From the NCBI GenBank assembly GCA_004298555.1, contig SCQM01000199.1, forward strand, positions 1-43,868: a stretch of 43,868 nucleotides of DNA. The letters are read 5' to 3'. Position 1 is the stretch's first letter. Each line of letters starts with the position of its first letter. This document shows, piece by piece, positions 1 to 43,868 of the stretch. Position numbers and translations under genes: made by a program. This stretch comes from Actinomycetota bacterium (GTDB lineage: Bacteria > Actinomycetota > Acidimicrobiia > Acidimicrobiales > Acidimicrobiaceae). The notes under the pieces are model-generated. The model was not told the DNA's origin, ran no database searches, and was given only the letters and a program-made list of their open reading frames with translations.

Positions 1-46
1 GGGCACAACAAAAGGGAACGCTTGAGATTCTGGCTCGAGCGTTCCC
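1..46 (-). terminator. Intrinsic terminator downstream of nrdJ
   Basis: Arms at 14-26 and 34-46 form a 13-bp stem with one G-T wobble and a 7-nt loop. Read on the minus strand, the stem is followed at once by TTTTGTTGTG, so it has the form of a rho-independent terminator for nrdJ, about 75 nt past its stop. A second small hairpin (GTCAGGG at 64-70, CCCTGAC at 83-89) lies between the stop codon and this stem. Confidence 0.7.
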
Positions 47-120
47 TCTGGTCAAATACCCTGGTCAGGGCAATATGCAAAACCCTGACTATGTTGCATT
101 AGATGCAATAATACGGCTTT

Positions 121-2904
121 CTAACTGCAGCCGCTGGTTGTGCCACATGAAGAGCACACGTAGCAAGATCCAGCCCGCTGCATCTGATTTCCGCACTGAT
201 AACAATACGGAGCATCCTTGGAGGTTGGCCCGGGTATTAACTTCATCTCTGAGGTTTGAGGTGCCGCCTGTACGGGAGGCTCTAAGTGCACATAATCCGA
301 AGCCCCGTCATCACCAGCGAACAACGTCAGCTGGGTCCTCTCTTCTGTGGTAGCTATGCCCAGTTCCGTGCGCTCCTCTAGCGTCAGGTAGTCAATGGCC
401 AGCCTACGAAAGATATAGTCGACCAACGAAGATGCGATACGCAGATCAGGATCATCGGTCATCCCGGCGGGCTCAAATCTCATGTTGGTGTACTTCTTGA
501 CATACGTGGAAAGAGGAACACCGTGCTGGAGTCCGAGGCTCACTGAGATTGAAAATGCATCCATGATTCCGGCAAGTGTCGATCCCTGCTTGGAAACCTT
601 CATGAATACCTCACCCGGACGACCGTCTTCATATTGTCCGACGGTGACGTAGCCTTCGCAGTCTGCGACGCGAAATGCAAAGGTGTAGGACTTGCGCCTA
701 CGCGGCAAGCGCTCACGAACGGGACGCTTTACGATCACCGTTTGAGAGTGAAGGGCATTCTCGAGTTCTGCAATCTTGGAAGTCAGCTCAGACTTTGGAT
801 CATTGGCAGCGGCGGATTCCTTACCTTTCGTGGTCAGTGGCTGGGCGACCTTACAATTGTCCCTGTAAATAGCTACTGCCTTGACACCTAATCTCCACGC
901 TTCGATGAACAATTGCTCAATCTCTTCGACCGTTGCATCTTCGGGCATGTTCACGGTCTTGGAGATTGCACCAGAGATAAACGGCTGAACCGCCGCCATC
1001 ATTTTGACATGGCCACGGTAGTGAATAGTGTTATCCCCCATGGAGCAGGCAAAAACTGGCAAATGACTGGTATCCAGGTCCGGAGAATCGACTATGGTCT
1101 TGTGGCTGTCAACGTACGAAATAATCGAGTCAATCTGCGATTCACTGTAACCCAACCTTTCCAGAGCCCGCGGAACGGTCTGATTCACTATCGACATGGT
1201 CCCGCCACCCACAAGCTTCTTGGATTTCACAAGACCAAGATCTGGCTCGACACCCGTAGTGTCGCAGTCCATCAACAACCCAATAGTGCCCGTTGGAGCC
1301 AATACAGACGCTTGCGAGTTGCGCACCCCGTATGTCGATCCATTCTCGATAGCTTCATCCCAGGACTGCTTGGCTGCATCGAGCAGTTCGGGGTCCACCA
1401 AAGACTGGTCAATCTTATCAGCAGCATCCCTATGCATCCTCAGCACATTCAACATGGGCTCGCGGTTATCATAAAAACCTGCGAATGGTCCTAGACGGCT
1501 AGCCATTCTGGCAGAGGTGGCATACGCAGTTCCAGTCAAAAGTGCAGTAACCGAGCCTGCCACCGCCCTTCCGCCATCAGAGTCATACGGGAGGCCCAGC
1601 GCCATCAACATGGCACCCAGGTTCGCATAGCCAATTCCAAGCTCGCGGAATTTTCGGGATGTGTCACCAATCTTCCCCGTAGGGTAATCTGCGTTACCAA
1701 CCAAAATATCCTGTGCGGTAAATACCGCTTCAACCGTCACCTTGAATCCTTCAATATCGAATGAGTCATCCGGTTTGAGGAATTTGATGAGGTTGAGGCT
1801 TGCAAGGTTACATGCTGAATTGTCAAGGTGCACATACTCTGAACAGGGATTCGAAGCAGTAATCCGGCCGGTATTCGGTGCAGTGTGCCACTTGTTGATT
1901 GTGGTGTCGTACTGAAGGCCTGGATCGGCACAATCCCATGCCGCTTCGGATATCTGCCTCATTAGTTCCTGGGCCTTTAGAGTCTTCACGACGGAGCCGT
2001 CAACAACAGCCTTGAGCTCCCATTCAAGATCGTTTACAACGGCTTCCATGAACTCGTCGGTCACCCTTACCGAGTTGTTAGCATTCTGGTACTGTATCGA
2101 AAAACTATCTTTGCCATCCAGGCTCATGTCGAAACCCGCATCACGCAGCGCACGCGCCTTGCGCTCCTCGACACTCTTGCACCAAATGAACTCTTCGATG
2201 TCTGGATGATCTGCGTTCAAGATAACCATCTTGGCAGCACGCCTGGTTTTCCCTCCAGACTTGATCGTTCCGGCCGAGGCATCGGCGCCACGCATGAAGC
2301 TAACTGGTCCTGAAGCCGTACCGCCACCCTTCAAAAGCTCCTGAGAGGAACGGATCTTGGAAAGATTGATGCCCGATCCGGAACCGCCCTTGAAGATAGT
2401 TCCTTCTTCGACATACCAGTTCAAAATTGAATTCATGTCATCATCCACCGCAAGGATAAAACATGCACTGGCCTGCTGCGGCACCCCCTGCACTCCGATA
2501 TTGAACCAAACCGGAGAGTTAAATGCAGCGTGCTGATGAATGATTGCATACTTGAGCTCATCCGAGAAAATCTCGATCTCCTCGTCGTCGGCGAAGTATC
2601 CATCCTTGATTCCCCAAGCAGTTATGGTATCTACCACCCTGTCAACAACCTGCTTCAAAGACCATTCGCGCTCTGAAGTCCCTAAAGTGCCGCGAAAATA
2701 CTTCTGAGCCAGAATGTTGGTAGCATTTACACTCCACGTGGATGGCACCTCCACCTGAAGCTGCTCGAACGCCACCGAACCATCCAGATAATTGGTTATC
2801 CGGGCATCTCGGCGCTCCCAATCAACCGTGTCATAGGGATGAACACCCCGTGAAGTAAAAAAGCGCCTAAGTCCAATTCCTGACCTCTGAGGAGCTATTG
2901 CCAT
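121..2904 (-). CDS. nrdJ: Adenosylcobalamin-dependent ribonucleotide reductase (class II)
   Basis: Reduces ribonucleotides to deoxyribonucleotides, using coenzyme B12 to generate the thiyl radical; it works without oxygen dependence in the cytoplasm. The 927-aa protein shows the RNR barrel landmarks: Cys148 in the ACFILAVDD segment, the catalytic NPCSE motif with Cys354, and the downstream HLDNSACNLASLN segment. A TSCPD-type domain precedes a cysteine-rich tail of repeated CxxC motifs (CYQCG, CYVCSSCG) that would re-reduce the active site. I chose the ATG at 2904, preceded by GGGAAGG at suitable spacing, over an in-frame start 14 codons upstream without one. It stands alone, with its own terminator and a putative NrdR-controlled promoter. 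No class I or III reductase is in the window. Confidence 0.96.
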   Translation of the reverse strand: MAIAPQRSGIGLRRFFTSRGVHPYDTVDWERRDARITNYLDGSVAFEQLQVEVPSTWSVNATNILAQKYFRGTLGTSEREWSLKQVVDRVVDTITAWGIKDGYFADDEEIEIFSDELKYAIIHQHAAFNSPVWFNIGVQGVPQQASACFILAVDDDMNSILNWYVEEGTIFKGGSGSGINLSKIRSSQELLKGGGTASGPVSFMRGADASAGTIKSGGKTRRAAKMVILNADHPDIEEFIWCKSVEERKARALRDAGFDMSLDGKDSFSIQYQNANNSVRVTDEFMEAVVNDLEWELKAVVDGSVVKTLKAQELMRQISEAAWDCADPGLQYDTTINKWHTAPNTGRITASNPCSEYVHLDNSACNLASLNLIKFLKPDDSFDIEGFKVTVEAVFTAQDILVGNADYPTGKIGDTSRKFRELGIGYANLGAMLMALGLPYDSDGGRAVAGSVTALLTGTAYATSARMASRLGPFAGFYDNREPMLNVLRMHRDAADKIDQSLVDPELLDAAKQSWDEAIENGSTYGVRNSQASVLAPTGTIGLLMDCDTTGVEPDLGLVKSKKLVGGGTMSIVNQTVPRALERLGYSESQIDSIISYVDSHKTIVDSPDLDTSHLPVFACSMGDNTIHYRGHVKMMAAVQPFISGAISKTVNMPEDATVEEIEQLFIEAWRLGVKAVAIYRDNCKVAQPLTTKGKESAAANDPKSELTSKIAELENALHSQTVIVKRPVRERLPRRRKSYTFAFRVADCEGYVTVGQYEDGRPGEVFMKVSKQGSTLAGIMDAFSISVSLGLQHGVPLSTYVKKYTNMRFEPAGMTDDPDLRIASSLVDYIFRRLAIDYLTLEERTELGIATTEERTQLTLFAGDDGASDYVHLEPPVQAAPQTSEMKLIPGPTSKDAPYCYQCGNQMQRAGSCYVCSSCGTTSGCS

Positions 2905-3115
2905 ATCTAAGACCTTCCCAATCAATCTCATCCGACAGATAAACAATCAATTAAAACTCAATAAAGATTTTTAAGAACAACTCGAGCTAGTCACGAGATC
3001 AACCGTGTGATCGCAAAAACTTTATTTAGCCCGATTCCAATCGATTTCCCAAATCCGCCAATCTGCCCTTATGGCGTTAATGATACACCTTGGCTATGAC
3101 AATGTCACGGAAAAA

Positions 3116-3162
3116 ACACTATATGTTGATAGCTTTGCATGACTCAACACAACATCATGTGT
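3116..3162 (-). promoter_or_regulatory. nrdJ promoter overlapped by two NrdR-box-like palindromes
   Basis: Two 16-bp elements are visible: ACACTATATGTTGATA at 3116-3131 and ACACAACATCATGTGT at 3147-3162. Their starts are 31 bp apart, three helical turns, which is the arrangement known for NrdR operators. On the minus strand a -35-like TTGAGT (3142-3147) and a -10-like TATAGT (3118-3123) are 18 bp apart, so the boxes cover the promoter. The predicted start near 3111 would leave a leader of about 200 nt before nrdJ. No cobalamin-riboswitch core was recognised in 2905-3115. I see nothing else clear in 3163-3307. Confidence 0.65.
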
Positions 3163-3307
3163 AATTTCATCACTGTAGTTAGGGCCTGTCAAGAACCGAA
3201 GCCCAACTTTTTCGCCGTAAATTCAAAAGGAGCCAACTAGCTGGGAATACTTCCAACAAAACTTTTGCGTAGCAAACATTTCTCCTATTGGTTAGCGTAT
3301 TAGCATT

Positions 3308-4147
3308 GTGCTCCAGAGATTTTTCAACATAACCCCCAGCAATAATGATCTGATTCGAAGCGGACTGCCCCAGAATCTTTCCGAGTCCTTTAGAACACTT
3401 GCTGACGAACAGGGGGAAATACCACCAGACACAATACTTGTGCTTATTCCGGCCTTCAACGAAGAAGGTTCAATTCAAGATGTCATCTCAAAGGTTCCTG
3501 CAACTGCATGCGGCTTAAACACACGGGTACTGGTAATCAACGACGGATCGACCGATAACACTTCGCGAATCGCCAAATCCGCCGGTGCGGCGGTTCTCGA
3601 AATGCCCGAAAACTCAGGGCAGGGTGCAGCGCTGAAAGCTGGTTATCTGTTTTGCCTTGCAAACAATAATAAATTCGCCGTTGTGGTGGACGGGGACGGG
3701 CAATGGGATCCAAGCGACATGAACGAACTTGTCGCGCCAATAGTCAATGGAGATGCTGATTTCGCGCAGGGTTCCAGACGTCTTGGCTCAACCGAAAACC
3801 GGGACCATATCCGGAATTTAGGTGTGAAGTTCTTTACCCTCCTGGTTTCGCAAATCACCCGGACCCGGGTTGGCGATACCTCATCAGGATATCGCGCATA
3901 TAGAAGCGAGGTGCTCGGGAAGGTGCGGCTAAGCCAGAGTCAGTATCAATCGTCAGAAATTCTTATCTCCGCCATCTGCAGCGGAGCAAGACTATACGAA
4001 CATCCCGTAAAAATGTCGGTCAGAACCGCCGGGGTATCAAAGAAAGCGCCCAACTGGAAGTATGGAATCTACTATTTCCGTGCGGTAATCCAAACAGCAA
4101 TCCGTGACCGGTACCTCTCCAGGCTCTTTGACAATGAAAGCGCATAG
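3308..4147 (+). CDS. GT2 family glycosyltransferase, polyprenyl-phosphate sugar transferase type
   Basis: A 279-aa GT-A fold enzyme that probably moves a sugar from a nucleotide sugar to a polyprenyl phosphate at the inner face of the membrane. The nucleotide-binding start ILVLIPAFNEEGSI lies near residue 45, followed by VLVINDGSTDNT and the metal-binding DGDGQWDP, then GDTSSGYRAYR in the acceptor half. No C-terminal membrane anchor is seen. The start is GTG with no obvious ribosome binding site, so a leaderless start or a slightly later one is possible. The next gene, a YfhO-like membrane protein, overlaps its 3' end, so the two are probably co-transcribed and may act together in envelope glycan assembly. 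The sugar cannot be told from sequence. Confidence 0.85.
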   Translation: MLQRFFNITPSNNDLIRSGLPQNLSESFRTLADEQGEIPPDTILVLIPAFNEEGSIQDVISKVPATACGLNTRVLVINDGSTDNTSRIAKSAGAAVLEMPENSGQGAALKAGYLFCLANNNKFAVVVDGDGQWDPSDMNELVAPIVNGDADFAQGSRRLGSTENRDHIRNLGVKFFTLLVSQITRTRVGDTSSGYRAYRSEVLGKVRLSQSQYQSSEILISAICSGARLYEHPVKMSVRTAGVSKKAPNWKYGIYYFRAVIQTAIRDRYLSRLFDNESA

Positions 4148-6857
4148 CGTGACCGATAAGGCACGCATTTTGATCAAACAGACTGTCTCCAAAGCTTGGC
4201 TTCAGTTCGCCGTTTTGTGCACGGTAATCTTCTTCATTCCAGCTATATTCGGCCATCCGCTCGCAAGTGGAGACAATTTAATCCAGTTCAATCCCCTAAG
4301 GGTGCTGGCGGCACAGATAGAACGCCATGGCAATCTACCCCTCTGGAATCAATTTAACTGGTCAGGTACCCCTCTGCTTGCAGGATTCAACGCAGGCGCG
4401 TTTTATCCCACGTCCTGGCTGTATATATTTCTTCCGAGTGCGTGGGCTTGGGGCATAAGTCAGGGATTACCCTATTTCGCCGCCTCATTGGGGTTTTATC
4501 TTTTGATGAAGGAGACTGGCGTTTCGGAATTCTCATCCCGGATAACCGGTTTGTCCTTTGCCTTCGCCGGAGTCATGATAACGCAGGGCGTCCATCTTGA
4601 CATGATCAGCGGCATCTCCATGGCCCCTTGGCTGCTTCTCTTTGCATCCCGAATTATTGAGCCAAGCCAGCACTCCAGATTGCGAAGCTCAATATATTTA
4701 GCTATCTGCTTTGCGCTTGTAATCCTCGCTGGTGCACCGGAGGCAATGCTGGACGAGCTGATCCTGCTCGTCGTGTTTTCGTTGGCTAAGCTCCTCAAGT
4801 ACCAGGCGCAATGGCCCAAAAAGCTGCTTTGGCTGACGGCCGCAGGACTGCTGGCCATTGGAATCTCGGCCGCCCAGTGGGTGCCTGGTCTGGCCTACCA
4901 GAAAATATCCCAGCGCGCGAACCCAACGACTGCCTTTGTAGCTTTTGGTGCCTTTGCCCCGCAATACTTCTATTCCCTTTTTGCCCCGTATCTTTTTGGT
5001 GGTCCCGGCAGAGGAGTGCATATCTACTTCGGCCCATTCACCTTTGAAGAAGTGTCCATTTATCCGACAATCGGTCCGATTATCGCTTTGTTCACAACAA
5101 TCATCCATGCCGTTAAAAGAACTCTTGACAGCGTGCTTATACCGTATCTGCTTATCGCCGTGATTGGCGTTGTTCTTGCACTGGGCTCATACACTCCCGT
5201 CGAATCACTTCTTTATCACCTGCCGCTCTATGGACAGCAGCGTCTGCAAGGACGCAACATCTTGGATCTCGATGTGGCAATGTTCGCCTTCTTTGGCATT
5301 TGGCTCGACCGTCTTTTGCAAAACTCCGATAGTAAGAGACCGTGGATTCGGTGGCTAGCCTTCCTGCCAGCGGCAATGATAGTGGTCCTATACGGCAGCT
5401 TCTTCCGTTACAAAAATTTCGTAACCAGGTTCCTTCATGCCGGTCATCGTCCCCAGCACCTGACCAACCTCAGAGAAGCTTTAATCTTCGCCATTGAGCT
5501 CCTGATAGCCCTAATCGCTGGATATGTCTACCTCAAGGCGCCCAAACTCTCCCGAAATATCGCAAAGAGCCTGATAGTCGCAATCGTTTTGGTGGACCTG
5601 TTTGTGTTCAATTTATTTGGAAGCCTTGGAACGCCAAGCTTCCTTTCGCAGTTCAGCTCGACCACCAGGCAGGATGCATATATTCATACGCTCATCGGAG
5701 ATGACTACAGGTTCGCAATTTTCGACCCACACCTTTACAGTTTCTCAGATCTCAACTGGTTCGGACAGCCCGATCTAAACATAGCCGCAGGGAATCATTC
5801 CATCCAGGGTTACAGCTCGCTCTCGCTGGCTCAATATGAGAATGCAACAGGCAGCCATGCCCAAGCAACGCTTTGGCCGCCATTGTTGGCAAGTCCGCTG
5901 GTGGACACCCTGGCTACGAAGGTAATTCTTACCAACTGGCGATATCTCACATCTCCATACGGCTCACCCACAGCAGTTCCTCTTCCGGATTTCTATGTTT
6001 CCGGTGACGCCGCTCCGGGAACGCTGCCTCAGTCGCAGTCATCTCCAAACTTTCAACATTCGCCATTGCAGCCCGGACCGACTGACACCTACGGACTGTT
6101 TGGCAGAAACATGTCTATAACTGGAGTTGACGTGAGTCTCGGCCAGCGCTTCTCCCCGGAAACGATCAAGGAAGTGGGCCTCCTCGAAAATGACGGCTCG
6201 ATAGTTCAACTGGCACCGGCCGCTCCCGGCCCCAGTGAAAGGGTACCTGGTGCACTGCACTACTCGCTTCCCGCGCAAGCAAATCCACGGGTTATACAGG
6301 CTTCAGGCGTCGTCGTAAGGCAAATACTGCCCTTGCAGATTTCCGATCCGCAGCAGGCGCTTGTGGCTGGTGTGGGTGTGAGCACGACAAAAGGCTACTT
6401 TGCACTTGCGGGCGAGCTGCAGCCATATCTGACCTTCCCCCACTTTCGCCCCTTGGGCACCAGCGGCAGCATCTCGATTTTCGACAACTCCAGAGCTCAG
6501 CCAATTATCAAGGCACCGGCTACTAAGGTTCAGATTCTGAGCCAATCCACCGCGCTCAACGGCACACTGCGCTTGAGTATTGCTTCTCCGGCGGCAACGA
6601 CGATTTCACGGGCCGAAGCTTACGCCCCAGGCTGGCAGGCAAGATATTCTTCTGCGGCCACAGGACGCACGTTCCAACTCCCCGTTATCAACGCGGGAGG
6701 CCTGCAGAACATTTCCGTGCCTGCGGGAAAATGGAATATCACTGTGTTTTATCACCCAAAATCGGCCTATGTCGGCATCTGGATTTCGCTGGCATCGATT
6801 TTCGTTCTGGCTGTCTTTCTCGCACTTAGGTATCTCAGGAAGCGCTCCCTGAATTGA
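4134..6857 (+). CDS. YfhO-like polytopic membrane protein, putative lipid-linked sugar transferase
   Basis: About 907 aa with many hydrophobic segments in the first half, a long extracytoplasmic region, and a final transmembrane helix (around GIWISLASIFVLAVFLAL) followed by basic residues. The N-terminal section GDNLIQFNPLR, PLWNQFNWSGTPLLAGFNAGAFYPTSW is characteristic of the YfhO family, GT-C-like proteins thought to transfer sugars from polyprenyl carriers onto envelope polymers. The ATG at 4134 overlaps the upstream glycosyltransferase by 14 nt; in-frame GTG codons at 4104 and 4149 are alternatives. The coupling to a GT2 gene suggests a donor-synthesis and donor-use pair. The acceptor is unknown. 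Confidence 0.75.
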   Translation: MKAHSVTDKARILIKQTVSKAWLQFAVLCTVIFFIPAIFGHPLASGDNLIQFNPLRVLAAQIERHGNLPLWNQFNWSGTPLLAGFNAGAFYPTSWLYIFLPSAWAWGISQGLPYFAASLGFYLLMKETGVSEFSSRITGLSFAFAGVMITQGVHLDMISGISMAPWLLLFASRIIEPSQHSRLRSSIYLAICFALVILAGAPEAMLDELILLVVFSLAKLLKYQAQWPKKLLWLTAAGLLAIGISAAQWVPGLAYQKISQRANPTTAFVAFGAFAPQYFYSLFAPYLFGGPGRGVHIYFGPFTFEEVSIYPTIGPIIALFTTIIHAVKRTLDSVLIPYLLIAVIGVVLALGSYTPVESLLYHLPLYGQQRLQGRNILDLDVAMFAFFGIWLDRLLQNSDSKRPWIRWLAFLPAAMIVVLYGSFFRYKNFVTRFLHAGHRPQHLTNLREALIFAIELLIALIAGYVYLKAPKLSRNIAKSLIVAIVLVDLFVFNLFGSLGTPSFLSQFSSTTRQDAYIHTLIGDDYRFAIFDPHLYSFSDLNWFGQPDLNIAAGNHSIQGYSSLSLAQYENATGSHAQATLWPPLLASPLVDTLATKVILTNWRYLTSPYGSPTAVPLPDFYVSGDAAPGTLPQSQSSPNFQHSPLQPGPTDTYGLFGRNMSITGVDVSLGQRFSPETIKEVGLLENDGSIVQLAPAAPGPSERVPGALHYSLPAQANPRVIQASGVVVRQILPLQISDPQQALVAGVGVSTTKGYFALAGELQPYLTFPHFRPLGTSGSISIFDNSRAQPIIKAPATKVQILSQSTALNGTLRLSIASPAATTISRAEAYAPGWQARYSSAATGRTFQLPVINAGGLQNISVPAGKWNITVFYHPKSAYVGIWISLASIFVLAVFLALRYLRKRSLN

Positions 6858-6906
6858 TCTCTGGACAGCCAACTCACTGGCAGCTTAAGGAGTGGACTGC
6901 GAGCAT

Positions 6907-7857
6907 TCAAGTATCGAGCAAAGTCGGCGCAAAAATCTCGTCGACACTGAACTTGTGTCCGGTAAGCCCCTGCTCAAAGGAGTAGGCAACGGCGGCTTCG
7001 AGCGAGATCCGGTTCCTTTTGATGCCGTAAGCATACGGGTTGCCTCCGAAAATCTTCCTCTCAGCTTCAAAATAAGCGTTTGCCCATGCCAAATTGACCA
7101 CGCGTGGAAAATGCTCCATCTGATCTGAATAGGCCAGCGATTGTGCGAAAGCGTCGTACAGGCTTCTCGGCAACCACGGAAATTGCGACACGAGTTCACT
7201 CTTCGCCGCGACGATATGCATTATCGGATAGATGCCAGTTCTGCGGTAATAGTCCGATTCCACTTCCGGAAAATTTGGAAACAATCTCGTGACCTCGGGG
7301 TCGTTCAGCCAGCGCTCCTCGACCTCCTCTATCACGATGATCGCATCGAGTTTGCCCTGTGCAAAGAGCTCTTCAACAGGTTGGGATTCAACCGTGATGC
7401 TGACTCCATTTGGAACAAAAGCGACCAGCTCTTCCCTTTCAGTCACCCATTCGATATCTTCTGGCCGTACACCGTACTCATGTTGCAGCATGCCGCGGAC
7501 CCATAGCATGGTAGTGGTTTGGTACATCGGAGTTCCGACGCGCTTGCCCTTTAGGTCCGTCGGACTGGAGATACCGGCGTTCTTTCTGACCAGCATAAAC
7601 TGATGGCGGAACATCCTATAGGGGAATATCGGCAAGGCTATCAATCCCTGGCCACGCTCTCTGGCCATCAGGTAGGAGGATAACGAAAGTTCTGCTACGT
7701 CAAACTCCTCATTGCGGATCATCCGTTGGTGGCGGTCCCAAGCATCAGACATGGGCAGTAACGTCAAGTCTACTCCAAGAGGAGTCACCTGCCCCGAAAG
7801 CAGCGCAATGGTGCGGTCATACTCACCCAGCGCCAAAGTAATGTGGCAATTTCCCAT
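6907..7857 (-). CDS. Periplasmic-binding-fold protein of the 4,5-dihydroxyphthalate decarboxylase-like family
   Basis: A 316-aa protein with the type 2 periplasmic-binding fold pattern: LALGEYDRTIALLSGQVTPLGVDLTLLP at the start, DVAELSLSSYLMARERG, and DLKGKRVGTPMYQTTTMLWVRGML in the hinge region. These match proteins annotated as 4,5-dihydroxyphthalate decarboxylase or ABC-type substrate-binding proteins. There is no signal peptide or lipobox and no transporter gene nearby, so a cytoplasmic enzyme or sensor is as likely as a transport protein. The ATG at 7857 has GGAG 10 nt upstream. It converges on the YfhO-like gene, leaving about 49 bp between stops. The substrate cannot be inferred. Confidence 0.65.
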   Translation of the reverse strand: MGNCHITLALGEYDRTIALLSGQVTPLGVDLTLLPMSDAWDRHQRMIRNEEFDVAELSLSSYLMARERGQGLIALPIFPYRMFRHQFMLVRKNAGISSPTDLKGKRVGTPMYQTTTMLWVRGMLQHEYGVRPEDIEWVTEREELVAFVPNGVSITVESQPVEELFAQGKLDAIIVIEEVEERWLNDPEVTRLFPNFPEVESDYYRRTGIYPIMHIVAAKSELVSQFPWLPRSLYDAFAQSLAYSDQMEHFPRVVNLAWANAYFEAERKIFGGNPYAYGIKRNRISLEAAVAYSFEQGLTGHKFSVDEIFAPTLLDT

Positions 7858-8057
7858 TTCGATCCAGCTCCGCCAAAGCGGCGCTCGCTCCCTTCATCTC
7901 CAACCCCAAAGAACATTATCACAATGACAAAGATGGATCACCAAACCTGCTAGCCGCGATCTCCTTGAAAAAAGTTCTGTATTAGACCCAGATAGAATGC
8001 GCGACCAGCGCTTATCAACGCAGAACAATGGTGCCGGGCACGCTGGGAACCTAAGCG

Positions 8058-8549
8058 TTAGACCGTCAGTTTCTCGGATTCAGGCTTTGACTTTGCAAAC
8101 AGTACTTTATCCATAACAGCGTATTTGACGAACCAGAGAACAGCAAACGAAGCTATGTAAGCCCCGTCTACGAAAATGAGCTGAAAAAGGTGAGAAGAAC
8201 CAACGATTTCCTTGTGGGATGAAGCAAAATCAGCAGACCAGGTCGAAAACACCAGGGAAAGCGCAGCCATTACAAAATACGGAATGACCTCTTTGGAAAG
8301 ATGCGACCTCCCCCGCTTTTGCCATGCCCAATAGCGGTTCATGAAATATGAAGGTACAGCCCCCGCCATGGTGGCAAAGATGGAAGAACCCCTGGCACCA
8401 AAGAGGTGCAGAACACCATAGGAGGCAATAAAAACAACCTGGGAAATGACAAAAGCTATTCCAGATCCGAGAGTATAGCGAATGGCCCGTTGCCCAACCG
8501 GACCGCGAAACCAATGCCTAAACTCTTGGAGGTGGGAACCCATACTCAT
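8058..8549 (-). CDS. GtrA-like membrane protein
   Basis: About 163 aa with four hydrophobic segments (YTLGSGIAFVISQVVFIASYGVL, then IFATMAGAVPSYFMNRYWAWQ, VIPYFVMAALSLVFSTW and GAYIASFAVLWFVKYAVM). The NRYWxW motif after the second segment is typical of the GtrA/DPMS family, which helps flip or present polyprenyl-phosphate sugars for envelope glycosylation. I chose the ATG at 8549; an in-frame TTG at 8591 would add 14 residues, and neither has a clear ribosome binding site. It diverges from the epimerase gene at 8616, leaving about 66 bp for both promoters. It may serve the GT2/YfhO pair upstream, though it is not in their transcript. Confidence 0.8.
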   Translation of the reverse strand: MSMGSHLQEFRHWFRGPVGQRAIRYTLGSGIAFVISQVVFIASYGVLHLFGARGSSIFATMAGAVPSYFMNRYWAWQKRGRSHLSKEVIPYFVMAALSLVFSTWSADFASSHKEIVGSSHLFQLIFVDGAYIASFAVLWFVKYAVMDKVLFAKSKPESEKLTV

Positions 8550-8615
8550 CGAGTCTAGGACAACTGGGTTAAAACGTGAGGTAGCGTACAACTAATTTCA
8601 ACACTGGGGAGACGG

Positions 8616-9533
8616 ATGCATTTAGGTCATGTACTTGTAACAGGCGGTTCCGGCTTTATCGGATCGCATTTGGTTGCGATGGCCCTGGAAAGTGCGCAAA
8701 GCGTAACAGTCGTGGATTTGCAGCCCAGATCGCATCCCGATGCCAAACATATGGTGTCTGATATCAGCGACCGAAATTCATTGCTCTATAGGCAGCCTCA
8801 AAATTTCGATACGATTTTTCACCTTGCCGCCAGAACTTCGGTGCTCCAGTCAATGAAGGATCCGCAGGGCGTATTTGACACCAACGTGATTGGAACTCAA
8901 AACCTGCTTGAGATGGCACGCCTCGGAGATACAAAGCGGATACTTCTCGCATCCACGAATGCCGTTGTTGGCAATCTGGTCGATGCAAAGATCGTTGAAT
9001 CGACGCCCATGCGACCGCTGACACCTTATGGTTCAACCAAGGCGGCGGCAGAAGTTCTCTCTAATGCCTATGGTGCCAGCTACGGAATATCGGCTGCCCA
9101 ACTCAGACTAACCAATGTATATGGAGAAGGCATGGCCAAAAAAGACTCAATAATCCCAAGATTGATGCGCACAGCCCTAGGCCTCTCTAAATTCTCTGTC
9201 TACGGCGACGGAGAACAGTATCGCGACTACGTATACGTCAAAGATGTCGCTAACGCATTTATTCAACTCGCCAAGGCCAGCTACCAAGGACCGGTAATAA
9301 TCGGGTCTGGCTCTTCGATAACTGTTAACGCTCTGGTCAAAAAGGTTTCCCAGGCAACTGGAATAGACATCCACGTCGAAAAGGCGCCAGCCAACCAGGG
9401 TGAAATGCGCAGGGTGAGCGTGGACAATTCTCTCAGCAGATTGCTGGGGCTAGCTGTCGATACTGACCTCGACATAGGTCTGGCCCGAACATGGAGTGAC
9501 TTCAGTTCATCTATGCAAATCGGGAAAAATTGA
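8616..9533 (+). CDS. NAD-dependent epimerase/dehydratase (extended SDR)
   Basis: A 305-aa nucleotide-sugar epimerase or dehydratase. It has the Rossmann motif TGGSGFIGSH at residues 9-18, the acidic residue binding the NAD ribose (VVDLQ), the HLAARTSV segment, and the catalytic YGSTK (YxxxK). The later NVYGEG and GDGEQYRDYVYVKDVA segments match UDP-glucose 4-epimerase-like members. The ATG is preceded by GGGGAG. It is followed 35 bp later by the FGGY kinase gene. The exact substrate is not decidable, but a role in supplying activated sugars for the nearby envelope genes is a reasonable inference. Confidence 0.85.
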   Translation: MHLGHVLVTGGSGFIGSHLVAMALESAQSVTVVDLQPRSHPDAKHMVSDISDRNSLLYRQPQNFDTIFHLAARTSVLQSMKDPQGVFDTNVIGTQNLLEMARLGDTKRILLASTNAVVGNLVDAKIVESTPMRPLTPYGSTKAAAEVLSNAYGASYGISAAQLRLTNVYGEGMAKKDSIIPRLMRTALGLSKFSVYGDGEQYRDYVYVKDVANAFIQLAKASYQGPVIIGSGSSITVNALVKKVSQATGIDIHVEKAPANQGEMRRVSVDNSLSRLLGLAVDTDLDIGLARTWSDFSSSMQIGKN

Positions 9534-9568
9534 CACCGATGCCTTTATCTCAGCTAATTTGCTAAGTA

Positions 9569-11038
9569 ATGAGCTACGTAGGACTTGACATCGGCACAAC
9601 CTCGATAAAGGCGCTTGCCTTATCGGAAGACGGCAGCCTCTTGGCGTCGTCTTCCAGGCTCCTGCCCATCAATTACCCCACACCCGGCCTGGCAGAGCAG
9701 GATCCGTCGGAGATAGCGCAGTGCTCGATCGAAGCACTGGAGGATATAGCCCGCCAGCTTGACCTCCCGCCAAAAGCGATCGGGATTGCAAACCAGCGCG
9801 AAACGGTGGTTGCCTGGGAGAAGAAGACCATGCTTCCACTATCCATGGCGATTTCATGGCAGGACCGGCGGGGCGCCACCCGGTGCGCTGAACTTCGAAA
9901 GTTAGGCTTCGAAGACCTTGTTAGAGACATCACCGGCCTGACACTCGATCCATACTTCTCGGCGACCAAATACTCGAATATTGTCTCAGCTCTAGGGACT
10001 CCCCAATCTAAAAAGGTCGCGCTCGGAACAGTAGACAGCTGGCTGATTGCCAACCTCACCTCAAATGAAAATCCCCTTACCGACATCACTAACGCCTCGA
10101 GAACATCCTTGCTCAACATCACTTCAAATGAATACGAGGATCAGCTAGCGGCGCTGTTCGAAGTTCCGATTGACCTGTTGCCAACTCCGCTGCCATCAAA
10201 TGCCATGTTTGGCGAAATAAGCCACCCTGACCTCGGGAGCTGGAGCGGAACCCCTATCCACGCAGTTCTGGGAGATCAGCAGGCATCGCTGTTCGCCCAG
10301 AGCTGCATAAACCTGGGCGACAGCAAAGCTACGCTGGGAACCGGAACGTTCATAATGACAAACACCGGAAGCCATAGAATTTGCTCGTCTCCCGGCTTGA
10401 TAGATTCTATTGCGTGGAATCTATCTGGCATAGGAAACACCTATTGTCTGGAAGGCTCAATCTTCTCGACCTATTCGACTTTGGAATGGCTGATAGACGT
10501 TCTCGGAATCGCAAACAATATCGAAGAACTTGATACCCTTGCCAAGTCGGTTAGAACTTCAGAGCAAGTCACACTTCTGCCTTTCTTTTCGGGTTCAGGA
10601 TCCCCCTGGTGGCAGGAAGGACATGGTGCGGTTCTCGCTGGACTTGACACATCGAGTTCCAAGGGGCAGATCGCCAAGGCCGGCTTTGAATCCATTGCTC
10701 TGCAGATTGCCAGCGTAATCAACCAAGTCCAAACCGCTCTTGACAACGGCATTGAATCACTGAAAATAGACGGCGGACTCTCGCACCTCGATTCTCTGTG
10801 CCAACTCATTGCAGACCAGTCCAATCTGCAATGCCAAGCCGCCTTATTCGCAGAGTCCTCGGCATTTGGGGCGGCCATGATGTCGGCGGTTGGGCTCGGA
10901 GACATTTCGCCAGAAAATGTGAGTGACCTATATAAATCCCGTCTCACATTTGAACCGTCAAAAAGCAAAATGAGTGCTAAATCACGAGAAAAACGATGGA
11001 ATCTCTATCTCGAAAAACTTGGACTAATCCGTGAATGA
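9569..11038 (+). CDS. FGGY-family carbohydrate kinase, glycerol-kinase-like
   Basis: A 489-aa sugar or polyol kinase of the ASKHA fold. DIGTTSIKA is the phosphate-1 loop at residues 7-15. The strings GIANQRETVVAWEK, SWQDRRGA, TGLTLDPYFSATK, GTVDSWL, TDITNASRTSLLNI, GDQQASLFAQ and LGTGTFIMTNTG follow glycerol kinase closely. FSGSGSPWWQEGHGAVLAGL replaces the glycerol kinase FTGLGAPYWD segment, so the substrate may differ. No glycerol transporter or glycerol-3-phosphate dehydrogenase is adjacent. It follows the SDR gene in the same direction, and its last 15 nt overlap the 3' end of the convergent ACT gene. A related kinase lies at 21930. Confidence 0.8.
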   Translation: MSYVGLDIGTTSIKALALSEDGSLLASSSRLLPINYPTPGLAEQDPSEIAQCSIEALEDIARQLDLPPKAIGIANQRETVVAWEKKTMLPLSMAISWQDRRGATRCAELRKLGFEDLVRDITGLTLDPYFSATKYSNIVSALGTPQSKKVALGTVDSWLIANLTSNENPLTDITNASRTSLLNITSNEYEDQLAALFEVPIDLLPTPLPSNAMFGEISHPDLGSWSGTPIHAVLGDQQASLFAQSCINLGDSKATLGTGTFIMTNTGSHRICSSPGLIDSIAWNLSGIGNTYCLEGSIFSTYSTLEWLIDVLGIANNIEELDTLAKSVRTSEQVTLLPFFSGSGSPWWQEGHGAVLAGLDTSSSKGQIAKAGFESIALQIASVINQVQTALDNGIESLKIDGGLSHLDSLCQLIADQSNLQCQAALFAESSAFGAAMMSAVGLGDISPENVSDLYKSRLTFEPSKSKMSAKSREKRWNLYLEKLGLIRE

Positions 11039-11662
11039 TTCAAGCATGACGTCGCCTATCCTGGCAAGAGCGTCCAGTTGGGACCGCTCGAGGTCTCGAA
11101 ACGGGCGATCCGGTCTTCCCATCAGTACAGCCACATTCGATTGCGGCATTATCATTAGGGCGATATCTGATGGCTCGGTCCTTTCATAAGCGGATCCAGA
11201 AGACACGCCTCTGAAATATGCCTCGACCCAGCCGCGTAGCGGTGCATTACCCCTGAATGCAATAACAGCATTTTCCGTCATATCGAAGGCAACCACCCAA
11301 CGGGTCGTAAAGTCGAAACTCAGCCGGTCTACGAGCTCTTCTAATAAACCTGACCTGCTCTCCTGCTCAACGATAGCGGCGGCAGTCAGAACTGGATCCA
11401 GGCGGGAATCTCTGTCGGGATTGGGCTCTACGCTCACATTCTCAACATCGACTCCGTCCACTTCCTGGACCTCACGAACCATTAAGTCCACAAACTCATC
11501 GTTAGGAAGGTCCACAATCAATTCGTCTATGACACGTCCCGCACCGCGCTCCAATATCTCGATTCCAACAAGGTCACCTTTGACCGATCCAATACGTGAG
11601 GCCACAGACCCAAGAGCCCCCGGACGATCATCCAACCAAATTCTTAGAACATATCGAGTCAC
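11024..11662 (-). CDS. ACT-domain protein with a GAF-like C-terminal region
   Basis: A 212-aa putative small-molecule sensor. Residues 1-75 form an ACT domain (YVLRIWLDDRPGALGSVASRIGSVKGDLVGIEI), the fold that binds amino acids and other ligands in metabolic enzymes and regulators. The rest (about 85-205) resembles a GAF-type domain, but I cannot assign it firmly. No catalytic domain is visible. The GTG start at 11662 has AGGA seven nt upstream. It lies downstream of the aminotransferase gene in the same direction, separated by 78 bp, and overlaps the convergent kinase gene by 15 nt. Confidence 0.75.
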   Translation of the reverse strand: MTRYVLRIWLDDRPGALGSVASRIGSVKGDLVGIEILERGAGRVIDELIVDLPNDEFVDLMVREVQEVDGVDVENVSVEPNPDRDSRLDPVLTAAAIVEQESRSGLLEELVDRLSFDFTTRWVVAFDMTENAVIAFRGNAPLRGWVEAYFRGVSSGSAYERTEPSDIALMIMPQSNVAVLMGRPDRPFRDLERSQLDALARIGDVMLESFTD

Positions 11663-11740
11663 GATGTGATCCTATAGTGAGAATGTTTCAGCTGCGTTTC
11701 ACCCAAACTCTGTTTGGTTAAGGCTCAGTTAACTAGTGTT

Positions 11741-12958
11741 TCAAAGCTTGGGTAGCGCCCGCTTCAAATTCCTTAGTGCCTGATGTATTCTCTGCTCATT
11801 TTCAATGAGTGCGAACCGGATGAATCCTTCTCCTCCAGGGCCAAAACCCACACCAGGAGACACGGCCACCTGCGCCTGAGTAACCAGAAACTTGGCAAAC
11901 TCCAGAGACTGCATGTCCTGGTAGGGCTCAGGAATTTCGCCCCAGACGAACATGGTCCCCCGAGGCTTTTCTATCTGCCAGCCAATTCGGGTTAAGCCTT
12001 CGCAAAGAACGTCCCTACGTGACTGATAGATGGCGTTTACCAAAGGTGGATAACTGTCGGCCTCATTAAGGGTCACGGTAGCAGCTATCTGAATCGGCTG
12101 GAATGTGCCGTAATCCAGGTAACTCTTGAGTTTGACCAAAGCGGATACTATATCTTTGTTTCCCACCAGGAAGGCTGAACGCCAGCCAGCCATGGAATAC
12201 GACTTGGTCAGCGTGTATAGTTCGACCGCAACCTCTTTAGCCCCGGGCACCTGCAAAACGGAGGGAGGTTTATATCCGTCAAAGGCTGTGTCGGAGTAGG
12301 CGAAGTCATGAACAACTATCACCTCGCGCTCGCGGGCAAATTGGACGATTTTGGTCATCCAGTCCAAATCGACACTTGTCGTCGTGGGATTATGGGGAAA
12401 GGAAATTACTATTACCCTCGGCCTCGGCCATGATGACTCGAATGCCTCTACAAGATTGGAAAGAAATTCGTCTGGATTGCCTCGCCTTGGAGCCTCGCCT
12501 AGTGCCTCGTTTCTAGACGTGGGTCCCAGCCTGACCTGCCTAACCTCCGCGCCAGCAAAAAGGGGTCCCCAAATATGGATCGGATATGAAGGCGACGGAA
12601 CCAGGGCAACGTCTCCCGGACCGACAAGAACCCACATCAAGTGAGAAAATCCCTCTTTAGCGCCAATAGTGGAGACGATCTCAGTATCAGGGTCGAGTTC
12701 GACGTCAAATTTGCGCTTGTACATATCTGCCACGGCTTTGCGCAGGTTCGGTATGCCCTTGCTGGAGGAATATCGGTGGTTTCTTGGATTTCTCGCAGCC
12801 TCGGCCAGCTTTTCGACGGCGATGTCCGGAGAAGGAATATCGGGATTCCCAAATCCCAGATCCACCACATCTTTTCCGGCTCTTCTCTCTTGCGCTTTGA
12901 GAGAATCGATCTCTGCAAAGACATAAGGCGGCAACCCGGTTATTCGTCGAAATTCCAT
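11741..12958 (-). CDS. alaC: Class I PLP aminotransferase, AlaC-type (glutamate-pyruvate)
   Basis: A 405-aa fold-type I aminotransferase. It closely follows AlaC of E. coli: FRRITGLPPYVFAEIDSLK, the VDLGFGNPDIPSP segment, YSSSKGIPNLRKAVADMY, SPSYPIHIWG, SFPHNPTT, and the PLP-lysine region LTKSYSMAGWR, then FVWGEIPEPY and RFALIENEQRIHQALR. AlaC transfers the amino group of glutamate to pyruvate to make alanine. I chose the ATG at 12958, where the family sequence begins; an in-frame start at 12976 is possible. It is 23 bp downstream of the ROK kinase gene, probably in the same transcript as the SRPBCC and ROK genes. Confidence 0.88.
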   Translation of the reverse strand: MEFRRITGLPPYVFAEIDSLKAQERRAGKDVVDLGFGNPDIPSPDIAVEKLAEAARNPRNHRYSSSKGIPNLRKAVADMYKRKFDVELDPDTEIVSTIGAKEGFSHLMWVLVGPGDVALVPSPSYPIHIWGPLFAGAEVRQVRLGPTSRNEALGEAPRRGNPDEFLSNLVEAFESSWPRPRVIVISFPHNPTTTSVDLDWMTKIVQFAREREVIVVHDFAYSDTAFDGYKPPSVLQVPGAKEVAVELYTLTKSYSMAGWRSAFLVGNKDIVSALVKLKSYLDYGTFQPIQIAATVTLNEADSYPPLVNAIYQSRRDVLCEGLTRIGWQIEKPRGTMFVWGEIPEPYQDMQSLEFAKFLVTQAQVAVSPGVGFGPGGEGFIRFALIENEQRIHQALRNLKRALPKL

Positions 12959-12981
12959 GACATCACCATAATACACACGGA

Positions 12982-13878
12982 CTAGCCATCGACTAAATTC
13001 CAGAGATAAGTTGCACCGATTGCGCCAGCAAATTCGAACAGGCTCCCGACTCGAATCTCGGTTTCCCTGCGTGCCCCAGCACCCTCCACCAGCTCCAAAT
13101 AATACCGTCTGACCTTGGGCAGGACCGCTTCCAAACTCCTGGCCAAGCCCCCGGTCAGGACCACTCGTTCAAGGTCGAGGATGGCAACAAGATTTGCGAT
13201 TCCCAACCCAAGATGGAAACAGAACTCCTCAACCAGACTTTTGAAATCAGGGTTGACGTCCATTTCACGGAACACTTCTTCAATGTTGATATCCACCCAT
13301 CCCGCGGAATCTAGTTCAGATCGAATCGAACCCCCAGAACAGTACTGTTCCCAACATCCTCGCCTGCCGCATTCGCACGAACGTCCATTGCGCTCAATGC
13401 ATATATGGCCAACTTCTCCGGAGAAGCCGGAGAAGCCTCTGGCTATTCCGCCGGGACCAAAAATCGCAGCCCCTAATCCGGTTCCAATTCCAATCACCAC
13501 CTCATAACCGGATGCGCAAGCGCCGATCTCTCTCAACTCAGCTACGCCCGCACAGTTTGCATCGTTATCCAATCTCGCCGGAGCTCCAACAATGTCCTCA
13601 ACGAGCTGCACAAAATTAAGACTGGAAAAATCTTTTAAATGGGGGAGAAAAAGCGCCTCGCCGTCTTGTCCAACCAGCCCGGGCAGGCCTATTCCAACTC
13701 CAGCGACACTTGTATGCAGGTCATCATTGGCCAGCTTCGATACTTCCATAAGCGACTTGCGAAGAGCCGCCATATCTTTAGGAGTCGGTATCGCGTCGTA
13801 CAGCTTCAACTGGCTGCCTGTGGCTAAACAAGACTTTAAACTGGTGCCGCCGAAATCAATCCCAAGGATACCATCCAC
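12982..13878 (-). CDS. ROK-family sugar kinase (glucokinase-like)
   Basis: A 298-aa cytoplasmic hexokinase-type enzyme. It has the ATP-binding start LGIDFGGTSLKS, the sugar-binding region LDNDANCAGVAE, the GIGTGLGAAIFGPGGIARG loop, and the ROK zinc motif HICIERNGRSCECGRRGCWEQY with its three Cys ligands. LVAILDLERVVLTGG closes the ATPase fold. This supports glucokinase or N-acetylhexosamine kinase activity. No DNA-binding domain is present, so it is not a ROK repressor. The GTG start at 13878 has AGGG upstream and lies 8 bp after the SRPBCC gene, so the two are probably co-transcribed. Confidence 0.85.
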   Translation of the reverse strand: MDGILGIDFGGTSLKSCLATGSQLKLYDAIPTPKDMAALRKSLMEVSKLANDDLHTSVAGVGIGLPGLVGQDGEALFLPHLKDFSSLNFVQLVEDIVGAPARLDNDANCAGVAELREIGACASGYEVVIGIGTGLGAAIFGPGGIARGFSGFSGEVGHICIERNGRSCECGRRGCWEQYCSGGSIRSELDSAGWVDINIEEVFREMDVNPDFKSLVEEFCFHLGLGIANLVAILDLERVVLTGGLARSLEAVLPKVRRYYLELVEGAGARRETEIRVGSLFEFAGAIGATYLWNLVDG

Positions 13879-13886
13879 GTAAAACC

Positions 13887-14351
13887 CTATTTTGGAACGG
13901 CAGACCTAGCGCGGCTTACCGACTCTACCCTGTCCTTAAGATCCCGCAACGCTGCATGGACAATGCGCACCTCGGCCCGCCGCTTGACAAATCCGGGAAT
14001 TGGGACGGCCAATTCGACGGTCAGTTCATAGGTAACCTGGGTCTGATTCAAGTCGTCCGATTCGAAGAGGTACACGCCATCGAGCCGTGAGGTAATGTCA
14101 CCGGCAATTTGAACCCAGGAAAGCACTTTAGGCGCCTGGGTATAGTCATATCTCAGGGTGTATGAGGTGGTCCGTCCAAAAGCTCCAGCCCGGAAAGTAA
14201 CCTCAACTGGGCGCCCGGATTCATCACGGCTTCCTATCAAGACCTCTTTTATATCTTGAGCCCATGCAGGATAATCTTCAAATGCGGCCGCGACTTCATA
14301 GCACTGAGCTGGAGTGGCTCCTATGACCATTTTTTCACGAGCATTTTCCAC
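13887..14351 (-). CDS. SRPBCC (polyketide cyclase/START-like) family protein
   Basis: A 154-aa protein of the helix-grip fold that binds hydrophobic ligands. The pattern CYEVAAAFEDYPAWAQDIKEV near the start, then long alternating beta strands (VTFRAGAFGRTTSYTLRYDY, SRLDGVYLFESDDLNQTQVTYELTVEL) and a C-terminal helix (AEVRIVHAALRDLKDRVES) fit the coenzyme Q-binding/polyketide cyclase-like families common in actinobacteria. Such proteins are often found near lipid or mannoside genes, and here the PimB-like gene is just upstream. The start is GTG with GAAGGG upstream. The ligand is unknown. Confidence 0.8.
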   Translation of the reverse strand: MENAREKMVIGATPAQCYEVAAAFEDYPAWAQDIKEVLIGSRDESGRPVEVTFRAGAFGRTTSYTLRYDYTQAPKVLSWVQIAGDITSRLDGVYLFESDDLNQTQVTYELTVELAVPIPGFVKRRAEVRIVHAALRDLKDRVESVSRARSAVPK

Positions 14352-14479
14352 AGCTCGAGTCCCTTCTACCTCGGTTCAATCTTAATTTAGCCTCTCCCTC
14401 ACGATGATGAGCTACAAGACATTAGCCAGATTAGCCTAATCAGGCACCACGTCTGCATGGGATTAGTTTCGGCTGATAC

Positions 14480-15616
14480 TCAGCCTATAGACGCAAGGCA
14501 CTTTCCCAGTTTCTCACTCAGAAGATCGTAGGAAAACTCTTCCAGCGCCCGGCGTCTGCCATTCCGTCCCATCTCCGTTCTAAGGTCAGCATTGCTGATC
14601 AGCATCGAAATAGCTTCAGCAGCCTTTCTGGAGGATTTGGGCTGATATACCACAAAACCCGTCTGCTCATGCGTCACTGCCTCGGTTGACCCGCCGGAAT
14701 ATCCGGCGACAACAGGCACGGCACATGAACTTGCTTCCAGGAAAACAATCCCGAAGCCTTCTTGTTCCAGGCCGGCCCACCTGTTTCGGCACAGCATGGC
14801 AAATCCGTCACTGGCACCAAGGAGGGATGGGAGGTCCTCTTCTGCGACCCTCCCCATCAGACGCACGGAGGCCTTCTTTCTTTTGACCAAATGCTCCAAG
14901 CGCCGCTCATCCCTACCGGTGCCCGCAATCACGACCTTGAGTTCCGGATGAGCGTCCTGCAAAAGACTCACCGCTTCTACAAGCGTGTCCATCCCCTTCC
15001 TTGGTACAAGCCTGGAAACTGACGAGACCAGGAAGTCGTCTTCTGAGATCCCAAGCGATTTGCGGTAATGGCCACGAATTTCCTTGGACAGCGGTTCAAA
15101 TCGCATTGGATCAACACCTGGTGGAATTTCAAAGACTTCGGGTAGCTCCCATTTCGATTTCGAAAAGAGCCTTTCCAGTTCAGCCCGGGGGTATTGGCCC
15201 GCTGTGATTATGAACCGAGCCCGAGACATGATCTTGAGCAGCCGCCGGGAGGTTACCGGCAATCTTGCTGGAATGGTCAGTTCCGCTCCATGTAAAATCA
15301 CGCCGTACTCAATCCCTACCTTGGGTGCCAACATTCCCACAGGCAATGCAGGATCCCATATTATGAACGCTGCCTGGTGATCTTCGGCGATTTGCCTTAT
15401 CTTCCTTGCCAAAGCAGCTGTTGGCAACAGAACCTTATGCGGCAGCCGGACAATTTCAAATTCCTGCTGGGCGTCAAAGCCGTCCGAATTTGGATGAGCT
15501 GTCGTGACGACCACAAAGCTGTTGGGATCGAGTCTGCGCCAAAGTTCGTATAGATAATTTTGAATTCCGCCGACCTTCGGCGGAAAATCATTCGTTACGA
15601 GCAGGTGCTTGACCAT
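14480..15616 (-). CDS. pimB: GT4 mannosyltransferase, PimB-like
   Basis: A 378-aa GT-B fold glycosyltransferase. The N-terminus LLVTNDFPPKVGGIQNYLYELWRRL is the PimB' pattern of actinobacteria, where the enzyme adds the second mannose to phosphatidylinositol mannoside at the membrane inner face. VSRLVPRKGMDTLVEA marks the nucleotide-sugar domain, and EGFGIVFLEASSCAVPVVAG is the GT4 EX7E signature. The ATG at 15616 has a strong GGAGAGG site. It is followed by the SRPBCC gene after 128 bp, in which a weak inverted repeat (CTAATC/GATTAG) lies. The symbol is by family resemblance; related GT4 enzymes with other acceptors cannot be excluded. Confidence 0.78.
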   Translation of the reverse strand: MVKHLLVTNDFPPKVGGIQNYLYELWRRLDPNSFVVVTTAHPNSDGFDAQQEFEIVRLPHKVLLPTAALARKIRQIAEDHQAAFIIWDPALPVGMLAPKVGIEYGVILHGAELTIPARLPVTSRRLLKIMSRARFIITAGQYPRAELERLFSKSKWELPEVFEIPPGVDPMRFEPLSKEIRGHYRKSLGISEDDFLVSSVSRLVPRKGMDTLVEAVSLLQDAHPELKVVIAGTGRDERRLEHLVKRKKASVRLMGRVAEEDLPSLLGASDGFAMLCRNRWAGLEQEGFGIVFLEASSCAVPVVAGYSGGSTEAVTHEQTGFVVYQPKSSRKAAEAISMLISNADLRTEMGRNGRRRALEEFSYDLLSEKLGKCLASIG

Positions 15617-15756
15617 TACCTCTCCAAGCTTGACAGAAACATCTAAGACTTCAGCCTAGGACTCGCTTGCAAATCATGAGCTTACAGAGGAAAGCCTGGG
15701 CATTAACCGACCTTTCAGGTTCTGCCAGCGAATGCTCATCCAAATCGAGACTTAGC

Positions 15757-16005
15757 TCAACGGGCCCTAAGCCCGGCACGCCTGAGGGCCCTTGCCAGCA
15801 CGCGAAAATCAACTGGCTCCGCCCCCAAAGCAATTGCCCGCTCTCTCAACTCGCGATGAATGTCGTAATGATCATTTTGAAACATATTCCTGGTGAGTCC
15901 GAGATTTTCCGCGAATTGATGAAGTTCTTCATATGACGAGTCAGATATCAGGTGCGCCCACCTCTTGCCTCTGTGAGGCCAAATTGCCTGATCTACCAAA
16001 ATCAC
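15757..16005 (-). CDS. DUF4031 domain protein
   Basis: An 82-aa small protein of unknown function. It has the DUF4031 hallmarks: VILVDQAIWPHRGKRWAHLISD at the start, SYEELHQFAENLGL, the NDHYDI motif and PVDFRVLARALRRAGLR at the end. His and Asp residues are conserved in the family, but no activity is established. I chose the GTG at 16005, with GGAG nine nt upstream. It overlaps the stop of the upstream frame as GTGA, which points to translational coupling with whatever is or was encoded there. A TTG five codons earlier is the other candidate. Confidence 0.75.
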   Translation of the reverse strand: MILVDQAIWPHRGKRWAHLISDSSYEELHQFAENLGLTRNMFQNDHYDIHRELRERAIALGAEPVDFRVLARALRRAGLRAR

Positions 16006-16307
16006 CTCAACACACTCCAAGCTCCGTCATCCAGCCGACAAACAAATAACGATGGATTGAGGAAATCATCATAATGTATTGCTTCACCCACTTTATGGAG
16101 GCTTGCCAATGTTCCGGCAGATAATTCCACAAGGCGCCCGCTGCAAAGAAACTCGGGCTAATGGCACCCAAGCAGCGATTGCTCTGCCAGCGATTTCCCT
16201 GGGGCAAGTGGCACGGACTCCGATACATAAGGTACGCACTGCGGGACAGCCGTCCCGGAAAGAAAATAACTTGAATGGACTGGTGTCAGCAGCAGGCCAA
16301 TAGCCAA
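16002..16307 (-). pseudogene. Probable broken gene between the zinc-ribbon and DUF4031 genes
   Basis: Reading on from the zinc-ribbon gene in the same frame, a TTG directly follows its TAA stop, and an open frame of 101 codons runs to a TGA that overlaps the DUF4031 start as GTGA. It is broken only by one TAG at 16158-16160. The first part includes VPYVSESVPLAPGKSLAEQ, and the second includes GRLVELSAGTLASLHKVGEA, IHYDDFLNPSLFVCRLDDGA and WSVLR. The composition looks like real protein, and the frame fits a three-gene operon with coupled ends. I do not recognise a family. It may be a gene killed by a nonsense mutation, or two small ORFs, the second possibly starting at a GTG. A 6-bp hairpin (16242-16257) lies within it. 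Confidence 0.4.
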
Positions 16308-16514
16308 TTAACTTATGCCTTCCATAATTTCGATAGATTTAGAATGACCACACCATCTGCAGGTAACTTCGTCAACGGTCTCCTCGAGGACCTCCTCGCT
16401 TTCGACGCGAAGATCTCCGCCGATACTGAAATGATAAAAAGACTTGGTCTTCTTGCTAACCGTCACATCAAATCTGGTGACATTACCACATGCCGCACAA
16501 CGATATCTTGTCAT
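16308..16514 (-). CDS. Small zinc-ribbon protein
   Basis: A 68-aa protein with two CxxC pairs, CAACG at residues 6-10 and CRWCG near residue 54, separated by a charged beta-rich segment (TRFDVTVSKKTKSFYHFSIGG). This is a four-cysteine zinc ribbon. The function is unknown; such proteins are often RNA- or protein-binding. The ATG at 16514 gives the natural MTRYRCAACG start; an upstream in-frame start at 16592 adds residues that look untranslated. No ribosome binding site is clear. It lies 202 bp after trpD in the same direction, and its stop is followed at once by the interrupted frame leading to DUF4031. Confidence 0.6.
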   Translation of the reverse strand: MTRYRCAACGNVTRFDVTVSKKTKSFYHFSIGGDLRVESEEVLEETVDEVTCRWCGHSKSIEIMEGIS

Positions 16515-16716
16515 ATTCACAGTTTCGAGACTAGCCGAGCAGCCAAAACTTTTGTGGCGGCAATATGGAACATATTTGTGCCCGAGCCCCAAAATACAGC
16601 AACCCTGCCAATCGAGAATGCACCTTCAGGCTGGAAAGCTTCTGAGGTCCGCCAAGCGAAGGCACGGCCGATGCAAAGGGGCAAACACCTTGTTTTTGCG
16701 AATCAATACGGGCTGC

Positions 16717-17778
16717 TTATCTTTGTGAGTTTGAAATCAGCTCTTCTAGAGCATGAAGAGCTGCACCTGATGAAATCGATTGCCGTGCAAGCTGCACCCC
16801 ATCACCCAAAGAGGGTGCAGCACCGCATATGTAGAGCGCTGCACCAGCATTGAGTATCGCGATGTCGGCCTTTGGACCTGGTTTTCCTTCTAGCACTTCA
16901 CGAACTATTACCGCGTTCTCTTTGGCCTCCCCACCGCGAAGTTCGCCGAGAGTAGCCCGGGGGATGCCCAACTCGGTCGGATCGAGCTTGTATCGACTGA
17001 TTACCGGGTTGCCAGCACCGTCTCGGGAAAGTTCCAATATGGATGTGACCGCGGTGGTTGAGATTTCATCCAGACCGTCTTCCCCGTATACAACCATTGC
17101 CCGGTCCGAGCCCTGGTTGGCGAGAACGTGAATCATTGTTTCGGCCATTGCGGGATCAGACACTCCCACCACTTGATATTTTGCGCGAGCGGGATTCACC
17201 AGCGGGCCGAGAAAATTGAATATGGTGGGAACACCCAACTCATGTCTGAGTGCTGCCACATTGGCCATTGCGGGATGGAACTTGGGGGCAAAACAAAATC
17301 CAATATTAGCCTTTTCGATGCATTCGGCCACGAGTGAGGGTCCAATGTCGACCTTTACGCCAAGAGATTCGAGAACATCCGCAGAACCGGCCTTGGAGGA
17401 AGACGCCCGTCCTCCATGCTTGCATACTTTTACCCCGGCCCCTGCGACAATTAGTGCCGCCATTGTTGAGACATTGATCGTCATCGCCCTGTCGCCGCCA
17501 GTTCCGCACGTGTCCACCAGATAGGGATCCACGTCAACGCAGGTAGCAAAATCCAGCATTGCCGACGCCATCCCGGAGACTTCGTCAATAGTCTCGCCTT
17601 TAGTCCTAAGGGCTGCTACGAACGCGGCCGCATGAGCCATTGAAGTTGCCCCAGAAAGTATTTCCACCAGTGCCAGACGCGACAAATCGTATCCCATGTC
17701 CTTACCGCTAAAAAGGTGCGATAAGACATAAGACCATCCCGGAAAATCTTGGCTATTCGTTGTATCCTCTTTATTCAC
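16717..17778 (-). CDS. trpD: Anthranilate phosphoribosyltransferase
   Basis: Catalyses the second committed step of tryptophan synthesis, joining anthranilate to PRPP. The 353-aa protein has the glycine-rich PRPP site DTCGTGGDRAMTINVST, the KHGGRASSSKAGSADVLESLGV segment, and FCFAPKFHPAMANVAALRHELGVPTIFNFLGPLVNPA. The length is usual for TrpD. The start is GTG at 17778; the N-terminal helices from about residue 15 (YVLSHLFSGKDMGYDLSRLALVEILSGATSMAHAAAFVAALR) belong to the family, so later starts are unlikely. No other trp genes are in the window, so the pathway is dispersed. It diverges from the membrane protein gene at 17995. I see no trp leader peptide or T-box in the 216 bp between them. 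Confidence 0.95.
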   Translation of the reverse strand: MNKEDTTNSQDFPGWSYVLSHLFSGKDMGYDLSRLALVEILSGATSMAHAAAFVAALRTKGETIDEVSGMASAMLDFATCVDVDPYLVDTCGTGGDRAMTINVSTMAALIVAGAGVKVCKHGGRASSSKAGSADVLESLGVKVDIGPSLVAECIEKANIGFCFAPKFHPAMANVAALRHELGVPTIFNFLGPLVNPARAKYQVVGVSDPAMAETMIHVLANQGSDRAMVVYGEDGLDEISTTAVTSILELSRDGAGNPVISRYKLDPTELGIPRATLGELRGGEAKENAVIVREVLEGKPGPKADIAILNAGAALYICGAAPSLGDGVQLARQSISSGAALHALEELISNSQR

Positions 17779-17994
17779 TATATACGAGGATACTCACTCG
17801 TTACCGATGACTCGACACTGCAGCACGCTGCAGGCCAGAATCATCCACAGGAGGGGCATCCAACCTGAGACTGCCCGCCTGCCCCGCTGTTCAGGCAAAT
17901 TGCAATCAATTGCGATGTTCCGGTTGACCAAGAGTCGATCAGGCCGATTGACCACTTTGGAGAAAAGAGCCTCCAGTATCTCTAATATGGGAAA

Positions 17995-18678
17995 ATGACA
18001 ACAGAATCCCAAGTTCCTCCCGAGACTCCCGCGTTCGGATTCCGGTCAGAACAAGAACACAGACTGCCGGCACTTATAACGATTTTTCTGGCCGCAGTTC
18101 TCTACATCCTTCTCCCCAAAGGACTCATCTTTGGGCCACGATATATCCTGCCCATATTGGAGCTGATCCTGCTAATCCCTTTGGCGATTTCAAATCCGAT
18201 GAAAATCACCAGGGAATCCCGCAATTTCAGATGGCTTTCGCTGGTACTCATTGGACTTGTTAACATTGCGAATGCCTCGAATCTGGCATTGCTCATCTTT
18301 CGCCTTGTCAGGGGGGGTAATACCAGCGGACGAACCCTGCTCTATGCTGCAGCTGCCATTTGGCTCACCAATGTCATGGTGTTCGCGCTGTGGATCTGGG
18401 AACTAGACCGAGGCGGCCCATATGCGAGGTGCTCGAATTTACGAAGAAATCCTGACTTTTTATTTCCTCAAATGTCAGTACCTGAGACAACGATTACGAA
18501 GTGGGTGCCCACATATTTTGACTATCTCTACGTTTCCTTCACCAACGCACTGGCTTTCAGCCCCACCGATACTATGCCACTAACTCCGATGGCAAAGTTT
18601 CTGATGCTCGTACAATCAATGGTGTCGGTAGTAACGGTGGTTCTGGTAGGAGCAAGGGCTGTTAATATACTCCACTAA
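17995..18678 (+). CDS. Integral membrane protein, DUF1345-like/ion-channel-like, unknown function
   Basis: A 227-aa protein with about five hydrophobic segments: LPALITIFLAAVLYILLP, PILELILLIPLAIS, a segment around LVLIGLVNIANASNLALLIF, AAAAIWLTNVMVFALWIW and the last helix around LMLVQSMVSVVTVVLVGARAVNIL. Before the last helix, YVSFTNALAFSPTDTMPLT resembles a pore-loop-type segment seen in a widespread group of actinobacterial membrane proteins of no assigned role. The ATG at 17995 has GGGA close upstream. It stands alone and ends in a hairpin shared with the convergent DUF3501 gene. Confidence 0.7.
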   Translation: MTTESQVPPETPAFGFRSEQEHRLPALITIFLAAVLYILLPKGLIFGPRYILPILELILLIPLAISNPMKITRESRNFRWLSLVLIGLVNIANASNLALLIFRLVRGGNTSGRTLLYAAAAIWLTNVMVFALWIWELDRGGPYARCSNLRRNPDFLFPQMSVPETTITKWVPTYFDYLYVSFTNALAFSPTDTMPLTPMAKFLMLVQSMVSVVTVVLVGARAVNILH

Positions 18679-18714
18679 AGACCGATGACTCGAGAATGTA
18701 CCGGAAATCGGTCT
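18679..18714. terminator. Inverted repeat between convergent genes
   Basis: AGACCGAT at 18679-18686 pairs perfectly with ATCGGTCT at 18707-18714 around a 20-nt loop. It begins directly after the stop of the membrane protein gene and ends 3 nt before the stop of DUF3501. The position fits a two-way terminator, although neither side has a T-run. Confidence 0.45.
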
Positions 18715-18717
18715 CCA

Positions 18718-19311
18718 TTATGCCCAGTCAGCAACAAGCGATTCAACCGTAGCTTTAGAAAGCAGCTCTCTCGCCTGGTATTTTGGATGGTCTACTCCCA
18801 GGAAGACTGGGCCAGATTTTAGCAAATCCTGCTCAGCTTCATTAAGAACCCATTGGACATAGTGGACCGAAGCTGTGATGTCCTCCCTGGTCAGTTGTGA
18901 TTCATGCTCTTTTTCAGGCCTCGAAACTATTCGCTTGGGGGCATCGCTCGAGCCAATTTCGAAATAGAGCGAAGCTTCAATTCCTACCAGTTTCGGCAGC
19001 CATTCCTCGAGCATTTCGGTCGAAGTGAGTTCGAGAAACAAAGTTGCCTTGAGTTCGCCTTTTTCAGGAATCAGCGGATTGTAAACGGCAAGTTCAGTCT
19101 CGATCTGCTCGTCCCGAAGCATCTTCTCTGCCCTTGCCATTTCCTGAATTTGGAATCTGACTGTTTCCCGGTTTTCGAATACGACCGATACCAAATCTCC
19201 GAGCGAAATCCGGCGGAGAGCTTTGAGAGCAATTATCGAGCGCCGAAAGTCGTCACGCTCGCGCTCGTATTCGCGCAAATCTACTATGTCACTTAGATTC
19301 AATTTGGTCAT
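18718..19311 (-). CDS. DUF3501 family protein
   Basis: A 197-aa protein that matches DUF3501: LSDIVDLREYERERDDFRRSIIALKALRRISLGDLVSVVFENRETVRFQIQEMARAEKM, then NPLIPEKGELKATLFLELTS and TASVHYVQWVLNEAEQDLL. The function is unknown, but the family typically accompanies rubrerythrin and a CCG-domain Fe-S oxidoreductase, as here. The ATG at 19311 overlaps the end of the Fe-S gene by 23 nt and has GAGGG upstream, so translation is coupled. The protein is soluble and mostly helical, with no metal motif that I can identify. Confidence 0.82.
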   Translation of the reverse strand: MTKLNLSDIVDLREYERERDDFRRSIIALKALRRISLGDLVSVVFENRETVRFQIQEMARAEKMLRDEQIETELAVYNPLIPEKGELKATLFLELTSTEMLEEWLPKLVGIEASLYFEIGSSDAPKRIVSRPEKEHESQLTREDITASVHYVQWVLNEAEQDLLKSGPVFLGVDHPKYQARELLSKATVESLVADWA

Positions 19312-20605
19312 CATTACCCTCGCCAATTCCGTATGCCCTAGCAACAATCTGCATCGGATGAAACACCCTGCGTCCCGTCTCCTCGGTTATGGCTGTGTTC
19401 GCCAGGTGGCAGTCGCCAGCCATGACCTGTCCGGTGCTCTTTTCGATAGCTTTTGCCAACCCGCTGGACACCTTTTTTGACAACTCATAGTTATCTCGCC
19501 GGTAACCCCAAGTGCCGTCGATTCCAGAGCACTTGTTCACGACGGTCACTTTAATGCCAGCCAGCTTTAGCAGGTCACGACTCTTGAACCCTATGCTAAG
19601 TGCCTGCATGTGGCACGGAACATGGTACGTGACCGACTCGGGCACAGAACCGCTGAATTCCAGGCTGATGCCGCCGCCACTCTTGTGCATCTGCATAAGG
19701 TATTCGGATGAATCGTAGGTGGCGTCAGCAACGTCCCTGGCCTCTTGTGTCTTTATGTAAAGCGGATAATCACGTTTGATGACGTAGGCGCAGGTGGGCT
19801 GGGCTACGATTATGGGATTGCCTTGCCTCGCCTGGCTTACCAAGGCGGTCACGTTTTTCTCGGCAACCTTTTTGAACTGGTCGACATTTCCACTGTGGAG
19901 CCATGGCGCGCCACAGCACTTCACTCCATCAGGAAGTGCACACTCAATCCCGTTCCGTTCGAAGACTGCCACCAAGTCCTTGCCGATTTCCGGATCCTGG
20001 TATTCGATGAAGCAGGTCGGGTAAATCGCCGCTTTGGCCCGGCGATTTTCAACAAAGGGCTTGATGCGCTTCCGATACCATACGGAAAAGCGCTGCTTAG
20101 CATATGGAGGAAGCACTCGCTCAGCCGCTATGCCCATCACTCTCTCCATAGTTTTTCTGACTATGGTGCTGTTGGTGGATAGCGCCTTGTTTGTAATTCC
20201 AGACAACTTTACCGATACAGTACCAAGCAAATCAGTGCGGCTAAGAAGCTGGTCTGCAAGTTTCTGGCTAACGGTTTGATGATTGTTCCGCACTTTTACA
20301 GCATTAGCCCGCATCATCAGGCGGGGAAAGTCCAGTTCCCACTCATGGGGAGGTATGTAAGGACATTTGAGATAGCACAGCTTGCACTGGTAACACTCGT
20401 CGACTACCTGGTCCTGCTCGCGGGTCGTCAAACCCGCAACGTCTCCATCCCTGGCGTCAATTGAATTGAACATGGTCGGAAACGCAGGACACAGATGCAG
20501 GCAAAGTCTGCATCCATGGCATAAATCGAACACCCGCGTCAGTTCTGTACGCAGATCTGCCTCATCGAAGTACGACGGATGAGTTGGTTCGTAAGCAGTA
20601 GCCAT
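19289..20605 (-). CDS. (Fe-S)-binding oxidoreductase with CCG domains, GlpC/HdrB-like
   Basis: A 438-aa iron-sulfur protein that probably passes electrons between a reductant and a partner at the membrane or in the cytoplasm. Two ferredoxin-type clusters are encoded by CHGCRLCLHLCPAF (near residue 29) and CYQCKLCYLKCPYIP (near 71). Two CCG-type domains follow: CCGAPWLHSGN, and CHMQALSIGF together with KCSGIDGTWG. This is the GlpC pattern. No flavin domain is present, so the electron donor is elsewhere. The ATG at 20605 has AGGAGAGGG directly upstream. The DUF3501 gene overlaps it downstream and rubrerythrin lies upstream, so a role in peroxide or oxygen defence is likely. Confidence 0.85.
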   Translation of the reverse strand: MATAYEPTHPSYFDEADLRTELTRVFDLCHGCRLCLHLCPAFPTMFNSIDARDGDVAGLTTREQDQVVDECYQCKLCYLKCPYIPPHEWELDFPRLMMRANAVKVRNNHQTVSQKLADQLLSRTDLLGTVSVKLSGITNKALSTNSTIVRKTMERVMGIAAERVLPPYAKQRFSVWYRKRIKPFVENRRAKAAIYPTCFIEYQDPEIGKDLVAVFERNGIECALPDGVKCCGAPWLHSGNVDQFKKVAEKNVTALVSQARQGNPIIVAQPTCAYVIKRDYPLYIKTQEARDVADATYDSSEYLMQMHKSGGGISLEFSGSVPESVTYHVPCHMQALSIGFKSRDLLKLAGIKVTVVNKCSGIDGTWGYRRDNYELSKKVSSGLAKAIEKSTGQVMAGDCHLANTAITEETGRRVFHPMQIVARAYGIGEGNDDQIESK

Positions 20606-20641
20606 CCCTCTCCTAACCTGTCAGTTCATCAAATGCTACCC

Positions 20642-20674
20642 AGTGGTTGCACGGCACGATACCGTGCAACCACT
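20642..20674. terminator. Long perfect hairpin between rubrerythrin and the Fe-S gene
   Basis: AGTGGTTGCACGG at 20642-20654 pairs with CCGTGCAACCACT at 20662-20674, a 13-bp perfect stem with a 7-nt loop. It lies between the rubrerythrin stop and the Fe-S gene start. No T-run follows on the minus strand. It may be a U-less terminator or an element that lowers expression of the downstream pair relative to rubrerythrin. Confidence 0.5.
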
Positions 20675-20721
20675 ATGCACAGCCAGTCGTGGGAGCTTCC
20701 AGTTTCGGGATTATGAAACAG

Positions 20722-21144
20722 CTATGAGATAGACTCTAGGCCTTGGGTAAAGCGGCCAGCGTGGCTCTTCTCGGCCCGCGCCAGCGTCTCAAACCACTCG
20801 GCCACCTCTACAAAACCTTCGTCCCTTGCGGTGCGCGCAAATCCAGGATACATCTCTGTATATTCGTACGTCTCTCCCTCGATTGCGGACTTCAAATTAT
20901 CCTCTGAACCACCCACCGGAACACCGGTTACCGGATCTCCCACACCATCTGCGAGAAAATCGAAGTGACCAAATGCATGTCCGGTCTCTCCATCTGCCAC
21001 AGATCTGAACAATGCGGCTATATCCGGGTAACCCTCGATGTCAGCCTTCTGGGCGAAGTAGAGGTAACGACGATTCGCCTGACTCTCTCCAGCAAATGCG
21101 GCCTTGAGATTTTCCGCCGTCTTGGAAGACTTGAGTACTGCCAT
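20722..21144 (-). CDS. Rubrerythrin, erythrin domain only
   Basis: A 140-aa diiron ferritin-like protein that reduces hydrogen peroxide. The metal ligands are visible: [22 protein letters not shown] with Exx[16 protein letters not shown], and [11 protein letters not shown] with ExxH. The C-terminal rubredoxin domain of classical rubrerythrin, with its CxxC pairs, is absent, so electrons must come from another protein, for which the Fe-S protein next door is an obvious candidate. The ATG at 21144 has an ideal AAGGAG site. It sits between the perR-like and Fe-S genes on the same strand. Confidence 0.93.
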
Positions 21145-21215
21145 AATTATCTCCTTGTTCTCTAATTCCACTTTAATCACCAATTTACCGACCTGATCTT
21201 TGCCGGCCTTGGCGA

Positions 21216-21659
21216 TTAGCCCGACTCCGACTGCTCAGAGATCTCAGCCTTGCACTTTGGGCAAAGACCTCTGAAGGTAATTTCCGCTGCACCCGCTTCA
21301 AAACCTTGCAACTGCTCCCCGGGTATCTGGATTTCTTCGATATCCAAATACAGATCCTTGACCAAGTGGCATCTTGTGCATACCAAATGATGGTGCGCCA
21401 ACTGGTTGGGATCGAACCGGGCCGATCCGGTTCCGAGATCCAAAGGTGAAATCTCGCCCATGTCAACCAGTTCATGCAACGTCTGATATACCGTTTTGAG
21501 TGACACGGTTGGCATCTCTCTTACTAATTCTGCATATACCGATTCCGCGGTTGGATGAGATACATTTCCCTGGAGAATCTGGAAAATTCTCTCACGTTGC
21601 GGAGTAACTTTTCTCCCATGAATTCGAAAATTTTTGACCAGCTCTTCAGGGCTTCTCAT
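21216..21659 (-). CDS. Fur-family metal-dependent repressor, probably PerR-type
   Basis: A 147-aa regulator. The winged-helix domain is VTPQRERIFQILQGNVSHPTAESVYAELVREMPTVSLKTVYQTLHELVDMGEI. The dimerisation domain carries HHHLVCTRCHLV and a second CxxC (CPKCK) near the C-terminus, the structural zinc pairs of Fur/PerR proteins. The position just upstream of rubrerythrin supports peroxide sensing (PerR), but Fur cannot be excluded. The ATG at 21659 lies 3 nt after GAGG. The upstream region is AT-rich and contains TAACCAGCGTTA (4-bp arms); I could not match a PerR box with confidence. Confidence 0.88.
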   Translation of the reverse strand: MRSPEELVKNFRIHGRKVTPQRERIFQILQGNVSHPTAESVYAELVREMPTVSLKTVYQTLHELVDMGEISPLDLGTGSARFDPNQLAHHHLVCTRCHLVKDLYLDIEEIQIPGEQLQGFEAGAAEITFRGLCPKCKAEISEQSESG

Positions 21660-21929
21660 CAACCTCTATTCTATAACCAACATTTTACAATTACTATCCA
21701 TTAGCAACAGAAAGTCATTGTTCTCTAACCAGCGTTATCAGAGCTATGACACGGCCACAGAGCAAAGCTCGGCAAAAGCAAACTTAGCCCTTCGCGGTCA
21801 CCGGCCGCAATAGCAATTCCTGGGTTGACCCCGCACAATTGCGGTGGTGACTGCCGGCATATTATTCTTCAATCTAGTATCTATCTAAAACAGGCGGCAG
21901 CACCATGCAGTTGCCTCAGAAGGCAGGAT

Positions 21930-23405
21930 ATGACCAAACGGCGTCTAGAGCTAAGCGTTGCGGTACTTGACATTGGAACTTCAAATGTTCGCGCATCTGC
22001 AGTCAGTTCTGATGGCTCAATTACTGCGCAGTTTCGCACCAAATTCAAAACCGCCTCCCCTACCAGAGGTTTTGTGGAATTTGATGCGGAGGAGCTGTAT
22101 CAGAACTCAGTCAGTCTTCTCGTCCAGCTCCTCGCCCAAAGGGACTGCTCAGCCCTCGCCATTACAAATCAGCGCGCCTCCACCGTGGTATTCGACCCAA
22201 CCTCGAAGAAGCCAGTCTGCCCAGGACAGAGTTGGCAGGATATAAGAACTGCGCCAATGTGCCTAGCCGTCAAAGCACCGGGAATCTCGATATCGCCAAA
22301 TCAAAGCGCTTCAAAAATTGCTCTCATGATGGACCTTTTCGATAAGGAGCGTTCCAAAGAACTACTGGGAGGAACGATTGATGCGTGGTTGACCTATCGT
22401 CTGACCGGCAACTTCAAAACCGAACATACCAACGCGGCAATGTCCGGCTTGGTAGAGCCGAATGCGACCCGCTACGATGACATCATCTTGGCGAAACTCA
22501 ATATTTTGAAAAGCAGCCTCCCCCAAATCCAGCAATCCTTCAGCTATTTTGGTGATGCAGTAATAGGCAACAAACAGCTGCCATTGTTGGCGATACTCGG
22601 TGATCAGCAGGCATCAATGCTGGGGCAGGGAATAACGCGGACCGGGGAAGCCAAGGCAACCTTCGGAACCGGAGCCATGGTGGACATCGTTACTGGAAAT
22701 ACTGGCCCCAGCTCAACGAATCGGCTCCCAAACGGCACCTTTCCGATAGTCGCTCGCTCGCAAGGCACTGACATAACCTTTGGATTGGAGGCCATAGGAC
22801 TCCATGCAGGTTCAGCGGTGGAGTTTGCGTGCTTCAATCTCGGGCTTGCGGACAGCCCGATGCATCTGGAAGAACTCGCAAAAAAATCAAAACAAGATTC
22901 AAAAGAGATCTTTGTGCCGGCACTGACAGGCCTTGCAACGCCTGAGTGGGATTTCGGAGCGCTAGGCGCATTCACCAACATCACGCATGCCACCACAAAA
23001 GCCGAACTCGCCAATGCAGTGCTCTGCGGAATTGCGCATATTGGAGCCGACCTTGTCGAGGCCATCGAAGCTGACGGGGATACCACGCTCGAACATTTAA
23101 GCGTCGACGGCGGCATGACGCAAAATCTGCTATTTCTCCAGCATCTAGCCAACTTCTCCCAAAAAATCCTCTATCTGTCATCGGCCCGCGAGGCGACGAC
23201 TGTTGGCGCAGGCTTAGCCGCGCATATTTCGCTGGGTGAAATAGCTGATATCAACGAACTTGCTGAATTAATTCCGCCCCGAAAAACGATTGAGCCGCAA
23301 ACCGCGTTCCAGCCTCACGCCCTGGCAGAAGCAAGAGAAGGCTGGGCAAAAGCAATTGGCATTGCGCGGAACTCGGTCCCTGAACTGAGTGCAGTAATTT
23401 TCTAG
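21930..23405 (+). CDS. FGGY-family carbohydrate kinase, second copy
   Basis: A 491-aa kinase of the same family as the gene at 9569. It has LDIGTSNVRA at the phosphate-1 loop, ITNQRASTVVFD, GQSWQDIRT, GTIDAWLTYRL, LGDQQASMLGQG, FGTGAMVDIVTGN and LSVDGGMTQNLLFLQHLA. It has diverged from glycerol kinase more than the first copy: the PYF segment is lost and VPALTGLATPEWD replaces the usual loop. The substrate may therefore be another polyol or sugar. I chose the ATG at 21930, preceded by AAGGCAGG; a longer frame from 21825 begins before the family domain. It is 99 bp upstream of purK and need not be part of that operon. Confidence 0.78.
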   Translation: MTKRRLELSVAVLDIGTSNVRASAVSSDGSITAQFRTKFKTASPTRGFVEFDAEELYQNSVSLLVQLLAQRDCSALAITNQRASTVVFDPTSKKPVCPGQSWQDIRTAPMCLAVKAPGISISPNQSASKIALMMDLFDKERSKELLGGTIDAWLTYRLTGNFKTEHTNAAMSGLVEPNATRYDDIILAKLNILKSSLPQIQQSFSYFGDAVIGNKQLPLLAILGDQQASMLGQGITRTGEAKATFGTGAMVDIVTGNTGPSSTNRLPNGTFPIVARSQGTDITFGLEAIGLHAGSAVEFACFNLGLADSPMHLEELAKKSKQDSKEIFVPALTGLATPEWDFGALGAFTNITHATTKAELANAVLCGIAHIGADLVEAIEADGDTTLEHLSVDGGMTQNLLFLQHLANFSQKILYLSSAREATTVGAGLAAHISLGEIADINELAELIPPRKTIEPQTAFQPHALAEAREGWAKAIGIARNSVPELSAVIF

Positions 23406-23504
23406 CCCAATATGGGCTCAGTCACGGGCCTTTATACGATTTTCAGCATCAGCGTGACTAAAGTGTTAGTTAGCCGCCAGAACACGCCTACAGACCAGAG
23501 GAAA

Positions 23505-24740
23505 ATGAGCATACAACAGGAAAAACGAACGCAGGACTCAGAGAATCGCTCCAATTCGGGTCCCAAAATGATTGACTGGAACAAGCTCACCAAACTTCCG
23601 ACTGTTGGGATTATCGGAGGTGGCCAGTTAGCCCAGATGCTTTACCAGAGTGCTATCTCACTCGGAATTGACGCCCATTTATTCGCCTCAGCCACAGACG
23701 AGGCCGCTCCGAAATATTTTCGGGATATCACCCGTGCTTCATCTGAATCCTGGACCCCTCCGGAAATATACCACTTCGCCCAAAAATGTGACGTCGTTAC
23801 CTTCGATCACGAGCTGGTTTCGCCAAACATCGTCCGCGAACTCGAAAAGCGCGGGTGCCTCATGCTTCCGACAGCTGCCACCCTTGAGCTGTCCGCCAAT
23901 AAAGCAAACCAAAGGCAGCGGCTCAGTCAACTCGGCCATGCGCTCCCTCCATTTCAGATCTGCAACACAGTTGCGGAAATCACCTCCTTTGGCGACCGTT
24001 TTGGATGGCCCATAGTAGTCAAACCCTCCACCGGAGGTTACGACGGCAGAGGGGTGTTCCCGGTTTTTGATGAAGCCGAAACGACCACGGTATTCAACAA
24101 TCTGAATGCGCATCTGCCTTTTGTCGTTGAACCACAACTCGAGCTTGAGGCTGAAGGCTCAGTAATCGCCGTCCGCTCCACCGCGGGAGAGTGCGTCACG
24201 TATCCAATGGTGAAAACTGTTCAGCATGAAGGGATGTGCAGAGAAGTAACCTCGCCCGGCGACTTCCCCGCTGCCATAACTGAGGAAGCTCAGCGCATCG
24301 CAGAAAACTTGGCCAATGATTTGGACGTCGTCGGAGCACTGGCTGTGGAATTCTTCATTCTCGACGGTAAACTCATGGTGAACGAACTTGCGCCGCGCCC
24401 CCACAACACAGGACACATCACCATAGAGGCAAATGTAACTTCGCAGTTTGAGAATCATCTGCGAGCCGTACTTGGATTGCCGCTCGGATCGACGGCACTT
24501 AGAGTTCCAGCCGCTGCAACCGTAAACCTCATTGCCAATTCAAATAGCCAAAACATAGCCCCCCATGTCCCGAATGCTCTGGAAATCAAGGGTACCTCTT
24601 TGCATCTTTATTCAAAATCCGCACGTAAAGGCCGTAAGATAGGCCATGTAACTGCGACGGCCGACTCAGTAGAGGAGGCACTGAACCGCGCGCGGCAAAC
24701 AGTGGATCGTTTATCGGGCCTTGAAGCATTTGAGGAATGA
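23505..24740 (+). CDS. purK: N5-carboxyaminoimidazole ribonucleotide synthase
   Basis: Carboxylates AIR with ATP and bicarbonate in purine synthesis; PurE then rearranges the product. The 411-aa protein opens its core with VGIIGGGQLAQML, has the ATP-grasp elements WPIVVKPSTGGYDGRGV and VEPQLELEAEGSVIAVRS, and the C-terminal MVNELAPRPHNTGH. About 30 extra polar residues precede the core. The ATG at 23505 has AGAGGA upstream and is favoured over ATG 23568, which lacks one, and over the far-upstream 23412. It is followed 19 bp later by purE. Confidence 0.94.
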   Translation: MSIQQEKRTQDSENRSNSGPKMIDWNKLTKLPTVGIIGGGQLAQMLYQSAISLGIDAHLFASATDEAAPKYFRDITRASSESWTPPEIYHFAQKCDVVTFDHELVSPNIVRELEKRGCLMLPTAATLELSANKANQRQRLSQLGHALPPFQICNTVAEITSFGDRFGWPIVVKPSTGGYDGRGVFPVFDEAETTTVFNNLNAHLPFVVEPQLELEAEGSVIAVRSTAGECVTYPMVKTVQHEGMCREVTSPGDFPAAITEEAQRIAENLANDLDVVGALAVEFFILDGKLMVNELAPRPHNTGHITIEANVTSQFENHLRAVLGLPLGSTALRVPAAATVNLIANSNSQNIAPHVPNALEIKGTSLHLYSKSARKGRKIGHVTATADSVEEALNRARQTVDRLSGLEAFEE

Positions 24741-24759
24741 GCTAAATTAGGAGCTTTGA

Positions 24760-25245
24760 ATGGCGGCAATCGTTGGAATCGTCATGGGGTCTGATTCAGA
24801 CTATCCCGTCATGGCCCCTGCAGCTCAGGTACTTGACTCCTTTGGGATCGACTATGAATTGAAAGTTGTCTCAGCACACAGAACTCCGCAGAAGATGCTG
24901 GCATATGGATCCAACGCATATGGAAATGGCTTAAGAGTTATAATTGCCGGAGCCGGCGGAGCCGCTCATCTTCCCGGAATGCTCGCCTCGGTAACCACGA
25001 TTCCCGTCATCGGTGTCCCTGTGGCGCTGAAAACGCTCGACGGGCTCGATTCTTTATTGTCAATTGTGCAGATGCCCGCGGGCGTACCTGTTGCAACCGT
25101 GGCAATTGACAACGCCAAAAATGCCGGCCTTTTGGCAGTGCGCATTTTATCGATATCAAACCCTTCCTTAACCTCAGATTTAGCGGCCTACCAGGATGAT
25201 ATGGCAGCTCAGTCATCTTCGAAGGTGCTGCCTCCTGCGGAATGA
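24760..25245 (+). CDS. purE: N5-carboxyaminoimidazole ribonucleotide mutase
   Basis: Converts N5-CAIR to CAIR in purine synthesis. The 161-aa protein has the class I PurE motifs: [11 protein letters not shown] at the phosphate site, SAHRTPQKM with the catalytic His, [12 protein letters not shown], and PVIGVPV. The ATG has AGGAG six nt upstream. It lies downstream of purK in a two-gene operon. The gene converges on the frameshifted methyltransferase, with only 17 bp between the stops. Confidence 0.96.
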
Positions 25246-25262
25246 TCTTTCATGGCAGACAG

Positions 25263-26010
25263 TTAAAGCTTCACCGCATCAATGCGCAGGCGGACATAAT
25301 CCACAACCATGCCGGGAAGCCTGTCGATGATCCTCGAAAGGAGTGCATTTTTCTCTCCGCTATCCACTTCGGCCAAATGCGCTCCCAAAATCATTGTGGC
25401 GATGAAGGACCTGAACGTCTCCGGAGAATCAAATTCTGCTGGCTCAGAAACCAAACAGACTTCATTAACTTTGAAGCCAGCAGCTACCAACCTTTTTTCA
25501 GTTGACGAAACATCCTCAAAATGAAATAAGCCATCTGCTTCAGATGGTCCGAGGACCGACTGCACCGCCTCGTAAATGGAGGAGATATTACCCTTACCAC
25601 CGCAGTCTGCAAGAAAGCGTCCCCCGGGCTTAATGGCATCGGCAATATTGGCGAATGCTACTGCATGTTTTCCAACCCAGTGCAAAGTGGCGACACTGAA
25701 AACGACATCACAGCTCTTTGGAATTCCCAGATTCCGCGTGATGTCGCCGTGGCGGAATTCGATGTTGGAATATCTGTCCGCCAGTGCTGATCGAGCTACC
25801 CTCAACATCGACTCAGACAAATCTATCGCAACCACTCTCCCACCGGGAACCTTCTGGGCCAATTTCTCCGTATCACGGCCTGTGCCGCAGCCGAACTTCG
25901 AGAATTGTTTCGCGTCCGCTCAATTCCAGCTTGGAGAGCAGCTCATTGCCCCAACGCATATGCGGCAATTCAAGTCGGTTGTATGCGGATCCATCCCATC
26001 CGTATCTCAT
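25263..26010 (-). pseudogene. Class I SAM methyltransferase split by a single-base insertion
   Basis: Two frames together make one protein of about 248 aa resembling trans-aconitate methyltransferase (Tam). The 5' part begins at ATG 26010 (AAGGA seven nt upstream) with MRYGWDGSAYNRLELPHMRW and runs to RETILEV. The next frame then reads GCGTGRDTEKLAQKVPGG, then AIDLSESMLRVAR, the SAM-binding motifs. Removing one base at about 25894-25895 restores ILEVGCGTG, the exact motif I expected. The remaining sequence to the stop at 25263 is intact (VVFSVATLHWVGKHAVAF). This is either an inactivated gene or a sequencing error in a short A-run. Confidence 0.82.
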
Positions 26011-26304
26011 AGAAGCATCCTTGGAGATAATGCAGTTCGCAGGCGAACGAACCAACAGATCAGTATAGGGATTGATAACCGCGCCTGAACATACCCACCG
26101 CATACCAGAATGCCTGTTTGGAAGCTTCAACTTCGGCAATAAACCGGAGATGCCGCAGGCTGCGGATGAGGACTGGCCAGCACCGCGAGGACAAGACAGC
26201 GCCCATTTAGCAATTAAGGGCGGCCACCTCCCACCCGGTTCAGCGCAGACTCTGATCGTTCTCGGCATAGACCAGAAGCCAGCCCGGCCAAATCAATCTT
26301 AACG

Positions 26305-26343
26305 TCAAGGGACTCCGGCAGCTGAGAAGCCGGAGTCCCTTGA
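26305..26343. terminator. 15-bp perfect inverted repeat
   Basis: TCAAGGGACTCCGGC at 26305-26319 pairs with GCCGGAGTCCCTTGA at 26329-26343 around a 9-nt loop. It lies 87 nt past the stop of the putative anti-sigma gene on the minus strand. No T-run follows on either strand. The most likely role is a U-less terminator. The rest of the 26011-26429 gap holds no gene that I can support; it contains the methyltransferase ribosome binding site, and presumably its promoter. Confidence 0.55.
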
Positions 26344-26429
26344 TAAATGGGATACCTTGGCGAGGACTTCAGGATCTGTAACCCCTATTTTCTTATCCCA
26401 TTTTCCTGTCTTGAAACATTAGAACATTG

Positions 26430-27338
26430 TTATGATCCAGCACTGACTGAAATTGAGCTGGAGATTGTGCCATTCGTGGTCGTGGTCGGTGGTTCGGTCG
26501 TGGTCGGTGGTTCTGTGGTTGTCGTGGTCGAGGTGGTTGTTGTGGTCGAGGTGGTCGAGGTGGTCGAGGTGGTTGTCGTGGTCGAGGTGACTGGGACACA
26601 CTTGTTGGCGCTAGTGGTCGTGGTCGGTGGTTCTGTGGTTGTCGTGGTCGAGGTGGTGGTCGATGGTGATGTGGATGTGGTCGAAGTTGAACTCAAAACT
26701 GCCGAGAGCAATGGGGCGTTTATAGCCTCGCTGATCAATGGTGCGCAGTTCGGGGTGGCTGAACCTTTCTTCGAAGTGGTATTGGAAGATGAGGGAATGG
26801 TTCCTTGCGAACCAAGCGCAAGATCGGTAACTCCGGTCGTTGTCGTGGACTGTTGTGAAACTGATGGACTATCGCTTTGCGATCGGCGCAAAGCCGGCGA
26901 GGCAGACAGAGTTGTTACCGGAGAGGACGGCAGAGACACCCCAAGATTTGAAACCGCGGCAGAAAAAGCCTTCTGAATAGGCTGGGGCAAGGATCCCGCA
27001 GCTGCAGCTGCGGAGGCACCCGTGAACGCTGCTGCAGTCGTAAGCGCGATGATCGCTTTCACTCCTAGCAAACGAGTGATATGTGCACGTCTTTTCCCAG
27101 CGCCAAGACCCGAGACTCCTATTTCCTCCGCCATCCGCTCAACGACAGATGACCCCCCAACCTCCACCTCGGGAGCAGAAAACGCGGACATTTCGATCAG
27201 CGCATTTTCGATGAGAGAAAACTCGGTGCCCCGAGGAAGCAAACCTTCAGTGAGGCTGTCTACGAACCGATCCAATTCGTCATGGTAAAAACCGTCACCA
27301 TCACCGGCATCATTCGAAGTTCGATCATCGTTGTCCAT
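26430..27338 (-). CDS. Putative anti-sigma factor with a Thr-rich repetitive tail
   Basis: A 302-aa protein encoded 35 bp downstream of an ECF sigma gene. Residues 1-85 are acidic and soluble (DELDRFVDSLTEGLLPRG), residues 91-114 form one transmembrane segment (LLGVKAIIALTTAAAFTGASAAAA), and the rest is extracytoplasmic, Ser/Pro-rich, ending in about 75 residues of Thr repeats with EPPTTT units. No ZAS-type HxxxCxxC zinc motif is present, so the assignment rests on synteny and topology. The tail may be surface-exposed and O-glycosylated. I chose the ATG at 27338; a TTG two codons earlier is possible. The frame opposite it (26347-26976) is a shadow of the repeat. Confidence 0.6.
   Translation of the reverse strand: MDNDDRTSNDAGDGDGFYHDELDRFVDSLTEGLLPRGTEFSLIENALIEMSAFSAPEVEVGGSSVVERMAEEIGVSGLGAGKRRAHITRLLGVKAIIALTTAAAFTGASAAAAAGSLPQPIQKAFSAAVSNLGVSLPSSPVTTLSASPALRRSQSDSPSVSQQSTTTTGVTDLALGSQGTIPSSSNTTSKKGSATPNCAPLISEAINAPLLSAVLSSTSTTSTSPSTTTSTTTTTEPPTTTTSANKCVPVTSTTTTTSTTSTTSTTTTTSTTTTTEPPTTTEPPTTTTNGTISSSISVSAGS
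26474..26680 (-). repeat. Thr-codon tandem repeat within the putative anti-sigma gene
   Basis: On the plus strand this stretch is a run of GTGGTCGAG-like 9-bp units and variants. A 42-bp block is identical at 26496-26537 and 26616-26657, exactly 120 bp apart. All units are multiples of three bases, so copy changes keep the frame. The strand asymmetry (G/T-rich on plus) comes from the ACC and ACG codons of the tail. Confidence 0.85.
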
Positions 27339-27373
27339 AGGCAACTAACACATCGAATCGACTGGCCCGTTTG

Positions 27374-27964
27374 TTACGCGGAAGTGAAGAATTTCTTGTG
27401 CAACTTGGGCTTTTTCTCCCCGTTTATCACCTTTTCCAAGTTTTCCAGTCCCCTGAAGAAAAGAATCCTTACGGCTCCTTGCGATTTACCGATGATCTGT
27501 GATATTTCGAAATGGGACATGCCGACAATCACGCGCAGCGAAACCACCTCAGCTTGCGATGTTGGAATTTGCGACAACCACTCAAGCGTGCGCGAAGATG
27601 ACTCATCGAGAATCGACTCCGGTCCAGGATACAGCTGCTCCCGAACGGTGTTCTCATCGACAACTGTCAACGTTTGCTTCGGGCGCCGGTAATCCTTGCG
27701 CAATTGATCATACAATCGCGCCCGGGCTATCTGAAAAAGCAGTCCCTGCAAGGATGTCAGTTCGCCTTGAAATCTCGGCAACACGTTTGCAAGAGAAATC
27801 CAGCTCTCAGAAGCAATGTCTTCAGCGAATTTGCATCCCAATGAGGAAAGGTATCTTACAAGCCCAGGGTTGAGAAGCGACCACAGCCTAGACAGAGCGT
27901 CTTTGTCGCCCGCCTTCGCCTTGCTTATTGTCTCCACAGGATCAAATGTAAGTCGATTGAACAC
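27374..27964 (-). CDS. ECF-type RNA polymerase sigma factor
   Basis: A 196-aa sigma factor. Region 2 is at residues 15-90, with LGCKFAEDIASESWISLANVLPRFQGE for the -10 helix and core binding. Region 4 is at about 125-180, with a DNA-binding helix (LRVIVGMSHFEISQIIGKSQGAVRILFFRGLENL). No region 1.1 or 3 is present, as expected for the group. The start is GTG and lacks a clear ribosome binding site. The adjacent membrane protein is probably its cognate regulator, releasing it on an envelope signal. Targets are unknown. Confidence 0.85.
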   Translation of the reverse strand: MFNRLTFDPVETISKAKAGDKDALSRLWSLLNPGLVRYLSSLGCKFAEDIASESWISLANVLPRFQGELTSLQGLLFQIARARLYDQLRKDYRRPKQTLTVVDENTVREQLYPGPESILDESSSRTLEWLSQIPTSQAEVVSLRVIVGMSHFEISQIIGKSQGAVRILFFRGLENLEKVINGEKKPKLHKKFFTSA

Positions 27965-28047
27965 TACAGCAACGGTAGCAGTATTTGGGCCTCTTCATCG
28001 AATAAAGCGAAAAATTGACCTGTTGGACCGCGCTCTGAGCAGCTGAA

Positions 28048-30342
28048 CTAGGCAACTCTTGCCGTAGCCCGCCTGCTGCCTAGCGTTAGAACTTCAATCG
28101 CCCCTGGAATTTGCTCCTTTATTTCCGTACCATGGGTAACCACAATGACCTGGTTAAACCGGGCCTTCAGGCTATCCAGCGCCCCCAGGATGACAAACTT
28201 GCGCTGATCATCCAACGGCCCGAAAATTTCATCCAGCACTAATAGCCCCACCTGCTGGCCAAAGCTGTGGCCAATCTGCTCAGAAATAGCAATTCGAAAT
28301 GCGAGGTTGGCCAGGTCCCTTTCAGATCCCGAAAAGCGCCCCAAGTCGTGCGAAATCCCAAAGTCCGAGATTCGGAGCTGCCACGAAGAAGTATCCACTT
28401 CGAGGCGATCGTATTCGGATTCAGTCAATTCGCTAAATAGAGCTGCGGATGAATTCGCGAGGCGAGGACCGAGCGCAGAGATGGTTGATCGGCGGAATTC
28501 GTTCAAATACTCAGCTACGTATGCTGTGATTTCCGACTGCTTTTCCAGCCTTTCAACAGCAAGGCAGGTTTCGCTGGCTTGGGCAATCAGGGCATCAATT
28601 TTCTCGAGCTTCGCCTCGATTTGAAGCCTTTGAATCAACTCGCGCTCGAAATGCTCGCTGGCTTCCTTAGCACAGCGCGCCGCGTTATCTCTTTTCAGCT
28701 TTTGCTGGATGAAACGCTCTGGATCAAAATCCAACTCCTGAAGCCGCGTCTTCAGCTGATGCAGCTCCTGCTCCACCTTGCGGTAAGTATCGAACACCCT
28801 GCCGCTTGCGTCCACTTGCCTTTCTAGCTCACGCTTTTCAGCAAGCAGGCCAAAATGCCTGGTATGGTCCTGCTTGGCCTTCTTGAGATCGTTTGCGACT
28901 ATTGAAAGCTGGATTTTCAACTTGTCTTTGTCGGTAGTCAATAAGCCTTCATCGATACTTGCCGCCAACATCGAAGCCCTGACGAAAATCCGTTCTATCG
29001 AGTCCTTCTTGCGAACCAAATCCACGTGCTGGCGCGAAGCCAATTCATGCTGCCGCACAAGCTTGTCAAGCACGTTCTGCTTGATGGCCAATAAAGACCT
29101 TTGTGCGTCTAGAGCTCTGCGCGATTCGCTGAGATGCTCCTCAAATCCTTCTCCCAATAACTGGCCGCAGGTAGGACAAGGTGAACCGCGTCCAAGATTT
29201 AACAGTGACCCCATTGAATTCTCAGCTGACTCGCATGTAGCACCGATGGAAGCAATCTCAAGCTCTAGGGAACGGACCTGCGCAATTACCGGTTCAAGTT
29301 CAGTTGCAGCATGGATTATTTGGTCCGCCACCATTGTCCGAAGCTGATCCAGCTCTGCCATTGTTTGGCAATCCAATGGTTTCAAAAGTCTTTTCAGTTC
29401 GGCATCGGCCCGGAAATTATCGGACAATTTGTCAACCGATGCCTTCAATTCGCTCAGCTTTGCCTCTAGGTCCCCCACTTCGTCGGCAGCTTGAGCAACT
29501 TTTGGAAGTTCCGTCTCGATCTCCTGTAACCGCGCGATTGAATCATTCGCCACCTTGACCTGGAACGTCAGCTCGTCAAAAAGGTGGCGTTTCTCCTTGC
29601 CAACCGCAACTATCTGGTCTCTCTCGATTTTCGTGATCTCCATTTGGCCGTATTCATCGGATTCACGTTCGTAAAGCATCCTGCTCTGCTCAACTTTCGC
29701 CCGCTGGGCTTCTAGCCGTCCATTGGCAACTTCAAGCTCTCGCAAGCACTCTTTCCTTTCCTCGTGAAACTGGCTGATTTCAGGAAGCGAAGCCCTTGCG
29801 AACTTCAATTGTTCAAGTTCCGCCCGTGCATCCGCCCGAGCCATGTCACGAGCCCTGTCAAGCGGAGTTATCCCCAAAAGTGACAGCACCAGCCTCTGAC
29901 GGTCTGCGGGGCTCGCCTCCGAAAAAGCCGAGAGCTGTTTCTGCTCGGCAAATACTGATGCCCTGAAGGAATCGACATCCATCCCAAGTGTGGCATGGAT
30001 GAAGCGGTTGGTTTCTTTTACCCCGTCAGATACAAGCTCATTATCAATCCATGCACGGGCCTTGACCAGTCCTCGAACAGATACCGTTCGTCGCACTCTG
30101 TAAAGATGGTCTTCGTGCTCAAACTCAACCTCCGCGATGCAATCCCCCGTGCTTCCGGTGGTGCGCACATCCTGGACCGAGGTCCTGGTTCTCCCGTACA
30201 AAGTCCACGGAATCGATTCAACCAGATATGACTTGCCGGCACCGTTGGCGCCATATATTCCAATTAATCCAGACGGCAGTTCTAGGTCCAACTGCTCTTC
30301 GAACACCCGGTAGTTCTGCAATGTAATCCGATAAATCCTCAC
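28048..30342 (-). CDS. sbcC: SbcC/Rad50-type ATPase
   Basis: The ATPase of the SbcCD nuclease, which opens and processes DNA hairpins and double-strand ends. The 764-aa protein has Walker A GANGAGKSYLVESIPWTLYG near residue 35, long coiled coils, the zinc hook CPTCG near residue 385-390, and the C-terminal ATPase half SGSERDLANLAFRIAI with Walker B LLVLDEIFGPLD. It is shorter than E. coli SbcC (just over 1000 aa) because the coiled coils are shorter. The GTG start overlaps the sbcD stop as GTGA, so the two are translationally coupled. Confidence 0.93.
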   Translation of the reverse strand: MRIYRITLQNYRVFEEQLDLELPSGLIGIYGANGAGKSYLVESIPWTLYGRTRTSVQDVRTTGSTGDCIAEVEFEHEDHLYRVRRTVSVRGLVKARAWIDNELVSDGVKETNRFIHATLGMDVDSFRASVFAEQKQLSAFSEASPADRQRLVLSLLGITPLDRARDMARADARAELEQLKFARASLPEISQFHEERKECLRELEVANGRLEAQRAKVEQSRMLYERESDEYGQMEITKIERDQIVAVGKEKRHLFDELTFQVKVANDSIARLQEIETELPKVAQAADEVGDLEAKLSELKASVDKLSDNFRADAELKRLLKPLDCQTMAELDQLRTMVADQIIHAATELEPVIAQVRSLELEIASIGATCESAENSMGSLLNLGRGSPCPTCGQLLGEGFEEHLSESRRALDAQRSLLAIKQNVLDKLVRQHELASRQHVDLVRKKDSIERIFVRASMLAASIDEGLLTTDKDKLKIQLSIVANDLKKAKQDHTRHFGLLAEKRELERQVDASGRVFDTYRKVEQELHQLKTRLQELDFDPERFIQQKLKRDNAARCAKEASEHFERELIQRLQIEAKLEKIDALIAQASETCLAVERLEKQSEITAYVAEYLNEFRRSTISALGPRLANSSAALFSELTESEYDRLEVDTSSWQLRISDFGISHDLGRFSGSERDLANLAFRIAISEQIGHSFGQQVGLLVLDEIFGPLDDQRKFVILGALDSLKARFNQVIVVTHGTEIKEQIPGAIEVLTLGSRRATARVA

Positions 30343-31448
30343 GATGCCTCAATTGCCTTGTTTATGTACTCGATTCCCAGTTTTGAAACCTTTAGCTTCA
30401 CTTCCTCCGAAGCATCCTGAAACTCAACAAAACGGGTCCATTTGGCTGGCATCGATTCAAGCTCAGGAAGTTCGACCTCCATTGCAGCTGAGAGGTAAAT
30501 CGGCTCCAGCTTGAAATACAACAGATGGTCGCTCACTTGGCGAATGACTCCAGGGTCTATCATCCGATATGCCAAAGGATCCACTCCATCGAGGCGTAGT
30601 CTTACAACCGCATGCGACGGTGTCCCCTTCAACTGATCTTCTATCGCCCTCTCCAGATCTTTGGGGCCATGCCCCAAAGCAGATACGGCCCCGAGATCCA
30701 AAAGAGGCCTGCGGCCTTCAAGAGGTATGTGCGAGCACTTCCCGGAATCGGTGTCCAAGAGGGCAATACCTTTTGATGCCTCCGGATGGTCTCCAAATGA
30801 AAAGGTGTCTGTTGACCCTGCATACCACATGCTTTCCTTGACCTTGGCGTGGAAATGATAATGACCCAAAAGTGCGAAGTCGCCCTTTATGCATTCTGCA
30901 TCAAGTTCGATCTCATTTATGTCGGCATAGGGCGGCGTGAGTTCTTTAAGCCTTGGATGAGTAATAACAAGATTCACCTTTGTAAGGCTCTTGTTGGCAG
31001 CGGCAAGATCATGGGCCTCGCGGGTGTCCGACTCATCCATCATCTGCGGAATGCCGTGGACCCTTACGCTCCCGAAGTCGAAAAACTCATACTGTTGCTT
31101 GTATATCAATCCAAATTGCGGAAACACATCGTGCAATGCACCGTATGGACTCTCGGTCCCCCGGAGCCTTGGCGTGTCGTGATTCCCGCTAATTGCAATA
31201 AGGGGAACGCCTGATTCTTTGATGGCAAAAATACCTTTTTGAACGGTCCTGAAGGATCTGAACGACGGCCGTGGGAAATCAAATATATCGCCTAGAAACA
31301 AAATCAAATCCGGATTCTGCTTGAGCAGGAGATCCACCGCCATTAGGAACGACCTCTCGAAATCACGTTCGCGCACGTTTATTCCTTCATTAGCTATCGG
31401 GTAGCTGGATCGCCCAACGTGTGCATCTCCAAGTGCCGCAATCTTCAC
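30339..31448 (-). CDS. sbcD: SbcD/Mre11-type exonuclease
   Basis: A 369-aa metallophosphoesterase, the nuclease partner of SbcC. The metal motifs are in order: GDAHVG (residues 7-12), FLGDIFDFPRP, ISGNHDTPRLRG, then HPRL and LLGHYHFHAK near the end of the catalytic domain, followed by YAGSTDTFSFGDHPEASKG. The C-terminal part is the cap that binds SbcC. The GTG start at 31448 has GGAG seven nt upstream. It diverges from rnpB, with about 104 bp between them for both promoters. Confidence 0.94.
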   Translation of the reverse strand: MKIAALGDAHVGRSSYPIANEGINVRERDFERSFLMAVDLLLKQNPDLILFLGDIFDFPRPSFRSFRTVQKGIFAIKESGVPLIAISGNHDTPRLRGTESPYGALHDVFPQFGLIYKQQYEFFDFGSVRVHGIPQMMDESDTREAHDLAAANKSLTKVNLVITHPRLKELTPPYADINEIELDAECIKGDFALLGHYHFHAKVKESMWYAGSTDTFSFGDHPEASKGIALLDTDSGKCSHIPLEGRRPLLDLGAVSALGHGPKDLERAIEDQLKGTPSHAVVRLRLDGVDPLAYRMIDPGVIRQVSDHLLYFKLEPIYLSAAMEVELPELESMPAKWTRFVEFQDASEEVKLKVSKLGIEYINKAIEAS

Positions 31449-31552
31449 TAGTAAACTCCAATCAAAGACTTTTAGATACGCAAAACCATATCCTGCGGCT
31501 GCGACAATTTCTCCCCGCAGAGGCTATCGGCAATGCATCTAGAGTTAAATAG

Positions 31553-31888
31553 TCGAGTTGGCTGGGTGATCGCGGGAGTAACGCTCCTGAGGAAGGTCGG
31601 GGCTCCGCAGGGCAGGGTGCTGGCTAACGGCCAGTCAGGGTGACCTGCAGGAAAGTGCAACAGAAAGCAGACAGCCAGAAATGGTGATGGTGAAACGGTG
31701 CGGTAAGAGCGCACCAGCATAAGAGGCGACTCTTATGGCTCGGCAAACCCCACCCGGAGCAAGGCCAAATGGAGCATGGGTTGCCCGCCCGGTCAGAAAA
31801 TGACAGAACTCCTGGTAGGCCGCATAGATGGATGATCACCCAGGTAGAGACATCTACCGGACAGAACCCCGCCTACAGGCCAACTCGA
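31553..31888 (+). ncRNA. rnpB: RNase P RNA, bacterial type A
   Basis: The catalytic RNA that matures tRNA 5' ends. Conserved segments appear in order: GAGGAAGGTCGGGGCTCC (31589-31606), GCAGGGTGCTGG (31613 on), GAAAGTGCAACAGAAA (31651-31666), the GGTGCGGTAAGAGCGCACC region near 31697-31715, AACCCCACCCGGAGCAAGGC (from 31746), and ACAGAACCCCGCCTACAGGC near the 3' end. The ends pair as helix P1: TCGAGTTGGC at 31553-31562 with GCCAACTCGA at 31879-31888. At about 336 nt it is compact. It explains the apparent 440-bp gap here. No T-run terminator follows; the next gene's stop is at 31893 on the opposite strand. Confidence 0.95.
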
Positions 31889-31892
31889 CACA

Positions 31893-32618
31893 TTAGATAA
31901 AAAGGATTCTCCCGCATTGTTCACATGTGGGAGGACGGGAAAACTCATGGGCGAGCGTCCGCTTCACCCCTTCGATTTCAACTGAGGAGAGCTTTAGACG
32001 ACACCCTTGACAGTTGCCATTTTCCACCCTTGCGATTGTCATTGAACCTACCCGGGCGTGTATCTCTTCGTAGATCTTCTCCAGGTCCACATCGATCAAA
32101 CCAAGTAATTCCGACCGCCGGTCCTCGAGGGAGGCAATCTCAGCGTTAAGACCATTCGCGACACCCGAATTCATTTGCTTCAGTTCCGAGAGCTGGGTAT
32201 TTTTTTGGCTCAGACTCTGCTCAAGGTCTTGGGTCTGCGATTCAAGAAGTTCGATTTGAGAAAACACTTCAAACTCGGCGTCATCGAGCTCTGCCCGCTG
32301 GGCTTCAAGATGGGAGATTTCAGCTTCCGTGCTTGCAAAATCGCGGTGTGAAATTGCGCCGCTCATTTCCTTTGCTCTGATATTTTTGACCTTGGCCATC
32401 AGAGCCCTGGAATGCTCGTCAAGCTCGTCCCTGCGGCTCACCAGAGTTTCCATCTTCGAATTCATGACCTTCTGACTCTGTAGCAGTGCACGAACATCAC
32501 CCGCGACGGCCTTTTGCCCGGAAGTCTCAACCAGTGAAGCGAGCTTAGTTCGCAGCTCATGCAATCTCGTGTCAACTTCCTGCAGCTTAAAGAGTTGTTC
32601 CAAAGCAAGTCTATTCAC
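31893..32618 (-). CDS. Coiled-coil protein with C-terminal C4 zinc ribbon (zf-RING_7 type)
   Basis: A 241-aa protein. Residues 1-170 form an uninterrupted coiled coil (LEQLFKLQEVDTRLHELRTKLASL and later heptads). Residues 195-238 form a zinc ribbon with CQGCRLKLS and CEQCGRI. This layout is common in actinobacteria and is annotated as a zinc-ribbon domain protein; the role is unknown, with RNA or protein binding suggested. The GTG start at 32618 is preceded by a G-rich site. It is separated from PBP1A by 32 bp in the same direction. Confidence 0.8.
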   Translation of the reverse strand: MNRLALEQLFKLQEVDTRLHELRTKLASLVETSGQKAVAGDVRALLQSQKVMNSKMETLVSRRDELDEHSRALMAKVKNIRAKEMSGAISHRDFASTEAEISHLEAQRAELDDAEFEVFSQIELLESQTQDLEQSLSQKNTQLSELKQMNSGVANGLNAEIASLEDRRSELLGLIDVDLEKIYEEIHARVGSMTIARVENGNCQGCRLKLSSVEIEGVKRTLAHEFSRPPTCEQCGRILFI

Positions 32619-32650
32619 CGCACACCCACCCTTTTATCTGCGAGAAGATC

Positions 32651-34744
32651 CTAGCCATGACCCCGTACCGACACAATAGTAGTAGTCGTAGCCACAGCAA
32701 CTGTAGTTGTTGTGGCATAAGAAGTGGTCGTGGATCCGCCAGTGGATCCGCCAGTCGGCAATGTCGTTACAGGCGCTACAGTCGTCGGTGCACTGATCGA
32801 ACCCGGCGAATCGATTGGCACGATAAATTTGCCCGGCGGAACAAGCGCCGGATTGGGCTGCGCAAATGTCAGGACCGGCTGGCCCGCAAGTGCCTGGGTC
32901 ATATAGGTATGCCAAATTTCTGCTGGATATGTACCACCATAGACCGGGATGCCACCGACATCCAGCATGGGAACAGATCCAGCAGGGTCGCCCATCCACA
33001 CCGCTGTTTCCAGCTGGGGAGTGAAACCATTAAACCATCCATCGGTGAAGTTATCGGTCGTGCCGGTTTTCCCCGCAACCTCGCGCCCAGGAATTGCGGC
33101 AGCGGTTCCTGTCCCATACTTAACAACGTCCTGGAGAACCTGATCTTCGACTGCCACATTCTGCGCAGACAGAACGCGAGTACCTTTTACCTTCGTCTCA
33201 ATTACCGTCTTACCCTGCAAGTCTGAAATTTTTGAAGTGAAGTACGGAGTATGCCTAATTCCACCGTCTGCGAGAACTGAGTAAACATCTGCCATCTCCA
33301 ACGGTGTGACATCCTCTGAACCTATCGCCAACGACGGAACGGCTGTAAGGGGGCTGGTGACACCCATAATGCGAGCCATATTCACGATGTTTTGGTCACC
33401 CAGGTTTACCCCAAGACGGACGTAGGCACAGTTAACCGAATCCGCTGTAGCCTTGGTAATGGTCATCAGTCCATATCCCGGCTCTGCGTTGTGGACAATA
33501 TAAGGCGATGGATTGACATTCGGGATAACGAACTGACAGGGACCGGTTCCATCAATGATGTCATTGGGACTGTAGCCCTGCTGAAGAAGAGCAGCCAGAA
33601 CGATCGCCTTGAATGAAGATCCAGCCTGCCTGCCTGTTCCGCCGCGACCAGTGGCAACATCATAGCCGCCGTAGCCTTTAGAAGGGTTGCCAGAGACCAG
33701 CGCTTCGACAGCACCACTTGCCGGATCCATGCTTACCAGCGCCGCAGTGTATTTGCCTTTCGAATCCGGAACAATCTTTTTGACTGCCGCCTGAGCCTCA
33801 GACTCATATTTGGAGTTCAAGGTGGTGTAAATGTTGAGCCCATCACTATCAAGTGCCTGCAAGCGCTGGCTTTGGGTGCTGCCTAGAACGGAATATTTGG
33901 GTTCCGTCAATATCCGGTTGATGACTTCCTGGACGAAAGCTGAAGGCGCAGTTGTTGGGGGCCTATACGATACGGAAGGCAGCGGCTCGAGCTTATCGCG
34001 GTCTGCTTGAGACTGCGCAAGATCGTTGTACTGAACCATCTGGTCCAAGGCTGTGTTCCTTCGCGCCAATGCATTTTGCGGATGGAGAAATGGATCGTTG
34101 CCAGAAGGATCTTCGATCAATATTGCAAGAAGAGCTGCCTGAGCGGTGGTTAGCTGATCTACGTTCAGATTGAAGTAAGTCTTGGCAGCTGCTCCAATCC
34201 CGTAAGCACCATCGCCGAAATATACGGTGTTGAGATATTCCTCCAGGATCTGGTTTTTGCTCATCTGACCCTCGATGCGATAGGCATCTATCGCTTCCTG
34301 GATCTTGCGCGAAAGAGTCCGCTGTGGAGAAAGGACCGTGTTCTTGACCAGTTGCTGGGTAATGGTAGAACCGCCCTCGAGAATCGTCCCACCGGAAACG
34401 TCGGCCGAGAATGCGCGCGCTATAGACTTCAGATCTATCGGTCCGTGCTGATAAAAAGTGTGGTCTTCAACGTCTAGAACGGCATTGACCACATTCTGAG
34501 GAACCTGCGAGAGGGTCACAGGAATCCTAAATCCGTTTGTCTGCATAACATACAGCAGCTTGCCTTGCGAGTCATAGAATCTCGAAGGATAGGCTAAAGC
34601 GCGCAGCTGGATCGGAGTTGAAAGTGTGCCGGGCTCGGAAAATAGCGTCAAATTAGAAAACGCAGGGAAAAGAAGCAAAGAGCCTAGGCCAAGCAGCAAT
34701 CCGCCGAATATTACTGTAAGTATAAGTTTCGTCACAACCCGCAT
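32651..34744 (-). CDS. Penicillin-binding protein 1A-type transglycosylase/transpeptidase
   Basis: A bifunctional peptidoglycan synthase of about 697 aa. An N-terminal membrane anchor (LILTVIFGGLLLGLGSLLLFPAF) precedes the GT51 domain with catalytic Glu93 (LDVEDHTFYQHGPIDLKSIARAF) and GGSTITQQLVKN. The transpeptidase has SSFK (Ser376), SVN (436-438) and KTGTT (559 on). The tail from about 645 is Ser/Thr/Pro-rich with Thr runs, recalling the putative anti-sigma tail. I chose the ATG at 34744; a TTG seven codons earlier is the alternative. It ends 32 bp from the zinc-ribbon gene, on the same strand. Confidence 0.92.
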   Translation of the reverse strand: MRVVTKLILTVIFGGLLLGLGSLLLFPAFSNLTLFSEPGTLSTPIQLRALAYPSRFYDSQGKLLYVMQTNGFRIPVTLSQVPQNVVNAVLDVEDHTFYQHGPIDLKSIARAFSADVSGGTILEGGSTITQQLVKNTVLSPQRTLSRKIQEAIDAYRIEGQMSKNQILEEYLNTVYFGDGAYGIGAAAKTYFNLNVDQLTTAQAALLAILIEDPSGNDPFLHPQNALARRNTALDQMVQYNDLAQSQADRDKLEPLPSVSYRPPTTAPSAFVQEVINRILTEPKYSVLGSTQSQRLQALDSDGLNIYTTLNSKYESEAQAAVKKIVPDSKGKYTAALVSMDPASGAVEALVSGNPSKGYGGYDVATGRGGTGRQAGSSFKAIVLAALLQQGYSPNDIIDGTGPCQFVIPNVNPSPYIVHNAEPGYGLMTITKATADSVNCAYVRLGVNLGDQNIVNMARIMGVTSPLTAVPSLAIGSEDVTPLEMADVYSVLADGGIRHTPYFTSKISDLQGKTVIETKVKGTRVLSAQNVAVEDQVLQDVVKYGTGTAAAIPGREVAGKTGTTDNFTDGWFNGFTPQLETAVWMGDPAGSVPMLDVGGIPVYGGTYPAEIWHTYMTQALAGQPVLTFAQPNPALVPPGKFIVPIDSPGSISAPTTVAPVTTLPTGGSTGGSTTTSYATTTTVAVATTTTIVSVRGHG

Positions 34745-34863
34745 ATGATTTAGGATCCCCGCCAACCGAGCCGATTATTGCTTATACGACCTTAGCCTGC
34801 CGCTATGGGTTTTGGAAATCACTTCGGCCCTAGATGCTCCTCCAGGAAGCCTGCGACTACTGC

Positions 34864-35196
34864 CTAAACGTCAATTTTTGGGACGTAGCTACCGCGCCCC
34901 ATTGCATAGGAGTCTTCGTATCCGATGGATTCATCCACGTCGCCTACAACGGCAGTCACCCATGAAAGTCTTCCGGTCAGAATTCTCTCTATGCCTGCCT
35001 TGAGCGTCGTTTCGGAAATCGCACATGATGAGCACGAGCCAACCAACGTGACTTTCACAACGCCGGTCTCAACGTCCGCGGACTCAAGAACCAGATCTCC
35101 ACCATCTGACTGTACGGCAGGCCGAATCATCTCGATCAGCGCTTCAAGTTGCCGCTCACGATCGAGCTTCTCTGCATCGCTTAGAACTGTTTCCAC
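34864..35196 (-). CDS. NifU-like Fe-S scaffold domain protein
   Basis: A 110-aa protein with a single NifU C-terminal domain: IRPAVQSDGGDLVLESADVETGVVKVTLVGSCSSCAISETTLKAGIERIL. The two Cys of CSSC are the ligands used to hold or carry a nascent cluster. A variable tail after residue 90 is of unknown purpose. It has no IscU or cysteine desulfurase domain, so it acts as a carrier for clusters made elsewhere. The GTG start has GGAA upstream. The gene is alone on its strand between PBP1A and pyrophosphatase. Confidence 0.88.
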   Translation of the reverse strand: METVLSDAEKLDRERQLEALIEMIRPAVQSDGGDLVLESADVETGVVKVTLVGSCSSCAISETTLKAGIERILTGRLSWVTAVVGDVDESIGYEDSYAMGRGSYVPKIDV

Positions 35197-35322
35197 GTCA
35201 TTTCCACTTTCTCGCCGTTTTAAACCATTTTACCCACTGCCGCGATTTACACCTATTTGCATAGGATAAATCTACAATTTTTTATTTGCACTGGGACTCT
35301 GGCGAGCGGAATGCCTCCGTCC

Positions 35323-35811
35323 TCAGTGGCCGCGACCAGTCAGACGGGCTTGCGAATTAGCGAGCTCCATTTCGGCGTTTGCCTTGTCTTTCCAGCCCTC
35401 AACGGTCACACTCTTACCGGGCTCAAGGTCTTTGTAGTGGGAAAAAAAGTGGGTGATTTCGTCTTTCACATTCGAAGGCACGTCATTTACATCTTGAATA
35501 TTGGCCCACCTGGGATCCTTCTCTGGCACGCACAATAGCTTCACATCACGTCCCGCCTCATCACTCATAATGAAAGCGCCAACCGATCTGGCTCTTAAAT
35601 GGCAGCCGGGAAACAATGGAACCTCCAACAGAACCAGGGCATCTAGTGGATCTCCGTCCTCGCCCAGCGTTCCTTCAATGAATCCATAGTCAGTTGGATA
35701 TCCCATAGGAGTGAACAACGTGCGATCCAGCCAAACCTGGCCGCTCTCGTGATCGACTTCGTATTTATTCTTTGATCCCTTGGGGATCTCAACCACAACT
35801 TCGAAACCCAT
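35323..35811 (-). CDS. ppa: Inorganic pyrophosphatase, family I
   Basis: Hydrolyses pyrophosphate, pulling biosynthetic reactions forward. The 162-aa protein has the family I layout: [43 protein letters not shown] with the metal-binding acidic cluster, and [17 protein letters not shown]. The length is typical of bacterial hexameric enzymes. The ATG at 35811 has GGAG five nt upstream, and the frame extending to 35844 is not needed. It is divergent from the 36238 gene, across 426 bp. Confidence 0.95.
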
Positions 35812-36088
35812 GTTTACTCCATTCCGCGATGAACGTCGGTACAATCTCAGATAAACCGGTCAAACCATTTCCACGAATATGAATTCCGCCGAAGAGGCCA
35901 ATCAATTAGTCAACGGGAGTACCAAGTAATTTTTCAGACCCCCAAGCCAGTACTTCCAGGGACCCAGATTCATTTGCACAATCGTATATTACCCACACCT
36001 TTTCACAGGCACAGCATTATCCGACAACTAAAAGAGAAACCTGCCGCGCGGCCTCCCCTATTCCGCCAGGAGGAACGACGGGTGCCCC

Positions 36089-36140
36089 AAAAAACTGCCA
36101 GCTCCTGCGAACTTCCTTGCCAGAGGGAACGGGAAGCTGG
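36089..36140 (-). terminator. Terminator-like structure in the ppa/36238 gap
   Basis: On the minus strand, CCAGCTTCC (36140-36132) and GGAGCTGG (36105-36098) can pair with one bulge, and six T follow two to three bases later (36094-36089). The structure is of intrinsic-terminator form, yet no minus-strand gene ends here. Otherwise the 35812-36237 gap contains the ppa and 36238 ribosome binding sites and no gene I can support. The 82-codon frame at 36003-36251 on the minus strand is not convincing. Confidence 0.3.
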
Positions 36141-36237
36141 GCTAGCATTGCCCTTGAGTATTTGAATATTAGATATCAATTTGAGGAGCCCCGGAAAGCT
36201 ATGGCGCAAAGATAGCTGCAGCCGTGAGGGCATACGC

Positions 36238-36567
36238 ATGAAAAAACGCAACCGAACAAAAAATATCCCTGCAAAATATCCCGACTTGGTGCAGGTAAAT
36301 CCTCTACTGGACGACCAGCACTATTTAGACGATCTCGTAGCCGACCCACTTACCGGCTACCCTGCATCGCTCAAGGCAATTCAAGGCTACCAGGCCACAA
36401 AAACCTATATATGCCCGGAATGCAACGACATTATAGAGAAAGGTGCTCCGCATCTGGTACTCGTTCCCATTGATGCGCCCGATCTGCGGCGTCACTGGCA
36501 CAACTATTGCTGGGTACGGAAACAAAATCGAGTTCCGATATCCAAAAGACGGCGCAAAAATCACTAA
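36238..36567 (+). CDS. Small Cys/His protein of an actinobacterial family (annotated ATP/GTP-binding-like)
   Basis: A 109-aa basic protein. The core YICPECNDIIEKGAPHLVLVP, then RRHWHNYCW, forms a likely zinc site from CxxC and HWHxxC. This arrangement is shared with small actinobacterial proteins commonly labelled ATP/GTP-binding, a label I cannot support from motifs here. The N-terminus is Lys/Arg-rich, suggesting nucleic-acid contact. The ATG at 36238 has GAGGG seven nt upstream and is favoured over the longer frame from 36181. It lies convergent to DUF2469, across 144 bp. The role is unknown. Confidence 0.65.
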   Translation: MKKRNRTKNIPAKYPDLVQVNPLLDDQHYLDDLVADPLTGYPASLKAIQGYQATKTYICPECNDIIEKGAPHLVLVPIDAPDLRRHWHNYCWVRKQNRVPISKRRRKNH

Positions 36568-36711
36568 ATCCCATAACGCCGATGAGTGCTAGACAGCCTC
36601 AGCAGATCTTAAAGCGCTGTGGATGCCATCGCGCAAAAGTTTCAAATATACGCGATCGTCCAGCATTGGCTTGTTGCAGGTTCGGACGAGTCAAGCCGGT
36701 CTGCTATGAAT

Positions 36712-37008
36712 TTAAATTTCTTGATGCTCAGGCAGTTTCTCTATGTTCACATCTCTAAAAGTCACGACTTTGACGTTGTCAACAAAGCGAACTGGCCTGT
36801 ACATATCCCAAACCCAGGCATCCTTTAGCTCCACCTGGAAATAAGACCTGTCCCCTTCTCCAAGCGGGGTTATGTTCACCTCGTTTGTGAGGTAAAACCG
36901 TCGCTCCGTTTCAACGGCATACTGAAACATCGGAAGAACGGCCCGGTACTCCTGGTAGAGGGCCAATTCGATTTCAGTTTCATAATTTTCAAGATCTTCT
37001 GAGCTCAT
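36712..37008 (-). CDS. DUF2469 family protein
   Basis: A 98-aa protein confined largely to actinobacteria. The family pattern is clear throughout: SSEDLENYETEIELALYQEY near the start, ETERRFYLTNEVNITPLGEG, SYFQVELKDAWVWDMYRPVR and FRDVNIEKLP. The function is unknown; it is usually found near ribosome and signal-peptidase genes, as here beside rplS. The ATG at 37008 has GGAG seven nt upstream. A likely rplS terminator sits between the two, so it may have its own promoter. Confidence 0.9.
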   Translation of the reverse strand: MSSEDLENYETEIELALYQEYRAVLPMFQYAVETERRFYLTNEVNITPLGEGDRSYFQVELKDAWVWDMYRPVRFVDNVKVVTFRDVNIEKLPEHQEI

Positions 37009-37073
37009 ATGTACTCTCCAACCTTTAAATGAACAATGGGGTGGCCAGAGTTCTCACCAACCATCCCATCAGT

Positions 37074-37106
37074 AAAAATAAAAACACCCACTAAATAATT
37101 CTTAGC
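37074..37106 (-). terminator. Terminator overlapping the rplS stop
   Basis: On the minus strand CGCTAA (which includes the rplS stop codon) pairs with TTAGTG, six base pairs with one G-U, around a 7-nt loop. It is followed by TTTTTATTTTT. The stem is weak but the T-run is good, so partial termination between rplS and DUF2469 is likely. Confidence 0.5.
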
Positions 37107-37443
37107 GCTTTTCTTTGATCTTCGCGGCTTTTCCAACCCGATCTCTTAAATAGTACAATTTTGCCCTGCGCACGTCACCCCGAGAGACCACTTCAAGCTT
37201 TGCTATGATCGGAGAGTGAACAGGGAAAATTCTTTCGACGCCCACGCTGAACGAAATCTTGCGAACTGTAAAGGTTTCCTGGAGTCCCGAACCGGACTTG
37301 CGGATCACAACACCCTGAAAGACCTGAATTCTTTCCCTGGTGCCCTCTACCACCCTAACGTGCACCTTGACAGTGTCACCGGGTCCAAACTTGGGTATGC
37401 CTTCGCGGAGACTTTCCCTGTCAACTAGGTCGGTTGGCTTCAT
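37102..37443 (-). CDS. rplS: 50S ribosomal protein L19
   Basis: A 113-aa ribosomal protein at the 30S-50S interface. The characteristic sequences are [29 protein letters not shown] and [46 protein letters not shown]. The ATG at 37443 has AGGAG about 11 nt upstream. It is the last gene of the rpsP-trmD operon, the usual order in bacteria. Confidence 0.97.
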
Positions 37444-37464
37444 CGTAACTGGAACTCCTAAAAA

Positions 37465-38202
37465 TTATTCCGAGACTTTATAAGAATAACCGTGCTTTGC
37501 GAGAATCCGCTCATCTGCTTCACTCAAGCCGCCACGGGCTTTGATCAAATCCGGTCTATTAACCAAAGTGCGGTAAAGAGCGGCTGCCTTGCGCCATTCG
37601 GCAATGAGCGCATGGTTTCCAGATACCAGCACCTCTGGTACGCCCAAACCCATAAAGCTGGCAGGTCTAGTGTAGTGAGGATACTCCAGCAATCCGTCAG
37701 CGAAGCTTTCATCGGAAGACGATTTGGCATTACCCAAGACTCCCGGGACCAGGCGCACGGTGCTCTCTATCACTGAAAGAGCCGCCAGTTCGCCCCCCGC
37801 AAGCACGTAGTCTCCGACCGATACCTCGAAATCCACGAGCTGATCAATGATCCTCTGGTCAAGGCCTTCGTAACGCCCGCAAAGCAGCGTGAAACCATCC
37901 AAAGCGCTTAATTCCACAGCCAGACTATGATCAAGCCGCCTGCCACCCGGTGAGAGGGCAATCATGGGCTTTGGGGGATTGCACTCAGCAACTAGGTCGA
38001 AAACCGGCTGGCACATCATAACCATTCCAGGTCCGCCTCCGAAGGGAGCGTCGTCCACTGTTCTGTGCACGTCAGTCGTGTAGTCTCTCGGATCGTAGAT
38101 GTCGACGCTGAATATCCCCCGTTCCCGTGCCTTTGAAAGCACCGATACCGATAGATATCCATCGATCATCTCCCGAAAGAGAGAAATTACCGCAATTTGC
38201 AT
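37465..38202 (-). CDS. trmD: tRNA (guanine37-N1)-methyltransferase
   Basis: Methylates G37 of tRNAs, next to the anticodon, and prevents frameshifting. The 245-aa SPOUT-fold protein shows the knot region: DDAPFGGGPGMVM, LCGRYEGLDQRIIDQ, VGDYVLAGGELAALSVIESTVRLVPGVLGN, and SFADGLLEYPHYTRP. The length is normal. Its ATG directly follows the rimM stop codon with no gap, so the two are probably translationally coupled. Confidence 0.97.
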   Translation of the reverse strand: MQIAVISLFREMIDGYLSVSVLSKARERGIFSVDIYDPRDYTTDVHRTVDDAPFGGGPGMVMMCQPVFDLVAECNPPKPMIALSPGGRRLDHSLAVELSALDGFTLLCGRYEGLDQRIIDQLVDFEVSVGDYVLAGGELAALSVIESTVRLVPGVLGNAKSSSDESFADGLLEYPHYTRPASFMGLGVPEVLVSGNHALIAEWRKAAALYRTLVNRPDLIKARGGLSEADERILAKHGYSYKVSE

Positions 38203-38691
38203 CTAGGTCTCGCTTTCGAGGAGACCCTCTGGAATATTGACGTGGATTGCGCCGCTATGGTGATAATCCATGTCGCCTTCTACGACGAATACAAGAGGGA
38301 TAACCTCACCCGTTTGAAGAACGAGCAGATCTGAGGCTGGATTTGCCTCCAGGGCTGCGACGATTCCCAACCGGTTTTCATACTGATCTACTACTGGAAG
38401 CCCGACAATTTCGTCGACCCAGATCTCACCGTCATCGACTATCGGCGGAGCAAAAAGGGGCTTGCCTCTCAGAGATTCCGCCAGGGTACGCGAGGTGATT
38501 CCATCGAAATGGACTATCCATCGACCTTGATGCGGCGATGAAGCTGCTACTTTCAGATCTCGCCCGCCACACGCAAGCGTGCTCCCGGGGGCAACCCTTT
38601 CGGACCTGTTTGTTATCAAGGCGACAATTACCTCGCCCTTGATTCCATGTGCTTTGACTATGTAGCCGACTTCGAGAGTTTTTTCGGCCAT
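38203..38691 (-). CDS. rimM: Ribosome maturation factor RimM
   Basis: Assists 30S maturation by binding S19. The 162-aa protein has an N-terminal beta barrel (EVGYIVKAHGIKGEVIVALITNRSERVAPGS) and a C-terminal PRC barrel (EIVGLPVVDQYENRLGIVAALEANPASDLLVLQTG). I chose the ATG at 38691; an in-frame TTG at 38718 would overlap the KH gene. The gene sits between khpA and trmD in the standard order. Confidence 0.94.
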   Translation of the reverse strand: MAEKTLEVGYIVKAHGIKGEVIVALITNRSERVAPGSTLACGGRDLKVAASSPHQGRWIVHFDGITSRTLAESLRGKPLFAPPIVDDGEIWVDEIVGLPVVDQYENRLGIVAALEANPASDLLVLQTGEVIPLVFVVEGDMDYHHSGAIHVNIPEGLLESET

Positions 38692-38707
38692 AACAACATT
38701 TGGGTCC

Positions 38708-39001
38708 TTACCGTTCAACTATCTCAACGGAGGCATCAAAGCCTTCCCGGGCACCTGCTGCCCGCACAATTGTTCGAATTGAGTAGGCAACCCTGCCTTT
38801 GCGGCCAATGACCTTGCCCATGTCCTCATCCGCAACCTGCAACGTCAAGTGCAACTTGCCATCATCGGTTGTTTCTCTCTTGATTGTGATTGCATTAACA
38901 TCATCGACTACTTGCGATGCTAGATATCTAAGAACCGAAACTGCGAGTTCTTCCTCAGTCTCTTCAGTTTCCTTGTGATCTAACGGCTCAGTTGTACTCA
39001 C
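38708..39001 (-). CDS. khpA: KH-domain RNA-binding protein
   Basis: A 97-aa protein with one KH domain; homologues (KhpA) bind RNA with KhpB and affect cell division and translation. The core includes YLASQVVDDVNAITI and the nucleic-acid loop VIGRKGRVAYSIRTIVRAAG, containing the GxxG motif. The N-terminal 25 residues are acidic. I chose the GTG at 39001, just past the rpsP stop; the longer frame from 39034 would overlap rpsP by 29 nt. Confidence 0.88.
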   Translation of the reverse strand: MSTTEPLDHKETEETEEELAVSVLRYLASQVVDDVNAITIKRETTDDGKLHLTLQVADEDMGKVIGRKGRVAYSIRTIVRAAGAREGFDASVEIVER

Positions 39002-39005
39002 GCTA

Positions 39006-39275
39006 TCACTCAGCCGCCTTGGCCTGGAACTCATCCCAGGCTCCAGATATTTTCAATAGTTTGCCTACCGTTTCGCTTGGCTGTGCACCTTGGCGCAACC
39101 AGCTGACAGCCCGCTCATTATTAATAACAATTTTCGACTGTTCCTGCTTTGGGTCGTAGTGGCCCAATATCTCTATAAATCGTCCATCCCTTGGCGAACG
39201 GGAATCTGCAGCAATTATTCGATACGTAGGCTGCTTTTTTTTACCCATCCGAACTAAACGTAGCTTAACCGCCAC
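39006..39275 (-). CDS. rpsP: 30S ribosomal protein S16
   Basis: An 89-aa ribosomal protein needed for 30S assembly. AVKLRLVRMGKKKQPTYRIIAADSRSPRDGRFIEILGHYDP is diagnostic. The GTG start has an AAGGAG site six nt upstream. It opens the rpsP-khpA-rimM-trmD-rplS operon. The 160 bp before it, downstream of ffh, must carry the operon promoter; I see no clear consensus there. Confidence 0.97.
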   Translation of the reverse strand: MAVKLRLVRMGKKKQPTYRIIAADSRSPRDGRFIEILGHYDPKQEQSKIVINNERAVSWLRQGAQPSETVGKLLKISGAWDEFQAKAAE

Positions 39276-39435
39276 CCACTACTCCTTATTCTTGCTAAAA
39301 ACTAATCTGACCGAAACCACCATATTCATCAAATTTGGCACCAGTCATCAGCCGCTATAGTCTAAGGTCTTTGCCCCTAAATCACTGCAGTGCCGGGCTG
39401 TTGACTCCAGAACCGCATTGTGACAACAGTTTAGG

Positions 39436-40779
39436 CTATCGGCGTTTCTTCTTTTTACTATTTGATCGATTCGGAGACTTTTTGGTGGGAGAGGGTCCGC
39501 CCATTCCCATGGACCGCATCATCTTCTGCATATCCTTGAACTGCTTGAGCATCGTACCAACCGCGGTCGTCGTTGTTCCAGCCCCATTGGCGATTCTGAG
39601 CCGGCGAGACCCGTCAATCATGTCGGGATTTGTCCTCTCCGCTTTAGTCATCGACGATATTATCGCCTCAACCTTGACCAACTCTCGCTCGTCTATATCG
39701 GCGTTTCTGATTTCTTTTGGCATGCCGGGCAGCATCGACAGCACTCCCTTTAGGGGTCCCATCTTCTTGATCTGCTGCATCTGCTCCAGGAAATCCTCAA
39801 GGTCAAATTTCCCCCCTTTGAGCTTCTTGGCGCCTTTCTCGGCAATCTCCTTGTCAAGAGTCCTTTCAGCCTGTTCAATGAGACTGAGCACGTCTCCCAT
39901 GCCAAGAATCCGGTTTGCCATGCGGTCTGGATAAAACAGGTCAAAGTCAGCCAGCTTCTCGCCAGTGGAAACGAAACTGATAGGCTTGCCCACAACTTGA
40001 CGCACCGACAGCGCTGCACCTCCGCGGGCGTCTCCGTCGAGCTTTGTGAGAATAATTCCATCCAAGGCGAGCGCGTCGTTGAAAACCTTGGCGGAGTTGA
40101 CCGCATCTTGTCCAATCATGGCATCTACTACGAGAAATGTGTAATTTGGCGCAATGGATTCGGAGATCTTTCGCACCTCGTCCATAAGCTCCTGGTCGAT
40201 GGAAAGGCGGCCCGCGGTATCGACTATCACCACGTCCCGGCCGATACGCCGCGCCTCCTCGACTCCTGACCTTGCAGTGTTAACCGGGTCGCCCGGAACT
40301 GAAAAAACGGGGACGCTTGCCTGTCCACCTAAGACTCTGAGCTGCTCAACTGCAGCGGGACGTTGCAGGTCGGCTGCAACCAGAAGAGGATTTCTTCCCT
40401 GGTGGCGGAACCAAAGGGCGAGTTTGGCAGCTGCGGTCGTCTTGCCGACGCCTTGCAAGCCGGCCATAAGCACTACCGTTGGAGGTTTGCTTGCATAGCT
40501 GATCTTAAGATTTTCCCCGCCCAGAGCGTTGGTAAGCTCGGCATTTACGACTTTGATCACATGCTGAGCCGGTGAAAGGCTGCGAAAGAGCTCTTCGCCT
40601 ACTGTATTGGCCCTGACCCGCTCAATGAAAGAGCGCACCACTCCAACATTCACGTCAGCCTCGATTAGGGCTGCCCTAATCTCACGCAAAACCGCATCTA
40701 CCTCAGCTTCGCTGAGCCGTCCCTTCCCCCTGATCCGGGAAAATATCTCTTCAAAGCGATCAGTAAGGTTATCGAACAT
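39436..40779 (-). CDS. ffh: Signal recognition particle protein Ffh
   Basis: The SRP54 GTPase, which binds signal sequences emerging from the ribosome. The 447-aa protein has the N domain, the G domain with G1 GLQGVGKTTAAAKLALWF, DTAGRLSIDQELMDE and TKLDGDARGGAALS, and a Met-rich M domain (LEQMQQIKKMGPLKGVLSMLPGMP, then MLKQFKDMQKMMRSMGMGG) that binds signal peptides and 4.5S RNA. A basic tail ends the protein. It is 11 bp downstream of ftsY, so both SRP proteins are one unit. The 4.5S RNA gene is not in the window. Confidence 0.97.
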   Translation of the reverse strand: MFDNLTDRFEEIFSRIRGKGRLSEAEVDAVLREIRAALIEADVNVGVVRSFIERVRANTVGEELFRSLSPAQHVIKVVNAELTNALGGENLKISYASKPPTVVLMAGLQGVGKTTAAAKLALWFRHQGRNPLLVAADLQRPAAVEQLRVLGGQASVPVFSVPGDPVNTARSGVEEARRIGRDVVIVDTAGRLSIDQELMDEVRKISESIAPNYTFLVVDAMIGQDAVNSAKVFNDALALDGIILTKLDGDARGGAALSVRQVVGKPISFVSTGEKLADFDLFYPDRMANRILGMGDVLSLIEQAERTLDKEIAEKGAKKLKGGKFDLEDFLEQMQQIKKMGPLKGVLSMLPGMPKEIRNADIDERELVKVEAIISSMTKAERTNPDMIDGSRRLRIANGAGTTTTAVGTMLKQFKDMQKMMRSMGMGGPSPTKKSPNRSNSKKKKRR

Positions 40780-40790
40780 TTACTGCAACC

Positions 40791-41915
40791 TCAGTCTTCG
40801 TTAGATAAATCGTCTTGGCTGTCCACATCAAGCAGTGCGTCCAGAAATTCGTCGGGAGAGAAAACAATCAGATCTCTTACCTTTTCCCCCACTCCAACCA
40901 ATTTAATTGGAACACCCAGTTCCGCTTCGGCTGCAAGCGCAATTCCTCCCTTGGCCGAGCCGTCAAGCTTCGTCAGCACAACACCTGTGATCCCGACTGC
41001 CTTGGCAAACTCCCTTGCCTGAACCAACCCATTCTGACCGGTGGTAGCATCCAAAACCAGCAGCACTTCGGTAAGGTGCCCGGGTTCCCTTTCTGCAGTC
41101 CGCCTGAGCTTTCTCAATTCATCCATTAGATTCGACTTGGTGTGAAGCCTTCCGGCTGTGTCGGCAATTACCAGATCAAAGCCGCGTGCTGCAGCCCTCT
41201 GAATAGAGTCAAAGACGACGGATGACGGATCGGCACCGGGTATCGAGCGGACAATGTCGGCTCCTGTCCGCTCCGCCCACATCTGAAGCTGGTCTGCCGC
41301 AGCAGCTCGAAATGTATCTCCAGCTGCCAAAACTACCTTCCTGTCGTCGGAGGCAGCCATGGCTGCAAGCTTACCAATTGACGTAGTTTTTCCAACGCCG
41401 TTGACCCCTACGACCAGCCATACCGTGGGAGATTCCTCAGAATAGACCAGGTCTCGGGACTCCTCCACAAAAAGGCTCCTCAATTGAGCCTTGACAGCCT
41501 CCGCCATTCCCAAACCGTCAGTTTCCCCAGTACTTTCTAAGGAGGCTTTGGCACCCTCCAAGACCCTGTTCGTAAGTTCCATGCCAAGGTCCGACAGTAG
41601 AAGGGCATCCTCCAGCTCCTCCCACACCTGCTGGCTGGATCCGTTGCTTCCCAGAATGCTGCCAAACAATCTGCTAAATGCCAGCCTCGCGCGCCCAAGA
41701 CCTCTTTTGATATCTGCCGGTGGAACAAGGTTCTCTGGAAATGACTCAGCTTTTCCAGGAGCAATCCCTGTCTCAGGGCTCTTTGGCGGCAGTTGGGTGA
41801 CGATGGAGGAATTTGAAGGAGGCGAAAGCTTCGACCTGCTGTTTCTAGAAACAAAATAGATCGTCGACGCAATCAGCACTATTGCTACAGCCAACACTAT
41901 GGTCACAGTTATCAT
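40791..41915 (-). CDS. ftsY: Signal recognition particle receptor FtsY
   Basis: The membrane receptor for SRP. The 374-aa protein starts with a transmembrane helix (ITVTIVLAVAIVLIASTIYFV), followed by a short linker. The NG domain has GVNGVGKTTSIGKLAAMA, DTAGRLHTKSNLMDELRKL and TKLDGSAKGGIALA. A real membrane helix rather than an acidic A domain is usual in actinobacteria. The ATG is at 41915. It lies between smc and ffh in the same direction. Confidence 0.96.
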   Translation of the reverse strand: MITVTIVLAVAIVLIASTIYFVSRNSRSKLSPPSNSSIVTQLPPKSPETGIAPGKAESFPENLVPPADIKRGLGRARLAFSRLFGSILGSNGSSQQVWEELEDALLLSDLGMELTNRVLEGAKASLESTGETDGLGMAEAVKAQLRSLFVEESRDLVYSEESPTVWLVVGVNGVGKTTSIGKLAAMAASDDRKVVLAAGDTFRAAAADQLQMWAERTGADIVRSIPGADPSSVVFDSIQRAAARGFDLVIADTAGRLHTKSNLMDELRKLRRTAEREPGHLTEVLLVLDATTGQNGLVQAREFAKAVGITGVVLTKLDGSAKGGIALAAEAELGVPIKLVGVGEKVRDLIVFSPDEFLDALLDVDSQDDLSNED

Positions 41916-42010
41916 CGCTAAGCCAGCCTAGACATCAGGATCTATCCTGCCTCACGAAAGATCGTCCGGTGCCTCGATACTGCTGGAATATGCGCGCCAT
42001 TTTCCGCGAT

Positions 42011-43868
42011 TCAGCGTGCATTCACCGACGCTTCAGACATCCGTTGTGATACAACCCGGGTTGAGCCACCTTCCTGCATGGTGACGCCATACAGCAGATC
42101 TGCCACCTCCATGGTCCGCTTTTGATGGGAAATGATAAGCAGCTGCGACGTCTTTCCGAAAGATGAAATGAGTTTCAGAAATCTGTTCAGGTTGATGTCG
42201 TCAAGTGCAGCCTCAACTTCGTCGAGAATGTAGAACGGCGAGGGCCGCGATTCAAAAACGGAAAATAAAAACGCCAGTGCAATCAGGGCGCGCTCGCCAC
42301 CCGAGAGAAGCGACATCCGTTTAACGCTCTTCCCGGGCAGGCTTACCTCAATCTCAATACCTGACTGCAATGGATCGTCCGCCTCAAGGACCATCAAGCG
42401 TCCTCTTCCGCCATTGAAAAGCTGCTCGAAGAGAATCGAAAAGTTGCGGGAAACGTCAGCTATCGCGCTCTGGAAAACTTGGAGCATCTCTAAATCTATA
42501 GATCTGATCACTTTTCCAAGTTCGCGGCGCGATGCACGGATGTCCTCAAGCTGCGACTCAAGGAACTCCGATTTCTCAGTCAATTCCGAAAGTTCAAACT
42601 CAGCTAGTTCATTTATGGGCCCCAGAGCGGCCATCTCATCTTCAAGCTGCTTCAAAACATGATCAGCCTGAGTCGGTGGAATGCCTTCAGGGATTGGGGT
42701 GTTCTTGGCGATATCAGTTTCAATCCCAAGCTCTCTGCGTATGCGCTCACCCATGGTCTCCAGCCGAACCTTGGTCTCTGAGCTGCGGACCATGCTCAGC
42801 TGAAGAATTTCTCTCTTGCCGTCAAGCGCCAACTCAAGATCGGATCTCCTCACACGGGCCTCGTTCAGGCGCTGAGACCTGATCCTGGCTTCGTCGATTA
42901 GGCGTAGCCTCTCGTTCTTGACCTGATTGGCAACGCTTGATGCCTCGGATTCAAGTTTGGCACTTCGCTCAATCACGTGGTCAAGTCCGGCCAGCCCTCG
43001 CCGCCAATCTGCAAGCTGGATCTCTGAAGACTTTTGTTTCTCGACTTCAGTTGCCAGCCGAGAACTTATTGAGTCCCTCTCCCTATCAAAGGCGATCCTG
43101 GCCTGCTCAAGCTTCGCTGCTCTCAGCTCGAGGTCGACGCCGATTGCATCGAGCTCTTTCCTCTTCGAGAACTGCTCTTTCATCTTATTTTGCAGTCCGG
43201 CGATCTGCGATTCGAGACTTTCCAAAAGTTCTCTCTTCTCGCTGATCTGCGGTTCGATTTTCTCCATCTCCTGGACGGCATCTCGTTCCCGCTCCCTGAG
43301 GCCCGTCAATTCATTGTCCGCCCTCTCCAACTCGGCCGCCGTGACCCCAATGTCCGAAGCCAACCTCTCCGGTAGCGTTTCGAGGCGTGCCGATTCCTCA
43401 CGAACGCCGTCCAAAGCACGGCGCAGACTTTCGAGTTCTCCAGCTGCCTTGGAATAGATAGCCCGCATATTTTGGAGCTCTGAGCCAGAAATTGAGAATT
43501 CCTTTTCCCTTGCTTCCAGTTCCCGAAGGGTCCTCTCGAGCGCGAGTCCCGTTCCCTGCATCGGTCTTGCCGCTGTCCAGAAGCCATCCGCACCCAATCG
43601 CTCGCCCTCCATCGTAACGAAAATAAATTGAGGGAACATCTGGTACAGTTCGATCGCCTTGTCCAGCGAGCTCGTCACCACGAACGTGTCCAGCAGAATC
43701 TGGTCCAGAAATCTGCCCAGCTCCTCGCTTGAAGCTGCGACTTTGGAGCGCAGGGAAACCACCTGTGAAGTGGGAAAGCCTAATTTCTGCTCTTCCCTGC
43801 CCGCATACTGGTTCACCGAAATAATGGAACCTTCAAGATTATTAACTTTCAGATATTTAAGGCCTTCA
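42011..43868 (-). CDS. smc: Chromosome segregation protein SMC, C-terminal half (runs off window)
   Basis: The frame is open to the window edge, with in-frame residues EGLKYLKVNNLEGSIISVNQ before the first internal start, so the gene continues beyond 43868. About 618 residues are present: the second part of the hinge (FVVTSSLDKAIELYQMFPQFIFVTMEGERLGADGFW), the returning coiled coil, and the C-terminal ATPase head with the SMC signature LLSGGERALIALAF and Walker B FYILDEVEAALDD. SMC compacts and segregates chromosomes with ScpA and ScpB. It lies upstream of ftsY, a common neighbour. Confidence 0.95.
   Translation of the reverse strand, partial: EGLKYLKVNNLEGSIISVNQYAGREEQKLGFPTSQVVSLRSKVAASSEELGRFLDQILLDTFVVTSSLDKAIELYQMFPQFIFVTMEGERLGADGFWTAARPMQGTGLALERTLRELEAREKEFSISGSELQNMRAIYSKAAGELESLRRALDGVREESARLETLPERLASDIGVTAAELERADNELTGLRERERDAVQEMEKIEPQISEKRELLESLESQIAGLQNKMKEQFSKRKELDAIGVDLELRAAKLEQARIAFDRERDSISSRLATEVEKQKSSEIQLADWRRGLAGLDHVIERSAKLESEASSVANQVKNERLRLIDEARIRSQRLNEARVRRSDLELALDGKREILQLSMVRSSETKVRLETMGERIRRELGIETDIAKNTPIPEGIPPTQADHVLKQLEDEMAALGPINELAEFELSELTEKSEFLESQLEDIRASRRELGKVIRSIDLEMLQVFQSAIADVSRNFSILFEQLFNGGRGRLMVLEADDPLQSGIEIEVSLPGKSVKRMSLLSGGERALIALAFLFSVFESRPSPFYILDEVEAALDDINLNRFLKLISSFGKTSQLLIISHQKRTMEVADLLYGVTMQEGGSTRVVSQRMSEASVNAR

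Follow-up and report, generated by a model that had tools for sequence, protein, structure and literature searches.

Two 16-bp palindromes lying upstream of nrdJ in the window, the 43,868-nucleotide stretch of DNA that we analyzed, very probably constitute the NrdR operator of this gene, from which NrdR would repress a promoter at 3192-3164. By sequence comparison the site is an ordinary NrdR operator of an already known type, to which the present analysis adds a corrected promoter and a lead in the promoter spacer. The genome, placed in the Acidimicrobiaceae by named relatives, belongs to an uncultured lineage to which this comparative evidence extends the NrdR circuit. The only ribonucleotide reductase (RNR) detected in it depends on B12, and a single repressor may therefore set the whole dNTP supply of the lineage; the conserved spacer element offers a lead towards a second layer of control.

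nrdJ, its NrdR boxes and the genome's NrdR

The genes and boxes that the argument concerns are as follows:

121..2904, minus strand: nrdJ, adenosylcobalamin-dependent (class II) ribonucleotide reductase (NCBIfam NF005122, 1435 bits against a cut-off of 859)
3116..3131, minus strand: nrdJ-proximal NrdR box, TATCAACATATAGTGT; 12/16 to consensus, 13/16 positions invariant, one outer half-site divergent genus-wide
3147..3162, minus strand: promoter-distal NrdR box, ACACATGATGTTGTGT; 13/16 to consensus, 14/16 positions invariant in six same-genus genomes
3308..4147, plus strand: glycosyltransferase gene, divergent from nrdJ and its neighbour throughout the genus; an unlikely NrdR target

The nrdJ reading frame opens with an ATG at 2904, preceded by GGGAAGG at a distance of seven bases, and was the sole match to an RNR large subunit in its own genome, a 92%-complete MAG. 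In several relatives (G003:C174, G014:C1, G018:C2 and G050:C17) the match to nrdJ is interrupted at about query residue 352-355 inside a single, longer open frame, as an intein at a shared site would produce; the nrdJ of the window has no intein.

Direct reading of the plus strand gave ACACTATATGTTGATA for the proximal box and ACACAACATCATGTGT for the distal box, and so confirmed the two 16-bp palindromes, with starts 31 bp apart, that a preceding sequence-only reading of this DNA had described. We scored the boxes by matches to the NrdR consensus acaCwAtATaTwGtgT over its 16 positions. The score of the pair, 25/32, was the best in the window at spacings of 31, 32 or 42 bp, the runner-up elsewhere in the window reaching 20, and among 200 windows simulated with a first-order Markov model (spacing 31 or 32 bp) the highest pair score was 23. 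In the genome as a whole, a relaxed pattern for the pair, allowing three mismatches at most, matched once, at the nrdJ operator, while a reversed control pattern had no match across 60 genomes, where the real pair matches were mostly the pairs already found upstream of nrdJ. Pattern searches of the window's own genome recovered no pair spaced by 32 bp, no further boxes paired at 31 or 32 bp, and no partners near nine single-box sites.

The strongest evidence for an operator is comparative footprinting. Across the six same-genus genomes the intervening 15 bp held no invariant position (0/15), against the 14 and 13 of 16 in the distal and proximal boxes, and in the same alignment the leader from 3079 to 2940 was invariant at 19 of 140 positions. 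The C/G pairs that correspond to those critical in Streptomyces coelicolor, 3119/3128 in the proximal box and 3150/3159 in the distal box, were all invariant in the genus. The departure of the proximal box in its last half-site, which the sequence-only reading had also pointed out, is real: the box ends in GATA in the window, and on the plus strand every aligned genus member has GATA, GATT or GATC where the consensus has GTGT. Because this half-site retains the critical G (3128) and deviates genus-wide, it looks like a maintained feature and a stable trait of the genus, not decay.

Conservation extends across the order. In 27 of 30 loci, a pair spaced by 30-33 bp upstream of nrdJ outscored at least 95% of same-region shuffles. 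When spacings from 17 to 60 were scanned at 79 further nrdJ loci, the best pair was spaced by 31 bp in 37 loci, by 32 bp in 17 and by 42 bp in 11 (65 of 79 together), with best-pair scores of 17-27 versus 14-21 for a reversed motif whose spacings were scattered, although these locus counts are not independent because many loci are related. One same-genus assembly, G008, carries two nrdJ copies (C26 and C232), each with an NrdR pair and the promoter module described below, reflecting either duplication or a mixed assembly.

That the palindromes are chance AT-rich repeats or the site of another regulator is extremely improbable. Single boxes alone are indeed unconvincing, since at three mismatches they occur at 9 sites in the genome compared with 16 for the reversed control, but the paired arrangement is unique in the genome, has zero control matches, and has been conserved in front of RNR genes, among them a relative's class I nrdA. 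A chance origin of the pair was ruled out by the simulations and the control patterns.

Scans for nrdR and for other paired boxes, both suggested in the sequence-only reading, showed that no pair other than that at nrdJ is spaced by 31 or 32 bp and that the genome does encode NrdR. The gene lies on another contig (C24, L001:1501-1974), where it adjoins a LexA-like ORF; no clear box pair was found upstream of nrdR itself. Its product matched TIGR00244 end to end (177 bits), aligned to solved NrdR structures in the PDB at about 1e-38, and has both the zinc ribbon, with four cysteines, and the ATP cone, along with D15, R17, RRRR at 26-29, and R37. Residue 12 is K, where S. coelicolor NrdR has R12. 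In S. coelicolor, D15 and R17 are the specificity residues, and the GC pairs 9/18 and 40/49 of the operator are critical (PMC9110341). With nrdR present, its specificity residues intact, the key C/G pairs invariant, and the pair conserved at nrdJ, the NrdR operator architecture previously proposed for this site was borne out.

The nrdJ core promoter

Four promoter elements, all on the minus strand, need to be distinguished:

3164..3192, minus strand: best-supported nrdJ core promoter, unique in its own genome at 0 mismatches
3177-3172, minus strand: alternative -10 TACAGT, which would shift the start by about 8 bp
3118..3147, minus strand: earlier-proposed promoter TTGAGT-N18-TATAGT, present with an unconserved -35; unlikely as main promoter
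3080..3108, minus strand: possible second promoter, specific to the genus, with GTGACA-N17-TATCAT lying downstream of the boxes; its -10 keeps TAnnnT in the genus

The nrdJ promoter probably lies just upstream of the boxes, at 3192-3164. Here TTGACA-N17-TGAAAT adjoins the distal box, ending 1 bp from it, and comprises a -35 TTGACA (3192-3187), the spacer string AACTAC (3180-3175), and an extended -10 TG-A-TGAAAT (3172-3164). Its -35 is invariant at 6/6 positions in the genus, and an order-wide form, TTGAC-N17/18-TGTAAT, was present upstream of nrdJ at 64 of 78 loci, whereas 78 control stretches drawn from coding sequence contained no copy. Throughout the order the distal box begins 1-5 bp past this module. 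Transcription is predicted to start at about 3157 via TGAAAT, or at 3165 via the alternative -10, the exact position being uncertain because TGAAAT does not have the usual A as its second letter. Since a start is expected about 7 bp downstream of the -10, and thus inside the distal box, we infer that both boxes would extend over the start site and the early transcript.

Two other promoters have to be weighed against this one, in a region where a scan found 2 promoter-like sites versus 1.1 expected in shuffles. The sequence-only reading had laid the boxes over TTGAGT-N18-TATAGT, so that NrdR would cover both the -35 and the -10. Both hexamers are there, TATAGT or TATTGT is kept inside the proximal box across the genus, and one NrdR box overlaps the -10 in Pseudomonas aeruginosa (PMC4409342); but TATAGT is simply part of the proximal box, and the TTGAGT -35 is invariant at only 1/6 positions in the genus, while TTGACA-N17-TG(A/T)AAT is conserved across the order and TTGAC-N17/18-TGTAAT is far better conserved there than TTGAGT-N18-TATAGT. 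For this reason the assignment of the main promoter to these hexamers is probably wrong, and we regard an operator acting on it as highly unlikely. Somewhat less remote, yet still unlikely, is the possibility that nrdJ is transcribed mainly from GTGACA-N17-TATCAT at 3108-3080, with NrdR acting from upstream or on a second promoter only. This site is promoter-like, its -10 keeps TAnnnT in 6/6 genus members, and in Propionibacterium (Cutibacterium) acnes the boxes overlap only one of two nrdRJ promoters (PMC3848588). Against it, the GTGACA -35 is only 3/6 invariant in the genus, and the promoter was not found outside the genus, where the boxes often lie nearer the start codon.

Control of nrdJ by a B12 riboswitch was considered separately and rejected, as the leader holds no cobalamin aptamer: a search of 2700-3600 for a cobalamin riboswitch or other known RNA returned only a sub-threshold snoRNA match, and Rfam gave no match in the nrdJ leaders of 20 loci.

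A conserved spacer element shared with nrdA and recA promoters

The spacer of a plain promoter need not be conserved. At nrdJ, the element AAYTACNNTG within the spacer is unusually well conserved, recurs at class I nrdA, and resembles the recA promoters of the order. The order-wide module can be written TTGAC-N5/6-TGTAAYTACNNTGCTGTAAT; it occurs at nrdJ and class I nrdA, with one exact copy of its core at recA, in the relative G010. Thirty module loci that we read, drawn from a search of 248 Acidimicrobiales genomes, comprised 23 before nrdJ, three before class I nrdA, one before recA, and three seemingly unrelated. In the position table of the module, the -35, the TG, and most -10 letters were fixed by the search pattern, so that only the free positions are informative; among these, 39 of 40 non-redundant loci had G at position 2 of the -10, and AAYTAC in the spacer was conserved without being part of the pattern.

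In many members of the order, the recA promoter has a LexA box with a similar AAYTACNNTGNTGTNAT string after it. No string of this kind was found in the recA promoter of the window's genome (L262) or its genus; there, in the window's genome, the LexA box CGAACATATGTTCG is followed by TATAAT. The recA loci of the order (L235-L264) carry actinobacterial LexA boxes, CGAAC-N4-GTTCG, which in many members outside the genus sit directly before AAYTACNNT. At recA this string may simply be a TACNNT -10, and the shared string would fit a second regulator as well as a shared type of promoter. Conceivably, though the suggestion is tentative and in our judgement doubtful, the nrdJ core promoter of Acidimicrobiales embeds, in addition to the NrdR boxes, an order-specific second control element (TGTAAYTACNNTGCTGTAAT). 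Class I nrdA carries it too, and recA has a similar form next to the LexA box; such an element would link the transcription of RNR genes to that of recA by way of some activator or a specialised RNA polymerase holoenzyme. The mycobacterial PafBC/RecA-NDp motif was considered as the identity of the module, but the two do not seem to match. WhiA, whose motif is GACAC, binds upstream of Streptomyces nrdR; many relatives read TTGACAC, which contains GACAC, whereas the window reads TTGACAG.

In the relative G033, a member of the family, a class I nrdA-type gene (contig C24, L201 150-403) is preceded by an NrdR box pair and then a cobalamin riboswitch (RF00174, 99 bits, L201 192-403). This leader would combine dNTP and B12 control, similar to the nrdAB arrangement of P. 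acnes (PMC3848588).

Proposed regulation and comparison with known systems

By analogy with work on S. coelicolor (PMC9110341), NrdR binding, repression, and nucleotide sensing at nrdJ probably proceed as follows. A rise in dATP would load the NrdR tetramer with dATP and ATP (or ADP), and the tetramer would occupy both boxes together, with one zinc-ribbon pair per box, three helical turns apart. The bound repressor would kink the DNA and block transcription on the minus strand from the promoter at 3192-3164, with the boxes lying over the nrdJ start and the first ~45 bases of its transcript. A drop in dATP would turn NrdR into a non-binding ATP dodecamer, and nrdJ would be transcribed.

Control of nrdJ by NrdR is known experimentally in Streptomyces (PMC9110341) and Pseudomonas (PMC4409342). 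The closest parallel is the nrdRJ operator of S. coelicolor, for which the complex of the NrdR tetramer with DNA is known: it too has a class II RNR gene with two boxes offset by 31 bp, the critical C/G at box positions 4 and 13, identical spacings of the critical pairs (9 within a box and 31 between boxes), and an NrdR with D15, R17, and RRRR (PMC9110341). Unlike in S. coelicolor, nrdR lies outside the nrdJ operon, beside the LexA-like gene on another contig, and one outer half-site is missing from the proximal box. The nrdJ promoter of P. aeruginosa also has two NrdR boxes, through which NrdR represses nrdJ aerobically, box mutation relieving the repression; there a box overlaps the -10, whereas here the better-supported promoter is upstream of both boxes (PMC4409342). 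P. acnes, likewise an actinobacterium, has a box pair over the promoter of its nrdJ operon, nrdRJ, with start sites that are mapped there and predicted here; its nrdRJ genes have two promoters, and it possesses class I and III RNRs as well, whereas the genome studied here yielded no RNR large subunit other than nrdJ (PMC3848588).
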